Of a stretch of 64,000 bases of DNA, positions 1-64,000 are shown piece after piece. A model generated the notes under the pieces. That model was not told the DNA's origin. It saw nothing but the letters and a program-made list of their open reading frames with translations, and did not search any database. Position 1 is the stretch's first letter. Each line of letters opens with the position of its first letter. The position numbers were made by a program, and so were the translations under genes. Source of the stretch: Nibribacter ruber (lineage in GTDB: Bacteria > Bacteroidota > Bacteroidia > Cytophagales > Hymenobacteraceae); assembly GCF_009913235.1 (NCBI RefSeq), contig NZ_CP047897.1:310001-374000 (forward strand). Reading direction: 5' to 3'.

Positions 1-117
1 TACTGCACAGACAATGCCGCCATGATTGCCATGGCCGCTCATTACCAGTATCTGGCCGGAGATTTCACCACGCAGTATGCCAGCCCAGACCCACGGTTGA
101 AGTTCAGTAAGTTTTAA
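1..117 (+). CDS. tsaD: TsaD C-terminus (tRNA N6-threonylcarbamoyladenosine transferase), partial
   Basis: Reading from base 1, the frame encodes 38 residues beginning YCTDNAAMIAMAAHY and ends at TAA 115-117. The C-TDN-A-MIA-A pattern is the well-known C-terminal signature of the TsaD/Gcp (Kae1) family, whose Asp binds metal or substrate. TsaD transfers threonylcarbamoyl to A37 of ANN-decoding tRNAs, working with TsaB and TsaE. Only the tail is in the window, so length and start cannot be judged. A degenerate copy of the dispersed palindrome starts 12 nt after the stop. Confidence 0.85.
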   Translation, partial: YCTDNAAMIAMAAHYQYLAGDFTTQYASPDPRLKFSKF

Positions 118-128
118 ACCAGGCGTTT

Positions 129-166
129 CGTTTTTGGCCAGTTTTCTGGGAAAGAGCACAAAAACG
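129..166. repeat. Dispersed palindrome copy 1 (degenerate)
   Basis: CGTTTTTGGCCAGTTTTC left arm with a decayed right arm ending CAAAAACG. It begins 12 nt after the tsaD stop codon. Confidence 0.6.
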
Positions 167-293
167 GCGAGTCCTTCGTTCACGGGGAGCAGCTGGAGTT
201 GTATAGGAAAAAAATTCTTCCTTAACTTACCCCTTGGGTAGACGTTTATTCTTTCTAGATATTTCTACCAACCTACCACCTAAGCCAGTGGGA

Positions 294-1772
294 ATGCGAA
301 ACGCCTTACTTCTCATTTTAACTTTCATGACCCTTCTTCAAGCACAATGTCAAACAAACCATGTGAAGCTTGGTAAGACCCTTTTTGACGCGCACAGCGC
401 CTACCGGGAGCCTACCATTACCCACCGAAGGTTTAAGCACAAAGACATTGTCCCGCTGTTAGAAGAACTCAAGCAGCATCCTGCGTTTCAGGTGCAGGTG
501 GTGGGAAAGTCTGTGGAGCAGCGCGATATCTACTTGGTCAAGGCGGGCACCGGGCCCACCAAGGTCATGCTCTGGTCCCAGATGCACGGCGATGAGCCCA
601 CCGCCACCATGGCCCTGCTGGACATCTTCAATTTCCTGCAAGCCTCCGGCGATGAGTTTGATGCCGTCAGGAAAGAGATTCTGGAGCAGAACACGCTCTA
701 CTTCATTCCCATGCTCAACCCAGACGGAACAGACGTCTACAAACGGAGAAACGCCCTCAACATAGACCTCAACCGGGATGCCATTCGGCTGCAAAGCCCC
801 GAGGCCCGCTTGCTCAAGGCCCTACGCGACAGCCTCAAGCCAGAGTTTGGTTTCAATCTGCATGACCAAAGCCGCTTCTACACGGTGGGCACCACCCCAA
901 AACCGGCCACCATTTCCTTTCTGGCGCCGGCCTTTGATTACAAGCAAACCATCAACTCGGTGCGGGAGCGGGCCATGCGCACCATTGTAGGCTTGAATGA
1001 AGTAGTACAGCAGTTCATTCCTGGTCAGGTGGCCAAATATTCAGATGAGCACGAGCCCCGCGCCTTCGGCGACAACATACAGAAATGGGGAACCAGCCTG
1101 ATCCTGATTGAATCTGGCGGGATGCAGGGCGACCCAGAAAAACAGTACATCCGGCAGATCAACTTCGCCACCATTTTGGCCGCGCTGCAAATCATCGGCA
1201 GTAAGTCGTACACCAGGTTTGAACGCGCCGAGTACTATAAGATACCAGAGAACCAGCGAAACTTGTTTGACCTGGTCCTGCGCGACGTGCGTTACAAAGA
1301 AAACGGCAAGAACTGCGTAATAGACGTGGGCATCTTGCAGGAAGAAATAGACGCGCCCATTCCACAGCAATTCTACTATAAGAGCAGCGTAGAGGAGATT
1401 GGCGACATGAGCGTGTTTTATGGCTACCAGGAACTGGACGGCAAAGGCCTGACCCTGGTGCCGGGCAAGGTGCTGGAGACACCCCTGAATGACCTTTCTG
1501 AGCTGACGCATGAACGTCTGCTGCAACTGTTATCTGAGGGCTATACTACCGTGCGCATGCAAACGCTGCCGTATAACATCAACCCAGTGGAGCAACTGCC
1601 CTTGAACTTGGTGCACGTAAGCGGCCGGGTGTCACACGCGCTGGGCCTGGACCGCATGGCCAACTTTGTCTTAAGGCAGGAAGACGGCACGGTGCGCTAC
1701 GCCATTGTCAACGGCTTTGTCTATGACCTGCAGGGCGAACGGCCCCGGCTCTTCCACGGCGTTGTACTGTAA
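294..1772 (+). CDS. M14-family zinc carboxypeptidase-like protein, secreted
   Basis: About 492 residues. I place the start at ATG 294 because it gives a clean signal peptide (MRNALLLILTFMTLLQAQC); a TTG at 234 would add 20 unlikely residues. M14 hallmarks are visible: HGDE in SQMHGDEPTAT (zinc His and Glu), NPDG followed by DLNRD, then the third zinc ligand in FNLHDQ, and a likely catalytic Glu in LILIESGG. The protein should cleave C-terminal amino acids or cell-wall peptides outside the cytoplasm; substrate is unknown. The region after about residue 330 is an extra domain I do not recognise. A palindrome begins 2-3 nt after the stop. Confidence 0.8.
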   Translation: MRNALLLILTFMTLLQAQCQTNHVKLGKTLFDAHSAYREPTITHRRFKHKDIVPLLEELKQHPAFQVQVVGKSVEQRDIYLVKAGTGPTKVMLWSQMHGDEPTATMALLDIFNFLQASGDEFDAVRKEILEQNTLYFIPMLNPDGTDVYKRRNALNIDLNRDAIRLQSPEARLLKALRDSLKPEFGFNLHDQSRFYTVGTTPKPATISFLAPAFDYKQTINSVRERAMRTIVGLNEVVQQFIPGQVAKYSDEHEPRAFGDNIQKWGTSLILIESGGMQGDPEKQYIRQINFATILAALQIIGSKSYTRFERAEYYKIPENQRNLFDLVLRDVRYKENGKNCVIDVGILQEEIDAPIPQQFYYKSSVEEIGDMSVFYGYQELDGKGLTLVPGKVLETPLNDLSELTHERLLQLLSEGYTTVRMQTLPYNINPVEQLPLNLVHVSGRVSHALGLDRMANFVLRQEDGTVRYAIVNGFVYDLQGERPRLFHGVVL

Positions 1773-1774
1773 CC

Positions 1775-1814
1775 TCGTTTTTGGCCTGTTTTTCAGAATA
1801 TAGCCTAAAAACGA
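1775..1814. repeat. Dispersed palindrome copy 2
   Basis: TCGTTTTTGGCCTGTTTTTC left arm and GCCTAAAAACGA right arm. It lies 2 nt downstream of the M14 peptidase stop. Confidence 0.85.
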
Positions 1815-1894
1815 ACACGGCAAAGGTTTCTTTGCTTCTGGTTTGGACTGGTAAAAAAGGGAATAAATTAAAAGCCCAGAAACTCTAATGCTTG

Positions 1895-1933
1895 AAAACC
1901 GCCAGCCTCTCCTGGAGGTGTAGCGGTTTTTTT
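1895..1933 (+). terminator. Rho-independent terminator-like hairpin
   Basis: AAAACCGC pairs with GCGGTTTT and is followed by a T run. It sits downstream of the M14 peptidase gene and before the SpmAB-type gene. Confidence 0.6.
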
Positions 1934-1986
1934 GTGCCGGCTTTGTATCTTACCGCTTCATTCCAACCTAGACAAACCCTTTTTCC

Positions 1987-3219
1987 ATGGTTTTAAATTA
2001 TTTGTGGGCGGCGTTCTTCATCATCGCCTTCTGCATTGCGCTGTTCAAGCTCATCGTTTTTCAAGACGTGGAGATATTTCAGAAGCTGGTGACCAGCATG
2101 TTTGATAATGCTAAAACTGGTTTTGAAATATCCCTTGGCCTGACGGCAGTCATGACTCTTTTTTTGGGTTTGATGAAGGTTGGCGAGCGGGGAGGCATCA
2201 TTGCCATCTTCGCGAAGTTGGTGGGACCTTTCTTTAACCGGCTGTTCCCCGAGATTCCTAAAAACCACCCGGTGTTCGGCTCCATTCTCATGAACTTCTC
2301 TGCCAACATGCTGGGCCTGGACAACGCGGCCACGCCACTGGGGCTAAAAGCCATGAAAGAGATGCAGGAACTGAACCCGGAAAAAGAGACGGCCTCCAAT
2401 GCGCAGATCATGTTTCTGGTGCTCAACGCCTCTGGCCTCACCATTATACCCATCAGTATCATGGTGTTCAGGGCGCAGATGGGCGCGGCAGACCCCTCAG
2501 ACATCTTTATCCCCATATTGCTGGCTACCTTTTTCTCCACCATCACGGGTCTGGTGGTAGTGGCCCTGTACCAGCGCATCAACTTGTTTGACAAGGTGAT
2601 TCTGGGGTATCTGGGTACTATGGTTCTGCTGGTTGGTGGGCTTATCTATTATTTTTCAACCATTTCTCAGGAGCGAATAGGGGTTATCTCGTCGGTAGCC
2701 AGCAATGTGATTTTGTTTAGCATCTTTGTATCCTTTGTCGCCTTGGCGCTCATCCGGAAGGTAAACGTGTATGATGCCTTTATTGAAGGCGCCAAGGAAG
2801 GGTTCTCAGTAGCTATTTCCATCATTCCATTCCTGATTGCCATCTTGGTGGCGGTGGGCGTGTTCCGGGCTTCGGGGGCGCTGGATTACCTGGTAAACGG
2901 CATTGGCTTTCTGTTTTCGCTCACGGGCATGAACACAGACTTTGTACCGGCCTTGCCGGTGGCCTTCATGAAGCCTCTCAGCGGAAGCGGTGCGCGCGGC
3001 CTCATGGTGGAAGCCATGCAAACCTACGGCGCTGACTCCTTCGTGGCCCGGGTGGCTTCTACCATTCAAGGGTCCACAGAGACCACGTTCTACATTCTGG
3101 CCGTGTACTTCGGGTCAGTGGGCATCAAGAAAACCAGGTACGCACTGGTCTGCGGCCTGCTCGCCGACTTGGCCGGCGTGATTGCCGCCATCGCGCTAGC
3201 CTACTTGTTCTTTAAATAA
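1987..3219 (+). CDS. SpmA-SpmB fusion, nucleoside-recognition (Gate) domain membrane protein
   Basis: A 410-residue, very hydrophobic protein with two successive Gate domains. The first half (about 1-200, containing GERGGIIAIFAKLVGPF and NMLGLDNAATPLGLKAM) matches SpmA. The second half (about 210-410, containing LPVAFMKPLSGSGARGLM and STIQGSTETTFYILAVYFGS) matches SpmB. In Bacillus the two are separate spore-maturation proteins; fused versions are common in non-sporulating Bacteroidota, where the role is unknown, so the name should not imply sporulation. There are roughly ten membrane segments. ATG at 1987 follows closely after a terminator; the gene looks monocistronic. Confidence 0.85.
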   Translation: MVLNYLWAAFFIIAFCIALFKLIVFQDVEIFQKLVTSMFDNAKTGFEISLGLTAVMTLFLGLMKVGERGGIIAIFAKLVGPFFNRLFPEIPKNHPVFGSILMNFSANMLGLDNAATPLGLKAMKEMQELNPEKETASNAQIMFLVLNASGLTIIPISIMVFRAQMGAADPSDIFIPILLATFFSTITGLVVVALYQRINLFDKVILGYLGTMVLLVGGLIYYFSTISQERIGVISSVASNVILFSIFVSFVALALIRKVNVYDAFIEGAKEGFSVAISIIPFLIAILVAVGVFRASGALDYLVNGIGFLFSLTGMNTDFVPALPVAFMKPLSGSGARGLMVEAMQTYGADSFVARVASTIQGSTETTFYILAVYFGSVGIKKTRYALVCGLLADLAGVIAAIALAYLFFK

Positions 3220-3224
3220 AACGC

Positions 3225-3262
3225 CGTTTTTAGGCTGTTTCCTGAGAAATAGCCCAAAAACG
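3225..3262. repeat. Dispersed palindrome copy 3
   Basis: CGTTTTTAGGCTGTTTCC and AAATAGCCCAAAAACG arms, 5 nt after the SpmAB-type stop codon. A conventional hairpin follows at 3283. Confidence 0.85.
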
Positions 3263-3282
3263 AATAGAGTAAATTCTCTAGT

Positions 3283-3328
3283 TTCAACCAAAAAGCGGCT
3301 CTCATAGTGGAGCCGCTTTTTGGTTGAA
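3283..3328. terminator. Perfect 18-bp stem, terminator-like
   Basis: TTCAACCAAAAAGCGGCT pairs exactly with AGCCGCTTTTTGGTTGAA across a 10-nt loop. The GC-rich inner stem followed by a T run suits a terminator for the upstream gene. Confidence 0.65.
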
Positions 3329-3459
3329 AGAATATTCTGTCTTGTCTTCTGTTACATGAAACTCAAGATGGGGCCTTATTGCCAACGCCAGCACGTTTAA
3401 GTTTTGCGCCGATGTTTCTTTCGGGTGAAAACTGTACCTTTCTTTACTACAGCACTTGC

Positions 3460-3497
3460 CGTTTTTGGCTTATTTTCGCGGAAACAGGCTAAAAACG
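3460..3497. repeat. Dispersed palindrome copy 4 (just upstream of a start codon)
   Basis: CGTTTTTGGCTTATTTTC and GGAAACAGGCTAAAAACG arms. It ends 5 nt before ATG 3503 and, in the same frame as the downstream gene, would be translated as VFGLFSRKQAKN, making an artefactual N-terminal extension. Confidence 0.85.
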
Positions 3498-3502
3498 AGA
3501 CC

Positions 3503-4513
3503 ATGTCCACCCAACTGCAAAACCCTACGCCAGACCAATACTTAACCAATCCCGCGCTGCCGGTGATCAGAAAAGACTGGCAGGGGAACCCTATGTACAA
3601 AGGTCGGTTTTTGAACGAGTTCAGGCCGGGCGATCATTCGCTTAAGAAAGTACTCAAGTGGATGCTGCAGGCCAACCCCCAGAAGCAGGCGAAAAAGCAG
3701 GACCACTGGACGCCAGCCCTCCATGACCCCAAGCCCTTCCTGCAAGGCCACCAGGACGGAATGTTCTGGCTGGGGCACGCTACGTTTTTTATTAGAATGG
3801 AAGGCGTGACGTTCCTCACAGATCCCGTCTTCTTTGGAGGGCCCATGATGAAGCGCAAAACCGCCCTGCCGCTGGAAATAAAAGACCTGCCCAAGATAGA
3901 TTATGTCTTGCTCTCCCACGGCCACTATGACCACTGCGACAAGAAAAGTCTGAAGCTCTTACAACAGCACAACGCCTTTGAACTGCTCTGCCCGCTCAGG
4001 TTAAGCAGCGTGGTGCAGAAGTGGCTCCCCGATACCAAAATACAAGAGGCCGGCTGGTACCAACAGTTTGATCTACCCATTGCCACAAAGTTGTTCATGC
4101 TACCGGCCTTCCACTGGCACAAGCGCGGGCTGCTGGATGAAGACACCTGCCTCTGGGGAAGCTTCCTGCTGCAGGGGCCTTCGCAGACGGTGTATTTTGG
4201 GGCCGATTCTGGGTATGAGCGTCATTTTAAAGAGATACAAAAGCTGTTTCCGGAGATGGATGTCTGCCTGCTGGGCGTGGGCGCGTACAGTCCCAATTTC
4301 ATGATGCGCGACAGCCATACCAACCCAGAAGAGGCGGTGCAGGCGTTCCATGACCTGGGCGGCAAACGTATGGTGCCCATGCATTATGGTACGTTTGACC
4401 TTTCAGACGAGCCCGCCAGTGAACCCGCCACTCAACTCAAAGCCATGGAACAGTCTGGCGCTGTGCACGGTCAACTATGCCTTCTGGGCCTGGGAGAACC
4501 ACTGCTGTTTTAG
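3503..4513 (+). CDS. MBL-fold metallohydrolase, NAPE-PLD/UlaG-like
   Basis: About 336 residues from ATG 3503 (MSTQLQNPTPDQ). The frame is open upstream to 3404, but that part is translation of a palindrome copy, so I reject it. The metallo-beta-lactamase motif is LLSHGHYDHCD (HxHxDH), preceded by FWLGHATFFIRMEG and LTDPVFF, with further likely metal ligands in FGADSGY and MPMHYGTF. This arrangement is typical of the NAPE-PLD-like branch, which hydrolyses phosphodiester bonds of N-acyl phospholipids; the substrate here is unproven. No signal peptide, so probably cytoplasmic or membrane-peripheral. It stands alone between palindromes. Confidence 0.82.
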   Translation: MSTQLQNPTPDQYLTNPALPVIRKDWQGNPMYKGRFLNEFRPGDHSLKKVLKWMLQANPQKQAKKQDHWTPALHDPKPFLQGHQDGMFWLGHATFFIRMEGVTFLTDPVFFGGPMMKRKTALPLEIKDLPKIDYVLLSHGHYDHCDKKSLKLLQQHNAFELLCPLRLSSVVQKWLPDTKIQEAGWYQQFDLPIATKLFMLPAFHWHKRGLLDEDTCLWGSFLLQGPSQTVYFGADSGYERHFKEIQKLFPEMDVCLLGVGAYSPNFMMRDSHTNPEEAVQAFHDLGGKRMVPMHYGTFDLSDEPASEPATQLKAMEQSGAVHGQLCLLGLGEPLLF

Positions 4514-4527
4514 AACCTCGTGCTAAC

Positions 4528-4569
4528 CTCGTTTTTGGCTTATTTTCCAGAAAACAGGCTAAAAACGAG
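4528..4569. repeat. Dispersed palindrome copy 5
   Basis: CTCGTTTTTGGCTTATTTTC and GAAAACAGGCTAAAAACGAG arms, 14 nt after the MBL stop codon. Confidence 0.9.
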
Positions 4570-4683
4570 TGGGAAAGTTTCTCGGGAAAGAAATCATTTA
4601 AGTGAAATCATCAGCCTACTTCTAGCATTTGCCCATTGACCTAAAAATGGTTTTACCGTATGCTAAAGATACGTTTCACTTAA

Positions 4684-4929
4684 ATGGATACCGTTATGGC
4701 AAATGAACTGAATAAGAACCGCGATGACCGTCAGGATAAAACGGGCAATACTGGTGCAGAAAATAAAAAGACCGATTTTAAAAATAGAGCAGTGCCACCA
4801 GACGCCTCCTCAGATGAGCGGCGTACCAAAGACATGCCGGGCATGCCCAACCAGGATAGCGGCAGCCGAGGCGCTAAAAGCGTAGAAGACGGCGGGCAGT
4901 CTACGGGTAACTCTGCCGGTGGCCATTAA
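4684..4929 (+). CDS. Small hydrophilic, low-complexity protein of unknown function
   Basis: An 81-residue frame (start ATG 4684, or ATG 4696 giving MANELNKNRDDRQDK). It is almost entirely polar, rich in Asp, Lys, Asn, Gly and Ser, has no hydrophobic segment, and is probably disordered. The composition recalls stress-related hydrophilic proteins, but I recognise no family. Coding is supported by the position of a strong bidirectional terminator right after the stop and by lack of a competing frame. It is expressed alone and converges on the serine hydrolase gene. Confidence 0.6.
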   Translation: MDTVMANELNKNRDDRQDKTGNTGAENKKTDFKNRAVPPDASSDERRTKDMPGMPNQDSGSRGAKSVEDGGQSTGNSAGGH

Positions 4930-4941
4930 TATTTCTTCCTT

Positions 4942-4993
4942 CCAATAAAAAACGCCCCAATTGCTATCTGGCAGGTGGGGCGTTTTTTATTGG
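4942..4993. terminator. Bidirectional terminator
   Basis: CCAATAAAAAACGCCCC pairs with GGGGCGTTTTTTATTGG, giving a GC stem with T runs on both strands between convergent genes. The stop codon of the minus-strand serine hydrolase (4987-4989) lies inside it. Confidence 0.85.
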
Positions 4994-6243
4994 TCATAGG
5001 TGCAGATAAACTTGCTTAAATCTGGGGAGTGCCGGCGGTTACGCTTTAACTCATAGTCATATACCACCCGACCCAGGTCTCTCAAAAATGGAAACCCAAT
5101 GCTGTCATACTCATATTTGCCGTCATTGTAAATACCGTCTTCATTGGTGTGCACGACCGCGCTCAGCAGAAACTCCACCTTGTTCTCAAAGTCCACTATG
5201 TAGGCATTGTCAATCAGAAACCCGTAGGACTGGCCAATCTTGTTGAAAATCCTGATGTGGCCCGGAATGCGCTCCTGCCGGGTGGGCCCGCCGTAGAGCA
5301 GGTATTTCACAAAAGCGTCTGGGTACTCGGTTTCTGGATATTCAGGATAAGTGGTCTCACGGGGCAGCTGGGACATATACTGGTAGAGAAACCGGTAATC
5401 TTCTGGCGTTAAGTTGAATCTGTTCTGAGCCGGCACGGACTCGGGGAACAGAAGGGCCCGCAGCATCAGGTGCTGGTCTTCCAGCGCGAAGGTATTGGAA
5501 TAGGCAAAGTCGCGGGGTTTCATCTCCAGCACATCGTCATTGGTATAGTTGCCAATGCCTTTGAGAAGGGGCGTGGGGTTCTGGTAGCTCTTGCTGCTCT
5601 TCACCAACGGTTGCTGGTGCACCAACTTATCCTTCTGGTAAAACCTGACGGGATTGGTGTATTGGTCCAATTCAAAGGGCAGAAAGGTAGAAAGCCGCAC
5701 CGGCAGCCTGATGCTATTGTACCCTTTGGCTTTTAATCCTTCGTTCAAAGGCTCCTGGCCCACAAACTCATACAGGCGGTTGTAGGCGTCATTGTCACTG
5801 GTCACCAGAATCTTCTTAATATAATGAGCAATGGACGGAAAGCCGCTGGCCGAGGTGGAGTCTTTGCTCACCGCCGTCTGGCCTTGGTGGGCACTGTCTG
5901 TGAGCATGACCGCCTCTTTGGTAAGGCCCTGCGCGGCCAGGCAGTTCACCTTCTCCAGCGCCATGAGCGCACCGGGCAATTTGACGGTGCTGGCCGGGTT
6001 AAAATATTGATTAGGGTTTACCTGGTAGTGGTAGGTTTTAAAAGATGGTTGGTTGTGTTTGTCGCGGTTGATTTGGGTGTACAGAATCTGGATTTCATAC
6101 TTTTCTGGATGCTCCAGCAACTGCCTGAATTTTTCTGGATGCTTTTTCAGGAGCCGCTCTAACAATTTGTCCGTTTTGGTTTGGGCAGAGGTAGCATTGG
6201 TGAGCATAAGCAGGGAGAGGAATAGGAGCAGGGGAGATTTCAT
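4987..6243 (-). CDS. Serine hydrolase, class A beta-lactamase/PBP-like, secreted
   Basis: A 418-residue protein with signal peptide MKSPLLLFLSLLMLTNATSA. The active-site triad of penicillin-recognising enzymes is visible: SxxK in NPASTVKLPGA (about residue 85), SDN in LVTSDNDAYNRL (about 150), and a KxG-type motif in KIGQSYGFLIDNAY (about 335). This points to the beta-lactamase class A-related serine hydrolase group. Whether it opens beta-lactams, trims peptidoglycan or acts on another ester or amide cannot be told. The gene is monocistronic, reading away from the thioesterase-smpB pair, and shares a terminator with the small hydrophilic protein. Confidence 0.8.
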   Translation of the reverse strand: MKSPLLLFLSLLMLTNATSAQTKTDKLLERLLKKHPEKFRQLLEHPEKYEIQILYTQINRDKHNQPSFKTYHYQVNPNQYFNPASTVKLPGALMALEKVNCLAAQGLTKEAVMLTDSAHQGQTAVSKDSTSASGFPSIAHYIKKILVTSDNDAYNRLYEFVGQEPLNEGLKAKGYNSIRLPVRLSTFLPFELDQYTNPVRFYQKDKLVHQQPLVKSSKSYQNPTPLLKGIGNYTNDDVLEMKPRDFAYSNTFALEDQHLMLRALLFPESVPAQNRFNLTPEDYRFLYQYMSQLPRETTYPEYPETEYPDAFVKYLLYGGPTRQERIPGHIRIFNKIGQSYGFLIDNAYIVDFENKVEFLLSAVVHTNEDGIYNDGKYEYDSIGFPFLRDLGRVVYDYELKRNRRHSPDLSKFICTYDQ

Positions 6244-6584
6244 GGATGTTTGCTGATGGGTAGAGCCAGAGACAGGTCCTATTTAAGAAGGATTCGGCGT
6301 TTTTCAAACTGATTGGATTTTATAAGACAGGGCAGGCAAGGACATCAATCTTTCAATTTTGGTGATGGATGCTACATTTCTTTGGCGCTCGTTTTTCGCT
6401 TGTTTTCCAGGAAATAGGCCAAAAACGACCTGCAATGGAGGAAGGCAGATTTCAACTTCGGAGCAATCTGGCCCACCAGAAGAGAGGTAAGCACCTATTA
6501 TTTCGTCGATTTTCCCCCAAGCTAGTTTCCAGAAACTACCGTATCTTCAGGGGCAGAAGTCAAGTTTCATTCGTCCTTATCTCC
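6244..6584. other. 341-bp gene-free region between divergent genes
   Basis: Contains palindrome copy 6 and presumably the promoters of the serine hydrolase and the thioesterase. An open frame that crosses it (from 6369) runs through the palindrome and looks non-coding. I see nothing else recognisable. Confidence 0.6.
6389..6428. repeat. Dispersed palindrome copy 6
   Basis: TCGTTTTTCGCTTGTTTTCC and GGAAATAGGCCAAAAACGA arms, located between two divergent genes rather than after a stop codon. Confidence 0.85.
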
Positions 6585-6980
6585 ATGCAACACTTATTTG
6601 AGCCCGGGGCTACCCAAGAATACCGTAAAACCGTCACAGCGGCAGAATTTGCGCGTTTTGAGGCAGGGTTGGTGCACCCGGTCTGCTCCACGTTTGCGCT
6701 GGGCCAGGCCATGGAGTGGGCCAGCCGGCTGTTTGTGCTGAAAATGCGCGACCCAGACGAAGAAGGCATTGGCACCATGCTGCACATTGATCACCAAGGG
6801 CCCGCTTTTGAAGGAGAAGAACTGGTGGTGGTGGCCACGTACAAAAGCCTGACCGGCAACGCACTGCTCTGTGATATTTCCGTACACGCAGGAGAACGGT
6901 TGGTGGCCACGGGTCAAACCGGCCAGAAGATTTTGAAAAAAGAGAAGATACACCGACTTTTGACGAACAAACCCCAGTAG
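6585..6980 (+). CDS. Thioesterase, hotdog fold (FlK-like)
   Basis: About 131 residues from ATG 6585 (MQHLFEPGATQEYRKTV). An upstream in-frame start at 6369 would read through a palindrome, so I do not use it. The size, the early STFALGQAMEWASRL helix and the GTMLHIDHQGPAF strand followed by GEELVVVATY match single hotdog domain acyl-CoA thioesterases of the fluoroacetyl-CoA thioesterase-like group. The substrate is unknown. The stop codon directly abuts the ATG of smpB, so the two are co-transcribed. Confidence 0.7.
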   Translation: MQHLFEPGATQEYRKTVTAAEFARFEAGLVHPVCSTFALGQAMEWASRLFVLKMRDPDEEGIGTMLHIDHQGPAFEGEELVVVATYKSLTGNALLCDISVHAGERLVATGQTGQKILKKEKIHRLLTNKPQ

Positions 6981-7454
6981 ATGGCCAAAGGAAAAGAGAA
7001 AGACAGACTGCAGAAAACGGTGAACATTGTGAACCGCCGGGCTAGCTATGAGTATTCCTTCATAGTCAAGTACACCGCCGGCATTATGCTCAAGGGCACC
7101 GAGATCAAATCCATACGCGAAGGCAACGTGAACCTCACAGACGGGTACTGCACCTTCCACGGTCTGGAATTGGTCCTGCACCAGGTCACCATCGCCAAAT
7201 ACACTGAGGGCACCCACTACAACCATGAGCCTACCCGGGACCGCAAACTGCTCCTGAACAAACGCGAGCTAAAGCAGCTCAAAGAAAAGGCCCAGGAGCA
7301 AGGCGTGACCATCATACCGTTGCGCTTGTTTATAAGTGAGCGTGGATTTGCCAAAGTAGAGATAGCGCTGGCCAAAGGCAAGAAACTCTATGACAAACGC
7401 GATGACATCAAAGAACGTGACATCAAACGCGAAATGGCCCGCGAACGCTTTTAG
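6981..7454 (+). CDS. smpB: SsrA-binding protein SmpB
   Basis: A 157-residue protein with the full SmpB pattern: NRRASYEYSFIVKYTAGI, LKGTEIKSIREGNVNL, HNHEPTRDRKLLLNK-type core (here YNHEPTRDRKLLLNK), and the basic C-terminal tail GKKLYDKRDDIKERD that enters the empty mRNA channel. SmpB carries tmRNA to stalled ribosomes for trans-translation. It starts immediately after the stop of the thioesterase gene with no spacing. The tmRNA gene itself is not in the window. Confidence 0.97.
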   Translation: MAKGKEKDRLQKTVNIVNRRASYEYSFIVKYTAGIMLKGTEIKSIREGNVNLTDGYCTFHGLELVLHQVTIAKYTEGTHYNHEPTRDRKLLLNKRELKQLKEKAQEQGVTIIPLRLFISERGFAKVEIALAKGKKLYDKRDDIKERDIKREMARERF

Positions 7455-7468
7455 CGCCAGAGGCGCCA

Positions 7469-7560
7469 ATTAAAAATTAAGAATTATAAAAGTATCTAAT
7501 AGTTCTAACTCTTACCGGGCACAGCCCATTTCTAATTTCTAATTTTGAATTTCTAATTAA
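7469..7560. repeat. AT-rich imperfect inverted repeat without palindrome core
   Basis: AATTAAAAATTAAGAATTA on the left and TTCTAATTTTGAATTTCTAATTA on the right are roughly complementary across about 40 nt. It resembles the outer arms that surround palindrome cores elsewhere, but no core is present. Confidence 0.5.
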
Positions 7561-7565
7561 CGTAA

Positions 7566-8342
7566 GTGAACGTCGGGATTTGTAAGCTGAGTTTGGTGCC
7601 GGTGCGCAGGGAGCCGTCAGATAGGAGTGAGCAGGTGACGCAGTTGGTCTTCGGGGAGTGCTATGAAGTGCAGCAAACCCAGGAGAAATGGCTGCAGGTG
7701 CGCATTGCTTCTGATGATTATCTGGGTTGGATAGATGCCAAGCAGCATTTTCCCGTGTCTGACGCGTATTTTCAGGAATGGAGCGCGGTGGAGCATCCCA
7801 GGTCCATGGACATTGTGCAGACCGTGAGCGGCGGCAACCAGGTTATTCCCATTGGCCTGGGCAGTCGGCTTCCTTTTTTTGACGGAATCAACCTGAGAAT
7901 AGGCGAGGAGAAGATGGTCTACAACGGCCGTGCCACCAACCCGGCGCTGCCCTACCGCGAGAACTTCCTGCAGAAAATGGCGCTGCTGTTCATGAAAGCG
8001 CCCTACGTGTGGGGAGGGAAGTCGGTGTTCGGGATTGATTGTTCTGGGTTTGTGCAGCAGGTGTACGGGTTGTGCGGCCATTCTTTATTACGAGACGCCA
8101 GCCAGCAGGTGGTTCACGGCCAGGAGGTGCATTTTGTAAGCCAGACCCGCCCCGGCGACGTGGCCTTTTTTGACAACGACGAAGGCCGCATCATCCACGT
8201 GGGCATTGTGTTGGAAGACCAGCAGATCATTCATGCCTCAGGTGAGGTGCGCGTTGACCAGCTAGACCACCACGGCATCTACAACCGGGAGCTGAAGCGT
8301 TATTCCCACAAGTTGCGCATCATCAAACGAATTCTTTCTTAG
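7566..8342 (+). CDS. C40 (NlpC/P60) peptidase with N-terminal SH3 domain
   Basis: A 258-residue protein starting at GTG 7566; MNVGICKLSLVPVRREPSD is the usual N-terminus for this family, so the GTG start is credible. Residues 1-70 form a bacterial SH3 domain. The C-terminal NlpC/P60 domain shows the catalytic Cys in FGIDCSGFVQQVYG and the catalytic His in IIHVGIVLED. Such enzymes cut gamma-D-Glu-diaminopimelate linkages in peptidoglycan stem peptides. There is no evident signal peptide, so it may act on recycled muropeptides in the cytoplasm or be exported by another route. Confidence 0.88.
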   Translation: MNVGICKLSLVPVRREPSDRSEQVTQLVFGECYEVQQTQEKWLQVRIASDDYLGWIDAKQHFPVSDAYFQEWSAVEHPRSMDIVQTVSGGNQVIPIGLGSRLPFFDGINLRIGEEKMVYNGRATNPALPYRENFLQKMALLFMKAPYVWGGKSVFGIDCSGFVQQVYGLCGHSLLRDASQQVVHGQEVHFVSQTRPGDVAFFDNDEGRIIHVGIVLEDQQIIHASGEVRVDQLDHHGIYNRELKRYSHKLRIIKRILS

Positions 8343-8364
8343 AATAAGGCAATCCGTGTAACTC

Positions 8365-8372
8365 TATATTTG
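8365..8372 (+). promoter_or_regulatory. Bacteroidota -7 element (TATATTTG)
   Basis: TATATTTG matches the TAnnTTTG consensus of the primary sigma factor in this phylum and lies 67 nt before the HNH endonuclease start. No convincing -33 TTG was found at the right distance. Confidence 0.45.
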
Positions 8373-8439
8373 CGTATTCAGTTTTTAAGAATCTGGAAGT
8401 TTCTGTGTATCTTCCTGTTACCTTCTAACTGGATGCCTT

Positions 8440-8949
8440 ATGACCGGAAAAGTACTTTTGCTGAATCAAGACTATTCAGCCATTGCCGTGTGCAGTATCC
8501 CTAAAGCGTTTGTGCTGCTTTTCCTGGAGAAAGCCGAGGTCATTGCCCAGGACCAACTGAACGGCATTCGGACGGTGAGAACCGTCTACCCACTGCCGCT
8601 GGTCATCAAACTACAGCATTACGTGCGCGTTCCCTACAAAGGCATTTCTCTTACCCGGCAGAACGTCATGCGCCGGGACCGTAACTGCTGCCAGTACTGC
8701 GGCTCCACCAGAAACCTCACCATTGACCATCTGGTGCCCCGCTCCCGGGGCGGCGAAACCTCTTGGTACAACCTGATCACGGCCTGTTCGCGCTGCAATT
8801 CCATCAAAGGCGACCGCACCCCGGAGGAAGTCTCCATGAAGCCCAAGAGCAAGCCGCACAAGCCTTCTTTGGTGTCCTTCTTAAGAGCCAACATTCAGGA
8901 AATGGACCATGTCTGGCTGCCTTATTTGGGTGAACGGGTGAGAGCTTAA
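8440..8949 (+). CDS. HNH endonuclease
   Basis: A 169-residue protein with a complete zinc-stabilised HNH module: CQYC at residues 84-87, the DH of LTIDHLVPRSRGG at 96-97, Asn 111 in WYNLITACSRCN and CSRC at 116-119. The N-terminal 70 residues (GKVLLLNQDYSAIAVCSI) are the conserved leader of the widespread bacterial HNH family often annotated only as HNH endonuclease. It is not next to a restriction methylase or phage genes, so a housekeeping DNA-processing or defence role is open. It has its own promoter-like element. Confidence 0.88.
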   Translation: MTGKVLLLNQDYSAIAVCSIPKAFVLLFLEKAEVIAQDQLNGIRTVRTVYPLPLVIKLQHYVRVPYKGISLTRQNVMRRDRNCCQYCGSTRNLTIDHLVPRSRGGETSWYNLITACSRCNSIKGDRTPEEVSMKPKSKPHKPSLVSFLRANIQEMDHVWLPYLGERVRA

Positions 8950-8988
8950 TAAAATCTGTATATTAGGTTTCCATTAATCCATAAGTCC

Positions 8989-9336
8989 ATGAAAAAGACC
9001 TTCTGTTTGGTAATATTGGCGGCCGGCCTGCTTTCACTTGAAGTACAAGCCCAGGATGGCACCAATGCGCTGGTGTGGCCTCTACAAAAGTCTTATGCCG
9101 CCGTTCAAATGGAAAGTTCTCCCTATTGTGTCATGAAAATTGGCCGGGACGCGCATGCTTTCAACCACAAGGACGTGGATAAAATTAACAAGCAATGGAT
9201 TAGTTCTGTGGAGGTGTATAAAGACGCCAAGGCGCTTGAACTGTATGGAGAAAAGGCAAAAGATGGCGTTGTGATTATTAATATTAAAGAAGAATATGCT
9301 AACCAAGCGCTGGAGTTCCTGAATAAGAAGGAGTAA
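8989..9336 (+). CDS. Small secreted protein with TonB-plug-like motif
   Basis: A 115-residue protein with signal peptide MKKTFCLVILAAGLLSLEVQA. The C-terminal half (INKQWISSVEVYKDAKALEL then YGEKAKDGVVIINIK) closely resembles the plug segment of SusC/TonB-dependent receptors (I-SVEVLKDA-A-A-YG-RGANGVILI). No beta-barrel follows, so this is a free-standing plug-like domain. Similar short domains occur in Bacteroidota BlaR1/TonB-linked proteins. Function unknown; it is monocistronic and followed by a palindrome. Confidence 0.65.
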   Translation: MKKTFCLVILAAGLLSLEVQAQDGTNALVWPLQKSYAAVQMESSPYCVMKIGRDAHAFNHKDVDKINKQWISSVEVYKDAKALELYGEKAKDGVVIINIKEEYANQALEFLNKKE

Positions 9337-9368
9337 GGTTAATTCCTTTTCTCCTTGAATAAGATGAG

Positions 9369-9412
9369 CCTCGTTTTTGACCTCTTTTCTGGAAAAGAAG
9401 CCAAAAACGAGG
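9369..9412. repeat. Dispersed palindrome copy 7
   Basis: CCTCGTTTTTGACCTCTTTTC and GAAAAGAAGCCAAAAACGAGG arms, 33 nt after the stop of the small secreted protein. Confidence 0.9.
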
Positions 9413-9520
9413 TTTTTGTTTTGAGGTTCTCCAATAGTTGTCTTTCAAACAAACATTCTAGTGGTTGGTGGAAGTTTACATGTTGGCAACGTCAATAACA
9501 ACGGCCCGGCATATCATATA

Positions 9521-9546
9521 TAGCGTCTTTCCATGGAACGACGCTA
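9521..9546. repeat. Short palindrome, second family, copy A
   Basis: TAGCGTCTTTCCATGGAACGACGCTA is nearly self-complementary. A related sequence is at 26145-26173, suggesting a second dispersed family distinct from the main palindrome. Confidence 0.5.
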
Positions 9547-9552
9547 CGATTT

Positions 9553-9592
9553 CCGTTTTTGGCGTGTTTTCAGGAAAAGAGGCCAAAAACGG
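9553..9592. repeat. Dispersed palindrome copy 8
   Basis: CCGTTTTTGGCGTGTTTTC and GAAAAGAGGCCAAAAACGG arms, upstream of the rpsA promoter region and only 7 nt after the short second-family palindrome. Confidence 0.85.
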
Positions 9593-9788
9593 GCTTCTGG
9601 CTTAGGATCATTCACTCGCTGGAGAATATAGCCAAGTCCTATCTAATTCTATCTGGAAATTTTGTAACTTCGCGGCGCGTTCAAGGTGAATGCCGCAGTC
9701 TTTAAGTAAAGATTGTGTCTGTTTTAGAAACTACGCTTGGGCAAGTGGCTCATAGTCCAGGCGTTACATTCTGGGCCAACGCTTATTT

Positions 9789-11681
9789 ATGGCAAATTTA
9801 GAAGATTTTGACTGGGGAAAATTTGATTCTCAGGGCTTCGGTGGTTCTTACTCAGCTGATGAGAGAGCCAAGATGGAGCAAATGTATGCCGACACCCTGA
9901 ACACCGTTCAGGAAGAGGAAGTGATCAAAGGTACCGTTGTTGGTATCACGGATCGCGACGTAATCTTGAACATCGGCTTTAAGTCTGATGGTCTGGTTCC
10001 GGTTTCTGAATTCCGTGACATGCCGGATTTGAAAATCGGTGATGAGGTTGAGGTATTCATTGAGGATCAGGAAGACCCGAACGGTCAGTTAATCCTGTCT
10101 CGTAAGAAAGCCAAAATTGTGAAAGCGTGGGAGATGATCTACGGCGCTTTGGAGAACGACACTGTACTGGAAGGTGTAGTGAAACGCAGAACCAAAGGTG
10201 GTTTGATCACAGACCTTTACGGTGTAGAGGCCTTCTTGCCAGGTTCGCAAATTGACGTGAAACCAATCCGCGACTTCGACATTTATGTTGGTCGTAAGAT
10301 GGAAGTGAAAGTGGTGAAAATCAACGCCGCTTTTGATAACGTAGTAGTGTCGCACAAAGTGTTGATCGAGAAAGACCTTGAGCAACAACGTGCCGCCATC
10401 TTGAACAACCTTGAAAAAGGTCAGGTTCTGGAAGGTGTGATCAAAAACATGACCAACTTCGGTGTGTTCATCGACCTTGGTGGTGTAGACGGTCTACTAC
10501 ACATCACAGATATTTCATGGGGACGCATCAACCACCCGCAAGAGGTGTTAGAGCTAGACCAGAAAGTAAACGTGGTAGTGTTGGATTTCGACGACGACAA
10601 GAAGCGTATTTCTCTAGGTATGAAGCAATTGACTGCTCATCCTTGGGATGCTCTTCCTGGCGAAGTGGAAGTTGGCTCACGCGTGAAAGGCAGAATTGTA
10701 AACGTAGCCGATTACGGTGCGTTCTTAGAATTGATGCCAGGCGTAGAAGGCTTGATCCACGTGTCAGAAATGTCTTGGTCTCAGCACCTGCGCAACCCAC
10801 AAGACTTCATCAAGCAAAATGATGAGATTGAGGCAGTTGTGTTGACTTTGGATAGAGATGAGCGCAAAATGTCATTGGGCATTAAGCAGTTGTCTGAAGA
10901 TCCATGGACTAAGCAAGATGTATTGACTAAATATGCAGTAGGTACTAAGCACACAGGTGTTGTTCGTAACCTTACTAACTTCGGCTTGTTCATTGAACTG
11001 GAAGAAGGCGTAGACGGTCTGGTACACGTGTCTGACCTTTCTTGGACTAAGAAAATCAAGCACCCTTCTGAGTTTGTAAAAGTTGGTGAGAACCTAGATG
11101 TAATCGTTCTTGAATTGGACGCTACTTCACGTCGTCTGGCCCTTGGTCACAAGCAATTAGAAGAAAATCCTTGGGATACGTTCGCTACTGTATTCACGGT
11201 AGGTTCTACGCACAAAGCCACTGTTTTGGAGAAATCTGACAGAGGTGCTACGCTAGAGTTGCCGTACGGTATTGAAGGTTTCGCGTTCCCTAAAGGCTTA
11301 GCCAAAGAAGACGGTTCTGCCGTTGAAGCTGGTGAGCAATTGGATTTCAAAGTAACTGAGTTCTCTAAAGAAGATCGTAAGATCATCTTGTCTCATACTG
11401 CGGTACACACTGCCCAGCCAGAAGACGCTAAGAGAAAGAAATTTGAGAAGAAAGATGCGCCGGCCGCTGGTACAGCCAAAGCTGCTGCCCCTGCTGCTCC
11501 TAAGAAAGAAGAAGTACGTGCTACTTTGGGCGACTTAGATGCTCTTTCTGCCTTGAAAGATCAAATGATGTCTACTGAGAAAGAAGCTGGCGAGAAGAAA
11601 TTGGCCGCTGCCGCAAAAGCGCGCGCTGAGAAGTCTCCAGAAGCTGACGCCTCAGCAGAAGCTACTGAGTCTGCTGAGTAA
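9789..11681 (+). CDS. rpsA: 30S ribosomal protein S1
   Basis: A 630-residue protein with six S1 RNA-binding repeats. Typical repeat segments are VLEGVIKNMTNFGVFIDLGG, GRIVNVADYGAFLELMPGVE and GVVRNLTNFGLFIELEEGVD, each followed by the DISW/EMSW/DLSW turn and a KRISLGMKQL-type strand. The first two repeats are the divergent, ribosome-binding type. The C-terminal 80 residues are Ala/Lys/Glu-rich and probably flexible. S1 binds mRNA leaders and matters particularly in Bacteroidota, where Shine-Dalgarno sites are weak. Codon use (GGT, CGT) differs from neighbours as expected for a highly expressed gene. A strong terminator follows. Confidence 0.97.
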   Translation: MANLEDFDWGKFDSQGFGGSYSADERAKMEQMYADTLNTVQEEEVIKGTVVGITDRDVILNIGFKSDGLVPVSEFRDMPDLKIGDEVEVFIEDQEDPNGQLILSRKKAKIVKAWEMIYGALENDTVLEGVVKRRTKGGLITDLYGVEAFLPGSQIDVKPIRDFDIYVGRKMEVKVVKINAAFDNVVVSHKVLIEKDLEQQRAAILNNLEKGQVLEGVIKNMTNFGVFIDLGGVDGLLHITDISWGRINHPQEVLELDQKVNVVVLDFDDDKKRISLGMKQLTAHPWDALPGEVEVGSRVKGRIVNVADYGAFLELMPGVEGLIHVSEMSWSQHLRNPQDFIKQNDEIEAVVLTLDRDERKMSLGIKQLSEDPWTKQDVLTKYAVGTKHTGVVRNLTNFGLFIELEEGVDGLVHVSDLSWTKKIKHPSEFVKVGENLDVIVLELDATSRRLALGHKQLEENPWDTFATVFTVGSTHKATVLEKSDRGATLELPYGIEGFAFPKGLAKEDGSAVEAGEQLDFKVTEFSKEDRKIILSHTAVHTAQPEDAKRKKFEKKDAPAAGTAKAAAPAAPKKEEVRATLGDLDALSALKDQMMSTEKEAGEKKLAAAAKARAEKSPEADASAEATESAE

Positions 11682-11710
11682 TCTGCCGGTTTAGTAAATT
11701 TTAATGGAAA

Positions 11711-11739
11711 GAGCCCCAAGCAGTTGGGGCTCTTTTTTT
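11711..11739 (+). terminator. Rho-independent terminator of rpsA
   Basis: GAGCCCCAA pairs with TTGGGGCTC and is followed by seven T residues, 30 nt after the rpsA stop. Confidence 0.9.
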
Positions 11740-11768
11740 ATGCAGAGGGCTAAAAAGTGCCCAGAAAA

Positions 11769-11799
11769 TTGGCCTCCTATTAAAATGAGTGTATATTTG
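11769..11799 (+). promoter_or_regulatory. Promoter of tRNA-Cys
   Basis: TTG at 11769-11771 and TATATTTG at 11792-11799 with a 20-nt spacer match the Bacteroidota consensus exactly. The tRNA begins 13 nt downstream of the -7 box. Confidence 0.8.
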
Positions 11800-11812
11800 C
11801 ATTCCCAAACAC

Positions 11813-11883
11813 GGTAACGTGGCCGAGTGGCTAGGCAGAGCTCTGCAAAAGCTCGTACAGCGGTTCGAATCCGCTCGTTACCT
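11813..11883 (+). tRNA. tRNA-Cys (GCA)
   Basis: A cloverleaf can be folded by eye. Acceptor GGTAACG pairs with CGTTACC; the D stem is GCC/GGC; the anticodon stem GAGCT/AGCTC holds loop CTGCAAA, so the anticodon is GCA (Cys); the T arm is AGCGG-TTCGAAT-CCGCT. The discriminator is T, the main cysteine identity base. CCA is not encoded. It has its own promoter and terminator. Confidence 0.96.
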
Positions 11884-12225
11884 CATTTAAGGAAGGAAAG
11901 CCCGCTTAGAGAAATCTACAGCGGGCTTTTTCGTTTATAGACTGTTCTTGTTGGCCGGGTGATTTGTATTCCTTCTTTTCTCCTCCAAGCTCTTCCCATC
12001 TTCGCTAAAAGTCTCTCATCTGGCAAGCCCATGCAAAAGGTGAAAAAACGGCCTCAGTACTTTCCGCAGGTAGTTTTTAGGGGTAAGACGCAAATATTCA
12101 AGTTCTCTAATCTTTTTGGTTTTTTCTGCGTACGCCCTACGTCTCCCGGTTGTTAAAGGAACCCTCAAGCAGTAGTGGTATTGGCAACGGGTAAGGCGTA
12201 AGAACACCACCCATCATAAGGAACA
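11884..12225. other. Region between tRNA-Cys and cphB
   Basis: 342 bp without a convincing gene. It contains the tRNA terminator and presumably the promoter of the cyanophycin pair. I see no known riboswitch or repeat of the main family. Confidence 0.5.
11898..11931 (+). terminator. Terminator of tRNA-Cys
   Basis: AAAGCCCGCT pairs with AGCGGGCTTT and runs into T residues, 15 nt after the tRNA. Confidence 0.85.
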
Positions 12226-13107
12226 ATGCTTATGACTGTAAAAGCCAGAAAACAAAAAGAGCTGGAACAAGCCCCTGTAGAATATAAGACCCCCAACGGA
12301 ACCTTGATTGCCATAGGTGGCGCTGAGAACAAAGGAGATGAGACCCATGAAGAGATAAAGAACCACAATTTTGTAAAGAATGAGATTCTTCAACGCTTTG
12401 TAGACGAGCTTAAAAAGGAAGACCCCATGGTGGTGGTCATTCCTTCAGCCTCAGAAACGCCAGAAGTAGTGGGGCAGGAGTATGTGCGCGTCTTTAAAAA
12501 GCTTAAGGTGAGAAACGTAAAGGTGCTCCATCTTGCCTCCCGCGAGGAGTCTAACCTAGAGAGGCACCTTATGCTGGTCAAAAAAGCAGATGGGATCATG
12601 TTTACGGGCGGAGACCAGTTGCGCCTCACGGCCATATTTGGCGGTACAGAGGTTATGCGGCTCATCAAAGACCGCTATTATAATGAAAGGCTGGTCATTG
12701 CCGGCACTAGTGCCGGAGCCGCGGCCATGTCTACCCAGATGATCTTCCAGGGCCAGAGTGAAGGCTTCATCAAGGGGGCTGTCAGCATCACCGCCGGGCT
12801 AGAGTTGTTAAATGATGCGGCCATAGATACCCATTTTATTGCCAGGGGACGTATTGTAAGGATGGTACAGATGATTGCCACCAACCCCACGTTCATAGGC
12901 ATTGGCCTTGAGGAAGATACGGGAGTGGTGGTCAAAAAAGGCAGAAATCTGGAAGTGATAGGCAGCGGCCTGGTTACTATTGTAGACGGCAGAAAAAGTA
13001 CCTATACCAATATTTATGAAATTGAGGAGGGCGCCCCGGTGACCATGCGGGACCTGCGGGTTCATTTATTGGGCAAAGGTGATACCTACACCTTAGAAAT
13101 TTTCTAA
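12226..13107 (+). CDS. cphB: Cyanophycinase
   Basis: A 293-residue peptidase S51-type protein. Visible features are GTLIAIGGAENKGDE near the N-terminus, VVVIPSASETPEVVGQEY, GIMFTGGDQLRLT, and the nucleophile elbow GTSAGAAAMS around residue 161 with the catalytic Ser. Cyanophycinase is an exo-acting serine peptidase that releases beta-Asp-Arg dipeptides from cyanophycin. It is followed after 36 nt by cyanophycin synthetase on the same strand, the standard cphB-cphA order, which makes the functional call secure. Together they make and mobilise an insoluble nitrogen store in the cytoplasm. Confidence 0.93.
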   Translation: MLMTVKARKQKELEQAPVEYKTPNGTLIAIGGAENKGDETHEEIKNHNFVKNEILQRFVDELKKEDPMVVVIPSASETPEVVGQEYVRVFKKLKVRNVKVLHLASREESNLERHLMLVKKADGIMFTGGDQLRLTAIFGGTEVMRLIKDRYYNERLVIAGTSAGAAAMSTQMIFQGQSEGFIKGAVSITAGLELLNDAAIDTHFIARGRIVRMVQMIATNPTFIGIGLEEDTGVVVKKGRNLEVIGSGLVTIVDGRKSTYTNIYEIEEGAPVTMRDLRVHLLGKGDTYTLEIF

Positions 13108-13143
13108 CACCTATTCATATAAGATCCATACTGGACTGATTCA

Positions 13144-15774
13144 ATGAAAATTGCAGAGATGCGCATTATGCGCGGGCCAAATTTCTGGTCTGTTAAGCAC
13201 CCGAAGATTGTAGTACTGAAGTTGGACATGGAGGACCTGGACGGAGTTCTCACCACGCACTTAGATGGTTTTGCCCGGCGCCTGGAACAGATGTTCCCGG
13301 GCATGGTGGAGCACCGCAGCACAGAAGGTCAGGAAGGGGGGTATCTGCGGCGTGTGCACGAAGAAGGAGTTCCCTTAAGCAATGTAGTAGAACATGTGGC
13401 CCTGGAACTGCAAACTATGGGCGGAATGAACTCGGGCTTTGGCAGAACCTATCCGGCGCCGCAACCAGGGTTTGAGTACGTGGTTTTTTCGTACCAGGAG
13501 GAGAAAGCAGGTGTATACGCCGCGCACGCTGCCATTAGAGTAGTGACCGCTTTGGCTCAGAACCAAGCTTATGAAATAGCCCCAGACGTGCATGAGCTGC
13601 ATGAGATACGGGAAGACGAGCACATAGGCCCTAGTACCTACGCCATTGTCTCAGAAGCCGTGGCCAGGGGCATTCCGTACATCAGGTTAAACAAGAACTC
13701 TCTCATTCAATTAGGTTACGGCGTAAACCAGAAGCGCATACAAGCCACCATGACCTGCCGCACGGCATCCTTTGCCGTAGAAATTGCTGGTGACAAGAAC
13801 GCTACCAAAGAGATGCTGCATGAGGCGGGCGTTCCCGTGCCCGAAGGCGAGATTGTCTATGATCTGGAAGAACTCAAGCAGGCCGTGAAATTCTTGGGTT
13901 ATCCCATTGTCACCAAACCGCTGGACGGTAACCATGGCAAGGGCGCTGGCATTAACCTACGTACATGGGAAGAAGCTGTGCGCGGTTTTGAAGTGGCCCA
14001 GCAGTACTCAGAGGCGGTGATTGTGGAGCAGTTCATAGAAGGATATGACTTCAGGCTGCTGGTGGTCAACCGTAAGTTTGTGGCTGCCGCCAAGCGCACG
14101 CCGGCCATGGTGGTGGGGGATGGCACATCTACCATTCAACAGCTCATTGACACCGTCAACAGCGATCCTAGACGCGGCGTAGGCCATGAGAAAGTGCTTA
14201 CCAAAATCTCCATTGATAAAGACACCCAAGGCATTCTGCAAAAGAAAGGCTACACACTGGACACGGTTATCCAAGCAGGAGAGGAGCTGCAGTTAAAGAG
14301 CACCGCCAACCTTTCTACCGGTGGTACCGCCACTGACGTAACCGACCTCATTGACCCCTACAACGTGCTCATGGCAGAACGCATTGCCGGCACCATTGGT
14401 CTGGACATTTGCGGCATTGACGTTGTCACCACAGACATTGCCATTCCTTTGCCAGAAGCCCGCGGTGCCGTCATAGAGGTGAATGCTGCTCCCGGATTTA
14501 GAATGCATACCTCGCCCACAGATGGATTGCCGCGCAACGTAGCAGATCCTGTGATTGAGATGCTGTTCCCAGGTAACTGTCCATCCCGTATTCCAATCAT
14601 TGCCATTACCGGTACCAACGGAAAAACCACCACTACGCGGCTAATAGCGCATATGGTCAAATCCAAAGGGTATCAGGTAGGCTTTACCACCACAGACGGC
14701 ATTTACATCCAAGATAAGTTGTTGGAGAAAGGCGATACTACCGGTTCAAAAAGTGCTGAGTTTGTCTTGCGCGATCCTACCGTAAATTTTGCCGTGTTGG
14801 AGTGTGCCCGCGGCGGTATGCTGCGCCATGGCCTGGGCTTTGAGCAATGTGACATTGGCATTGTGACCAACGTGGCCGAAGACCACATGGGCTTGCGTGA
14901 CATTTACACTCTGGAAGACATGGCCCGCGTAAAAGCCGTAGTACCCAAAAGCGTGAGCAAAGACGGCTACTCCATTCTCAACGCCGATGACGACCATGTC
15001 TTCAACATGGCCAAGGAAGTGGAGTCAAAAGTTGCGCTCTTCAGCATGGATGAAAACAACCCCAGAATCTTGAAGCACGTGGCCCAAGGAGGTTTGGCGG
15101 CGGTGTTTGAGAATGGCTACATTTCCATCTTCAAGAATACCTACAAGATACGCGTTGATCGTGTGGCAGACATACCGTTGACGTTTGGCGGTAGAGCCAA
15201 GTTTAACATTGAAAACGTGTTGGCCGCTACTTTGGCCGGCTACATCTCTCACTTCGAGATTTCTGAGATTAAGACGGCCTTGCGTACGTTTGTACCTTCG
15301 GCGAGTAAAACCCCGGGCCGCATGAACCTCTTCAAGTTCCCTACTTTTGAGGTGCTGGTGGACTACGCGCACAACCCGGCCGGCATGAAAGGCATCGCCG
15401 ACTTTTTGCAGAACACAGACGCCCGGAAACGCGTGGGCATCATTGCTGGCGTGGGAGACAGACGTGAAGAAGACATGGTGGAACTGGGCAGAATGGCCGC
15501 TGAAATGTTTGACGAGGTGATTGTTCGCCAGGACAAAGACTCCAGAGGCCGCACCCCCGAAGAGATCAATAAATACGTGATTGAAGGCATTCTGCAGGCA
15601 GACCCCAACAAGCCGTTCCGCGTGATTCCGCAGGAGATGGTGGCCATTGCCTACGCCCTGGAGCACGCAGAGCGCAATTCCTTCATCACCATTTTCTCTG
15701 AAGACACTACCGAAGCCGTGAAGCTGGTAGAGAACTTCAAAACCATTCAAGATAGACGCGTGATGGTAGACTAA
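13144..15774 (+). CDS. cphA: Cyanophycin synthetase
   Basis: An 876-residue two-engine ligase of full family length. The N-terminal region (1-160) precedes an ATP-grasp domain (about 200-460, with GYPIVTKPLDGNHGKGAGIN), and the C-terminal half is a Mur-ligase-like domain with P-loop ITGTNGKTTTTRLI at about residue 490 and later DYAHNPAGMKGIADF. The ATP-grasp part adds Asp to the backbone and the Mur part adds Arg to its side chain. It is paired with cphB immediately upstream. The presence of both implies storage of nitrogen as multi-L-arginyl-poly-L-aspartate, notable for a Bacteroidota genome. Confidence 0.96.
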   Translation: MKIAEMRIMRGPNFWSVKHPKIVVLKLDMEDLDGVLTTHLDGFARRLEQMFPGMVEHRSTEGQEGGYLRRVHEEGVPLSNVVEHVALELQTMGGMNSGFGRTYPAPQPGFEYVVFSYQEEKAGVYAAHAAIRVVTALAQNQAYEIAPDVHELHEIREDEHIGPSTYAIVSEAVARGIPYIRLNKNSLIQLGYGVNQKRIQATMTCRTASFAVEIAGDKNATKEMLHEAGVPVPEGEIVYDLEELKQAVKFLGYPIVTKPLDGNHGKGAGINLRTWEEAVRGFEVAQQYSEAVIVEQFIEGYDFRLLVVNRKFVAAAKRTPAMVVGDGTSTIQQLIDTVNSDPRRGVGHEKVLTKISIDKDTQGILQKKGYTLDTVIQAGEELQLKSTANLSTGGTATDVTDLIDPYNVLMAERIAGTIGLDICGIDVVTTDIAIPLPEARGAVIEVNAAPGFRMHTSPTDGLPRNVADPVIEMLFPGNCPSRIPIIAITGTNGKTTTTRLIAHMVKSKGYQVGFTTTDGIYIQDKLLEKGDTTGSKSAEFVLRDPTVNFAVLECARGGMLRHGLGFEQCDIGIVTNVAEDHMGLRDIYTLEDMARVKAVVPKSVSKDGYSILNADDDHVFNMAKEVESKVALFSMDENNPRILKHVAQGGLAAVFENGYISIFKNTYKIRVDRVADIPLTFGGRAKFNIENVLAATLAGYISHFEISEIKTALRTFVPSASKTPGRMNLFKFPTFEVLVDYAHNPAGMKGIADFLQNTDARKRVGIIAGVGDRREEDMVELGRMAAEMFDEVIVRQDKDSRGRTPEEINKYVIEGILQADPNKPFRVIPQEMVAIAYALEHAERNSFITIFSEDTTEAVKLVENFKTIQDRRVMVD

Positions 15775-15849
15775 TTAATATGAAGATGTGGAAATTTGAA
15801 GATGTGAAAATGACATTTTAAAATCATTGTAACATTCACTCACTCATTT

Positions 15850-15897
15850 CCATAAAAAAGCCCCAAAACGAGAAATCGTTTTGGGGCTTTTTTATGG
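15850..15897. terminator. Bidirectional terminator
   Basis: CCATAAAAAAGCCCCAAAAC and its exact complement flank a 4-nt loop between the convergent cphA and coiled-coil genes, giving T runs in both directions. Confidence 0.9.
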
Positions 15898-15905
15898 AAC
15901 AGTTG

Positions 15906-16847
15906 TTACTTGAGGGTGAAGGTGGCTGTGCCAATTAAGTAGCCGCCCGAGTAAAGCTCTATGGTATGCTTTCCGGTTTTGTAGGCTGCGCCTTTAGAAT
16001 ATAAGAAGGTCACTTGCTGTTGGGTGTTGTCAAAGACAATGTCACGTTTGGCGGTGTAAAAGACTTCCTTGCCTTCATGCTCAAACGTGCCGGAGCCCAT
16101 GGCCAGGTTGTAGAGGGGAGAACCATCTGGCTCAATCAACCTCATCTGAATTTCTTTGCTTTCTTTTGGAGCTACCTCGTTCTTAGCCAGGTTGAACATG
16201 ATTTTAATTTTGTCTACCTGCTTGGCTTTGAATTCCAGGTCATCGTCATCTTTCTCCTTTCCTCTGTTGTTCAAGATGGTGACGCGCACATTCTGGGCTT
16301 CCAGCTTTGAGGCCAGGGCTACTTTGTCTGAAAGTGCCTGGTTGTCGGTGGCCAGGGTGGTGATGGAGTCAGAGAGTTTGTTCTGGGTGGTTCGAAGGTC
16401 GGTGTTCTGGGTGTGCAGTTCTTCGTTGGCCTCCTGTAGCTTGGCTATTTCTTCATCTTTGCGCTTGAGGGCAGACTCCAGGCCGGCGGCGCGGTCTTTG
16501 AATCGTTTTTGGTCTGCCAGGGAGAAGCTACCGTTTCTGAAAGAGCGTAACTGCGCCAGGTCAGCGTTGATGGCGGCAATACGGGTTTCTAAAGAATCAT
16601 TGGTGAGTCCCATGGATTGCAGCTCCTTGCTTTGACGCTCAAAGTCGGCTTTGAGGGTTTCAAACACCTTGATCTGGTTTTCCAGCTCAGTGCTCTTCAC
16701 CTTGATGATCTCTTTCTGCTCCTCGTTTTCTTGCGTTTTCTGCTGCTGCATGTAAATAAGGATGCCGTTGATGCTGAGCAGCACAATGATCAAACCTACT
16801 ACTAACAGTTTCCGGTTGCTATCCTTTTCAGGGGTTTCAGTGGCCAT
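15906..16847 (-). CDS. Membrane-anchored coiled-coil protein of unknown function
   Basis: A 313-residue protein. Residues 13-33 (LLVVGLIIVLLSINGILIYM) form one membrane segment; residues about 40-190 are a long heptad-like coiled coil rich in Glu, Lys, Leu and Gln; residues 200-313 look like a beta-rich domain ending GGYLIGTATFTLK. It is therefore probably a single-pass protein with a periplasmic coiled coil and globular tip. Proteins of this design are common in Cytophagales and uncharacterised. It has a clear promoter shared with the divergent methyltransferase. Confidence 0.7.
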   Translation of the reverse strand: MATETPEKDSNRKLLVVGLIIVLLSINGILIYMQQQKTQENEEQKEIIKVKSTELENQIKVFETLKADFERQSKELQSMGLTNDSLETRIAAINADLAQLRSFRNGSFSLADQKRFKDRAAGLESALKRKDEEIAKLQEANEELHTQNTDLRTTQNKLSDSITTLATDNQALSDKVALASKLEAQNVRVTILNNRGKEKDDDDLEFKAKQVDKIKIMFNLAKNEVAPKESKEIQMRLIEPDGSPLYNLAMGSGTFEHEGKEVFYTAKRDIVFDNTQQQVTFLYSKGAAYKTGKHTIELYSGGYLIGTATFTLK

Positions 16848-16898
16848 AAGATGGGTATATGTTGGTAAAATGGGGTTGCACGGCGTACCGTATCCTTA

Positions 16899-16928
16899 CA
16901 AAAATACGGTTCTCTCTATCCTTTGCAA
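16899..16928 (-). promoter_or_regulatory. Promoter of the coiled-coil gene
   Basis: On the minus strand TTG (complement of 16926-16928) and TATTTTTG (complement of 16899-16906) have a 19-nt spacer. The -33 box overlaps TTTGCAAA, which could also serve a plus-strand promoter for the divergent methyltransferase. Confidence 0.65.
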
Positions 16929-16957
16929 ATCTCAGCAGAAAATAGTTATTTACAGAT

Positions 16958-17575
16958 ATGCACGAAACCCCAGAATTAAACGCCGGGTATTGGTCCAGCC
17001 GATACCAGCAAAAGGAGACCGGTTGGGATGCAGGATTTATCACCGCCCCCTTAGAAACGTACATCAATCAGCTTGAAAACAAAGACCTTTCCATCCTGAT
17101 TCCGGGGTGCGGCCACGGCCATGAGGCTGAGTTCCTGCACCGGCAAGGATTCCCGCAGGTCTACCTGATGGACTTTGCGCCAGAACCGTTGGAGCGGTTT
17201 AAAAGTAGGAATCCCAACTTTCCGGCAGACCATCTGCTGCAACAGGATTTCTTCCAGCACACAGCCCTTACCTTTGATTTGATTTTAGAGCAGACCTTTT
17301 TCTGCGCCTTGCCCAGAAACCGTAGGCCTGACTACGCCAGAAAGATGTTTGACCTGTTAAAACCCGGCGGGAAGTTAGTGGGCGTCTTGTTTTCTGAGGA
17401 ATTTTCTACACCGGGCCCTCCTTATGGGGGCACTCCCCAAGAATACCAGGCTTATTTTGAGCCATATTTTACGTTTAAAGTGTTTGAGCCCTGCTACAAC
17501 TCTATTCCGCCGCGGGCCGGCAGAGAATGGTTCATGGTGCTGGAGCGCCGTCCAAAACCGCAGTTTATCGCTTAG
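16958..17575 (+). CDS. TPMT-family SAM-dependent methyltransferase
   Basis: A 205-residue protein beginning with the TPMT-family pattern YWSSRYQQKETGWD and the SAM-binding loop ILIPGCGHGHEAEFL, then LMDFAPEPLERF and LKPGGKLVGVLF. Thiopurine methyltransferase-like enzymes methylate thiols, halides or metalloids such as tellurite; which applies here is unknown. It is transcribed divergently from the coiled-coil gene with 110 nt between them. A palindrome follows 45 nt after the stop. Confidence 0.85.
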   Translation: MHETPELNAGYWSSRYQQKETGWDAGFITAPLETYINQLENKDLSILIPGCGHGHEAEFLHRQGFPQVYLMDFAPEPLERFKSRNPNFPADHLLQQDFFQHTALTFDLILEQTFFCALPRNRRPDYARKMFDLLKPGGKLVGVLFSEEFSTPGPPYGGTPQEYQAYFEPYFTFKVFEPCYNSIPPRAGREWFMVLERRPKPQFIA

Positions 17576-17619
17576 ATTATGTACTTTTGGGCATTGAACT
17601 AGGCTACTTGTCTTAGTCT

Positions 17620-17659
17620 CCGTTTTTGGCCTGTTTTCTGGAAAATAACCAAAAAACGG
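17620..17659. repeat. Dispersed palindrome copy 9
   Basis: CCGTTTTTGGCCTGTTTTC and GAAAATAACCAAAAAACGG arms between the TPMT-like gene and kdsA. Confidence 0.85.
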
Positions 17660-17712
17660 CACTTAACACTGGCTACTAGTTCCTGTTTACTGCACACTGA
17701 AAATTGATTCCA

Positions 17713-18525
17713 ATGAATATCTCCATTCCTAAATTACAGCACACAGATTCTGGCAACTTCTTTTTAATGGCCGGACCTTGCGCCATTGAGGGCGAGGAAA
17801 TGGCCCTTCAGATTGCCGAAGAGCTGGTGCGCATTACCAACCGCCTGCGTATTCCGCTTATTTTCAAAGGATCTTACCGCAAAGCCAACCGTTCCCGCCT
17901 GGATTCTTTCACAGGCATTGGCGATGAGAAAGCATTGAAGATTTTGGCTAAGGTTAGCCAGACCTTTGGTATCCCCACCGTCACTGACATTCATGAAAGC
18001 CATGAGGCCGCCATAGCCGCAGCCTATGTGGACGTTCTGCAAATCCCAGCTTTCCTGTGCCGTCAAACTGATTTGTTAGTAGCCGCTGCGCAAACCGGCA
18101 AGGTGGTGAACATCAAAAAAGGCCAGTTCCTTTCTGGAGAGTCTATGCGTTTTGCCGTAGATAAGGTGAAAGAATCAGGCAATGCCAACGTGATTTTAAC
18201 AGACCGCGGCAACACGTTCGGGTACTCAGACATGGTGGTGGACTTCCGGAACATACCAGCCATGCAGGAGAACCAGGTACCGGTGGTGATGGATGTTACC
18301 CATTCCTTGCAACAACCCAACCAAGCCTCAGGCGTGACGGGCGGCAAGCCGGCCTTGATTGAGACCATTGCCAAAGCAGCCATTGCCGTAGGCGCTGACG
18401 GGCTTTTCATTGAAACCCACCCAACCCCCGCCACTGCCAAATCTGACGGCGCTAACATGCTCCAATTGTCAAATTTAGAAAGTCTGCTGGAGAAGCTGGT
18501 GAGAATCAGAGAAGCGGTGCGGTAA
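17713..18525 (+). CDS. kdsA: 3-deoxy-8-phosphooctulonate synthase (KDO-8-P synthase)
   Basis: About 270 residues from ATG 17713 (MNISIPKLQHTD); a TTG 9 nt upstream is less likely. Signature segments are MAGPCAIEGEEMALQIAEEL start, FKGSYRKANRSRLDSFTGIG, TDIHESHEA, QIPAFLCRQTDLL and GADGLFIETHPTPATAKSDG. The enzyme condenses phosphoenolpyruvate and arabinose 5-phosphate to KDO-8-phosphate for lipopolysaccharide inner core, confirming a Gram-negative envelope. It has a Cys in place of nothing obvious that would distinguish metal type, so I leave metal dependence open. The gene ends in a long palindrome. Confidence 0.96.
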   Translation: MNISIPKLQHTDSGNFFLMAGPCAIEGEEMALQIAEELVRITNRLRIPLIFKGSYRKANRSRLDSFTGIGDEKALKILAKVSQTFGIPTVTDIHESHEAAIAAAYVDVLQIPAFLCRQTDLLVAAAQTGKVVNIKKGQFLSGESMRFAVDKVKESGNANVILTDRGNTFGYSDMVVDFRNIPAMQENQVPVVMDVTHSLQQPNQASGVTGGKPALIETIAKAAIAVGADGLFIETHPTPATAKSDGANMLQLSNLESLLEKLVRIREAVR

Positions 18526-18592
18526 TGATTAGTGAATAATGACTAATAATCTTTTACTAGTCTTACATAATTAATTCACTTCCTATACACTT

Positions 18593-18648
18593 AAAGCCCT
18601 TCCTTTTTGGCCTGTTTTCTAGAAAACAGGCCAAAAAGGAAGGGCTTT
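18593..18648. repeat. Dispersed palindrome copy 10, perfect 56-bp palindrome
   Basis: The 28-nt left half ending TTTTTGGCCTGTTTTCT is followed by its exact reverse complement. Here the usual CG next to the T run is CC and its partner GG, a paired change. The outer arms AAAGCCCTT/AAGGGCTTT are unique to this locus. It lies between convergent genes. Confidence 0.95.
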
Positions 18649-18706
18649 TTATGGTTGGACCATTTCAATAATGAAAAGCTAATAACTGGTGGTTAATCAC
18701 TGATCA

Positions 18707-19492
18707 TTAGAAGCGTAATGTGAAGTTTTGTTTTGGCTGGTTCTTCCGGAAGAAGACGAGGCCTATGTAGAACAGGTCAACAGTGATCATCACTTGCGGA
18801 TGGGCCTTGATATTTTGCCAGGCCTGGGCCATTTCACTGGACCAGTAAATATCGTCAAAGATGAAAACGCTGTCTTCATGGGCTTTTTGCAAGCATTGCT
18901 CAAAATAGGCAAGGGTAGGAGCCAGCCGGTGGTTGCCGTCAAAGAACACGAAGTCTAGCTGCCCCATTTTGTCCAGGGTTTCCGGCAGCGTGTTATCCAT
19001 ATTCCCTTCCACCAGACGCACATTCTGCAAGCCTAGCTTGGTAAAGTTTCGGCGGGCTTGGGTAGCAATGGCCGGGCAGCCTTCCAAGGTGTACACTTGG
19101 GCAGTTTGCCGGGCTAGGGCTAAGTAGGAAGTGGTGAGGCCCAATGAGGTTCCCAGTTCCAAAATGGTGCCGGGCTTGAAATGATTGGCCAGCCTGAACA
19201 GCAGCTGGCCCAGGCGGGCTGGTTTGGCTGCAGTTTTAGCAATGGAGGCAATCGTTTTCTTTTTGGTTTTGCCCGTATGTGATCCTGCCCCGAAGTCTGT
19301 GACCTCTAACACCGTGTTATTAGTCAATAACTCCTTCCGTAAGGCTTCCACCTTGTCATAGGCCAGAAAGTAGCCCGTGTGGTGGATGGTGAAACAGTAC
19401 AGATTGAAAACAAACGGGGAGTGCAATCCATGCGCATTCCCTGAACGCCACCAGAAAGCGGCGTATCTTAAAACCATGCCAGCGTGCTGCAA
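18707..19492 (-). CDS. Class I SAM-dependent O-methyltransferase-like protein
   Basis: A 261-residue protein. The middle holds a Rossmann-type SAM site, TILELGTSLGLTTSYLALA, then VYTLEGCPAIATQARRNF and LDFVFFDGNHRLAPTLAYF, the catechol-O-methyltransferase-like layout. The N-terminal 90 residues (WWRSGNAHGLHSPFVFNLY) match a Bacteroidota-specific group whose substrate is unknown. It starts 15 nt after the apaG stop on the same strand, so it is probably second in an apaG operon. Its stop lies in the outer arm of the inverted repeat around palindrome copy 10. Confidence 0.78.
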   Translation of the reverse strand: MQHAGMVLRYAAFWWRSGNAHGLHSPFVFNLYCFTIHHTGYFLAYDKVEALRKELLTNNTVLEVTDFGAGSHTGKTKKKTIASIAKTAAKPARLGQLLFRLANHFKPGTILELGTSLGLTTSYLALARQTAQVYTLEGCPAIATQARRNFTKLGLQNVRLVEGNMDNTLPETLDKMGQLDFVFFDGNHRLAPTLAYFEQCLQKAHEDSVFIFDDIYWSSEMAQAWQNIKAHPQVMITVDLFYIGLVFFRKNQPKQNFTLRF

Positions 19493-19507
19493 GAAAAGAG
19501 GGGTAGG

Positions 19508-19894
19508 TTAGTTGAGCTTATACGGAACAATGAGGGTGAATTCAGGGATGGTGGCGTAGAATTGTCTGCCGTCCACCAGGCGCTCCATCAGGAAGGTGCC
19601 CTCCATCTTGCCAATGCCGGTCTTGAGGTTGCACCCCGACACGTATTGATGCGACTCGCCTGGTTCCAGCACTGGCTGCTGGCCCACTACACCTTCGCCC
19701 TCTACTTCCCGTATTTCATTGTTAGAATCAAAGATATGCCAGTGGCGGCGTAACAACTTTACCGTAAATTCGCTGTTGTTTTCAATGGTGATTCTGTACG
19801 CGAAAACAAAGTGCTGCTGCGCCGGACTGGAATAGTCTGGCAGGTAGTTGGTAGTGACCAAAACATTCACTCCTTGATTTGTTTTCGTATCCAT
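19508..19894 (-). CDS. apaG: ApaG-family protein
   Basis: A 128-residue protein of typical ApaG length. Features include YRITIENNSEFTVKLLRRHW, FDSNNEIREVEGEGVVGQQP and YVSGCNLKTGIGKMEGTF, the conserved FN3-like core of the family. ApaG has been linked to Co2+ resistance and diadenosine tetraphosphate metabolism in enterobacteria, but its biochemical role is not settled. It leads a two-gene minus-strand unit with the methyltransferase and is divergent from ung. Confidence 0.92.
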   Translation of the reverse strand: MDTKTNQGVNVLVTTNYLPDYSSPAQQHFVFAYRITIENNSEFTVKLLRRHWHIFDSNNEIREVEGEGVVGQQPVLEPGESHQYVSGCNLKTGIGKMEGTFLMERLVDGRQFYATIPEFTLIVPYKLN

Positions 19895-20003
19895 GCGTGC
19901 CGTTTGTTGGTAAGAAAAGGAACAGCTATCCTGGTGGATTAGTTTAGCCAGCCGGATTCATACCCTAAAAATACGTGAAAATCCTTTAAAGATATAGAAA
20001 TCT

Positions 20004-20666
20004 ATGCAGGTAAAGATAGAATCAAGTTGGCAGGAGGTGCTACAAGACGAGTTTGAAAAGCCGTACTTCAAGAATATGACGCAGTTTGTGAAGGAAGAAT
20101 ATGCCCGCACAGAGGTTTACCCGCCCGGCAAACTCATTTTCCATGCCTTTGAAGAATGTCCCTTTGACCAAGTGCGTGTGGTAATTCTAGGCCAGGACCC
20201 GTACCACGGGAAAGGGCAGGCCAACGGCTTGGCGTTCTCAGTGGCTGAGGGTGTGCGCACGCCGCCCTCCCTGCAAAATATTTTCAAGGAGATTCATTCT
20301 GATTTGGGCAAACCCATTCCGGCCACAGGAAATTTGGAGCGCTGGGCAGAACAGGGCGTCCTTTTGCTTAATGCTACCCTCACGGTACGAGCGCATGAGG
20401 CAGGTTCTCACCAGAAAAAAGGCTGGGAGGAATTTACAGACGCCGTCATCCAGAAAGTATCTGACTTGAAAGTGCACGTAGTATTCATGCTGTGGGGCGC
20501 ATATGCACAGAAGAAAGGTGCCGTCATAGACGAGAAGAAGCACCTGGTGCTAAGAGCGGCCCACCCGTCTCCGTTTGCCGCTGACAAAGGCTTCTTTGGC
20601 ACCCGGCACTTCAGCAAGGCCAATGCCTACCTCAAGCAACACGGATTGCCCGAGATTGAATGGTAA
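20004..20666 (+). CDS. ung: Uracil-DNA glycosylase, family 1
   Basis: A 220-residue protein with the family 1 motifs GQDPYHGKGQANGLAFSV (catalytic Asp at about residue 65) and HPSPFAADKGFFGTRHFS (catalytic His at about 187), plus LLLNATLTVR. It removes uracil from DNA arising by cytosine deamination or dUTP incorporation, starting base-excision repair. No neighbour is functionally linked. A strong terminator and a palindrome lie between it and the convergent lepB. Confidence 0.97.
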   Translation: MQVKIESSWQEVLQDEFEKPYFKNMTQFVKEEYARTEVYPPGKLIFHAFEECPFDQVRVVILGQDPYHGKGQANGLAFSVAEGVRTPPSLQNIFKEIHSDLGKPIPATGNLERWAEQGVLLLNATLTVRAHEAGSHQKKGWEEFTDAVIQKVSDLKVHVVFMLWGAYAQKKGAVIDEKKHLVLRAAHPSPFAADKGFFGTRHFSKANAYLKQHGLPEIEW

Positions 20667-20680
20667 TGCAGGTATTTACA

Positions 20681-20719
20681 AAAAAGAGAGGCCGCCCATA
20701 ATAGGCGGCCTCTCTTTTT
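20681..20719. terminator. Bidirectional terminator between ung and lepB
   Basis: AAAAAGAGAGGCCGCC pairs exactly with GGCGGCCTCTCTTTTT over a 7-nt loop. Confidence 0.9.
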
Positions 20720-20726
20720 ATGCAAC

Positions 20727-20767
20727 GTCGTTTTTGGCCTCTTTTCTTGAAAACAAGCCAAAAACGT
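20727..20767. repeat. Dispersed palindrome copy 11
   Basis: CGTTTTTGGCCTCTTTTCTT and AAAACAAGCCAAAAACG arms, ending 6 nt before the lepB stop codon on the minus strand. Confidence 0.88.
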
Positions 20768-20772
20768 AAGTG

Positions 20773-21873
20773 TTATTCTATGCCCATGAAGATGCGGCTC
20801 CAGCGAATCTTGTTCAACAGGCCTTCATTCGGGTCAGCGGACATCCATACTAAAACGGCCTTGCCTACCACGTGGTCTTCAGGTACGAAGCCCCAGTAGC
20901 GCGAGTCCAGGGAGTCATGGCGGTTGTCGCCCATCATCCAGTAGTAGTTTTGCTTGAAGGTGTATTCTTTGATCTGCTTCCCGCCAATGGTAATGGTAGA
21001 ATCCGTCACCACTACGTCCTCGTTGCCTTCATACCGTCTAATGACCATTTCATACAAGGGAATGGTCTGGGCATTGATTTGCACGGTCATGCCTTCCTTT
21101 GGTACTACAAAAGGCCCGAAGTTATCTTTGTTGTACGGGTACATGGACGGCTTGAAGGGGAACACCTTGTCATCTACCGCACCTACCTTATCACTCTGCA
21201 ACTCTATGCGCTGAATGAAGTCATAAGTAGCCAGTTTCTTGGCCGTCTCTGGCGTGGTGTTGATCTGGTAGCCCTGTACGCCGTAGGTAGGGTAAATGTC
21301 GGTGATGTTGTGCTCTTTAAAGAACTTCGGGTTGATGGGGTTCTGGCTGAGCAGCAAGTAAGAATACTGTACCTTCTCAGGTTCTGGCAACAACTTGCCG
21401 TTGATGTACACCTGCATGTTGCGCATCTCAATCTTGTCACCAGCAATGGCAATGCAGCGCTTGATGTAGTTGGTACGCAAATCTGCGGGGTGCTGCTCTT
21501 CCGGTGGGTAGTTGAAGACCACCACGTCATTGTTCTTCACGGTGGTAAAGCCCGGCAAACGGTGCGACTTCAGCTGGATGGCGTCTGAGTAGGAGGGAAT
21601 ATCCGTTCCCCAGATGGTCTGGTGGGTGAGGGGCACCTGCAAGGGCGTCATGGGGGTACGCGGGCCGTAGTGCAGCTTGCTCACAAACAGGTAATCGCCT
21701 ACCAGCAATGACTTCTCCATGGAAGGAGTAGGAATGGTATACGCCTCAAAGGTGGCCCACCGGATCAAGGTGGCGGCTACTACGGCAAAGAGAATGGCAT
21801 CTCCCCACTCGCGCAGAAATCCTTTGCGTTGCTTCGGTTTTGATTCTTTCTTGGTCCAGAAACGGGTGCTCAT
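20773..21873 (-). CDS. lepB: Signal peptidase I
   Basis: A 366-residue protein, long for the family because of an insertion of about 130 residues between the catalytic boxes, as is usual in Bacteroidota. There is an N-terminal membrane anchor (DAILFAVVAATLIRWATF), catalytic Ser51 in IPTPSMEKSLLVGD, catalytic Lys138 in NYIKRCIAIAGD, and box E GDNRHDSLDSRYWGFVP. It cleaves signal peptides from exported proteins at the outer face of the inner membrane. It is the last gene of a minus-strand operon, 10 nt after dapB. Confidence 0.96.
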   Translation of the reverse strand: MSTRFWTKKESKPKQRKGFLREWGDAILFAVVAATLIRWATFEAYTIPTPSMEKSLLVGDYLFVSKLHYGPRTPMTPLQVPLTHQTIWGTDIPSYSDAIQLKSHRLPGFTTVKNNDVVVFNYPPEEQHPADLRTNYIKRCIAIAGDKIEMRNMQVYINGKLLPEPEKVQYSYLLLSQNPINPKFFKEHNITDIYPTYGVQGYQINTTPETAKKLATYDFIQRIELQSDKVGAVDDKVFPFKPSMYPYNKDNFGPFVVPKEGMTVQINAQTIPLYEMVIRRYEGNEDVVVTDSTITIGGKQIKEYTFKQNYYWMMGDNRHDSLDSRYWGFVPEDHVVGKAVLVWMSADPNEGLLNKIRWSRIFMGIE

Positions 21874-21883
21874 GTAATCTTAG

Positions 21884-22600
21884 TTAAAGTTGCAGCAAAT
21901 CAGTCATGCCAAAAATACCCTGCTTGCCTGGTAGCCATTCGGCGGCCAGGAGGGCGCCGGCGGCAAATCCTTCTCTGCTGTGCGCAATATGGTGTAATTC
22001 AAAAGTGTCGTTGGGAGAGGTGTACTGCACTACGTGCGTGCCCACCACTTCGCCCTCGCGTTCAGATTCAATGCCCAGAATGTCCGGTGAGGTGGTCTTA
22101 TCGTTCACCCAGCCTTGCTTGTCTGGGTAGTTTTTCAGGATTCCTTCGGCAATGGTGAGGGCCGTGCCGCTGGGCTGGTCTAGCTTGTGTACGTGGTGAA
22201 TCTCCTTTACCTGCACGCCATATTCTGGGTACTGTTGCATTTTTTGGGCAACGTACTCATTGAAATGGAAAAACAGGTTTACGCCCACGCTAAAATTAGA
22301 GGCATAGAACAAGGCGCCGTTGTGCTGCTGGCACGTAGCAGTTACCTGGGGCAGGTGCTGTAACCAACCCGTAGTACCACACACTACCGGAATGCCCTTC
22401 TCCAGGCAGGTCATGATATTGCTAACCGCAGCATCTGGGCTGGTGAATTCAATGGCCACGTCTACCTGGTCTTTGGTGTAAGAGGCAAGGGTAGAAGCAT
22501 CCTCTACAGACAGTGCAGCTACAATTTGGTGTCCTTTGGCCAGGGCGAGACGTTCAATGGTACGCCCCATTTTTCCATAGCCAATAAGCAGTATGCGCAT
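21884..22600 (-). CDS. dapB: 4-hydroxy-tetrahydrodipicolinate reductase
   Basis: A 238-residue protein with the nucleotide-binding loop ILLIGYGKMGRTIERLA, the central VVCGTTGWLQ, the substrate/catalytic segment VKEIHHVHKLDQPSGTALTI and the C-terminal FEHIAHSREGFAAG-like stretch (here LHHIAHSREGFAAGALLAA). It reduces the dapA product in the lysine and diaminopimelate pathway that feeds peptidoglycan. It sits 3 nt after the DUF5683 gene and 10 nt before lepB, so all are likely one transcript of envelope genes. Confidence 0.96.
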   Translation of the reverse strand: MRILLIGYGKMGRTIERLALAKGHQIVAALSVEDASTLASYTKDQVDVAIEFTSPDAAVSNIMTCLEKGIPVVCGTTGWLQHLPQVTATCQQHNGALFYASNFSVGVNLFFHFNEYVAQKMQQYPEYGVQVKEIHHVHKLDQPSGTALTIAEGILKNYPDKQGWVNDKTTSPDILGIESEREGEVVGTHVVQYTSPNDTFELHHIAHSREGFAAGALLAAEWLPGKQGIFGMTDLLQL

Positions 22601-22603
22601 TAC

Positions 22604-23251
22604 TTAGTTTTTAAGATTGAGCTGGAGCGTGAACATGGGAGCATACGCCGAATTGGCTACTCTCTGCAAGCCGGGCGTGATCTGCAAGGACAAGTCATCG
22701 CTTACATCAAACCCTTTCAAGTGGGCATCTACGTGGGCTTCCATCACGTTCAAACCATACGCCAGCACTGCCAAGATAATATCTAAATCTCTATATTTCC
22801 TGAAAAAGTCTCTGGACCTGCGTAAGTTGTTAGTGCCTTGGTTGTTAGGTAATTCTAAGCTGTACCCGTACACATCAACGTAGGCGTCTACTGTGTTCTC
22901 ATCACCGTCCAGGCGGGCTTCCAACGCACGGGCAAAGCCCTGGTACTTGCGGTTGTTGTCATAGATGAAGTAGCCAATCACTCCGCCGGTGGCATAGATC
23001 AAGGGAATCTTCCAGTAGCTTTTGTTGTAGGCTTGCCCCAGCCCCGGCAGCACCGCTGAATAAAAGGCGGCCTTGGCCGGCTTGCTCCAGTCTACCAGAA
23101 AGCGTTTTTTGGCGGCGGTGGTATCAATGGCCGGCTGCGTGGGCACTACCACAGAATCAGGAGTTGCTGTAATGACTTGTGCCTTTGCCTCTGGTAAATT
23201 ACCCAAAGCAAAGGCACACGTCATGAAAAATACGGCTGCAATAGACCGCAT
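22604..23251 (-). CDS. DUF5683 family exported membrane protein
   Basis: A 215-residue protein with signal peptide MRSIAAVFFMTCAFALGNLP. The conserved core WSKPAKAAFYSAVLPGLGQA then YNKSYWKIPLIYATGGVIGY, and later DLDIILAVLAYGLNVMEAHV, matches DUF5683, a Bacteroidota family almost always found between parB and dapB/lepB. Function is unknown; hydrophobic segments suggest a membrane location. It starts 1 nt after the parB stop. Confidence 0.88.
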   Translation of the reverse strand: MRSIAAVFFMTCAFALGNLPEAKAQVITATPDSVVVPTQPAIDTTAAKKRFLVDWSKPAKAAFYSAVLPGLGQAYNKSYWKIPLIYATGGVIGYFIYDNNRKYQGFARALEARLDGDENTVDAYVDVYGYSLELPNNQGTNNLRRSRDFFRKYRDLDIILAVLAYGLNVMEAHVDAHLKGFDVSDDLSLQITPGLQRVANSAYAPMFTLQLNLKN

Positions 23252-23252
23252 A

Positions 23253-24161
23253 TTAAGAGTAGTTTAAGATTTCAAGAATGCGGTTCAGGTCATCTACAGA
23301 GACAAACGGGATTTTGATTTCGCCTTTGCCCTCAGGCGTGGACTTTACCTGTATACGCGTGCCGAAATAGGTAGATAACCTGGTTTCCACCCGCTTTACT
23401 TCATTCTCTAACGGATGCAGGTTGAGTTTGGTCTGCGGGTCAGGCTTTTTGTTTTCCTGGTTGATCTTTCGTACCAGTTCCTCCACCTTGCGTACGCTCA
23501 GCTCTTCGTTCACAATCTTGCGGTAGATCTCCAGCTGCATCTCCACGTCTTCCATGTTGATGATGGCGCGAGCGTGGCCCATGGAGATGAGGTTGTCCCG
23601 GATGCCAATCTGGATGTCTGGCGGCAACTTCAGCAAACGCAGGTAGTTGGTGACCGTGGTGCGTTTCTTGCCTACGCGGTCGCCCAGTTCTTCCTGCTTT
23701 AAGCTACACTCCGTTAAGAGGCGCTGATAGCTGAGGGCAATCTCTATGGCATTGAGATTTTCACGCTGAATGTTCTCAATCAGGGCCATTTCCAGCATTT
23801 GCTGGTCATCTGCCTTTCTGATGTAGGCGGGAATGGTATCCAACCCTGCCAGTTTAGCGGCCTGGAACCTACGCTCCCCTGAAATCAACTGATAGGCGTC
23901 TGCATTTAGCTGACGCACCGTGATAGGCTGGATGATGCCCTGTACCCGAATGGACTCGGCAAGTTCCTCTAACGCGGTTTGGTCAAAGTGCGTGCGGGGC
24001 TGAAACGGGTTGGTTTCAATCTGGGTTAAGGCTATATCCGCGATGGTGTTAACGGCGTTAGGGGTGACAGGAGATTCTTTACGCTCATAGCTGCCCGAAA
24101 TGAGGGCATTGAGGCCTCTTCCAAGGCCTCCTGGTTTTTTCTTGGCTGAATTATCAGTCAT
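23253..24161 (-). CDS. parB: Chromosome-partitioning protein ParB
   Basis: A 302-residue ParB. The N-terminal CTPase/nuclease-like domain shows NPFQPRTHFDQTALEELAES, SGERRFQAAKLAGL and ENIQRENLNAIE; a helix-turn-helix domain for parS follows (KRTTVTNYLRLLKLP), then a C-terminal dimerisation domain. ParB loads at parS sites by CTP-dependent sliding and works with ParA in origin segregation. It lies 20 nt after parA. I did not find a clear parS (TGTTTCACGTGAAACA) in the window. Confidence 0.97.
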   Translation of the reverse strand: MTDNSAKKKPGGLGRGLNALISGSYERKESPVTPNAVNTIADIALTQIETNPFQPRTHFDQTALEELAESIRVQGIIQPITVRQLNADAYQLISGERRFQAAKLAGLDTIPAYIRKADDQQMLEMALIENIQRENLNAIEIALSYQRLLTECSLKQEELGDRVGKKRTTVTNYLRLLKLPPDIQIGIRDNLISMGHARAIINMEDVEMQLEIYRKIVNEELSVRKVEELVRKINQENKKPDPQTKLNLHPLENEVKRVETRLSTYFGTRIQVKSTPEGKGEIKIPFVSVDDLNRILEILNYS

Positions 24162-24181
24162 GTACGTTTTCTGCTTAAAAA

Positions 24182-24961
24182 TTATTGGGCAACGGCTACG
24201 CCGTTTTTCTCCACAATCTCGCGGGCCAGGTTCAGGTAACTGATGGCGCCTTTGCTTTCTGCATCATGCAAAATAGCCGGCACGCCAAAGGAAGGAGACT
24301 CGCTCAGCTTCACGTTTCTAGGGATGATAGTATCAAATACCATCTGCTGGAAGTGCATTTTCACTTCTTCCACCACTTGGTTAGACAAGCGCAGACGCAC
24401 GTCATACATGGTCAACAGCAAGCCTTCAATCTCCAGTTCTGGGTTCAACCGTGACTGGATAATCTTGATGGTGTTGAGCAATTTGCCCAAACCTTCCAAG
24501 GCGAAGTACTCACACTGCACCGGAATGATCACGGAGTCTGCGGCCGTCAAAGAGTTCACCGTAATGAGGCCCAAAGAAGGAGAGCAGTCAATGATGATGA
24601 AGTCATACTTGTCCTTGAACGGCACCAGCACCTCTTTCATCTTTTCCTCGCGGTTGGGCAGGTTAATCATCTCAACCTCAGCACCTACCAAGTCAATGTG
24701 AGAAGGAATGAGGTCCAGGAAATCTATAGGCGAAGTCATGATGATGCTACTGGCGTCAATGCCATCTACCATGCACTCATAGATGCTGTTCTCAATGTCC
24801 TTGGGGTCAAACCCAATCCCTGAGGTGGCGTTGGCCTGTGGGTCTGCGTCTACCAAAAGGGTTTTAAATTCTAAAGCGGCTAAGCTTGCTGCCAGGTTGA
24901 TGGCCGATGTGGTTTTGCCCACACCGCCTTTTTGGTTGGCAACGGCAATTATTTTTCCCAT
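24182..24961 (-). CDS. parA: Chromosome-partitioning ATPase ParA (Soj)
   Basis: A 259-residue deviant Walker ATPase: [20 protein letters not shown] at the N-terminus, [14 protein letters not shown] (switch), [16 protein letters not shown] (Walker B) and a C-terminal [15 protein letters not shown]. It forms a DNA-bound gradient that moves ParB-parS complexes. Start ATG is 8 nt after the MBL hydrolase stop. A second, separate ParA-like gene is at 62440. Confidence 0.97.
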
Positions 24962-24969
24962 TCTAAAAA

Positions 24970-25650
24970 TTACAATTCTATGGTTTGACCAATTTCCAGC
25001 AAGAGCAACTCTTTCTGCTGGCGCCGGGCTAGTTCCAAAGCCTCTACATGATCAATCTCAATGTACGGGAACGTGTCAAAGTGCATCCCAATCACTTTTT
25101 TGGTGTTTACATAGGTGGCGGCCACCAAAGCGTCTTCTACATCCATGGTGAAGTTGTCACCTATGGGCAGCATGGCAAAGTCAACCTTGTAGCGCTCGCC
25201 AATCAGTTTCATATCCAGGGTAAGGGCCGTGTCGCCGGCGTAGTAGAACGTTTTCTCAGCGCTCTCTACCACAAAGCCTGCGGCTACACCTGCGTAGGTG
25301 CCATCTGGCAAGGAGCTGGAGTGGATGGCGGTGACCATTTTTACGGTGCCAAACGGCAGATGCACTTTGCCCCCAATGTTCATAGGGTGTACTTTCTCTA
25401 TGCCTTTGTTCTGGTACCAGCCCACAATCTCATAGATGGCTACCAGAGTGGCACCGGTCTTCTTGAGCAAGTATTCCGCATCGGCCACGTGGTCTGCGTG
25501 CCCATGCGACAGTAATATGTAATCACACTCTATCTGGTCCAGCTTCACGTCAGACGCCAGCGGATTGCCCGAGATAAATGGGTCGAACAAAACCTTGGTG
25601 CCGCCCATGTCCAGCAGAAAACAAGATTGGCCGTAGTAGGTGATTTTCAT
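24970..25650 (-). CDS. UPF0173 metal-dependent hydrolase, MBL fold
   Basis: A 226-residue metallo-beta-lactamase-fold protein starting [20 protein letters not shown]. The metal site is [17 protein letters not shown] (HxHxDH), with [10 protein letters not shown] and [14 protein letters not shown] supplying later ligands. This is the UlaG-like UPF0173 group; no substrate is established. It is the first gene of the parA-parB-DUF5683-dapB-lepB unit, an arrangement seen in related genomes, but its functional link to segregation is unproven. Confidence 0.9.
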
Positions 25651-25700
25651 AAAAAGTAGACTTTTTAAGTTCGCGCTATACTAAACAATTTATGCTTTCA

Positions 25701-25708
25701 CAAAGATA
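25701..25708 (-). promoter_or_regulatory. Bacteroidota -7 element of the MBL-par operon
   Basis: The minus strand reads TATCTTTG, matching TAnnTTTG, 51 nt before the MBL start. No TTG was seen at the ideal distance. Confidence 0.45.
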
Positions 25709-26015
25709 CGGGAAATAAAAGATACTTTTTAGCGCAACTTATTAACACTTAGCGGGTATTTATCCCCATTTTCTAAAGAGCCAACCTTGAAGTCAGATGC
25801 TTGTTGAGATATAGTAAAAGCTTGATACTAAATTACTAATGACGCTGCGCGAAGGAAAAAGGCAGTGAAAGGTATCCTTTAGTTAGCACCCAGGCCAGAA
25901 CCGCCTTTTCTTGTACTTTTCTATAACGAGTGCCCCCTCAATCTTCGTTTTTCTGCCCAGTAAAATTCATTCAATTTTGGACGTGGCAAGCAAGACTCCT
26001 ATTAAAACTGATACT

Positions 26016-26055
26016 TCGTTTTTGAGCTATTTTCTGGAAAAGGGGCAAAAAACGA
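26016..26055. repeat. Dispersed palindrome copy 12
   Basis: TCGTTTTTGAGCTATTTTC and GAAAAGGGGCAAAAAACGA arms. It is far from any stop codon, within the long gene-free region. Confidence 0.85.
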
Positions 26056-26144
26056 GTTATAAGTTAAGAGTGAAATCTTTGTGCGTAAACTGGTGTAAGG
26101 TAAAGGGACGGTCATGGTCTGTTGAGTGCGCATACGAGAAGTAG

Positions 26145-26173
26145 TGTAGTGTCGATTCGTAGAACGACGCTAC
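26145..26173. repeat. Short palindrome, second family, copy B
   Basis: TAGTGTCGATTCGTAGAACGACGCTA shares GAACGACGCTA and the opposite arm with 9521-9546. It borders the structured GC-rich segment. Confidence 0.45.
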
Positions 26174-26227
26174 AACCGGCGGTCTAGGCCGCAAGGCCGG
26201 GCCGGTCACGTGCCAGCAGGTAGAAAC

Positions 26228-26640
26228 CGTGCCCCGGGCACGTATGCCTCTTCAGCGACAGGAACCGGTATCACCTACGACAAGCAAACCAAGCATCCAA
26301 CGTAAACAGAATGGAACCGAAACCAGTCCTGGTTCTGAGCGCCTCTGGTGTTTGTGCGCCGCGGCCAGCGGCGGAGGGGACAAAGTCCCACAAACAACAG
26401 CAGTGCGAAGGGCCGGGACGAGGCCCCGCGGCCGTGAGCGCTTACCGGAAGAAATGAAACAGGACAGTGAGTGCGCACCGGAACAGACGGCACTGCCAAG
26501 GGAAAGGCCAACGGAAGTGCACACAGGCAGCAGCAAAAAGTGGACCGAATGGAAAAGGCTACGAAGGGGTAACCAACCGTAGTGTACGGACAAGGCAATA
26601 ACACAGAAAGCCACTAAATTAAATCTGCGCCATAGTGGGC
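26228..26640. ncRNA. Candidate structured non-coding RNA or intron/element remnant
   Basis: About 410 bp, clearly richer in GC than the flanks, with a chain of short perfect stems: 26228-26234/26236-26242; 26321-26326/26329-26334; an apparent multibranch domain closed by 26337-26342/26438-26443 that contains 26350-26355/26390-26395, 26357-26362/26368-26373, 26377-26381/26385-26389 and 26410-26414/26422-26426; then 26490-26494/26516-26520, 26559-26563/26578-26582 and 26611-26615/26634-26638. I recognise no RNase P, tmRNA, SRP RNA or intron domain V. Strand is undetermined. It could also be the remnant of a structured mobile element. Confidence 0.35.
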
Positions 26641-26755
26641 AAAGAGACAGTCATAAAAGGCATTAGTTTTCAATTAGACATCACACTAGGCAGTCCTGCA
26701 AAGAGACAATCCTTTACACAAACCAAACTTTCCCTTCCAAACCATGCAAAAACAA

Positions 26756-26783
26756 AGAAGCCCGACCTATTGGCCGGGCTTCT
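26756..26783 (-). terminator. Terminator of yidC
   Basis: On the minus strand AGAAGCCCG pairs with CGGGCTTCT and is followed by TTTGTTTTT, 24 nt after the yidC stop codon. Confidence 0.85.
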
Positions 26784-26806
26784 CAAATGCATTATTTCAA
26801 AAGAAA

Positions 26807-28633
26807 CTACTTCGTCTTTTTACGCTCTGCTTCTTTCTCAGCTGCGGCCTTCATAGCATCCTGAATCTTCTTCTGGAAGCCGCCTTTCGGTTCTTTGCCT
26901 TTGTTTTTGGCTTGGTAGTCTTCTAAATTCTTACGGATGGTGGCATCGTCTACAAAGCGTCTGATCAAAGCCTGTTGCCCGAAGGTGACAATATTAGACA
27001 CAAAGTAATAGAAGCTCAAACCGGCAGGGAAGCTGTTCAGCACGAACATGAAGATGATCGGCATGAGGTAAGAGTAGAACTTCATGGGGCCCTGCACGCT
27101 GCTCACCTGGTTGTTAGACCAAGTGTACAAGATGGTAGAGGCGGTCATGAGCAAAGTGAACATACTCACGTGGCTGCCATAGAACGGAATGGTGAATGGC
27201 AGTTTGGCGAACACGTCATAGGTGCTCAAGTCATGCGCCCACAAGAACGGCTCCTGGCGTAACTCAATGGAGTTAGGGAAGAAATTGTACATGGCAAACA
27301 GAATAGGAATCTGCAACAGCATAGGTATACAACCGCTCATGGGGTTAACGCCCATTTTTGAGTACAGCTGCATGGTCTCTGCCTGCGTCTTCTGCATATC
27401 GCCTTCGTATTTCTCCTTGATGGCGTCAATCTCAGGCTTCAACACCTTCATTTTGGCCATGGAGATGTAAGACTTGTAGGTCAACGGGCTCAGAATCAAC
27501 TTGATGTATAATACCAGCAAGATGATGATGATACCGTAGTTGCCGATAAAGTCTTCCAGGAAGTCAAAAGCTGGTAAGATCAAAAGTTTGTTCACGTACG
27601 CGAAGATGCCCCAGCCTAATTCCAGGTTTCGGTCAAAGCCCTCCGTCACGTTCTTCAGGATGTCATGGTCGTTGGGACCGAAGAAGTAGGTGAAATGCGC
27701 TTTGTTGGCCAAGGCATCCTGCATGGGAATACCCAAGGTAGAACGCAGGGTCTTAATGCCTACAGTGTCCGTTTCAGGCAAAACTTCCAACCGCATCTCG
27801 GCAGTTTCAAAGCTGTTTTGGGCAATGATACCGGCGGTGAAGAAATTTTGCTTGTTGGCCACCCATTTCACAGGCTCCTCCAACTTCACGGTTTCGTTCT
27901 TGGTGGCGCTGGCAGAAATTTTGTCAAAGTCACCCTCGGCGGTGTAATAGTTCACCGTGGAGTGGGCTCTGTTCTGCTTCACGTCGCGTTCCAGGCGCTT
28001 CAGGCGGTCTGTCCAGGTGAGCACGATAGGCTTTTGGGCCACCACCTGCTGCATGCCTCTAAAGTTCAACTGGTAACCCACCTCATAAGACTGGTCTACC
28101 AGCGTATACACTTGCTCAATGGTTTGCCCGGGAGCCACCTGTGCCGTGAAGGTGATGACCTTAGCCGGCAATTTGTTGACCGTGGTGTTGGTAATGCCAG
28201 ACGGCTGGAAGAACAGGTCATTCAGTCTAACGGTGCGGCCAGAATTGGTCTGGAAGGCAAACACCTGCTCACTGCTCTCTTTGTCAAAGAGCAAAAGCGC
28301 TTTCTGGTTCCAGGTTTTGTAGTCTTTCAACTCCACCTGCTCCAAAGCACCGCCTTTGCTGCCCAGCGTGAGGCGCAATACCTGGTTCTCCAGGGTGACG
28401 GTCCGGTTCTGGCCTGTGGCCAACGTACCGAACTCGCCTAGCTGGGCCACGCGCTGCGCAGTTACCAGGGAATCATTGACCGGAGCCGGAGTAGTGGCGG
28501 CAGAAGCCACCTTGGTAGTAGTAGGCTGTTTTTGCGCAGGGTCCGTTTTGGGGGCATCCTGCATGAAGAAGACGCTATAAAGCAGCATCAACACGGCAAT
28601 CAGGCCCAAGCCTATTGCTTGATTTCTATCCAT
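26807..28633 (-). CDS. yidC: Membrane protein insertase YidC
   Basis: A 608-residue Gram-negative-type YidC. It has an N-terminal membrane helix (AIGLGLIAVLMLLYSVFFM), a large periplasmic beta-domain (about 60-340), then five conserved membrane segments with GNYGIIIILLVLYIKLILSP, a cytoplasmic loop of KMKVLKPEIDAIKEKYEGD and MSGCIPMLLQIPILFAMYNF. The C-terminus is Lys/Glu-rich. It inserts and folds inner-membrane proteins, alone or with Sec. It starts 17 nt after the pyrG stop and is the second gene of a pyrG-yidC unit. Confidence 0.96.
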   Translation of the reverse strand: MDRNQAIGLGLIAVLMLLYSVFFMQDAPKTDPAQKQPTTTKVASAATTPAPVNDSLVTAQRVAQLGEFGTLATGQNRTVTLENQVLRLTLGSKGGALEQVELKDYKTWNQKALLLFDKESSEQVFAFQTNSGRTVRLNDLFFQPSGITNTTVNKLPAKVITFTAQVAPGQTIEQVYTLVDQSYEVGYQLNFRGMQQVVAQKPIVLTWTDRLKRLERDVKQNRAHSTVNYYTAEGDFDKISASATKNETVKLEEPVKWVANKQNFFTAGIIAQNSFETAEMRLEVLPETDTVGIKTLRSTLGIPMQDALANKAHFTYFFGPNDHDILKNVTEGFDRNLELGWGIFAYVNKLLILPAFDFLEDFIGNYGIIIILLVLYIKLILSPLTYKSYISMAKMKVLKPEIDAIKEKYEGDMQKTQAETMQLYSKMGVNPMSGCIPMLLQIPILFAMYNFFPNSIELRQEPFLWAHDLSTYDVFAKLPFTIPFYGSHVSMFTLLMTASTILYTWSNNQVSSVQGPMKFYSYLMPIIFMFVLNSFPAGLSFYYFVSNIVTFGQQALIRRFVDDATIRKNLEDYQAKNKGKEPKGGFQKKIQDAMKAAAEKEAERKKTK

Positions 28634-28649
28634 ATTAATTTAAAGTGGG

Positions 28650-30314
<1,665 letters not shown>

Positions 30315-30378
30315 TTAGACCTACCTGATAAATGTTCACCAACTCAGCAGAAATACGGAGCGGGAATTAGAAGAAAGT

Positions 30379-30418
30379 CCGTTTTTGGCCTGTTTTCCAA
30401 GAATTAGGCCAAAAACGA
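30379..30418. repeat. Dispersed palindrome copy 13
   Basis: CCGTTTTTGGCCTGTTTTCC and GAATTAGGCCAAAAACGA arms, ending 2 nt from the minus-strand stop codon at 30421. Confidence 0.88.
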
Positions 30419-30420
30419 CG

Positions 30421-31887
30421 CTATTGCTTACTTTCTAGCCACAGGATGGAATTACCCGTGCGGTACTCGTTCTGTTCCCACAGCGGATTAGCAGGGTCCA
30501 GGATCCATTCTCCGTCTACAATGAATTTATAGCGGTTCTTGCCCATGGGCAGGAAAACGGGCAGTTGCCAGTCATTGCCCACTTTGCGCATGGGGTTGCC
30601 TTCTGGGTTCCAGTTGTTAAAATCTCCGGCCACAGACACTCTTTTGGCTTGGGGCCGGTTCTTGAACACAAACGTGTAGTTAGGCTGAAAGACCAGCAAG
30701 GAGTTTCCGTCGCGCGCGTGGCCAGGTGGCAGGTTTTTGGGGTCTGCCATCCATTGGCCGTCCACAATAAACTTATATTCATGGTTACCGGGGCCCAAAG
30801 TGTAGGGCAGCTCCCAGCCGGTGGCCGTTTTGCGCATGAACAATTCGTGCTCTTTCCAATTGTTGAAGCTGCCAGATAGAACCACTTTCTGGGCCTGCGG
30901 GAATCCGTCTAACGTAAATACATGCGACGCCCCGCGCCGAACGACTGAATTAAAGCCGCCGTTCTCATCTGGTAACTTTTCTGCGTTGGCCACATCCTGG
31001 TACCATTTTCCGTCTACTATGAACTTATAACTATGTGTGCCCTGGTTCAGGTAGAGAGGGAGTTGCCAGCCTTCAGCGGTTTTCACCATGGCCAGCTCGC
31101 GTTCACGCCATTCATTGAAAGAACCCGCCAGAAATACTTTTCGGGCGTTGAGAAAGCCTTTTAAGGAGAACAAGTGATTGGGCACGAAGAACACAGAATT
31201 CACGTTGCCATGGCCGTCATCTTCCCAGATTTGGTTGTCGCGGTCCGTAGTCCAGTTGCCATCCACCACAAATTTGTACCAATGCTTGCCCGGGCTGAGT
31301 TTTAAATTGGCCACCCAGCCGCTGTCAGTTTTATGCATGGCCAGGTTATCCTCTGACCATGTATTGAAGCTCCCCGCCAGGTACACTTTTCTGGCCTGAG
31401 GGTTGCCCTTCAGGTAAAAAGTGACCACAGAATCCTTCACAGTAAAAGGCGCTTTGTTCCTGAATTTGTTGACCGCATATTTAACCTGATGGTTGGCCGC
31501 CGCGCTGGCCTCGGGCCCCAGCACCTTTTCCGTCATCCTTAATTTCTCCAGCGAGTTGGCCACGTTAACTGAGCCCAGCAAGCTCTTGCTGATCACAAAA
31601 AGGTTGCCGGCCATTTCTACCTGCCACCCTTGCTGCTCCAGAGAGTCTGCCAACTGTTTTTGGAACAAGCGCTCTAAGCCCAGGTCATGGAGGTTAAACT
31701 GCACCATGAAGCTGTCTAAAGCCGCGGGGGAGAGGTTCTTGCTCAACTCAATGTGCATCTTGCCGTCTTTCACGGAATATTTTTTCACCGCCGTTTGGGC
31801 ATGCGTTGCTGGCAGCCCCAAAAAGAGGGCAAGCAGCAGGCAGCAGCTCAGGTGCACCCATCTTACAAGCAGCGTACGGTTGTGCAT
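30421..31887 (-). CDS. Secreted protein with four tandem CBM48/AMPK-beta-type glycogen-binding domains
   Basis: About 488 residues with signal peptide MHNRTLLVRWVHLSCCLLLA. Residues about 30-150 are unlike the rest. Four repeats follow, each with VYLAGSFNTW/VFLAGSFNEW/VVLSGSFNNW/VSVAGDFNNW and a later YKFVVDG or YKFIVDG strand, the hallmark of AMPK1-type carbohydrate-binding modules. No catalytic domain is visible, so it may bind alpha-glucans or act as a scaffold. I choose ATG 31887 because it overlaps the previous stop as TGATG; ATG 31896 is also possible. It is coupled to the protease gene upstream. Confidence 0.82.
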   Translation of the reverse strand: MHNRTLLVRWVHLSCCLLLALFLGLPATHAQTAVKKYSVKDGKMHIELSKNLSPAALDSFMVQFNLHDLGLERLFQKQLADSLEQQGWQVEMAGNLFVISKSLLGSVNVANSLEKLRMTEKVLGPEASAAANHQVKYAVNKFRNKAPFTVKDSVVTFYLKGNPQARKVYLAGSFNTWSEDNLAMHKTDSGWVANLKLSPGKHWYKFVVDGNWTTDRDNQIWEDDGHGNVNSVFFVPNHLFSLKGFLNARKVFLAGSFNEWRERELAMVKTAEGWQLPLYLNQGTHSYKFIVDGKWYQDVANAEKLPDENGGFNSVVRRGASHVFTLDGFPQAQKVVLSGSFNNWKEHELFMRKTATGWELPYTLGPGNHEYKFIVDGQWMADPKNLPPGHARDGNSLLVFQPNYTFVFKNRPQAKRVSVAGDFNNWNPEGNPMRKVGNDWQLPVFLPMGKNRYKFIVDGEWILDPANPLWEQNEYRTGNSILWLESKQ

Positions 31888-32896
31888 CACTTCCATATAT
31901 ACATCTTTCGGGTCACGAAATTAAAGCCGATCTTATTTTTGTTAAACGATAGAAAATCAAAGCCCAGCACGCCCTGAATACACCCGTTGTAAGAGAAACA
32001 GGTATTGCCCAGGTTGGTGATTAAAACCGGCATGCTGCCAATGGCTTGGTTCCCGAGGGTAAGGTTGTTGGCCGTGCCGGTCAGGGCTTCCACCTTTTTG
32101 GTGCCGGTTCCATTCACCAAAACACGGCCCGTGATGATAACGTTCTCAAACACCTTGTTAGAAAGGCGGGAGTCCAGCAGATTGGTTTCGGCGCCGCAGT
32201 CAATGATGAAATCCAGGTTTTTGCCTTCCATCACCAGCCGGGCCACAATCCGATTGTCTTTCAGGTCGATGGGCACGGTCTGGTAAGCCGTAGTATCTGC
32301 CAAAAGTTTGCTGCGGTAGGTCTGGGCCTGTTTCTTGGCAATCTGATGGACGTACAATAGGCTGTTTTCATAGTCAATAATCAATTCGCACTGCCTGAAC
32401 AGCTCCATGCCCAACAATCCCAGAATCCTGATGCCTTTGGTGTTTTCAATGTGACCCAAGTCTATCAAATCGGCTTTGGGTCTAACGAATTTCATCTCCC
32501 CGAAGGCGAAATTTTTCACCTGGGTTCTTATGGCGGGGGCAGCCGTCCCCGACACGCTGGTTCTCTCAGTGCCCTTCACGGGAATTTTAGGATACTGCCG
32601 GAAGTAGATGATGTTCAAGACTAGATGCTGCGCGCCCGTGTCCAGAATGAAATTGCCCGAGGTGGAGTCTGCCGTGCCTTGCAGAATGATGAGATTGCCT
32701 GCCCTGGTAAACGGAATGACGCTGGTCACGGAGTCTGGACCCGCAAAGGGAGAAGGCAACGTTCTAAAGGTGAGATTGCCCAAAGAGATGCTGCCACCCG
32801 TTTCTGAGCCAGGCATGCCCATTCCCCGGCTCGCCCAGAGGCAAAGCAGAAAAACGAAGGCTACTCTCAGGGATATTTTCAAAGGAACAAGAACGA
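31887..32896 (-). CDS. Retropepsin-like aspartyl protease, exported
   Basis: The frame is open back to 33011 but its first dozen residues (MGCFLGNSPKTK) are translation of a palindrome. I place the start near 32883-32896, favouring a TTG that gives M-KISLRVAFVFLLCLWASRG as signal peptide; this start is uncertain. Two aspartyl-protease halves are visible: FILDTGAQHLVL with the classical DTG, and DFIIDCGAETNLLD with DCG, each followed by hydrophobic-Gly strands. The family resembles retropepsin-like and clan AA proteases of Bacteroidota. Its stop overlaps the start of the CBM48 protein (TGATG), implying translational coupling. Confidence 0.72.
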
Positions 32897-32973
32897 TGAC
32901 AGAATAAGAGCACGAAGAAACCAGAATTTTGGGAGAAAGTAAATACTGTGGCAACTTGCGGTCAAGGAAGAAT

Positions 32974-33021
32974 CGTTTCGTTTTGGGGCTGTTTCCCAGA
33001 AAACAGCCCAAAAACGAAACG
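32974..33021. repeat. Dispersed palindrome copy 14 with extended arms
   Basis: CGTTTCGTTTTGGGGCTGTTT and AAACAGCCCAAAAACGAAACG. The outer CGTTT/AAACG pairs extend beyond the core. It ends 1 nt from the stop of the minus-strand gene at 33023. Confidence 0.9.
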
Positions 33022-33022
33022 C

Positions 33023-34165
33023 TTATTGGTCTGTTTTTCTAGGGAGCTTGTAGCCCACGGCAAAGCTCACAATCTTATAGTCATTGTAAGAAAGCCCCAG
33101 GTTTTCTACCTGCGCGTACGCCTTCCAGTTCTTATAATAGAAACCAGCCCCGTACGTAAACTTAGGCAGCAGGATGCTGGTAACGCCAAAGTTCATGAAC
33201 GGCAGTAGTTTCTCCTCAAAGGACTGGTTGAAATTGTATTGTAGCAGCAGCGGGATTCTAATGTAGTGGCGGTCATTGAAGGAATTTCTCTCCGCTGTGG
33301 TAAGAGGAAACCTCTTGGGAGACACGTCCTTGTTGTAATAGTACATGTACATGTAATTCACCCCGATGACCGAAGAAATGCGTCGGCTCAGGTCTGGCTC
33401 CATGATGTCCCAGAAAAATCCCAGCGAATACCCTTGGCTCTGAGAGATGTTATTATCACCCGGCGAATAATACCGGTTAAAGGATGTCTCAATGCCGTGT
33501 CTCACTATGGCTTTGGATGAGCTTTTCAGTTCCTGAGTGACCATCTGCGGGTTCTTGCAGGCATTGTAGCGGGTCACTATTTCATTTATGTCTTTGTCTT
33601 GAAAGGCGGTCTTGTCATAATCATTGTTCGTGATCATGCCGCAATCCTGGAACAAAGCCTTCAGCATGCCCTGGTACCTGTTCTGGACAATGTAGGTGCC
33701 GTTAACATACAATTTAAACTTGGCCAGGGTGTAAAAGGCGGTGTCTTTTTTAAGGATGTAGTAAAAGGCGTGGTTTGCGTCTTGTTCTTCCACCTGCAAA
33801 GCCACTTTGTACAATTCGGTGTAGCCCTTCAGCCAAACTTTGGCAAACCTTCTGGTTTCAACCGGCGTGCCATTCACCCTGATGGAAACAGGCACCAACC
33901 GGAAGTGCATCTGCTCCTTTACAAACCCAAAGCCTTCCAGGTTGGAATTGTCAAAATGTTGAGTGGCTGTGTCGTTTTTAGGTTTGAAGGTAATGCCCAG
34001 GGTTAAGGCTTTTTCATCGGTCCATTCAATTTGCCCATACACCGTGTCTTGTTTTTGCAGAATGTAGGCGTCTTTATAAAACCCTTGGGCAAAGATTTCT
34101 TGATGACCAGATGCGGTCTGGAGACAGAAAATAAATAGAATAGTGCAGGTAACCTTAGAATACAT
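33023..34165 (-). CDS. Exported protein, possible outer-membrane beta-barrel, unknown function
   Basis: About 380 residues from ATG 34165 (MYSKVTCTILFIFCLQTASG, a signal peptide). The open frame extends to 34255 but begins MANFLRNRPKTR, which is palindrome translation, so that start is rejected. The first part has YILQKQDTVYGQIEW and a region of alternating strands; the last 150 residues (YSLGFFWDIMEPDLSRR, INYMYMYYYNKD-like, ENLGLSYNDYKIVSFAVGY) have alternating aromatic/polar strands as in barrels. No family recognised. It reads alone between palindromes. Confidence 0.6.
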   Translation of the reverse strand: MYSKVTCTILFIFCLQTASGHQEIFAQGFYKDAYILQKQDTVYGQIEWTDEKALTLGITFKPKNDTATQHFDNSNLEGFGFVKEQMHFRLVPVSIRVNGTPVETRRFAKVWLKGYTELYKVALQVEEQDANHAFYYILKKDTAFYTLAKFKLYVNGTYIVQNRYQGMLKALFQDCGMITNNDYDKTAFQDKDINEIVTRYNACKNPQMVTQELKSSSKAIVRHGIETSFNRYYSPGDNNISQSQGYSLGFFWDIMEPDLSRRISSVIGVNYMYMYYYNKDVSPKRFPLTTAERNSFNDRHYIRIPLLLQYNFNQSFEEKLLPFMNFGVTSILLPKFTYGAGFYYKNWKAYAQVENLGLSYNDYKIVSFAVGYKLPRKTDQ

Positions 34166-34214
34166 TTTAAGATCAGATGTTAAAGGAAGTATAGGATATT
34201 CAATGCAAGATAGG

Positions 34215-34268
34215 TGCTTCCTCGTTTTTGGCCTGTTTCTCAGAAAATTGGCCAAAAACGAGGAAGCA
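34215..34268. repeat. Dispersed palindrome copy 15 with perfect outer arms
   Basis: TGCTTCCTCGTTTTTGGCC on the left and GGCCAAAAACGAGGAAGCA on the right are exact complements; only the loop side differs. The TGCTTCCT arm is unique to this locus. Confidence 0.95.
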
Positions 34269-34292
34269 TGAAAAATGTGGCCAAAGGTAAGA

Positions 34293-35252
34293 TTATTCCA
34301 TTGCCCTCAGAATAACTTGGTCTCCCTTCTGGAAGCTATTCTTTTGCGTTTTCACCGTCGCCATGGTTTCAGCGGTTTGGACTTGAACCTCCAGGAAACT
34401 GCCAAAATAAAACACCTCAACCACTTGGCCGGCCAAGCCCGTTTGCTCAGGAGCGTGCAGTAGCAGGTTTTCGGGGCGTATGAAACCAGTATTCGCCTTA
34501 GGCGAGGTGCCCTTATAGAGTTGCCGTACTTCCTGTTCTGAAAAAGTAGTAAACTCTCCAAACAATCCGGCCACGTAAGCATCCTTGGGGAGTTGGTAGA
34601 TTTGTTCTGGTGTGCCGGTTTGAATTAGATGGCCGTCTTTTAGCACCAGAATATGCTCTGCCCAAGAAAGGGTGTCATGCGGGTCATGCGAAATGAGGGT
34701 GCAGGTGATGTCCAGTTCCTGGCTTATGTCTTGGATGACGGTCTTGAGGGTGTTCTTGTGAATCTTGTCCAGGTTGGAGAAAGGCTCATCTAGCAACAAG
34801 AGGCTGGGAGAGGAGGTGAGCAGCAGGGCCAGGGCAATCCGTTGGCGTTCTCCGCCAGACAATTCATCTGTGCGGCGGCTTAGCAGGTGTTCAATCTGGC
34901 AAATCTCATACAGGTTCTGGGCTTCAGAGGCACTGAGGGAGTTGGCATACCGCAGCACCTGCTCCACGCGCAGAAAAGCCGGCAGCTCATATTGCTGAGA
35001 CAGATAGGCAATGCCTTCATGGCCTGCTACCAACTTCTCCTGAGGGCCCAGTACGCGCTCTCCTTCAAAATGAACCGTTCCCGCATCTGGCTGAATCAAG
35101 CCGGCCATGATTTTGAGCAGCGTGCTTTTGCCCGCCCCGGTTTCGCCGGCAATGGCAATCTTCTGCCCTTTAGTCTGAGAAAAGGAAATGTTCTGAAGCA
35201 CTACGCCTCTGGCATCTGTTTTCTCAATGCCAGTTACTTGTAAAAAGGTCAT
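34293..35252 (-). CDS. ABC transporter ATP-binding protein (orphan, TOBE-like C-terminus)
   Basis: A 319-residue ABC ATPase with Walker A GETGAGKSTLLKIMAG, signature LSGGERQRIALALLL, Walker B SLLLLDEPFSNLD and switch His in LISHDPHD. Residues about 235-319 form a TOBE-like regulatory domain (FIRPENLLLHAPEQ, GQVVEVFYFGSFLEVQVQ), as in MalK, PotA and FbpC importers. No permease or binding protein is adjacent, so the transported substrate is unknown. A palindrome sits on each side. Confidence 0.88.
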   Translation of the reverse strand: MTFLQVTGIEKTDARGVVLQNISFSQTKGQKIAIAGETGAGKSTLLKIMAGLIQPDAGTVHFEGERVLGPQEKLVAGHEGIAYLSQQYELPAFLRVEQVLRYANSLSASEAQNLYEICQIEHLLSRRTDELSGGERQRIALALLLTSSPSLLLLDEPFSNLDKIHKNTLKTVIQDISQELDITCTLISHDPHDTLSWAEHILVLKDGHLIQTGTPEQIYQLPKDAYVAGLFGEFTTFSEQEVRQLYKGTSPKANTGFIRPENLLLHAPEQTGLAGQVVEVFYFGSFLEVQVQTAETMATVKTQKNSFQKGDQVILRAME

Positions 35253-35335
35253 GTATTTAATTTGAAGGGTATTCCCTTACGGAAGGATTGAAAGATTTGC
35301 CGGCAAGAGGAAAGGAAGGTAGAGGGTCTTGCATT

Positions 35336-35389
35336 AGCGCTGTCGTTTTTGGGCTCTTTTCCAGGAAACAGCCCAAAAACGACAGCGCT
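35336..35389. repeat. Dispersed palindrome copy 16 with perfect outer arms
   Basis: AGCGCTGTCGTTTTTGGGCT and AGCCCAAAAACGACAGCGCT are exact complements around a 14-nt centre. It ends 9 nt from the stop of the aldolase at 35398. Confidence 0.95.
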
Positions 35390-35397
35390 GCTAAAAC

Positions 35398-36423
35398 TTA
35401 GGCTTGGTAAGTGTCTAAGGCTTCTAGCAGATGGAGCATCATTTCTTCGGTTAGGTCCAGGTGGGTAACCAACCGGATCATCTGCGGCCCGAAGGAGGAG
35501 GCGAGAATACTTTTGTCTTTCAGGTAGTTCAGGTACTGCTCTGTATTCACGTGGTCCTCCAACCGGAAGATGATGATGTTGGTTTCTACGGGTACTACTT
35601 CGGCCACGTAATCTGCCAGGGCCAGCGTCTGACCAATCTGCTTGGCGCGGTCATGGTCTACCTGCAGGCGCTCTACATTGTTTTGGAGCGCATACAAACC
35701 CGCCGCTGCCATGTACCCGGCCTGGCGCCAGCCGCCACCTAACACTTTGCGCACGCGTTTAGCCTTCTCAATGAAGTTTTTCTTACCCAGCAGCACAGAG
35801 CCAACAGGAGCGCCCAGCCCTTTGGAGAGGCACACGGAGATGGAGTCAAAATAGGTGCCATAGTCCAAGGCATTGTCACCGGAGGCGGTGAGGGCATTGA
35901 ACACGCGGGCGCCGTCCAGGTGCAGGGGAATGCCGTGCTTTTTGCAGACCTCAGAAATGGCGGAAATTTCAGCTAAAGTGTAAAAAGAGCCGCCTCCTTT
36001 GTTGCAGGTATTCTCCAGAGACACCAGGCTGGTCACCGGAAAATGGACGTTGTCTGGATTGATGCCGGCTTCTACCTGCTGGGGCGTGATTTTACCACGG
36101 TAGCCGTCCACCAGATGCACAGAGGCCGAGGAGTTGAAAGCGATGCCGCCCACTTCATACACGTAAATGTGGCTGGTTTTCTCGCAGATGACCTCTGAGA
36201 GCGGCTGCGTGTGCATTTTGATGGCAATCTGGTTGGTCATGGTGCCAGAAGGGCAGAAGAGCCCGGCCTCCATCCCAAACAGGCTGGCGCAATACTCCTG
36301 CAACTCATTCACGGTGGGGTCCTCGCTGTACACGTCATCGCCTACGGGGGCGTTGAACATGGCGTGCAGCATGGCAGGAGTGGGTTTGGTGACCGTGTCA
36401 CTACGAAGGTCTATGGTATTCAT
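35398..36423 (-). CDS. ltaE: Low-specificity threonine aldolase
   Basis: About 341 residues from ATG 36423 ([20 protein letters not shown]), the standard N-terminus. The frame is open for another 99 codons upstream but that part crosses the promoter region of a divergent gene. Fold-type I PLP features include [28 protein letters not shown] and the PLP-lysine segment [14 protein letters not shown]. It cleaves threonine or allo-threonine to glycine and acetaldehyde and can act on related beta-hydroxy amino acids. Monocistronic, divergent from a small basic protein gene. Confidence 0.93.
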
Positions 36424-36444
36424 CTGTTTTTCTTCGGGTAAATA

Positions 36445-36475
36445 TTGAGAATGTAAAATTAATGACTTACTTTTG
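36445..36475 (+). promoter_or_regulatory. Promoter of the small basic protein gene
   Basis: TTG at 36445-36447 and TACTTTTG at 36468-36475 with a 20-nt spacer, a perfect Bacteroidota promoter 24 nt before the start codon. Confidence 0.8.
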
Positions 36476-36499
36476 CGATTCAATTTTAAATATTGACCG

Positions 36500-36670
36500 A
36501 TGGCAGTTACTAGATTAAAAAGAAAAGACCGTAAGAATAAGGCAAGACAAAACAACAAGCAGCGCGTGATCAAGCAATTGTTGATGACCCCTGTAATTAA
36601 GAACGTTGATATTGAGGAGCTGAAGGCCCGCTTTACCAACGCCCCAGCCCAAACGGCTGCTGCTGAGTAA
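36500..36670 (+). CDS. Small basic protein, 56 residues, conserved-looking, function unknown
   Basis: ATG 36500 to TAA 36668-36670, encoding [20 protein letters not shown] followed by [20 protein letters not shown] and an Ala-rich end. The first third is strongly basic, suggesting nucleic-acid or ribosome binding. I recall similar short proteins as conserved hypotheticals in Cytophagales, but cannot verify it here. A perfect promoter upstream and a hairpin terminator 77 nt after the stop support a real, independently expressed gene. Confidence 0.8.
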
Positions 36671-36746
36671 TTTCGCGTTTTTTCGTTCGCCTGCTGCCTT
36701 TCGGCAAACACCATAGACAACGCGATATTCTTATTCCAGAAATAGT

Positions 36747-36777
36747 AAAGTGTAACCTACCCGGTTACACTTTTTTT
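36747..36777 (+). terminator. Terminator after the small basic protein gene
   Basis: AAAGTGTAACC pairs with GGTTACACTTT followed by further T residues. It lies between convergent genes and may serve both. Confidence 0.8.
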
Positions 36778-36789
36778 ATGCCCATACCT

Positions 36790-37287
36790 TTAGGCGCGCT
36801 TGCCCAGCTCAATGACCTGCAGCTTCTGTACCTTGCCGGCCTCCACCTCAAACCGGAGCATGGTCCTTATTTTATGAAAGCCGTGCCTGCCCGCCGCCCC
36901 GGGGTTCAAGTGCAGCAGGTTGCCGTGTTTGGGATCTGTCATGACCTTGAGTGTATGGGAGTGACCACAGATAAAAAGGCCCGGCGGATTGGCTTGAATC
37001 ATGGCCCGTACCTCGGGCGCATACTTGCCCGGATAGCCGCCAATATGCGTCATGAGTACGTCCAGACCGTTGCAGTCAAAGCGTAAGTTCTTGGGGTGCA
37101 GGTACCTGATATCCTTGTCATCTATGTTGCCGTACACCCCCCGCAGCGGCGCCACCTGGGCCAATCGTTCAGAAACATCCACGCTGCCAAAATCGCCCGC
37201 ATGCCAAATCTCATCACACCCCTCCAACAAGGCCAGAATGCGGTCATCTAGGTAACTGTGCGTGTCTGAGAGTAAACCGATTTTCAT
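36790..37287 (-). CDS. YfcE/MJ0936-family metallophosphoesterase
   Basis: A 165-residue protein with the calcineurin-like motifs in order: IGLLSDTHSYLDDRI, DEIWHAGDFGSVDV, GVYGNIDDKDIR, and GHSHTLKV near the C-terminus. These bind two metals. Members hydrolyse phosphodiesters, some with 2',3'-cyclic nucleotides in vitro; the physiological substrate is unknown. Convergent with the small basic protein gene; palindrome copy 17 lies upstream. Confidence 0.92.
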   Translation of the reverse strand: MKIGLLSDTHSYLDDRILALLEGCDEIWHAGDFGSVDVSERLAQVAPLRGVYGNIDDKDIRYLHPKNLRFDCNGLDVLMTHIGGYPGKYAPEVRAMIQANPPGLFICGHSHTLKVMTDPKHGNLLHLNPGAAGRHGFHKIRTMLRFEVEAGKVQKLQVIELGKRA

Positions 37288-37290
37288 TGA

Positions 37291-37449
37291 GTGAATGGGT
37301 GAATGAGTGATTGCGAGAATGTTAAATAGTCTTCAATACGTAGTTAAAAAAGTAAAACACCGTTTTTGGGCTGTTTTCATGAAATCAAGCCAAAAACGGT
37401 GTCACAGAAAAATCATTATTCATTCTCTCAATCACTCATTCACTCATTT
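37291..37449. repeat. Nested inverted repeat enclosing palindrome copy 17
   Basis: Left arm 37296-37321 (TGGGTGAATGAGTGATTG...) and right arm 37421-37447 (CATTCTCTCAATCACTCATT...) are complementary at about 24 of 26 positions. The core palindrome lies between them. The arms have no similarity to the core. The right arm runs into the pyrE stop. Confidence 0.85.
37357..37402. repeat. Dispersed palindrome copy 17
   Basis: ACACCGTTTTTGGGCTGTTTTC and GAAATCAAGCCAAAAACGGTGT, with the ACAC/GTGT pair extending beyond the core. Confidence 0.9.
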
Positions 37450-38086
37450 ATTTTCCCCACGTTTCAGGGGATTGGCGCCATTGGGAGAGGGTATCAATGG
37501 AATCTGCGGAGATGTAGTCCTGCTCGGCGGCGATCTTTACCAAAGTATTGTAGTCGCTGAGGCAGAGGGTGGGGATGTGGGCCTGGGCAAAATTGGCCTC
37601 GGCCTGCGGGAAGCCGTAGGTGAAAATGGCGGCCATGCCAATGACCTCGCCACCGGCGGCTTGCACGGCTTTGGCGGCTTTGAGGGAGCTTCCGCCGGTA
37701 GAAATAAGGTCCTCAATGAGCACTATTTTCTGGCCGGGCTCTAATTTTCCTTCAATTTGATTGCCCATTCCATGGCTTTTTGGCTCGGGGCGTACGTATA
37801 AATACGGCAAATCCAGGAGGTCTGCCACCAGGGCGCCCTGGGCAATGCCCGCGGTGGCCACGCCGGCAATGGCCTGCACCTCTGGGAAGCGCTGCTGAAT
37901 GGCCTGCGCCAAAGCATTTTTAATATAGCTGCGAATATGCGGAAAGGAGAGCGTGACGCGATTGTCGCAGTAAATTGGAGAGTTCCACCCGGAACTCCAC
38001 TGGAACGGCTGCTGAGGCCGTAGGCGCACTGCTTGGGTTTCTAACAAGTAGGCGGCTATCTGGGCGGCGGTGTCTGTCTGTGGCAT
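37448..38086 (-). CDS. pyrE: Orotate phosphoribosyltransferase
   Basis: A 212-residue phosphoribosyltransferase with FQWSSGWNSPIYCDNR at the N-terminus, VATAGIAQGALVADLLDLPY, YVRPEPKSHGMGNQIEG and the PRPP loop IVLIEDLISTGGSSLKAAKA. It attaches ribose 5-phosphate to orotate in pyrimidine synthesis. It is not adjacent to other pyr genes except that pyrG is in the same window. A divergent NUDIX gene begins 111 nt away. Confidence 0.96.
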   Translation of the reverse strand: MPQTDTAAQIAAYLLETQAVRLRPQQPFQWSSGWNSPIYCDNRVTLSFPHIRSYIKNALAQAIQQRFPEVQAIAGVATAGIAQGALVADLLDLPYLYVRPEPKSHGMGNQIEGKLEPGQKIVLIEDLISTGGSSLKAAKAVQAAGGEVIGMAAIFTYGFPQAEANFAQAHIPTLCLSDYNTLVKIAAEQDYISADSIDTLSQWRQSPETWGK

Positions 38087-38197
38087 GGGCGAAAATAAGC
38101 AAAAGGCTTCAGCTTTTCCGTTCTAAAGTGCCTTGTACAATGCAAATTTTCTTTCTTATTTTGTGAGCTATCACGCTCTGTCTATAAGCGAACTTAC

Positions 38198-38881
38198 ATG
38201 AATGTCTTTATCAACGACATCCCACTGATTATTAAAAAGACCAGTGAAAAGATCTTTAAGCACCAATATGACCTGGTGCTAGATAAGGACGACCAATTTA
38301 CCTCCAAGGACCTGGTGGGCGACGTGCTCTTTAGAGAAGTGGACGCCGTGCTCATTGACCGCCTGGTGCGCCTCATGGAGGTAAAAAAGCTCAAGAAGCT
38401 GGACTCCATCACGCTGGTCACTGACAAGAAAAAGAAGCTCATTGAGCACTTGAAGGACCAGTTCAAGATCATCAAAGCCGCCGGCGGTTTGGTGGTAAAG
38501 GACGGCAAGATTCTCATGATCCACCGCCTGGGCGTGTGGGACCTACCCAAAGGCAAGCTGGACAAAGGCGAAGAAGTACAGTTGGGCGCCCTGCGCGAAG
38601 TGGAGGAGGAGTGCAACATCAAAGTAGCCATTACCGGTGATCTCCCCAATACCTGGCACTCCTATGCCTACAAAGGCAAGAAAATCCTAAAGAAGACCAG
38701 CTGGTTTACCATGCAGTGCCTGGATGACAGCCTCATGCGCCCGCAAGCAGAGGAGTCCATAGAAGAGGTGCGCTTCATGACGCCCGAGGAGGTAGTAGAG
38801 CTACTGCCAGATTCTTATACCTCGGTGGAGTTTGTGATCAGGCATTATTTGGCTTCAATGAAGAAAGCTGGAAAGGAATAA
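38198..38881 (+). CDS. NUDIX hydrolase
   Basis: A 227-residue protein. The NUDIX box is GKLDKGEEVQLGALREVEEE followed by CNI, with the final Gly of the consensus replaced by Asn. The 80-residue N-terminal extension (INDIPLIIKKTSEKIFKHQY) is typical of a Bacteroidota subgroup. Substrate unknown. Its last 44 nt overlap the 3' end of coaD on the other strand, since both reading frames are intact to their stop codons. Confidence 0.88.
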   Translation: MNVFINDIPLIIKKTSEKIFKHQYDLVLDKDDQFTSKDLVGDVLFREVDAVLIDRLVRLMEVKKLKKLDSITLVTDKKKKLIEHLKDQFKIIKAAGGLVVKDGKILMIHRLGVWDLPKGKLDKGEEVQLGALREVEEECNIKVAITGDLPNTWHSYAYKGKKILKKTSWFTMQCLDDSLMRPQAEESIEEVRFMTPEEVVELLPDSYTSVEFVIRHYLASMKKAGKE

Positions 38882-39314
38882 AATCCTGCACGTTGCCGCC
38901 AAACCGGTGAATTTCCCTGATAATTGATGAGTTAATGGCCGCCAGCCTGGGCGATGTGATTAGAAACACCGTCTCTAGTTCTGGGTTCACGTGCCGGTTG
39001 GCCTGCGCAATGGTATTCTCATACTCAAAATCAGTAGTGTTGCGCAAACCTCTCAATAAAAACTTGGCACCCACTTCCTTAGCGAAATCTGCCGTTAGAC
39101 CTTTATAGGCCTGTACCCACACCTTCGGGTTGTCCTTGAAGACGTCCTCTATAATCTGCACCATGTCCTCAACCGAAAAATAGCGGCTCTTGCTGCTGTT
39201 GTTGCCAATGGAGATGATGATATTGTCAAACAATTCACAGCCCCGCTGTACTACATCATAATGTCCGTTGGTGAATGGGTCAAAAGAGCCAGGAAAGAGG
39301 GCAATGCGTTTCAT
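38838..39314 (-). CDS. coaD: Phosphopantetheine adenylyltransferase
   Basis: About 158 residues from ATG 39314 (MKRIALFPGSFDPFTNGHYD). The open frame extends to 39434 but starts with MFPENKPKTD, which is palindrome translation. Features are the T/HxGH-type TNGH, LLRGLRNTTDFEYE and the C-terminal INSSIIREIHRFGGNV. It adenylates 4'-phosphopantetheine in coenzyme A synthesis. The 3' end overlaps the convergent NUDIX gene by 44 nt. Confidence 0.96.
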   Translation of the reverse strand: MKRIALFPGSFDPFTNGHYDVVQRGCELFDNIIISIGNNSSKSRYFSVEDMVQIIEDVFKDNPKVWVQAYKGLTADFAKEVGAKFLLRGLRNTTDFEYENTIAQANRHVNPELETVFLITSPRLAAINSSIIREIHRFGGNVQDFIPFQLSSLKPNNA

Positions 39315-39406
39315 AGAAGCAGATTGGTGAGAGTCAATTGTGCCACGAAGATGGTAAATTATTTCTTTGCCTAGTTTGGCATTAGCCAGTAAATATTCTC
39401 TGAGAT

Positions 39407-39446
39407 CCGTTTTTGGCTTGTTTTCTGGAAACAAGGCTAAAAACGG
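39407..39446. repeat. Dispersed palindrome copy 18
   Basis: CCGTTTTTGGCTTGTTTTC and GAAACAAGGCTAAAAACGG arms, upstream of coaD and downstream of the AT-rich orphan gene. Confidence 0.88.
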
Positions 39447-39547
39447 TAGACCTGCCTTATTGGCTTCATAGGCTTGAGGGATAACGATTTGGCTATGCGG
39501 CCGCGGAGCTGCCGTAGAGGTGTAGTTGGTAGTAGTTATTCTTAATT

Positions 39548-40021
39548 TTAATAACCTTTAGAACCTATAACTTCAATTCTAGGTCCAAATGGAACAGGGA
39601 AATTATAAATGAATATTCCGTTACCGTATTCAACTATATTTTCAATACCATTTTTAAGACAAATATTTAAAACATATATAAAGCTCCAATATTTTGCTTT
39701 ATGATTAAACTGGATAAAAACTCCCTGTCGTTTTTGTTTTTGGATTCTTTGTCTTTCAATTTCTATTCTAGCTATATTAAGAATAACACTGTCTTTTTTA
39801 TTATCTCCTTCCAATCTAAAAGTCTTATAATGTTTTAGTATAGGTAATTCTGGTGGTCTAAATGGTCCATAAGTTTTATTAGGGTCCCAGAATGAAATTT
39901 CTATAATAGAAAGATTCTTATAAGTTTTATTAAACTGAAATATTAAATAAAGGGCTGTGATTAATAATAACAATTTAGTAGTAACCCTACCATTTTTTAG
40001 TATATTATTTTTTAAATCCAT
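39548..40021 (-). CDS. AT-rich orphan membrane-anchored protein, weakly ExbD-like
   Basis: A 157-residue protein whose DNA is far more AT-rich (roughly 30% GC) than the surroundings, with many AAT, TTT and ATA codons. Residues 14-30 (TTKLLLLITALYLIFQF) form one membrane segment; the rest is mixed and soluble. The end (WSFIYVLNICLKNGIENIVE) loosely recalls the periplasmic part of ExbD/TolR-like proteins, but this is weak. No family assigned. Base composition suggests recent horizontal acquisition. It stands alone and there is no nearby mobility gene. Confidence 0.6.
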   Translation of the reverse strand: MDLKNNILKNGRVTTKLLLLITALYLIFQFNKTYKNLSIIEISFWDPNKTYGPFRPPELPILKHYKTFRLEGDNKKDSVILNIARIEIERQRIQKQKRQGVFIQFNHKAKYWSFIYVLNICLKNGIENIVEYGNGIFIYNFPVPFGPRIEVIGSKGY

Positions 40022-40187
40022 AAAGCGCCTGCATTTTAAGCAAGATGCAATTCTGTTTATTTTTCCATAAAATAAAATTCCTTTAATTACTACCCACTAC
40101 CAACTACCAAATAAACCGAACTATCCGGCTTATCTGCACTATGGGTGGAGTGGTAAAGCCACTTTTTAAAGTCAATCTACCTTTCTG

Positions 40188-41075
40188 TTACTCACAAAAA
40201 TGCAGGCTGTACATGTCAAAGTTGCGGTGCTCAAAGAGGGCGTCAAAGCGGTAGCTGTAGCCTACGCCGGTTGGTTTCTTCCCGAGCTGTACATGGCGTA
40301 TGTATTTGCGCAGCACGTCAAACAGTTCTGAGTGCACCATAAGCTCGCCCCACACAAAGACATGGTCCTGGTCTGGGTTCATCTTCTTCTCCTGCAGCAC
40401 AAATAAGATGTAGTAAATGAAGTCTTCCTGTGACGTGAAGTAGAAAGAATTACAGAACTCCAGTCGTGTGTCTTGCAACACCACCAGCGTCACGTAGTTC
40501 TTGTCAACGTAGACGTAGAGTTGGGGTCTTGGATTGCGCTCGGCCATGTGCAGGAAGCCTTCCATGAGGCTGGAGGTCTGGTGCACAAACTCAACCTCAG
40601 TGGTTTCAAAATGGCCCTCGGCCCAGGCTTGTAGTTTGGTGGGCACCGTGAAGACGTTGATCAGTTCCAGCCGTGGGTGGGCATACTGGTGCACCAGTTC
40701 AGTGGCCAGGTCCAGTTCAGCGTTTAGTTGCAGGTATTCTTCACGGGCGTTCACCTCAAATAAAGTCTCTGGAATGAGCGTGAACTGCTGGCTTTTGATG
40801 GCTATGCGCACCGTCTGCCACTGTCTCTGCTGCAAGATGGGACTGTGCTCGGTTAAAGACCTCAGGTACTGGATGGCGCCGTCAACGCTCACGGGTCTGT
40901 TGGACTCATAGTCCTCCAGGGCCACAAACTTGTTGCGCTCTGTGTCCAGCACGCCTAAACGCAGCCGGTGCGCCCCAAAACAGAAATACAGGTGGGCATG
41001 GGCAGAGGCAGACACGTCAAAGGCGTCATCTACCACGCGTTGCGATTGCTTATAAGCGGCGGCTAGGCTGTCCAA
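40188..41075 (-). CDS. DUF3822 family protein
   Basis: A 295-residue protein matching the Bacteroidota family DUF3822, with LYFCFGAHRLRLGVLDTE early, TLIPETLFEVNAREEYLQLN in the middle and YYILFVLQEKKMNPDQDHVF late. The fold looks like an actin/ASKHA-type ATPase half, though no nucleotide motif is clear. The only start in frame is TTG 41075, which is tentative. In other Bacteroidota it often neighbours coaD and a methyltransferase; here coaD is 0.9 kb away on the same strand. Role unknown. Confidence 0.82.
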   Translation of the reverse strand: MDSLAAAYKQSQRVVDDAFDVSASAHAHLYFCFGAHRLRLGVLDTERNKFVALEDYESNRPVSVDGAIQYLRSLTEHSPILQQRQWQTVRIAIKSQQFTLIPETLFEVNAREEYLQLNAELDLATELVHQYAHPRLELINVFTVPTKLQAWAEGHFETTEVEFVHQTSSLMEGFLHMAERNPRPQLYVYVDKNYVTLVVLQDTRLEFCNSFYFTSQEDFIYYILFVLQEKKMNPDQDHVFVWGELMVHSELFDVLRKYIRHVQLGKKPTGVGYSYRFDALFEHRNFDMYSLHFCE

Positions 41076-41242
41076 AAGAAAGGGCGTAGAGGTAATACAT
41101 ACAGAACAGCACGTACCGGCTGTCCAATAGCTACAATAATACAGATTTTACCGCAACCATGCACGCCCAATAGCAGCGCTCCTCTTTAGAGATGGAGCAA
41201 GCGCGTCTGCAATGAATTATGAATCAAGGGGAAAGAAGAAGC

Positions 41243-41728
41243 CTAGCTCAGGAAGTCAAATCTGGGAATGAAGAGATCGTCCATGTTCACCAAGCCGTGC
41301 AGCACCGGGTGAAGCTCTTCGCGCTGCAGGGCAAACATGTCCCGCACGCTTAAAAAACGCACCTCTTCCAGCAACTGGGCCTCCAGGCTGTGCTCAGGAT
41401 CAGAGCCCATCAATAGTTCGCCAGAGACCAGTTTCACCTCAAAGAACAGTTCAATGGCGTGCAAGGGCGGTTTCAAAAACTCATGCAGGTACAGGAACCT
41501 GGCCACTTCCACAATAAGACCGGTTTCCTCTTTAAACTCCCGTCGCAGGCAGTCTTTCACCTTTTCGCCGTATTCCAGTCCACCCCCCGGCGGAATCCAG
41601 AAAGAGCCATCCACGAAGGCAGCCTTGTGCCGGGCCAGTAGCAGCGTGTTGTTATGGATGAGGAGTCCGCAGACCCTGACGCGTGTTTTAAAACTATATG
41701 ATTCCGCTAGCGGATGAATGTTCTCCAT
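41243..41728 (-). CDS. NUDIX hydrolase
   Basis: A 161-residue protein with the canonical box GGGLEYGEKVKDCLRREFKE followed by ETGLIV. The opening RVRVCGLLIHNNTLLLARHK and closing acid-rich helix match the general MutT-like group. It probably cleaves a nucleoside diphosphate derivative; which one is unknown. Divergent from the PaaI thioesterase gene with 38 nt between start codons. Confidence 0.9.
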   Translation of the reverse strand: MENIHPLAESYSFKTRVRVCGLLIHNNTLLLARHKAAFVDGSFWIPPGGGLEYGEKVKDCLRREFKEETGLIVEVARFLYLHEFLKPPLHAIELFFEVKLVSGELLMGSDPEHSLEAQLLEEVRFLSVRDMFALQREELHPVLHGLVNMDDLFIPRFDFLS

Positions 41729-41731
41729 AGG

Positions 41732-41762
41732 TTGTAGGGCAGACCATAAGGCCGTACTTTTG
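41732..41762 (+). promoter_or_regulatory. Promoter of the PaaI thioesterase gene (leaderless configuration)
   Basis: TTG at 41732-41734 and TACTTTTG at 41755-41762, spacer 20 nt, a perfect consensus. The start codon at 41767 is only 4 nt after the -7 box, so the transcript is predicted to begin at or next to the ATG. Confidence 0.65.
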
Positions 41763-41766
41763 CCAA

Positions 41767-42222
41767 ATGATGCAGACGTATAATCCTCAGTTCAGAGATA
41801 CGGTAAAAGAAAAACTTCAGCGGCAATTTTACATGCATTTGTTGGGTTTTGAAATAGACACCATAGAAATTGGAAGGGTAGAGGGCCATCTGGCCATGGA
41901 AGAGAAGCACAAGCAGCACAAAGGCTTCGCGCACGGCGGCGTCACGGCTACTTTGGCAGATATTGTGATGGGCTTTGCCGCCGTGACTTTGGTGCCCGCA
42001 GACCACCACGTGGTGACCGTTGACCTGCGTGTGTCCTACCTAAACCCCGGTTTGGGTACCAAGTTGATTGCCAAAGGCTGGGTGATCAAACAGGGCCGCA
42101 AATTGAACTTTTGTGAGGCAGAAATCTATTCTGAAGGAGACCAAGGGCAGCAGATCTTAATTGCCAAAGCCTCGGCCACAATGGCTACCTTGCACCCCGA
42201 AGACTCCAAGCCCCAACACTAG
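41767..42222 (+). CDS. PaaI-family hotdog thioesterase
   Basis: A 151-residue hotdog protein: MHLLGFEIDTIEIGRVEGHL, HKGFAHGGVTATLADIVMGF (the conserved HGG-xx-ALAD-type motif), VDLRVSYLNPGLGTKLIAKG and a closing KASATMATL. PaaI-like enzymes hydrolyse aromatic or short acyl-CoA esters. It is followed after one nucleotide by the helicase gene on the same strand, so they share a transcript. Confidence 0.88.
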   Translation: MMQTYNPQFRDTVKEKLQRQFYMHLLGFEIDTIEIGRVEGHLAMEEKHKQHKGFAHGGVTATLADIVMGFAAVTLVPADHHVVTVDLRVSYLNPGLGTKLIAKGWVIKQGRKLNFCEAEIYSEGDQGQQILIAKASATMATLHPEDSKPQH

Positions 42223-42223
42223 C

Positions 42224-43654
42224 ATGAACCCCGCCGAAGCCTTACGCAAGAGCTTTCCCTTTGAACCTACCGCTGACCAGGCGGCCCTCTTCCAGAAGCT
42301 GGAGCAGTTCATTCTGCGCAAAACCGGCCTCAAGGAAGTGTTCATGCTCAAAGGCTTCGCTGGTACGGGCAAGACCACCGTGGTGAGCGCCCTGGTGAAA
42401 ATCCTGAACAAGTTTGGCTACAAGTACGTGCTGCTGGCGCCCACCGGCCGGGCGGCCAAGGTAATGGCCACCTACACCGGCAAACCGGCCTCTACCATCC
42501 ACAAGAAAATCTATAAGCAGACCGCCAATGCCTACTCAGACGGCCTGTCCTTCACGCGCCAGCCTAACAAGCAGGAGCACGTGCTCTACATTGTAGACGA
42601 GGCATCCATGATCTCAGATGAAAAGGCCTTCGGGGACAATGGCTTGTTGCAGGATTTGATGGGCTACGTGTTTGAGCATACCAATAACAAATTGTTGTTG
42701 ATAGGAGACACCGCCCAGCTGCCCCCCGTCAACCAGGCCATCAGTCCGTCATTGGATGCGGCCTATCTGCAGAATAATTTTCAGTGCCACGTGCATGAAT
42801 TGGAAATGCGCCAGGTCATGCGCCAGGCCGAGGAGTCTGGCATATTAATGAACGCCACCCGCATGCGGAACGAGCTGGCCAAAGAACACCCGGCGCTCAA
42901 TTTCAGGACCAAGGGCTACAAGGATATTTTTGCCATGACTGGCGAGAAACTGGAAGACGGTTTGCGTTACGCTTATGAGAAGTTTGGCATTGACAGCACC
43001 ACCGTCATCTGCCGCTCTAACAAAAACGCCAACCTCTACAACCAGCACATCAGGCGCCAGATTTTCTTCCATGAAGACGAAATCAGCGCTGGTGATTACC
43101 TCATGATAGTGCGCAACAACTACGGCTGGCTGCCCAAAGACTCCAGCATAGGCTTTATGGCCAACGGCGACTTCGTGGAGATTACCAAAATCATCCGGTT
43201 TGAAGAAATGTACGGCCTGCGGTTTGCCGATGTGCAGATAAAGTTTGTAGACTATCCGCAGGAAGAAGAGCTGGAAATAAAGATCATGCTGGACACGCTG
43301 CACGCAGAAACGCCCGCCCTCCCCGCCGACAAGAACAAGCAACTCTACAATGAGGTGCTTCTGGACTACCAACACATTAAAAGCAAGCGGCAGCGGTCCC
43401 AGGAAATGCGGCAAGATAAGTACCTGAACGCACTGCAGGTGAAGTTTGCCTACGCCCTAACGTGTCACAAAGCGCAGGGTGGCCAGTGGCAGGCCGTTTT
43501 TGTAGACCACGGGTATTTAAAGGAAGATTTGGTGAACCAGGAGTTTGCCCGCTGGCTCTACACCGCTACCACCCGAGCCTCTGAACAGTTGTTTTTGGTG
43601 AACTTCAATTCTAAATTGCTGGAAGGAGCGCCCATTGAAACCGATGAATACTAA
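42224..43654 (+). CDS. RecD/Pif1-like ATP-dependent DNA helicase
   Basis: About 476 residues from ATG 42224 (MNPAEALRKSFPFEPTADQ); a 63-nt upstream extension overlaps the thioesterase and is rejected. SF1 motifs in order: Walker A KGFAGTGKTTVVSAL, VLLAPTGRAAKVMATY, Walker B LYIVDEASMISDE, LLLIGDTAQLPPV, and the C-terminal FAYALTCHKAQGGQWQAVFV and ARWLYTATTRASEQL. It belongs to the short RecD-like helicases common in Bacteroidota. It probably acts in DNA repair or recombination; no nuclease partner is adjacent. Confidence 0.9.
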   Translation: MNPAEALRKSFPFEPTADQAALFQKLEQFILRKTGLKEVFMLKGFAGTGKTTVVSALVKILNKFGYKYVLLAPTGRAAKVMATYTGKPASTIHKKIYKQTANAYSDGLSFTRQPNKQEHVLYIVDEASMISDEKAFGDNGLLQDLMGYVFEHTNNKLLLIGDTAQLPPVNQAISPSLDAAYLQNNFQCHVHELEMRQVMRQAEESGILMNATRMRNELAKEHPALNFRTKGYKDIFAMTGEKLEDGLRYAYEKFGIDSTTVICRSNKNANLYNQHIRRQIFFHEDEISAGDYLMIVRNNYGWLPKDSSIGFMANGDFVEITKIIRFEEMYGLRFADVQIKFVDYPQEEELEIKIMLDTLHAETPALPADKNKQLYNEVLLDYQHIKSKRQRSQEMRQDKYLNALQVKFAYALTCHKAQGGQWQAVFVDHGYLKEDLVNQEFARWLYTATTRASEQLFLVNFNSKLLEGAPIETDEY

Positions 43655-43695
43655 GTAGATCAAATTCCAGTTTATAAAATTTAAGAATCAATCAT

Positions 43696-44133
43696 ATGAA
43701 AAAGACATTACTCTGGCTACTGTTCCTGCTGCTTGGAAGCACCGCCGCCATGGCTCAGACCAAACCAGACAGTACGGTTGTTGAAGTGATTGCTCCCGCT
43801 CCGCCGGTGCCAGCAGGGCCATCCATTGTGTTTGAAGAAGCTAAGTTTGACTTCGGGACTATCAAGCAGGGCGAAGTGGTGGAGCATACTTTTTTGTTTA
43901 CCAACAACGGATCCCAACCGCTGGTCATTTCCAATGTGCGCACCACTTGTGGCTGCACTGTTCCCACCTGGCCTAAAACACCCATTCAGCCTGGTCAGAC
44001 CGCAGAGATTACTGCTCGGTTCAACAGCGCCGGCAAAATGGGACAGCAGAACAAAGTCATCACTATTGACTCCAACGCCTTGCAAGGCACCACCCAAGTC
44101 ATCATCGCCACTAAAATTGTAGCTGCCCAATAA
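43696..44133 (+). CDS. DUF1573 family exported protein
   Basis: A 145-residue protein with signal peptide MKKTLLWLLFLLLGSTAAMA. The DUF1573 core FEEAKFDFGTIKQGEVVEHT then NVRTTCGCTVPTWPKTPIQP and ARFNSAGKMGQQNKVITI is complete. It is an Ig-like beta-sandwich with a conserved CGC. Function unknown; exported, probably periplasmic or surface-associated. Follows the helicase by 41 nt. Confidence 0.9.
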   Translation: MKKTLLWLLFLLLGSTAAMAQTKPDSTVVEVIAPAPPVPAGPSIVFEEAKFDFGTIKQGEVVEHTFLFTNNGSQPLVISNVRTTCGCTVPTWPKTPIQPGQTAEITARFNSAGKMGQQNKVITIDSNALQGTTQVIIATKIVAAQ

Positions 44134-44135
44134 AT

Positions 44136-44173
44136 CGTTTTTAGCTTCTTTTCCAGAAAACAGCCCAAAAACG
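44136..44173. repeat. Dispersed palindrome copy 19
   Basis: CGTTTTTAGCTTCTTTTCC and GAAAACAGCCCAAAAACG arms, 2 nt after the DUF1573 stop codon. Confidence 0.88.
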
Positions 44174-44193
44174 GTTAACCATGTTACAACAAA

Positions 44194-44230
44194 AAAACGC
44201 CTCTCTTGCTCAAAGCAGGAGAGGCGTTTT
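44194..44230. terminator. Bidirectional terminator-like hairpin
   Basis: AAAACGCCTCTCTTGCT pairs with AGCAGGAGAGGCGTTTT (one G-T pair) over a 3-nt loop, between the convergent DUF1573 and DUF423 genes. Confidence 0.88.
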
Positions 44231-44234
44231 TATG

Positions 44235-44389
44235 TTGCTGATTATTCGTTGCTGAAGGCTGGTGGTAGATGTTTGATTAGAATATGGCAGTTCTCGTTTT
44301 AGCCTATTTTCTGGAAATCAGCCTAAAAACGGTGCTGCCATTTGCGTATCCATTTTAGCAATCAACAATCAGCAACCGACAATCAGCAA
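44235..44389. repeat. Nested inverted repeat enclosing palindrome copy 20
   Basis: TTGCTGATTATTCGTTGCTG (from 44235) pairs with the arm at 44369-44389 at 19 of 21 positions. Core palindrome copy 20 lies in the middle. The right arm abuts the DUF423 stop codon at 44390. Confidence 0.88.
44284..44341. repeat. Dispersed palindrome copy 20 with outer arms
   Basis: ATGGCAG and CTGCCAT flank a core CGTTTTAGCCTATTTTC/GAAATCAGCCTAAAAACG, with a short mismatched step between arms and core. Confidence 0.88.
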
Positions 44390-44770
44390 TTAAAGATTCT
44401 TCGCCAGAATCCAAACCAAGTTCAACCAACCGGCAATCATAAACAAACCACCAATTGGCGTAATGGCGCCTAGCCAGGTAATGCCGGTCACGCTGAGAAT
44501 GTACAAGCTGCCAGAGAAAATAAGGATGCCGATCAGGAAGCAGATGCCCGTGAATTTCATGCCAGTGAGAGCCGGAAACTGCACCATGAGAATACCTACC
44601 AGCAACAAGCCCAGGGCATGGTACATCTGGTATTTTACGGCAGTTTCAAAGGTGTCGGTGCGTTGGGTGGCGGCTAGGATGTCTTTTAGGCCGTGCGCGC
44701 CAAATGCCCCGATCATGACGCCCAGGCCGCTGATCAAGGCGCCCAGCAGGAGGATGGTTTTTGGTGACAT
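44390..44770 (-). CDS. DUF423 family membrane protein
   Basis: A 126-residue protein with four membrane segments, including LLLGALISGLGVMIGAFGAH with the conserved GAFGAHGLK, YQMYHALGLLLVGIL, GSLYILSVTGITWLGAITP and GGLFMIAGWL. This is the YgdD/DUF423 family, inner-membrane proteins of unknown role. It starts 3 nt after the YggS stop on the same strand. Confidence 0.93.
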   Translation of the reverse strand: MSPKTILLLGALISGLGVMIGAFGAHGLKDILAATQRTDTFETAVKYQMYHALGLLLVGILMVQFPALTGMKFTGICFLIGILIFSGSLYILSVTGITWLGAITPIGGLFMIAGWLNLVWILAKNL

Positions 44771-44773
44771 AGG

Positions 44774-45466
44774 TTAAGAATTGGAAGGTGTAGTGGTATA
44801 GTTTCTGTTCCCGAAGATGGCGCTGCCCACGCGTATCATGGTGCTTCCCTCGGCAATGGCCAGTTGATAGTCTGAACTCATGCCCATGGAAATCTCCTTA
44901 AAGTCATCCTGCTGGGCAAAGAACTCCTGTTTCAAGGTATCAAAGATGTGTCTAAGCGTCCTGAACTCGTGCTGTAGTTCTTCTTCGCTGTCTGTGTTGG
45001 TGGCCACGCCCATCACGCCGCAAATGCGCACGTTTTCCAGGGTTTTGAATTCCTGAGACCGCAACAATTGCTGCGCCTCCTCCAGAGACAACCCAAATTT
45101 TGTTTCTTCTTCGGCTATGTAGAACTGCAGCAGGCAGTTGATGACTCTGTTGTGTTTGGCCGCCTGTTTGTTAATTTCCTGCAGCAACTTAAAACTGTCT
45201 ACAGACTGAATCATGTGCACGAAGGACGCAATGTATTTCACCTTGTTGGTCTGCAGATGCCCAATCATGTGCCACTCAACGTCTTCAGGAAGTTCAGGAG
45301 ATTTAGCCGTCATTTCCTGCGCCTTGTTCTCCCCGAAGGCGCGCTGCCCCGCAGCATAGGCCTCTCTGATCAACTCTACCGGGTGCGTCTTAGACACCGC
45401 AATCAGCTGGCAGTTTGAACCCTTCAACCGGTCATTGAACTCATGTATGCTTTCTTGGATGGACAT
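44774..45466 (-). CDS. YggS-family PLP-homeostasis protein
   Basis: A 230-residue alanine-racemase-fold PLP protein: LIAVSKTHPVELIREAYAAG contains the PLP Lys, then FGENKAQEM, WHMIGHLQTNKVKYIA, and late SMGMSSDYQLAIAEGSTMIR and GSAIFG. YggS/PLPBP proteins bind PLP without a known reaction and affect B6 and amino acid balance. Followed closely by DUF423. The upstream 120 nt hold an inverted repeat without core. Confidence 0.93.
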   Translation of the reverse strand: MSIQESIHEFNDRLKGSNCQLIAVSKTHPVELIREAYAAGQRAFGENKAQEMTAKSPELPEDVEWHMIGHLQTNKVKYIASFVHMIQSVDSFKLLQEINKQAAKHNRVINCLLQFYIAEEETKFGLSLEEAQQLLRSQEFKTLENVRICGVMGVATNTDSEEELQHEFRTLRHIFDTLKQEFFAQQDDFKEISMGMSSDYQLAIAEGSTMIRVGSAIFGNRNYTTTPSNS

Positions 45467-45478
45467 TTTTTTGGGATG

Positions 45479-45581
45479 TTAGATTTCAAACATTAGATAC
45501 TAGACTTTTATATCGAGGTAGAAACCAATTTTAAGACTTTTAGAAAAATCTAACTTCTAAAATCTAGCGTCTAATATCTTA
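45479..45581. repeat. Imperfect inverted repeat without palindrome core
   Basis: CATTAGATACTAGACTTTTA on the left pairs roughly with AAAATCTAGCGTCTAATATC on the right. The same words recur around palindrome copy 28. No core is present here. Confidence 0.55.
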
Positions 45582-45588
45582 ACAAAGT

Positions 45589-46638
45589 TTAGTCTTCTAA
45601 CGCGTTGGTGAAAAAGGTGTTCTTAAGCAGGAGCCAGAGCAAGAGCAGCAGGAAGGCCCAGCGCAAATATACCTGGTAATAGTCTTTGGTGTCGCGGTAG
45701 CGGGTTTCCTTTACTTCGGTCTTCTCTAATGTGTTGATTTTTTTGAAGATGCTGGTGAGGGTGTTGGCGTCTTGGGCGCGGTAAAACTGGCCCTCAGACA
45801 GAGATGCCAACTGCCGAAGCGTCTTTTCCTCCAGGCCTGTCTGCACGGTCACTACCTTGCCGGTGGAATCTGGTGGCAACTGGATGGTGCCCTCGCGGCC
45901 AATGCCCACCGTGTACAACTTCACCTGGAAGGCGTGTGCCAGTTGGGCTGCCAATTCTGGGTCCAGGCTGCCGGCGGTATTCTCCCCGTCACTAATCAAA
46001 ATGCATACTTTAGATTTAGCCGTAGACTCCCGCAACCGGTTCAAAGCCACGGCCAAAGCACTGCCAATGGCGGTACCATCCTCCGGTATCATGTTCAGCT
46101 CAATGCCTTCAATGCTCTCTTTCACCAGGGTATAGTCTGTGGTGAGGGGCACCAAGGAGAAGGCTTGTCCTGCAAACACCACTACGCCAATCCTGTCCTG
46201 CACGCGGCCGTTCACAAATTGCAAGGCTACCTTTTTGGCCGCTTCCAGGCGGTTGGGCTTAAAATCAGTGAGTTCCATGGACCCAGACACGTCCATGACC
46301 AGGACAATGTCAATGCCCTCGGCATACTGCTCAATGGTTTCATCTGTCTTCTGCGGGCGGGCCAGCGCAACCAATACCAGCATCAGAAACAAACCAAAGA
46401 CTAAATCAGGTACGTAGCGCAAGGTGCTGGTCCAGTGCCATTTGGCTTTGCCTTCAAACAGGGCCACGTCCAGCTTCTTCCTGAAGCGCAGGTGCAAAAG
46501 CCAACGCAGCAGAAACAGCAAGGGCACCGCCAACAGCGCGTACAGAAAAGCCGGGTTCTCCCAGTCAAACGACTGCCAAGTGCGCCAGCTAAACCAGCTC
46601 ACGTTGAGCCAGGTATAATCAGAGGGTGTTTGCCACAT
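45589..46638 (-). CDS. VWA-domain membrane protein, BatA-like
   Basis: A 349-residue protein with an N-terminal BatA-type segment (FLYALLAVPLLFLLRWLLHL), a second membrane helix (LVFGLFLMLVLVALARP), a von Willebrand A domain with MIDAS motif VMDVSGSMELTD, then TAIGSALAVALNRL and ILISDGENTAGSL, and a C-terminal membrane helix (LRWAFLLLLLWLLLKN). Bat proteins work with a MoxR ATPase and a DUF58 protein; a role in envelope stress or aerotolerance has been proposed. Its start overlaps the end of the gene before by 20 nt. Confidence 0.9.
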   Translation of the reverse strand: MWQTPSDYTWLNVSWFSWRTWQSFDWENPAFLYALLAVPLLFLLRWLLHLRFRKKLDVALFEGKAKWHWTSTLRYVPDLVFGLFLMLVLVALARPQKTDETIEQYAEGIDIVLVMDVSGSMELTDFKPNRLEAAKKVALQFVNGRVQDRIGVVVFAGQAFSLVPLTTDYTLVKESIEGIELNMIPEDGTAIGSALAVALNRLRESTAKSKVCILISDGENTAGSLDPELAAQLAHAFQVKLYTVGIGREGTIQLPPDSTGKVVTVQTGLEEKTLRQLASLSEGQFYRAQDANTLTSIFKKINTLEKTEVKETRYRDTKDYYQVYLRWAFLLLLLWLLLKNTFFTNALED

Positions 46639-47542
46639 TGCGCAGAGAATCTCTTATGATAACAAACCGCAGGGCGGCAAACTCAGACAACTGGTGGAGG
46701 GCATCGGTCACCTCGGTGATGTCATCAGAAATGATGTTGCCGTAAATGGCGCGGTCACAGACTTTCAAGGCATTGCCCACGCGCTCGTCTTCCTCAAAAT
46801 AGGTGGTGATTTCCTTGGTGGTAAATGAACTGATTTCCTGTTCCTCCAGCTTGGTGAGGTAGTTCTTCCAGAGGGTGATGCCCCGTTCCAGCTGGTCCAG
46901 GGTTCTGGTTCTTTTAAAGCGCTCTGTAGCGCTCAGGAACCGGCTCTGAAACTGGGTCTGGTATTTCTGAAGCACGTACAGCTTATACCGATTGATGATG
47001 CGCTTGCCAAACAGTCCCCAGATGCCGCCAATCAAAACCAGGCCCGCCGTGATGCCCAAGCCCCAGTAAATGTAGTTGAACATCTCGGGCACGGGCTGCA
47101 GGGTTACGTTAGACTGAAGGGGCAGCGGGTCTGTGACGATGGAAACCAGTTGCTTCAAAAAAACAGAGTCTGGCAGCGTGTTGAGTTGCAGTGTATCTCC
47201 CTGCAGAAAGAGGCGGGCGTACATCTGAAGTTTCTGCACCGGCCGCAGGTTGAACGTGCGGAGCAAGTAAATGGTGCTATCTACGCTATTGGGGCCTTTG
47301 GTGCGGGTAGGGAAAAATTCTTTCCGGACCAGCTCAAAAGGAGAAAAGTTGAAGGAACTGTCCGGAAAGACCAGCTCAGCCTCTGGGGCATGTTCAGAAA
47401 GCAGCACGTAGCGCACCGTTTGGCCAATTTCTACCGTGTCTTGCAAGAAGAATCCCTGCATTTTGACCGTAGGAATCTGGGCTAACCCCGTGAAGGGAAG
47501 CAGCCACATCAAAACCCACAAGCCTTTTTTTAGATTAGACAC
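46619..47542 (-). CDS. Exported membrane protein of the Bat cluster, function unknown
   Basis: About 307 residues. The frame opens at 47611, but that start translates a palindrome (MGCFLENKPKTK). I favour GTG 47542 giving SNLKKGLWVLMWLLPFTGLA as signal peptide, with ATG 47509 as alternative. A periplasmic beta-rich N-terminal half (VEIGQTVRYVLLSEHAPEAE) is followed by a membrane helix (IYWGLGITAGLVLIGGIWGL) and a cytoplasmic helical tail. Its place between DUF58 and BatA, with a 20-nt overlap, suggests a partner of that complex. I know no name for it. Confidence 0.65.
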   Translation of the reverse strand: MSNLKKGLWVLMWLLPFTGLAQIPTVKMQGFFLQDTVEIGQTVRYVLLSEHAPEAELVFPDSSFNFSPFELVRKEFFPTRTKGPNSVDSTIYLLRTFNLRPVQKLQMYARLFLQGDTLQLNTLPDSVFLKQLVSIVTDPLPLQSNVTLQPVPEMFNYIYWGLGITAGLVLIGGIWGLFGKRIINRYKLYVLQKYQTQFQSRFLSATERFKRTRTLDQLERGITLWKNYLTKLEEQEISSFTTKEITTYFEEDERVGNALKVCDRAIYGNIISDDITEVTDALHQLSEFAALRFVIIRDSLRNVANTL

Positions 47543-47577
47543 AAGACGCAAGATACAAGACACCAGACTTTTTTGCT

Positions 47578-47617
47578 TCGTTTTTGGCTTATTTTCCAGA
47601 AAACAGCCCAAAAACGA
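47578..47617. repeat. Dispersed palindrome copy 21
   Basis: TCGTTTTTGGCTTATTTTCC and GAAAACAGCCCAAAAACGA arms, just upstream of the exported Bat-cluster protein. Confidence 0.9.
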
Positions 47618-47721
47618 CCAACCGCCACCTTCTAAATCATTATTAAAAACTCACTTCTCTTTCAATCATACTAATTCCCCATATCCAAATTTTCACATCT
47701 TCACATCTTCACATTTCCACA

Positions 47722-48603
47722 TTAAGAACTGCGCTTCATGAATTTATTGCGGGCCCTGAAGAGGTTGACCAGTTGCGGGGCATAGTCCTGGTCCACGAAA
47801 ATAGGGAGGAAGTCGGCTTGGTACTTGCGGCAGATTTTAGTCAGTTTCTCTTGGTTCTCGGCGTAGGGCAGGAGGTACCGTTCTTTGAAGGCTTTGGAGG
47901 ATGTATTGATCCAGATGGTTTTGCCGGTTTCTTTGTCAAGGAGCGGGACAATGCCCAGGCTGGGGAAAGCCGTCTCACGTTTGTCCATGAGCTGCAGCAC
48001 AATCAAGTCATGTTTTTTGGCCAGCATGATCAGCTCGCGCTCATAGCTCAGGTCAATGAAGTCTGAGATGAGGATCATGATGCTCTTGCGTTTGACCACG
48101 TTCAAGGCCAGCCGAATGCCTTCACCAATGTTGGTTTTCTTGGAGGCCGGTTGCAGTTCTGCCAGTGTTTTGATGATGGAGTAAGCGTGCTCATTGCCCT
48201 TGCCGGGCTTCAGGTATTTCTCTTTGGTGTCACTGAAACAGATCATGCCCAACTGACTTCCCTGCTTAATGGCGGCCAGGGCCAGAATGCCGCTGATCTC
48301 CTTGCCAATGTCCATCTTCTGCAGACCGGGCACGCCCAGCGCCTGCGAGCCAGACACGTCCAGGAGAATGAACACGTTCTGCTCTTTTTCTTCGCGGTAG
48401 GTCTTCACAAATGTACCATGGCCCTTGGCGCTTACGTTCCAGTCTATGGAGCGCACGTCGTCGCCGTACTGGTAGGCGCGCACGTCGTCAAACTCCAGCC
48501 CAGAGCTTTTGAAGACAGATTTGAAGTCGCCCTGCATTTGGGCGTCAATTGCCTTTCTTATCTGAATCTCGTACTTTCGTAGCTTCCTGACCAAGTCTTT
48601 CAT
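47722..48603 (-). CDS. DUF58 domain protein (Bat/MoxR cluster)
   Basis: A 293-residue protein with the DUF58 signature AKGHGTFVKTYREEKEQNVF preceded by SGLEFDDVRAYQYGDDVRSI and followed by a degenerate VWA-type LLDVSGSQALG, then MILISDFIDLSYERELIM. DUF58 proteins are encoded beside MoxR AAA+ ATPases and VWA proteins. No moxR is in the window (the next upstream gene is divergent). It is first in the minus-strand cluster with the exported protein and BatA. Confidence 0.9.
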   Translation of the reverse strand: MKDLVRKLRKYEIQIRKAIDAQMQGDFKSVFKSSGLEFDDVRAYQYGDDVRSIDWNVSAKGHGTFVKTYREEKEQNVFILLDVSGSQALGVPGLQKMDIGKEISGILALAAIKQGSQLGMICFSDTKEKYLKPGKGNEHAYSIIKTLAELQPASKKTNIGEGIRLALNVVKRKSIMILISDFIDLSYERELIMLAKKHDLIVLQLMDKRETAFPSLGIVPLLDKETGKTIWINTSSKAFKERYLLPYAENQEKLTKICRKYQADFLPIFVDQDYAPQLVNLFRARNKFMKRSS

Positions 48604-48657
48604 GCCTTTGAAGGTTTGTGCAGCGAGTTAAAATTACCTAATCTTAGCCACAACCGC

Positions 48658-49107
48658 GTGAAAAATAGTCTGCCCTTCTTTTTGCTGTCTCTGGTTCTGC
48701 TGGGCTGTGCGCCTGAGGTCAAGACGCCGGCAGACCTGGTGTCTGAAGACAAGATGACCAGCGTGCTGTTAGACGTGCACCTGGCCGAGGCCCGCATTGG
48801 CAGAACCATCCTGCAGTATGACACCTCCCGCATGGTGTTCAAGCACGTGCAAAAGGAAATCCTCAAAAAGCACCAGCTTACGGACAGCTCCTTCCGGCAC
48901 AGCTATGATTATTACCTGGACAACCCCGCGCTGCTGGATAGAATCTATGAAAAGGTACTGGACAGCCTCAGCCTGATGGAGGCCAAACTCACGCCCAAAG
49001 CCGGCGAAGTCATCAAAGACCCACAAGCCGGCCAACCACCGGTAAACACCCCGCCGGTAGAAGTGCCTCTAGACAGCACCCGCCTCAAAATTGATTCTTC
49101 CTACTAG
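48658..49107 (+). CDS. DUF4296 family lipoprotein
   Basis: About 149 residues from GTG 48658, which gives a textbook lipoprotein signal, KNSLPFFLLSLVLLGC, with the lipid-modified Cys. A TTG at 48616 would place hydrophilic residues in front, so I reject it. The core TSVLLDVHLAEARIGRTILQ and KEILKKHQLTDSSFRHSYDY matches DUF4296, a Bacteroidota lipoprotein family of unknown role. The last 35 residues are Pro-rich. Divergent from the DUF58 gene. Confidence 0.82.
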   Translation: MKNSLPFFLLSLVLLGCAPEVKTPADLVSEDKMTSVLLDVHLAEARIGRTILQYDTSRMVFKHVQKEILKKHQLTDSSFRHSYDYYLDNPALLDRIYEKVLDSLSLMEAKLTPKAGEVIKDPQAGQPPVNTPPVEVPLDSTRLKIDSSY

Positions 49108-49112
49108 CCAAT

Positions 49113-49158
49113 CGTGTTTTGTTTTTTAGCTTAGTTCCTGGAAAACTGCCCAAAAACG
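49113..49158. repeat. Dispersed palindrome copy 22 (degenerate)
   Basis: GTTTTTTAGCTTAGTTCC and GGAAAACTGCCCAAAAACG, starting 6 nt after the DUF4296 stop. The left arm has a small insertion. Confidence 0.7.
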
Positions 49159-49243
49159 CGGCAGCTAGTCTTCTCTCATCATCATCTTTATAACCGCCTT
49201 AGTGGTAAAAGTCCGCAAAGAATTTGTTCCTGCGGGCTGAAGC

Positions 49244-49281
49244 CGTTTTTAGTTTCTTTTCTGTAAAACAGCCCAAAAACG
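49244..49281. repeat. Dispersed palindrome copy 23
   Basis: CGTTTTTAGTTTCTTTTCTG and TAAAACAGCCCAAAAACG, ending 3 nt from the csaA stop on the minus strand. Copies 22 and 23 lie tail to tail between convergent genes. Confidence 0.85.
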
Positions 49282-49284
49282 ACC

Positions 49285-49623
49285 TTAGATCAGGCGGCTG
49301 CCGTTAGGGACCACTTGCTGCGGCTGGGCCAGAACAATCTTCTTTTCGGCATCTTCAAATCCGGTCACCAAGACTTCTGAGCGCCAAGGGCCTATCTGCT
49401 TGGTTGGGAAGTTGGTCACGCACAACACCTGTCTGCCTACCAATTCTTCTAACGTGTAATGATGCGTAATCTGTGCGCTGGATTTTTTCACGCCCAGTTC
49501 GCCCAGGTCCACCCAAAGTTTGTAAGCGGGTTTGCGGGCCTCGGGGAAAGGTTCTGCCTGTACAATGGTTCCCACTCTTAGCTCCACGGCCATGAACTGG
49601 TCCCAGGTAATGTGCTCCTGCAT
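49285..49623 (-). CDS. csaA: CsaA-like tRNA-binding domain protein
   Basis: About 112 residues from ATG 49623 (MQEHITWDQFMAVELRVGTI). The frame is open for 90 more codons but crosses the promoter of a divergent gene. The OB-fold of the MetG/CsaA family is clear: VGTIVQAEPFPEARKPAYKL, WVDLGELGVKKSSAQIT, VLCVTNFPTKQIGPWRSEVL and VVPNGSRLI. CsaA is a single tRNA-binding domain, implicated in protein secretion or folding in Bacillus. Divergent from the FAD-Rieske gene. Confidence 0.93.
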   Translation of the reverse strand: MQEHITWDQFMAVELRVGTIVQAEPFPEARKPAYKLWVDLGELGVKKSSAQITHHYTLEELVGRQVLCVTNFPTKQIGPWRSEVLVTGFEDAEKKIVLAQPQQVVPNGSRLI

Positions 49624-49762
49624 AAGATTTTTTGGTGGCAAGTTAAGCGCTAGGGACAAGGAGGCAAGGCCGGCCAACCAAAAACTCTCATAGTTCAGGC
49701 CTCGTACGTTTAAACAGCTAGGGCAAAGGCTGTAGCTTATTTTCACACCATTCCTACAAACT

Positions 49763-51307
49763 ATGAAAAACAACACGGGTACCACTTTGTCTGTCTGGCA
49801 GCCAGGCGTTGTCATGCCGGCCACCTCTTCGCTTACTGAAAACCTCACCACTGATGTCTGCGTGGTAGGTGCTGGTATTGCCGGGCTCACCACCGCCTAC
49901 ATGCTTACCAAAGCGGGCAAAAGAGTAGTAGTTCTGGATGCCGGCGATATTTGCGGCGGCGAGACCAGCCGAACCACTGCGCACCTTTCTTGGGCTCTGG
50001 ATGACCGGTTTAGTAAAATAAAAAGCGTCTTGGGCACTACCAACGCCAAGCTGGCCTATGAGAGCCACCGCGACGCCATCAACATGATTGAGAAAATCAT
50101 CAAAGATGAGAAGATTGACTGTGACTTTACCCGGCTGCCCGGCTACCTTTTTCTGGGCGCTAATGACACTGAAGACCAGCTAGACCAGGAATTGGAAGCC
50201 TGCCAACAGCTAGGTATTAAAGACGTGGTCAAACTCAAGCGTTGCCCTGTAGAAACCGTGAGCGAGGGACCCTGCCTCCAGTTTCCGGACCAAGGGCAGT
50301 TCCATCCCATCAAATACCTCTGGAAACTGGCCCAGTACATCATAGACCATGACGGCCTCATCTTCACCCACAGCCACGTCCAGAAGTTTGAGAGCGGCAA
50401 CGTGACCAGAGTGACTACAGATGCAGGCTACTCGGTGTCGGCGAATCATCTGGTGGTCTGCACCAACACTCCGGTGAATGACTTTGTGACCATGCACACC
50501 AAACAGGCCCCGTACCGCACTTACGTAGTGGGCATGCGCATACCCAAAAACAGCGTGCCCACGGCCTTGTATTGGGACGATTCTGACCCGTATCATTATG
50601 TGCGCCTGGGCTCTGTGGCCGGTGAGGAGAAAGAGGATTCCCAGATTTTGATAGTGGGCGGCGAAGACCATAAAACTGGACAGTCAGACACCGATGAAAA
50701 CGAACGTTACGCCTGCCTGGAAGAATGGGCCCGAAAGAAATTCCCGATGGTGCAGGACACGGTCTTTAAATGGTCTGGCCAGGTGATGGAACCGGTGGAT
50801 TTCATGGCTTATATTGGTCGCAACCCCGGTGATACCAAGAATGTGTACATCGCCACCGGCGACTCTGGTCATGGCATGACCCACGGCACCATTGCCGGCA
50901 TACTCATTTCAGACTTGATTCAGGGCAAAGCCAATCCTTGGGAGAAACTGTATGACCCCGGCAGAGTGACCATTTCTGTAGAGACGGCCAAGGAGTTCCT
51001 GAAGGAAAACCTGAACGTGGCGGCACAATACGTAGACTGGGTGAAACCGGGAGCCAAAGACGAAGAAGAAATAGCCCCCGGCACCGGCAAAGTGGTACAG
51101 CGCGGCGCCAGCAAAGTAGCGGTGTATTGTGATGAAAACGGTAAACGCACCGAATGCTCGGCGGTCTGCACCCACCTGGGTTGTATTGTAGACTGGAACC
51201 ACTCAGAAATGTCCTGGGACTGTCCGTGCCACGGTTCCAGGTTTGACCCACATGGAAAGGTGATTGCCGGGCCGGCCATCCGGGACTTGGACAACGTGAA
51301 GGAATAA
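49763..51307 (+). CDS. FAD-dependent oxidoreductase with C-terminal Rieske domain
   Basis: A 514-residue two-domain protein. The N-terminal DAO-type domain has the dinucleotide motif [20 protein letters not shown] and [15 protein letters not shown]. The C-terminal 90 residues form a Rieske [2Fe-2S] domain, with CTHLGC and [12 protein letters not shown]. Family members are annotated as FAD-dependent oxidoreductases of unknown substrate, perhaps amino-acid or sulfur-related. No signal sequence is apparent. A bidirectional terminator overlaps its stop codon. Confidence 0.9.
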
Positions 51308-51349
51308 TAAAAAAGAAGCCTGCTCCGTAAAGCAGGCTTCTTTTTTATT
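51306..51349. terminator. Bidirectional terminator overlapping two stop codons
   Basis: AATAAAAAAGAAGCCTGCT and its exact complement flank a 6-nt loop. It overlaps the stops of the FAD-Rieske gene (51305-51307) and the DUF922 gene (51345-51347). Confidence 0.92.
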
Positions 51350-51896
51350 TATAGGCATCCAGCGCTTTCAGTCGGGCTTGTACAGAGGCTTGCCATTCTT
51401 GCTGTATGGTTTTTTCCAGGCCATGCTTGCTCTCACGGTCATACAGGTCTTCTTCTTTGTGCCACGCTTCAAAGGCCAGGTTGGCGTACTTGTTCAGGTC
51501 GGCGGCGCCTCTGGTGCAGGGGTTGGGCAGGGTAGCCAGTTTCTTGCGCAATTGCCGGGCGTGCAGTTCTGTGATGTCAAAGTGCAGCTGCTCATGGGCC
51601 AACAAGGCATGCGACTCGCGGTTGCGGGTCCAGGACTCCTTAGGGTTGAAAACGGCGTCTACCTTGAACTTGAGTTGGTTGTTCTCGCACTTCACCTTCA
51701 TCTCCATGTTGGTAGAAGTAAGGGCATGGTGGTTGTTGTTGGAGGCGGGTTCCCCGGCAAAATCATCCCAGGAAAGGCGTTTTTGAGGAGCCCACAGAAT
51801 GTCTGATGCAACGGCGGTATTGATTACAGGTTCAGTAGGAAGGGTAGGCACCAAAAATAGCATGCTCCACCACAGGGATAGTATGGATATTGACAT
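51345..51896 (-). CDS. DUF922 family exported protease-like protein
   Basis: A 183-residue protein with an N-terminal hydrophobic segment (SILSLWWSMLFLVPTL) and the motif LLAHEQLHFDITELHARQL. The HExxH-like HEQLH supports a zinc metallopeptidase fold, as proposed for DUF922. An early RLSWDDFAGEP segment is the usual N-terminal signature. Substrate unknown. Followed by a terminator shared with the FAD-Rieske gene. Confidence 0.85.
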   Translation of the reverse strand: MSISILSLWWSMLFLVPTLPTEPVINTAVASDILWAPQKRLSWDDFAGEPASNNNHHALTSTNMEMKVKCENNQLKFKVDAVFNPKESWTRNRESHALLAHEQLHFDITELHARQLRKKLATLPNPCTRGAADLNKYANLAFEAWHKEEDLYDRESKHGLEKTIQQEWQASVQARLKALDAYK

Positions 51897-51952
51897 AGAT
51901 GTGACCGTAACAAGAACCGTACCGCCGCAAGTTTCAAAAAAGCAGAAGAAAC

Positions 51953-53287
51953 TTACGCCGGACTGAATTTACGGAAACGGAAAAATAAAAGTAACGCCGC
52001 TATGGACAAACCTGTCAACAAACCCGTCCAGATGCCCATGGCACCCATGTCAAACACAAACCCCAGAGTGTAGCCAATAGGCAGGGCAATAAGCCAGTAA
52101 GAAAACAAGGAAATCATGCTGGGCACCCGTACATCTTCCAAGCCCCGCAAAGCTCCCAAAGCCACCACCTGCACACCGTCAGAAATCTGGAAGAGGGCCG
52201 CAATGATAAGGAGTTTAGAAGCCAGCGCCTGTACTACTATGTCTTTCACATAAAAGGCAGGAATCAACTCTTTGGCCAGAATGATGAGCACGCCCGTGCC
52301 CGCCATGAAAAGCGCGCCCATGATCATGCTGCTGTACCCGGCGGTGTGCACCCCGTGCACATCTCCTGAGCCCCGAAGTTTGCCAACTCTAATGGTAGCC
52401 GCCGCTGAGATTCCGCTGGCCATCATATAGGTGACAGAAGCCACGTTTAATGCAATTTGGTGAGCAGCCAATTGCGTGGCACCCACCCAGCCAATCATAA
52501 CGGCAGAGAAGCTGAAGGCTCCCATTTCAAAAATCATTTGCAAAGAAATAGGGAAGCCGATCTTGAGCATGGTGAGCATGTGCGCCCAGGAAAGGTGTTG
52601 TTTGGAAAGATAGCTTCTGTATTTGGCAAATCGTTGGAAGGTAAGTACATAGCCTCCCATCATAAGCGCCATCACCACTCTGGAAATTAGGGTAGCCCAG
52701 GCGGCGCCGTTCAAACCCAAGGCCGGCATGCCCAGCTTGCCGTAAATCAATACGTAGTTGAGGCCCACGTTGAGGACGTTGGCGAAGATGGAAATGTACA
52801 TGGACTGCCGGGTCAGGGACAAGCCTTCGGCAAACTGCTTGAACGCCTGAAACACCATGAGCGGGACCATGCTTAGGAACAGGATGTTCACGTATGGAAT
52901 GGTCAGTTTCACCACATCCAGCGGTTGCTTCAAGTAATGAATGAGCGGTGAGAGGCCGTAGAAGACAAGGAATAGAAACACACCTATGAGGGTGTTGAGT
53001 ACCAGCCCGTTCAACAAAATCAACGCAATGCGGGTGTGGTTTTTACGACCGTCGGCGCGGGCCACCAGCGGCGTCATGCTATAAGAGATTCCCAGCCCAA
53101 ACACCAGCACGATGGTGAAGATACTGTTGCCCAAGGAGGCGGCGGCTAGTTGCAAGGTGCCAATGCGGCCCGCCATGATACTGTCTGCCACTGATACCAG
53201 AATATGACCCAGCTGGCTCAATACCACCGGGAACGCTAAAAGAAAAGTGGCTTTGTAATGGTGCCGGTACTGTGCAGAAAATATCAC
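51953..53287 (-). CDS. MATE-family efflux transporter
   Basis: A 444-residue protein with about twelve membrane segments in two related halves, for example LLAFPVVLSQLGHILVSVAD, SIMAGRIGTLQLAAASLGNS and MIFEMGAFSFSAVMIGWVGA. This is the NorM-like MATE arrangement, exporting drugs or metabolites in exchange for Na+ or H+. Specificity cannot be inferred. Start at ATG 53287 is supported by MIFSAQYRHHYKATFLLAFP. Monocistronic. Confidence 0.94.
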   Translation of the reverse strand: MIFSAQYRHHYKATFLLAFPVVLSQLGHILVSVADSIMAGRIGTLQLAAASLGNSIFTIVLVFGLGISYSMTPLVARADGRKNHTRIALILLNGLVLNTLIGVFLFLVFYGLSPLIHYLKQPLDVVKLTIPYVNILFLSMVPLMVFQAFKQFAEGLSLTRQSMYISIFANVLNVGLNYVLIYGKLGMPALGLNGAAWATLISRVVMALMMGGYVLTFQRFAKYRSYLSKQHLSWAHMLTMLKIGFPISLQMIFEMGAFSFSAVMIGWVGATQLAAHQIALNVASVTYMMASGISAAATIRVGKLRGSGDVHGVHTAGYSSMIMGALFMAGTGVLIILAKELIPAFYVKDIVVQALASKLLIIAALFQISDGVQVVALGALRGLEDVRVPSMISLFSYWLIALPIGYTLGFVFDMGAMGIWTGLLTGLSIAALLLFFRFRKFSPA

Positions 53288-53369
53288 GAAGTAATAGAAA
53301 TGGAATGAACCGCAAAACTACAGCTATTTCCCCAAGCCACCTCGGACATTTGTCTTTCTAGATCTGAGG

Positions 53370-53578
53370 ATGTGACATTGCGTAGATGAAGAGATTTGGA
53401 AATTTGAAAATTTGAAAATGGGTGGTTTTGGAAATGATATGGTTTATCTAGGAACGTTTCGTTTTTGGTCTGTTTTCCAGAAAACAGGCCAGAAACGAAA
53501 GATAGTTTAGGTAAATTCAGCCTTTTGTCTACTTGCCTTCACAATGCCTCATCTTCAAACCTTCTCAACTTCAAATTA
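53370..53578. repeat. Nested inverted repeat enclosing palindrome copy 24 (weak)
   Basis: GACATTGCGTAGATGAAGAG on the left and CTTCACAATGCCTCATCTTC on the right are imperfectly complementary with core copy 24 between them. Confidence 0.5.
53457..53500. repeat. Dispersed palindrome copy 24
   Basis: TTTCGTTTTTGGTCTGTTTTC and GAAAACAGGCCAGAAACGAAA, with TTTCG/CGAAA arms extended. Confidence 0.88.
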
Positions 53579-54665
53579 CAAAAGCCTTCAGGCGGAGAAG
53601 GGCGCTTTCCAGGATGTGGTCTGGTAAGGCGAAGGACATCCGGACCGCGCCGGGCATGCCCATGTTGGTAGCAGGCAGAACTTCTAGACCCACTTGGTTC
53701 TTGAGCCCCGATGCCCATTCCTCTACCGTCTTGTAAAGTGAATTTGAATTCATTTCTTGGAGACAGGCAGAAACGTCTAAGGTAAAGTAATAGCCGGCGT
53801 CGGGTGTTGTGTAGGAAAGAGCTGGAATTTGGGCCAGTGCTTCTTGTACCCTTTGGCGCTTGGGAGCCAGATCTTCTTTGAAAGATTGCCAGATCTGCTG
53901 GCGGTGTTCCATGGCCTGGACCGCGGCTGCCTGGGTGAGGGGAGAAACCCCCGAAATGGTTTTCAGCTGGAGGGCCGTGGCACGTTCCAAAATCTCAAAA
54001 GGTGCAATGAGGTACCCTACCCGCCAGCCAGACATGGCAAAGGATTTGGAGAAGCCGTTCACCACCGAGATGCGGTCTCTCAAATGCTCAAACCGTAGCA
54101 TGCTAAAAGGCGGCGTCTCATACTGCAAACCATCATAAATCTCATCAGACAAGACATGCAAGTTTGGATGCTCTTCCAGGAGATGGGCCACTTTCTGTAG
54201 TTCTTCCTGCGTGTAGACTTTGCCGGTGGGGTTACCAGGGTTACTCAGAATAAGCAACTTAGTTTGCGGCGTAATTGCTGCTTTCAAGGCCTCTAACGGT
54301 AGGGCGTAGCCTTCTTGTGGGTTGGCGGGAATAGAAACCAACTCTCCACCGCTCAGCGAAATCAAGTCTGGAAACGCAAACCAATAAGGAGCCAGCATCA
54401 CTACCTGGTCCTGTGGTTGCAACAGGCTTTGCAGGTACAAATGGATGGCATGTTTGGCACCCGCAGTGATGAGTACTTGAGACTCAGGAAGTGGAATTCC
54501 GTCTTCCTCCAAGTACCGTTTGGCAACGGCCTGGCGAAGGCTCATGGTGCCCTCTGTGGGACCATAAAAAGTATCGTTCTGGAGCAGCGCTTCCTGAAGG
54601 CCTTCCACGGCCACCGCCGGCGTAGAAAAGTGCGAAACGCCCAAATGCATTGGAATCTGGTCCAT
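53571..54665 (-). CDS. PLP-dependent class I/II aminotransferase
   Basis: A 364-residue fold-type I enzyme with ITAGAKHAIHLYLQSLL, ILSNPGNPTGKVYTQEEL, LSDEIYDGLQYE and the PLP-lysine loop VVNGFSKSFAMSGWRVGYL. It resembles aspartate aminotransferase subgroup enzymes; the amino donor is unknown. The start MDQIPMHLGVSHFSTPAVAV is preceded by 180 nt with a palindrome. It lies beside the ergothioneine genes, with a palindrome between. Confidence 0.9.
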   Translation of the reverse strand: MDQIPMHLGVSHFSTPAVAVEGLQEALLQNDTFYGPTEGTMSLRQAVAKRYLEEDGIPLPESQVLITAGAKHAIHLYLQSLLQPQDQVVMLAPYWFAFPDLISLSGGELVSIPANPQEGYALPLEALKAAITPQTKLLILSNPGNPTGKVYTQEELQKVAHLLEEHPNLHVLSDEIYDGLQYETPPFSMLRFEHLRDRISVVNGFSKSFAMSGWRVGYLIAPFEILERATALQLKTISGVSPLTQAAAVQAMEHRQQIWQSFKEDLAPKRQRVQEALAQIPALSYTTPDAGYYFTLDVSACLQEMNSNSLYKTVEEWASGLKNQVGLEVLPATNMGMPGAVRMSFALPDHILESALLRLKAFVI

Positions 54666-54687
54666 AGTTTTTGATTGTTGGTTTTGC

Positions 54688-54850
54688 TAATTGCTCATTG
54701 TTGAGGCCAGGTGATGCAGCGATGACCCTGCGGCAATTTAACGCAATGGGTGCTAAACTTTAATCACTGACAAAAATAGAATTCCGTTTTTGGCTACTTT
54801 TCCAGGAAATAGCCCAAAAACGACCCGAAGTCAACAACAATCAGCAATTA
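54688..54850. repeat. Nested inverted repeat enclosing palindrome copy 25
   Basis: TAATTGCTCATTGTTGA (54688-54704) and TCAACAACAATCAGCAATTA (54831-54850) are complementary except for a 3-nt insertion. The right arm reaches the egtD stop codon. Confidence 0.8.
54784..54823. repeat. Dispersed palindrome copy 25
   Basis: CCGTTTTTGGCTACTTTTCC and GGAAATAGCCCAAAAACGA arms between egtD and the aminotransferase. Confidence 0.88.
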
Positions 54851-55852
54851 AACCGGTCTTAGCAAGACATTGGCGAAGCAGTGGCTGTGGTCGGTGAAAA
54901 TGTCATCAATGGCCAGGCCGCACGTGAGCGCCATTTCCTTGATCTGCCGCAAAGAATATTTGTAAGAGTTTTCAGTGTGGATGGTTTCCCAGGGCTCAAA
55001 CGAAAACGTCTGGTCCAGGGCGCCCACATACACTTCCTGCGCCTGCTTGCTGACCAGATAGCTGCGCATGGTGCCGCCCACGGGGTCATATTCCGCGAAG
55101 TGCTGAAACTGGTCCACCTCAAAATTTGCCTGCAGTTCTTTGTTGATGCGGTGCAACAGGTTAAGGTTGAAGGCAGCCGTCACGCCGGCGGCATCGTCAT
55201 AGGCTTGTCTTATTTTCTCTGGATCTTTTCTCAAATCAATGCCCAGCAGGAAGCGGTCCTGGGGTTGCAAGAGCTTTCTGAGTTGGCAAAGGAATTCCTG
55301 GGCATCGTCTGGATTGAAATTTCCTAAGTTGGACCCCAAAAACAAGATTAGTTTGCGCGCGGAATGCTTTTGCAGCCACTGCAGACCCGTGAAATATTCG
55401 GCGGCCAAGGCGGTGACGGGCAGGCTCGGAAAGCGCAGGGAGAGGTCTTCCAATAACTCTTTTAACTGCTCCGGCGAAATGTCTACGGGCACAAACGTGA
55501 AATCTGTTTTCTGGGCCACCAGTTCCTGCAGCAATAATTTGGTTTTATAGGCATCTCCGGCGCCCAGGTCCACCAGTTGGAACGGCTCCTGCGTACCAAA
55601 GGCATACAAAATCTCCTTGCGCTGCTCCTTTAAGATGCTGAACTCCAGTTTGGTGAGGTAATACTCGGGCAGCTTCATGATCTGTTGGAACAGCTGGCTC
55701 CCTTTGGCGTCATAGAAGAACCTGGATGACAGTTTTTTAGGCGTTTTGCCTAGTCCCTGGAATACGTCCTGGCCCAGGCCAGAGTCTGCGGAAACTTCTT
55801 CTGAGAGCAGGTTGACAAGTTGAGTATCTGAAGTGATGGTGCGTTGTGTCAT
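54848..55852 (-). CDS. egtD: L-histidine N-alpha-methyltransferase EgtD
   Basis: A 334-residue protein with SRFFYDAKGSQLFQQIMKLP, EYYLTKLEFSILKEQ, the SAM loop LVDLGAGDAYKTKLLLQ, ILFLGSNLGNFNPDDAQEFL and a C-terminal HTENSYKYSLRQI. It trimethylates histidine to hercynine, the first step of ergothioneine synthesis. It starts 7 nt after egtB on the same strand, forming an egtB-egtD operon. No egtE or egtC is in the window, although the neighbouring PLP enzyme is on the same strand. Confidence 0.95.
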   Translation of the reverse strand: MTQRTITSDTQLVNLLSEEVSADSGLGQDVFQGLGKTPKKLSSRFFYDAKGSQLFQQIMKLPEYYLTKLEFSILKEQRKEILYAFGTQEPFQLVDLGAGDAYKTKLLLQELVAQKTDFTFVPVDISPEQLKELLEDLSLRFPSLPVTALAAEYFTGLQWLQKHSARKLILFLGSNLGNFNPDDAQEFLCQLRKLLQPQDRFLLGIDLRKDPEKIRQAYDDAAGVTAAFNLNLLHRINKELQANFEVDQFQHFAEYDPVGGTMRSYLVSKQAQEVYVGALDQTFSFEPWETIHTENSYKYSLRQIKEMALTCGLAIDDIFTDHSHCFANVLLRPV

Positions 55853-55859
55853 AGGTTGT

Positions 55860-57152
55860 TTATCTCTGCGCCAGCCGGATGCCGGTAAACTGCCAGCGTT
55901 TGTCTGCGTGAAAGAAATTTCGGTAGGTAGTTCTTATGTGGCTCTGGGGCGTGGCGCAGGAGCCGCCGCGCAAGACCATTTGGTTGATCATGAACTTGCC
56001 GTTGTACTCACCCACTGCCCCGGGAGCCGTTGTAAACCCAGGATACGGTAAATAGGCGCTGTAGGTCCATTCCCAGGCATCTCCCAGCAGCTGCGCCACC
56101 GCAAAATTTTCATCTGCCAGACACGCCGCCTGGGGCTGCATACGCCGCGATTCCAGAAAGTTTCCGGCGGCGGGTGTGCCCGCGTGCAGTTGGGCCAGGG
56201 CTTCCCACTCAAACTCGGTTAAGAGGCGGTGGCCGCTCCAGTTGGCATAGGCCAGCGCTTCATAAAAGCTAATGTGAGTGACCGGCGCTTGCAGGTCTAC
56301 TTGTTGCAGGCCGTGTAAGGTGTAGTGGTACCAGTGGCCGTCTTGCTGCACCCAGTACAATGGAGCCTGCCACTGCTGTTGCTGCACCAGGTCCCAGCCC
56401 TCGGCGAGCCAATAGACGAAGTTCTCATAGCCGCCTGCCTCCATGAATTGAAGGAACTCCTGGTTGGTCACCAGCCAGGCACGGGCCTTGAACTCAGCAA
56501 GAAATACCTGGTGTGGGTTTAGCTCATTGTCAAAACAGAAGCCGTCTCCCTGGTGGCCTATGGTATACAGGCCTTCCGGTACGGTCACCCATTCGTTTTT
56601 AGGCTGTTTTCCTGAAATTGGACCAGAAACGGGGCTTTCCTCTGGTAGGTATTCTGGCAGCAGAGGGTTGCAGGACAAGATGTATTTGATGTCTGTAATT
56701 AACAGTTCCTGGTGCTGCTGCTCATGCTGGAGGCCCAGTTCTATCAACGCCGCCAGATCTGCTTGTTTTTCTGACAATTCACTTTGCAGCAGCGTTTCCA
56801 TGGCCTGGTTCACGTGCTGCCGGTAGGCCAGCACCTCGGCCAACGGAGGCCTGGACAAGGTGCCCCGCTCTGCACGGTTGACGCGGCTGCCCAAGGTGTT
56901 GTAGTAGGAGTTGAACAAGAACGCGTACTGCGCATGAAACTCTGTATAGGCCGGCAGATGTGGCTTGAGCAGGAAGGTCTCAAAAAACCAGGTAGTATGC
57001 CCCAGATGCCACTTAGGCGGACTTACGTCTACCATGGGCTGCATGACGGTATCTTCGGGGGTGAGCGGGGCGCAAAGGCTTTCCGTCTGTTTCCGGATGG
57101 TCTGGAAACGGGCCAAGAGCGCGGCAGAGTGACCAATAGGGGGCGTTACCAT
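55860..57152 (-). CDS. egtB: Ergothioneine biosynthesis sulfoxide synthase EgtB
   Basis: A 430-residue protein with an N-terminal DinB-like domain carrying iron ligands (PPKWHLGHTTWFFETFLL and LQHEQQHQELLITDIKY) and a C-terminal FGE-sulfatase domain (VTNQEFLQFMEAGGYENF, ISFYEALAYANWSGHRLLTE, MVLRGGSCATP). It joins hercynine with a thiol donor using O2. Residues about 174-187 (VSGPISGKQPKNE) are encoded by an in-frame copy of the dispersed palindrome, in the linker between the two domains, where an insertion is tolerated. Divergent from menC; egtD follows after 7 nt. Confidence 0.95.
   Translation of the reverse strand: MVTPPIGHSAALLARFQTIRKQTESLCAPLTPEDTVMQPMVDVSPPKWHLGHTTWFFETFLLKPHLPAYTEFHAQYAFLFNSYYNTLGSRVNRAERGTLSRPPLAEVLAYRQHVNQAMETLLQSELSEKQADLAALIELGLQHEQQHQELLITDIKYILSCNPLLPEYLPEESPVSGPISGKQPKNEWVTVPEGLYTIGHQGDGFCFDNELNPHQVFLAEFKARAWLVTNQEFLQFMEAGGYENFVYWLAEGWDLVQQQQWQAPLYWVQQDGHWYHYTLHGLQQVDLQAPVTHISFYEALAYANWSGHRLLTEFEWEALAQLHAGTPAAGNFLESRRMQPQAACLADENFAVAQLLGDAWEWTYSAYLPYPGFTTAPGAVGEYNGKFMINQMVLRGGSCATPQSHIRTTYRNFFHADKRWQFTGIRLAQR
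56593..56632. repeat. Dispersed palindrome copy 26, inside the egtB coding region
   Basis: TCGTTTTTAGGCTGTTTTCC and GAAATTGGACCAGAAACG arms, the only copy clearly within a gene. It keeps the reading frame open across the domain linker of EgtB. Confidence 0.8.
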
Positions 57153-57229
57153 GGTTTGTAAAGGTTCAGGTCTTCATAAACTAATTATTGCCTGAAAGGT
57201 TTTAACTTCATCCCGCCAAATACGTGATT

Positions 57230-58306
57230 ATGCCCTTTGTCCTGACCCCCTTTCAAAGAACGCTGCAGTTTAAATTTGATGCCCGTACCTCGCGCGGTGC
57301 CATGCAAACCCACCAGGCCCATTACCTGCGCGTGCACCATACAGATCAACCAACCAAGCAGGGTTGGGGCGAATGTTCCCCGTTGCCCGGCCTGAGCCCC
57401 GATTTCACCCCAGAGTTCTTTCCCTTCCTGCAACAACTATGTCACCAGTACAACGCCCTGGAAAGCGACAATTATGAAGACGAGAAAGGGTTTGCCTTCT
57501 GGAAAAGTCTGGAGAAGTGGCCCTCCATCAATTTTGCGTTTGAGACGGCGTTTGTAGACTATATGCGCGGGGGTAATTTCCAGTTGTATAAAAACGCTTT
57601 CTCTCAGTCTGAGGCCGGCATTCCCATCAATGGTTTGGTCTGGATGGGCGATGCCGCCTTCATGCGCGAGCAGATTGAAAAAAAATTGGCGCAGGGTTTC
57701 AATTGCCTTAAACTGAAGATTGGCGGTTTGGACTTTGACCAAGAACTGAACATTCTAGAGGAAATCAGAAGCATGGCAAGCCCTCAGGAACTGGAACTTC
57801 GCCTAGATGCCAACGGCGCTTTTTCTCCCCAGGACGCCTTGAAAAAATTAGACCAATTGGCCCGGTTTGACATCCATTCCATTGAACAACCCATCCGGCA
57901 GGGACAGCACCCAGAAATGCGCAAATTTTGTCTAGAGTCGCCTATTGCCATTGCCCTGGACGAAGAATTGATTGGTATTACCGGCCAGGAGGAAAAGTGG
58001 AATTTGCTGCACAGCCTGCAGCCGGCCTACATCATCATAAAACCCACGCTGGCTGGCGGGTTGAGCGGCAGCCGCGAGTGGGTACAAGTAGCTGATTCTC
58101 TGGGTCTGCGTTGGTGGATGACCTCGGCGCTGGAATCCAACATCGGGTTGAATGCCATTGCCCAGTTTGCCGCCAGTTTTCAAAACCCCTTACCCCAGGG
58201 ACTGGGAACCGGGCAACTGTACCATAACAAACTAGAATCACCGCTGGAAATTAGAGGCCAAGAGCTTTGGTATGCTAAAGACAAGCACTGGGAGCTGCCC
58301 ACGTAA
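57230..58306 (+). CDS. menC: o-Succinylbenzoate synthase (enolase superfamily)
   Basis: About 358 residues from ATG 57230 (MPFVLTPFQRTLQFKFDART); GTG 57224 is the alternative. Superfamily motifs: LKLKIGGLDF with the catalytic Lys-x-Lys, ELRLDANGAFSP, SIEQPI and ALDEEL for metal ligands, and YIIIKPTLAGGL. It dehydrates SHCHC to o-succinylbenzoate in menaquinone synthesis. Dipeptide epimerases share this fold, but the metal and KxK context and the PTLAGG segment favour MenC. No other men genes are in the window. Palindrome follows 8 nt after the stop. Confidence 0.82.
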   Translation: MPFVLTPFQRTLQFKFDARTSRGAMQTHQAHYLRVHHTDQPTKQGWGECSPLPGLSPDFTPEFFPFLQQLCHQYNALESDNYEDEKGFAFWKSLEKWPSINFAFETAFVDYMRGGNFQLYKNAFSQSEAGIPINGLVWMGDAAFMREQIEKKLAQGFNCLKLKIGGLDFDQELNILEEIRSMASPQELELRLDANGAFSPQDALKKLDQLARFDIHSIEQPIRQGQHPEMRKFCLESPIAIALDEELIGITGQEEKWNLLHSLQPAYIIIKPTLAGGLSGSREWVQVADSLGLRWWMTSALESNIGLNAIAQFAASFQNPLPQGLGTGQLYHNKLESPLEIRGQELWYAKDKHWELPT

Positions 58307-58313
58307 GAAGGGT

Positions 58314-58351
58314 CGTTTTTGGCCTTTTTTCTGGAAAAGAGGCTAAAAACG
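58314..58351. repeat. Dispersed palindrome copy 27
   Basis: CGTTTTTGGCCTTTTTTC and GAAAAGAGGCTAAAAACG arms, 8 nt after the menC stop and between convergent genes. Confidence 0.88.
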
Positions 58352-58380
58352 GGGATAGTGTTTACTGTGAAACCAAATTT

Positions 58381-59079
58381 TTAGGACGCTAGAAATTGCT
58401 TCACTATTTTGGGAACGCCCTCTGTCGCTTTTTCTTTGAGAATGGTGAGGTTTCTTCTATGCGAGACGGCGGGTGTGTTGGGGTCCACCAGGTAAATGGG
58501 CGTGTCATGGGGAGCGTAGGAGAGGAGCCCCGCCGCCGGATACACTTGCAACGACGTGCCAATCACCAGCAGGTAATCAGCGGTCATGGTTTCTTCTATG
58601 GCCTGCTCAATCAAAGGCACCGGCTCCCCGAACCAGACAATGTTGGGCCGCAGCTGAGAACCCTTTTCGCAGAGATCGCCTAGTTTCAATTCCCAACCCT
58701 GTACGGGATAAATGAGAGATGAATCCTGGGTGCTTCTGTTCTCAAACAACTTGCCGTGAAGGTGCAGGATATGGGTAGAGCCGGCGCGCTCATGCAGGTC
58801 ATCTACGTTCTGGGTGATGATGCGCACGTCAAACATTTCCTCCAGTTTCACCAGGGCCAGATGCGCCGCGTTGGGCTTTACGTCTAAGGCACTTTTGCGG
58901 CGCTGATTATAAAACTCCAGCACCAGTTCTGGGTTCTTGCGCCAACCTTCCGGCGAGGCCACTTCCATCACATCATGCCCTTCCCAAAGTCCGTCAGCGT
59001 CCCTGAACGTAGCCAAGCCACTCTCAGCGCTAATACCAGCTCCGGTTAAGACTACTACTTTTTGTTTTTGATTAGACAT
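58381..59079 (-). CDS. cobB: Sir2-family NAD-dependent deacylase
   Basis: A 232-residue sirtuin: VVLTGAGISAESGLATFRDA with the NAD site, ITQNVDDLHERAG, HLHGKLFEN with the catalytic His, and RPNIVWFGEPVP. The YNQRRK near residue 57 is in the usual place of the Tyr-Arg pair that selects succinyl or malonyl groups (class III). The four zinc Cys of other sirtuins are not visible; only DLCEKG remains. Likely removes acyl groups from protein lysines. Palindrome copy 28 lies upstream. Confidence 0.92.
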   Translation of the reverse strand: MSNQKQKVVVLTGAGISAESGLATFRDADGLWEGHDVMEVASPEGWRKNPELVLEFYNQRRKSALDVKPNAAHLALVKLEEMFDVRIITQNVDDLHERAGSTHILHLHGKLFENRSTQDSSLIYPVQGWELKLGDLCEKGSQLRPNIVWFGEPVPLIEQAIEETMTADYLLVIGTSLQVYPAAGLLSYAPHDTPIYLVDPNTPAVSHRRNLTILKEKATEGVPKIVKQFLAS

Positions 59080-59218
59080 TAGTATTTAGATATTAGACGC
59101 TAGACAATTAAGAAATATAATACGAAACAGTAATTAAAATGATGAACCCCGTTTTTGGGCTGTTTTCCAGAAAACAGCCCAAAAACGGGGTTCATAAAGT
59201 CTAATATCTAGTATCTAA
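59079..59218. repeat. Nested inverted repeat enclosing palindrome copy 28
   Basis: TTAGTATTTAGATATTAGAC (59079-59098) and GTCTAATATCTAGTATCTAA (59199-59218) are complementary except near one end. The core lies between them, 3 nt from the right arm and 43 nt from the left. Confidence 0.88.
59142..59195. repeat. Dispersed palindrome copy 28, perfect 54-bp palindrome
   Basis: The left 26 nt begin ATGAACCCCGTTTTTGGGCT and are exactly mirrored on the right around a 2-nt centre CA. The ATGAACCC arm is specific to this site. Confidence 0.95.
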
Positions 59219-59234
59219 CTACTAGCATCTCTTC

Positions 59235-61688
59235 CTAGCTGGCCTTCTTCTTAGGAGCCGCCTTTTTAGCGGTGGTGCCGGTAGCTTTTTTAGCAGGCGC
59301 TTTCTTGGCCGCTGGCTTTTTGGCGGCGGTCTTCTTTGGAGCATCTGCGGCCGCGGCTGGGTCAGCTTTCTTCTTGAAACCGCCTCGGGCTGGCTTATCG
59401 GGGGTGTTGGCCGCCAGTTCCAGGCATTGCTCTAAGGTAAGTTCTGCCGGTTCCTGTCCCTTCGGGATTTTGACGTTCTTTTTGCCCACGCATATGTACG
59501 GCCCAAAGCGTCCGTTCAAGACGGTCACCTCTGGATTTTCGGGGAAGGTTTTGATCATCTTCTCGGCGTCCGATTTGCGTTTGGCGTCAATCAGCTCAAT
59601 GGCTTCGGCCTCAGAGATGAGCAAAGGATCCATGGTTTTGGGCAGCGAGTAGAACTTACTGTTGTGCTGAATATAAGGCCCGAAACGCCCGATGGCGGCT
59701 TTCATGTCCTTCTCTTCATAGGTGCCCACCACGCGCGGTAATTTGAACAATTCCTGGGCCTGCTCTACCGTAATAGACTCCAGGAACATTCCTTTCCTAA
59801 GGCTGGCATAAACCGGTTTTTCGCCGGTTTCCTCGTTCTCCTCACCTAGCTGCACGTACGGCCCGAAGCGTCCTAACTTGGCTACCATCATCTTGCCAGA
59901 GACAGGGTCAAGGCCCAGTTCACGGGCTCCGCTTACGCTGGCGCGTTCAATGTCTGCAGAGGCTTCAATGGTTCCATGGAAACTTGAGTAGAATACATCT
60001 AACATCTTGTCCCACTCCTTGTTACCCATGGCAATCTGGTCAAACTCTTCCTCTACCTTGGCGGTGAAAGAATAGTCAATGATGCTGGGGAAGTGGGCTA
60101 CTAGAAAGTCGGTCACCACCATGGCAATGTCTGTAGGGAAGAGCTTGGCTTTCTCGGCGCCTGCCATCTCGGTTTTAGTCATGGCCTTGATCTCGCCGTT
60201 CTCCAAAGACAGGATTTGGTATGGTCTTTCTTTGCCTTCTCTATTGTCTTTTTCTACGTAGCCGCGTTTCTGGATGGTAGAGATGGTAGGCGCGTAGGTA
60301 GATGGTCTACCAATACCCATTTCCTCTAACTTCTTCACCAAACTAGCTTCTGTGTAACGTGGCGCCGGACGGCTGTAGCGCTCGGTGGCCTGCAGGCGTT
60401 GCAAGTTCAAAGTTTGACCTTCTTTCAAAGGAGGAAGCATGCCCTGGGTTTCTTCGTCGCTTAGTTCCTCGTCATCGGTAGACTCAGCATACACTTTCAA
60501 GAAACCTTCAAACTTCACCACTTCACCAGTAGCTACCAGCTTTTCTGGTTGACCGGAGATGGAGATGACGGCGGTGGTTTTCTCAATCTCAGCATCGGCC
60601 ATCTGCGAGGCAATGGCGCGCTTTCTGATTAAATCATACAGGCGTTGCTCGTTGCGGTCATCGCTGGCTTTGAGCGCGGCAAAGTCTGTAGGCCGGATGG
60701 ATTCGTGGGCCTCCTGCGCTGATTTGTTTTTGGTTTTGTATTGTCTGGTTTTGACGAAGTTGTCGCCAAAGCTGCGCGCAATCTCTGCGGCAGCAGCGGC
60801 CATAGCGTCCTGTGACAAGTTCACGGAGTCGGTACGCATGTAGGAAATCTTACCGGCTTCGTACAGGCGTTGGGCCACTTGCATGGTCTGGGCCACCGAG
60901 AAATACAGCTTGCGGCTGGCTTCCTGCTGTAGGGTAGACGTGGTAAACGGAGCGGCTGGGCTACGCTTGGTTGGCTTTTTCTCTAGGCTGTCAATAGTAT
61001 AAGAAGCCCCAATGTTGCGGTTCAAGAAGTCCTCGGCCTGCTCACGGGTTTTAAAGCGGGTGTTCAACTCAGCCTCCAGGCGCTTGCCGGCCACGTCAAA
61101 AATGGCCACCACTTTAAAGGCAGACTCAGACTTGAAGCGCTCAATCTCACGTTCGCGCTCTACTACAAAACGTACCGCTACAGATTGAACACGCCCGGCA
61201 GATAGACCGGTTTTTATCTTCTTCCAAAGCACCGGACTCAATTCAAAACCCACCAGACGGTCCAGCACGCGTCTTGCTTGCTGAGCGTTTACCAGGTTGA
61301 TGTCTATGGTGCGGGGGTTGTCAATGGCGTTGAGGATGGCGTTCTTGGTAATCTCCCGGAACACGATGCGGCGCGTCTTGGCCTCATTCAGGTTCAGGGC
61401 TTCGGCCAGATGCCAAGAAATGGCTTCTCCCTCACGGTCCTCATCCGATGCCAGCCAAACCGTTTCGGCCTCCTTGGCGAGCTTTTTCAGACTGGAGATG
61501 ACTTCGCGCTTGTCTGGAGACACCACGTAGGTGGGTTTGAAGCCGTTTTTGATATCTATGGCATTGTTGTCCTTGGGGAGGTCCCGCACGTGCCCGAAGC
61601 TAGATTTAACCACGAAATCTTTGCCCAGGTACCCTTCAATGGTCTTGGCTTTGGCCGGGGACTCCACAATTACTAAGTTCTTTATCAT
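59235..61688 (-). CDS. topA: DNA topoisomerase I
   Basis: About 817 residues from ATG 61688 (MIKNLVIVESPAKAKTIEGY). The TOPRIM domain holds ASDEDREGEAISWHL; the catalytic Tyr is in KISYMRTDSVNLS at about residue 283; late GRFGPYVQLG/GRFGPYIQHN/GRFGPYICVG repeats replace zinc fingers. The last 45 residues are a Lys/Ala-rich histone H1-like tail (APKKTAAKKPAAKKAPAKK). It relaxes negatively supercoiled DNA. An ATG 27 nt upstream is less likely. Convergent with nothing; a palindrome lies beyond its stop. Confidence 0.96.
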   Translation of the reverse strand: MIKNLVIVESPAKAKTIEGYLGKDFVVKSSFGHVRDLPKDNNAIDIKNGFKPTYVVSPDKREVISSLKKLAKEAETVWLASDEDREGEAISWHLAEALNLNEAKTRRIVFREITKNAILNAIDNPRTIDINLVNAQQARRVLDRLVGFELSPVLWKKIKTGLSAGRVQSVAVRFVVEREREIERFKSESAFKVVAIFDVAGKRLEAELNTRFKTREQAEDFLNRNIGASYTIDSLEKKPTKRSPAAPFTTSTLQQEASRKLYFSVAQTMQVAQRLYEAGKISYMRTDSVNLSQDAMAAAAAEIARSFGDNFVKTRQYKTKNKSAQEAHESIRPTDFAALKASDDRNEQRLYDLIRKRAIASQMADAEIEKTTAVISISGQPEKLVATGEVVKFEGFLKVYAESTDDEELSDEETQGMLPPLKEGQTLNLQRLQATERYSRPAPRYTEASLVKKLEEMGIGRPSTYAPTISTIQKRGYVEKDNREGKERPYQILSLENGEIKAMTKTEMAGAEKAKLFPTDIAMVVTDFLVAHFPSIIDYSFTAKVEEEFDQIAMGNKEWDKMLDVFYSSFHGTIEASADIERASVSGARELGLDPVSGKMMVAKLGRFGPYVQLGEENEETGEKPVYASLRKGMFLESITVEQAQELFKLPRVVGTYEEKDMKAAIGRFGPYIQHNSKFYSLPKTMDPLLISEAEAIELIDAKRKSDAEKMIKTFPENPEVTVLNGRFGPYICVGKKNVKIPKGQEPAELTLEQCLELAANTPDKPARGGFKKKADPAAAADAPKKTAAKKPAAKKAPAKKATGTTAKKAAPKKKAS

Positions 61689-61842
61689 ATATAGAAGGAG
61701 GTGGGCGGGGCCCAAAAATTTTTCAAAGATGACGTAAAATTTTGAGACAATGCAAGCACTACTGGGGAAGATGCTTATTAGAAGAGCGCAAAACCATATA
61801 CCTTAGGGCAGTAAAAAAGTTTTGAAGCTAAACCCAGGCGCT

Positions 61843-62334
61843 ATGAGACAACTACTGTTAATGAGGCACGCAATCACGCTGGATAAAGTTCCCGGCCAGA
61901 CAGATTTAGAACGCGAACTCACCTTGCAAGGACAGGAGCAGGCCCTGGCCGCCGGCCTCTGGCTCAAGCAGCAGCAACTCACCCCAGACCTAGTGTTGTG
62001 CAGTCCGGCGGTACGTACGCAATCTACCCTGGCCGGAGTTTTAGCGGGGCTTGGCAATTCTGTTCCCGTCCAGACGGAGCGAGATATTTACGATGGAGAG
62101 GAGTCTGACCTCCTGCATTTGTTGGAAACGGCAGACGCCTCTGTGCAGACTTTATTATTTGTGGGTCATAATCCCACCATTGGCTATTTGGCCCAAGCCC
62201 TCACCAACCGGCGCGTCAGTTTTTCTCCTGCCACCGTGTTGGTATTGACCTCACAAAAAGAGGCGGTGACTGATGGGCTGAGAAATAGTTTTTCGGTCAC
62301 AGACAGGTTCCTGGCGCCAGTACCTCGTTTTTAG
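61843..62334 (+). CDS. SixA-like histidine phosphatase
   Basis: About 163 residues from ATG 61843 (MRQLLLMRHAITLDKVPGQ). The phosphohistidine motif LLLMRHA and the later LFVGHNPTIGYLAQAL give a typical SixA/branch-1 histidine phosphatase, which removes phosphate from protein histidine. LCSPAVRTQSTLAG is also conserved. A TTG 21 nt upstream is less likely. The final codons (PRF stop) lie in palindrome copy 29, so the TAG is the T-TAG of the repeat. Confidence 0.88.
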   Translation: MRQLLLMRHAITLDKVPGQTDLERELTLQGQEQALAAGLWLKQQQLTPDLVLCSPAVRTQSTLAGVLAGLGNSVPVQTERDIYDGEESDLLHLLETADASVQTLLFVGHNPTIGYLAQALTNRRVSFSPATVLVLTSQKEAVTDGLRNSFSVTDRFLAPVPRF

Positions 62335-62363
62335 GGTATTTTCCAGAAAACAGGCTAAAAACG
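62326..62363. repeat. Dispersed palindrome copy 29, provides a stop codon
   Basis: CGTTTTTAGGGTATTTTCC and GAAAACAGGCTAAAAACG arms. TAG at 62332-62334 inside the left arm ends the SixA-like gene. Confidence 0.88.
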
Positions 62364-62439
62364 GAAATTAGCGCCATTTTAATTTGTAGCTTTAACCGTT
62401 TCAACGGCAGAAAAATATTTTTTGATTTTCTTGTAACCT

Positions 62440-63189
62440 ATGGCAGCAACTATCGTATCGGTCATCAACCAAAAAGGCGGCACGGGCAAAACCACCACCA
62501 CCATAAACCTTGGGAGCGCTCTCCAAAAGCTGGGAAAGCGCGTGCTGTTGATCGATTTAGACCCTCAAGCCAACTTGTCTTATTCCTTGGGCCTTACAGA
62601 GCCAGAACGCACGCTGGCAGACGTGTTCACCGGGCAGCATAGCCTGCCAGACATTCTGCAAGAGTGTGATGGGCTGCAGGTGGCACCTGGTTCAAATGAA
62701 CTGGTGGACGTGGAAATATCGTTGGTAGGTCAGGAGAGCCGTGAGCAATTCTTGCAGAGCATGTTGCAGGAAACCAAAGGCTTTGACTACATCTTGATTG
62801 ACTGCCCACCGTCGCTTTCCCTGTTAACGGTTAATGCGCTCACGGCCTCGCATGAGGTGATTATTCCGCTTCAGATGGAAGTGCTGACGCTCCAGGGCCT
62901 TGGACAGATTTTGAATACGGTGAAACAGATAAAGAGTACGCTCAATCCTGCATTGAAAGTGAAAGGCATAGTGGTGGTCATGTATGACAAACGCCGCAAG
63001 CTGAGCCTGGAGATTGAAGAGTACCTGCAGGACAACGTGGAGGAGCGTATTTTTAAACAGCGCATAAGGCTGAACGTGAAGTTGGCAGAGGCGCCCTCCT
63101 TTGGTAAGAGTGTACTGGACTATGATTCAGCCTCTAACGGGGCCAAAGATTATCTGGGTCTGGCAAAAGAATACCTGGCCGCCAAGTAA
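62440..63189 (+). CDS. ParA-family ATPase, second copy, not paired with ParB
   Basis: A 249-residue deviant Walker ATPase starting MAATIVSVINQKGGTGKTTT, with LLIDLDPQANLSYSLG, YILIDCPPSLSLLTVNAL and LAEAPSFGKSVLDYD. It is closer to ParA than to MinD. No ParB is next to it. Instead the following gene, 117 nt downstream, is a multi-HAMP signalling protein, so it may place that signalling complex or a chemosensory cluster in the cell, as ParC/PpfA-type ATPases do; that is inference. Confidence 0.9.
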   Translation: MAATIVSVINQKGGTGKTTTTINLGSALQKLGKRVLLIDLDPQANLSYSLGLTEPERTLADVFTGQHSLPDILQECDGLQVAPGSNELVDVEISLVGQESREQFLQSMLQETKGFDYILIDCPPSLSLLTVNALTASHEVIIPLQMEVLTLQGLGQILNTVKQIKSTLNPALKVKGIVVVMYDKRRKLSLEIEEYLQDNVEERIFKQRIRLNVKLAEAPSFGKSVLDYDSASNGAKDYLGLAKEYLAAK

Positions 63190-63306
63190 GCACCGTTCTT
63201 GAATTCTATTTATTACTATATTGCATAGCTTAACTAAGCAGTAAACCCTATAAAACGGCAAGCAATTGCCAAAGCACGTAACAACGCTCTACAATCACAA
63301 TATACA

Positions 63307-64000
63307 ATGGCTTTAGGTAAAAACTTAAAACTCAATAAGGACAAGTTGATTGGGAAGTCAGAGGCCGAGAAGTCTGCAGCGAAACCTGCCGCAGAAACCT
63401 CGTCGACTGAAGGAGTAGAAGAGACGCCCGCACCAGCGCCGGTAGAGGAGCCAACTCCTGCCGCTTCTGATGCGCCCGATTCTCTTGACACTTCCTCTGA
63501 TGATTTCCTTTCTGATTCTGGTGCAGGAGACGATGAGAAGGAGAGGATGGAGGATGTTCCCTTATTGGCAGTGCCGTTAGTGCAGGCGGATCAGGCCAGG
63601 CGTAGTAATACGCCTAGGCTCCAGTACCAGCTGCAAGACAATGATTACATCAATGAGCAGTTGAACCGCGTCTTGTACGCGTTAGACGCGTTTAAGAAAG
63701 GTGACGTCTCTGTAAGGTTAACCAAACAGAATAATGACATCTTCTCAGAGATAGCCGAAGCCTACAATTCCATGGTGGAGATGATTGGTGGTGTAGGTGG
63801 TGAGGTTTCCCGTATCTCTAAAGTAGCCGGGGTAGAGGGTAATCTGAAAGCCCGTGCCTCTGCTGAGAATGCCTCTGGTTTCTGGAAAGACATGATTAAC
63901 AATATCAACGGTTTGGTGGACTCCATCGCCGTTCCGGTATTGGAGGTAGGCAAGGTATTGAAGAACATCTCCCGGGGTAACCTGGATGAGACGTTCCAGA
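63307..64000 (+). CDS. Soluble multi-HAMP signalling protein, 5' part (likely hybrid histidine kinase)
   Basis: From ATG 63307 the frame stays open to the window end, 231 codons. Residues 1-85 are Ala/Glu/Pro/Ser-rich and disordered, with no membrane segment. From about 110 HAMP-type helices appear: LNRVLYALDAFKKGDVSVRL, IFSEIAEAYNSMVEMIGGVG, then FWKDMINNINGLVDSIAVPV and a VLKNISRGNLDETF linker typical of poly-HAMP arrays. In Bacteroidota and fungi such arrays precede histidine kinase and receiver domains. The output domain lies outside the window, so the final call is inferred. Confidence 0.75.
   Translation, partial: MALGKNLKLNKDKLIGKSEAEKSAAKPAAETSSTEGVEETPAPAPVEEPTPAASDAPDSLDTSSDDFLSDSGAGDDEKERMEDVPLLAVPLVQADQARRSNTPRLQYQLQDNDYINEQLNRVLYALDAFKKGDVSVRLTKQNNDIFSEIAEAYNSMVEMIGGVGGEVSRISKVAGVEGNLKARASAENASGFWKDMINNINGLVDSIAVPVLEVGKVLKNISRGNLDETFQ

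Follow-up and report, generated by a model that had tools for sequence, protein, structure and literature searches.

What occupies the interval between a metallo-hydrolase-like ORF (24970–25650, − strand) and a YidC-like ORF (26807–28633, − strand; both named by inspection of their translations) in the window, that is, in the whole 64,000-nt stretch of Nibribacter ruber DNA analysed here? A sequence-only reading had drawn attention to a segment at 26228–26640 of sharply different composition, seen either as a lineage-specific structured RNA or as the decayed remainder of an intron or other element. The compositional contrast was confirmed, with a G+C content of 0.62 at 26150–26449 and 0.59 at 26300–26599, compared with 0.39–0.42 in 300-base windows starting at 25550–25850, and with an AT skew of +0.29 and +0.48 in the same two intervals (A greatly exceeding T on the + strand).

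A DNA search of the window's own genome (G000, a single 4.35-Mb contig) returned at least 40 places at E ≤ 0.001, 40 of 56 candidates having been scored and all 40 matching. The segment is a member of a high-copy dispersed repeat associated with a palindrome family, which goes beyond what the sequence-only reading had proposed. That reading was right about the existence of the segment, and its coordinates need widening: similarity to other copies spans about 26162–26541, and a block at 26623–26635 is also present in some other copies (by eye). The second-family palindrome said to border the segment does so at 26017–26054; the right palindrome is absent from the window copy in the scan of 40 copies, and the right border is uncertain. 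By alignment, the copies in G000 are of two kinds: 27, among them that in the window, belong to a longer type A, and 13 to a type B. The two types differ in the middle; the outer helix, the 3′ part and the GGCC hairpin are common to both. The window copy, of type A, comprises the following features:

26017–26054, no strand: 38-bp palindrome, left border of the window copy (pattern match; a genome-wide family)
26055–26635, + strand: entire copy of the element, to the limit of its conserved blocks (similarity over 26162–26541, block 26623–26635 by eye, scan of 40 copies for palindromes)
26228–26242, + strand: hairpin CGTGCC..GGGCACG of the 5′ part (alignment of 27 type A copies by eye; outside the pair counts)
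26326–26419, + strand: core domain closed by helix P1 (window fold agrees with the alignment consensus; covariation)
26326–26336/26409–26419, + strand: core domain helix P1
26339–26342/26403–26406, + strand: core domain helix P2
26345–26355/26390–26400, + strand: core domain helix P3
26357–26373, + strand: hairpin P4, within the core domain
26377–26389, + strand: hairpin P5, within the core domain
26422–26433, + strand: hairpin P6, GGCC CCGC GGCC, the best-conserved part of the element (alignment, covariation)
26434–26541, + strand: conserved 3′ part with GUGAGCGCUUA, AUGAAACA, CACCGGAA and further blocks (similarity, alignment)

On the + strand, the 120 nt at 26324–26443 form a branched fold of −63.0 kcal/mol (z = −3.44, 1 of 200 shuffles as good), compared with z = −0.71 on the − strand, where 42 of 200 shuffles were as good. 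For the wider interval 26150–26680 (531 nt), z was −2.21 on the + strand and 0.00 on the − strand. The multibranch domain previously suggested at 26337–26443 is real: it overlaps this core, and it covaries over 38 copies.

Covariation was counted for a 38-pair fold on a sequence alignment of 38 copies from the genus. Alignments A1 and A2 held 38 and 26, respectively, of 92 sequences (91 loci, L028–L118, plus the window), all of type A, and the pair counts cover the type A consensus and not type B, from whose alignment L066 was omitted. In the 38-copy alignment 90.3% of cells pair, against 79.4 in shuffled alignments; 23 of the 38 pairs changed on both sides (13.3 in shuffles); double-change cells numbered 147, against 42.8 (sd 5.5), a total that 0 of 500 shuffles reached; there were 51 further pair types, against 44.9 (reached by 2 of 500); and the covariation score, 0.304 in register, was at most 0.120 once the partner was slid by 1 to 3 columns, these shuffle and slide controls correcting only partly for the kinship of the copies. 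The loosest helices were P4 and P5, with 78–80% of cells paired, and hairpin P6 carried a compensatory variant, GUCC/GGAC, in L305 and L306. A wider set of 23 matches had double changes at 36 of the 38 pairs, the GGCC hairpin included, in an alignment (A3) that was fitted to the model, hence leans towards the structure, and includes a doubtful viral contig (L272) as well as two weak rows. Selection acts on the fold, in which compensatory change is strong and exceeded both the shuffled and the slid controls, as expected of a structured RNA.

Cells with G-U outnumbered those with A-C (89 versus 34) and one G-U pair is retained in 33 of the 38 copies, which identifies the + strand as the folded one. 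One favoured strand would also be seen if the fold acted as single-stranded DNA, for instance as the recognition structure of an HUH transposase or as a replication origin, and HUH-type RAYT genes are present and many copies are flanked by palindromes. The retained G-U pair argues against such a role, however, as may the RNA-like look of the core, which is large, helical and interrupted by internal loops, and we consider it distinctly unlikely that the structure works as DNA and not as RNA.

The ORFs of the segment (117, 120 and 109 aa) do not constitute a conserved frame. Over the interval from −190 to +90 of the core, no frame is open in more than 10 of the 27 type A copies. Over a shorter, very conserved stretch (−115 to +45) there are three frames that stay open in 21 or 22 of the 27, which favours coding, but the near-identical DNA there amounts to only about 53 codons. 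The spacing from a 5′ anchor, located in 26 of the 27 copies, to the core is spread over the three phases (11, 8 and 7 copies). Because no frame stays open in most copies over the longer interval and the spacing occurs in all phases, coding was rejected.

The only match to Rfam 15 over the window at gathering score was tRNA; the sole tRNA found in the window is a tRNA-Cys (GCA) at 11813–11884. Relaxing the search of 25650–26810 to E 10 gave sub-threshold matches only, none of them within 26078–26616. Among 20 copy loci searched at E 1, the sole match above gathering score was a SAM riboswitch elsewhere in L085, and weak matches near some copies were far under their gathering scores. This riboswitch (RF00162) lies near one copy, at L085:408–519 on the minus strand, and scores 75.2 bits. 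A literature search, with preprints and most subscription papers outside its reach, found no description of the element. Absent from Rfam 15 and from the literature reached, this structured RNA is considered new.

Mobile, dispersed structured RNAs are known from group II introns, and the IscB omega RNA (HEARO) and non-autonomous elements of the IS200/IS605 type are likewise dispersed, multicopy and intergenic, with hairpins near their ends. Descent from one of these, or membership in another known class (TnpB omega RNA, IS110 bridge RNA, retron), would accord with a structured RNA dispersed in intergenic DNA and with the one gene with an RVT_1 reverse transcriptase domain in G000. No Rfam family was matched at gathering score, however, and conserved group II intron domains were accordingly not recognised; the RVT_1 domain occurs in 9 of the 16 genus genomes and is not universal. 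TnpB omega RNA was rejected with the absence of the TnpB domain (PF07282 in 0 of 16 genomes, control positive in 6 of 14), and IS110 bridge RNA with a recombinase domain (PF01548) found in 8 of 16 genomes and absent from both G000 and its sister species (G007). The RRXRR domain of IscB (PF14239) was found in 0 of 16 genomes, with its control positive in 0 of 14, so that an IscB partner may still be present. A derivation from any of these known mobile RNAs is, in our judgement, very improbable indeed. The suggestion of a decayed intron or element is not supported either, since all 16 genus genomes retain the core, with compensatory changes, while a reverse transcriptase domain was found in only 9.

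Trained on 26 type A sequences, a covariance model (R1) gave 52 matches in G000, and homologues exist in all 16 genomes of the genus, with 14 to at least 150 matches per genome (at most 150 candidates scored in each). In the family, matches were found in at least 68 of 150 genomes and 4 of 6 genera, and in the order in at least 14 of 291 genomes, 4 of them from beyond the family, each with one or two matches at 26–44 bits; because stricter filters were used at these two levels and fewer candidates were scored per genome (at most 21 and 11, respectively), these counts, zeros included, are lower bounds. In the matches of the order from outside the family, the outer helix and the GGCC hairpin are visible by eye in all but the weakest. 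Named genomes agree with this distribution: among the matches listed, 77 of 80 loci belong to Rufibacter, Sabulibacter or Pontibacter, with 93 model matches, about eight of which are weak antisense or low-scoring. The other three (Anaerolinea, Ancylobacter and a deltaproteobacterium; 11–15 bits, E 0.016 to 0.25) were taken as chance. The element was not matched in phages or plasmids. In the viral contig L272 (22 bits, E 5.6e-5) the alignment is limited to the GGCC hairpin region, within a stretch very rich in G+C, and we take this match, without proof, to be chance as well. With Rfam gathering scores unmatched, strong covariation and matches almost confined to one family, the proposal of a lineage-specific structured RNA is supported.

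Of 72 cases examined 56 were classified, and in these the neighbouring genes occurred in all four orientations (20, 15, 14 and 7, with a crude choice of ORFs), and the element therefore has no fixed role in cis. A cis-regulatory leader was ruled out by these mixed orientations, subject to the same crude choice of ORFs.

The yidC site was retrieved in all 16 genus genomes through the YidC protein, the loci extending about 1.49 kb past the gene, so that a copy lying farther out would have escaped notice. According to R1, the element is present there in G000 only (1 of 16 genomes), with weak scores of 10–12 bits (E 0.2–0.6) in L285 and L293. The sister species G007, whose YidC is 90% identical, has a single palindrome at this site (by eye). 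A comparable situation was seen by eye at the L046 site, where G000 has palindrome, element and palindrome, and G007 has one palindrome with the look of a left-right hybrid. Eleven sites are shared by the two species on both flanks (L034, L039, L040, L042, L051, L052, L062, L059, L060, L064 and L028), with the same orientation in 11 of 11, and two more match on one flank (L048 and L053). G007 sites were sought for part of the G000 copies and several (e.g. L029, L037, L041) were not located, so that the shared and unshared counts are no census. At the L035, L044 and L066 sites G007 has other DNA and not a clean empty site; opposite L035 and L066 an ORF stands in place of the element (L325:15450–16290 and L328:8660–9720).

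Copies at shared sites follow their genome and not their site. Over the 138-nt core, mean identity was 93.2% among 24 G000 copies and 85.6% among 14 G007 copies, and just 70.7% between the two groups. The cores of L034, L039, L040 and L042 are 70.1–75.9% identical to their G007 partners and 93.7–95.0% identical to other G000 copies; for L048, matched on one flank, the values were 71.3% and 90.4%. Even the type can differ at one site, as L028 in G000 is of type A and its counterpart L316 in G007 is of type B, in the same orientation. Since cores at shared sites resemble those of their own genome, the older copies seem to have been replaced where they stood, either through gene conversion or because a new copy inserted there again. 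Three G000 copies (L051–L053) resemble the G007 kind, which is probably the older one, and were not replaced.

Concerted evolution of this sort would also be expected of a multicopy host non-coding RNA with a cellular function (regulatory, or protein binding or titrating), homogenised by gene conversion and not selfish, and such an RNA would further explain the strong selection on the fold, the presence of the element in 16 of 16 genus genomes and the 11 sites common to two species. A copy number ranging from 14 to at least 150 among congeners, a yidC site occupied in 1 of 16 genomes and neighbour genes in all four orientations, with no fixed cis role, are harder to reconcile with it, and we regard a host RNA as possible but doubtful.

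The palindromes are a prominent repeat in their own right. The pattern CGTTTTT-N24-AAAAACG occurs 1135 times in G000, compared with 2 for a backwards-read control; in the window it is found at 23 places between 129 and 62363, and a relaxed scan finds 28 in the 64 kb. This family is a very high-copy REP-like repeat. A palindrome lies 200–700 bases upstream of the core in 32 of the 40 G000 copies, 100–420 bases downstream in 23 and on both sides in 19, counts that stand without comparison to element-free intergenic regions and in which closeness can be due to chance, given how common the palindromes are (28 in 64 kb). The right palindrome is absent in 17 of the 40 copies, including that in the window, and the left in 8. 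A loop-half variant (AATTC or AAATC) was present in 8 of the 23 downstream palindromes; upstream it occurred in 1 of 32, and the same relaxed scan of the window found it in 0 of 28. This concentration downstream suggests that in part of the copies the right palindrome is a component of the element. Of the hallmarks of a MITE, terminal inverted repeats and a target-site duplication, only subterminal inverted stretches were seen (by eye), and no duplication was established. At the yidC 3′ flank (L281–L295), the other genus genomes often have palindromes of a different sequence type (by eye), which look as if exchanged species by species.

High-copy extragenic palindromes (1135 versus 2 in the control) invite comparison with REP sequences and their RAYT transposases. 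A Y1_Tnp (RAYT) domain was found in 15 of the 16 genus genomes, most matches being weak (24–39 bits), with three genes in G000 and none among four candidates in G007, which nonetheless holds many copies; a RAYT match was thus not found in every carrier genome. NHLH and FWQ occur in all three G000 genes, YIHQNP in two and YLHHNP in the third; NHLH, FWQ and YIHQNP are tabulated as motifs of the Bacteroidetes RAYT subclass 2.6 in PMC6006769, where genes of this subclass are also said to have atypical secondary structures at their flanks. Palindromes lie close on both sides of one G000 RAYT gene (L137) and on one side of another (L136), and the third (L135) has only divergent ones downstream. The likeness to REP/REPIN-RAYT systems of subclass 2.6 (PMC6006769, PMC3116915) consists in high-copy palindromes, RAYT genes, palindromes bounding many copies and a RAYT gene (L137) between two palindromes. 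REPINs are short hairpins, whereas the element is several hundred bases long and has a branched RNA fold, conserved among copies, that lies beside or between palindromes. Unlike REP/RAYT systems, its copies are exchanged in place and it is found in G007, which has no RAYT match, and the palindromes lack the GTAG or CGTC start tags that the title of PMC3733652 names.

The element has a conserved + strand fold, is dispersed to dozens of sites, turns over between sites and exists as copies that follow their genome. With moderate confidence we read the window segment as one copy of a mobile repeat of the Hymenobacteraceae that is non-autonomous, intergenic and bounded by palindromes and that encodes a new structured RNA. 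Under this reading, the + strand would be transcribed and work as a folded RNA, probably bound by protein; RAYT-type (HUH) transposases of the host genome would act on the palindromes as REP-like sites; and old copies would then be overwritten in place through gene conversion or cassette exchange. The fold would most likely be retained because the RNA serves the spread of the element, or because it fits one trans-acting factor common to all copies. Several observations weigh against this reading: the many copies in G007 with 0 of 4 Y1_Tnp candidates and the low RAYT scores elsewhere; the copies that lack a right or a left palindrome, and the possibility that palindromes lie close by chance; and the unreplaced L051–L053, together with the other DNA found opposite L035, L044 and L066. 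Another possibility is that, with no conversion, copies inserted anew at sites that had been occupied before.

A more far-reaching variant, which we think rather unlikely, is a new mobile RNA system, in which a trans-acting machinery would use the structured RNA, or a single-stranded DNA copy, to rewrite the element repeatedly into palindromic landing sites, with copies and even types replaced in place and the palindromes, as landing sites, undergoing the same species-specific turnover. If transcribed, the element would represent an abundant and unexplained class of RNA in one bacterial family, and both what homogenises dispersed chromosomal repeats and what RAYT-type enzymes can mobilise could be tested on it in cultured bacteria.

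Some copies occur as head-to-head pairs on opposite strands, as in L306:752–1113, L204:91–593 and L299:1531–1816, the second copy of L299 being weak (11.6 bits).
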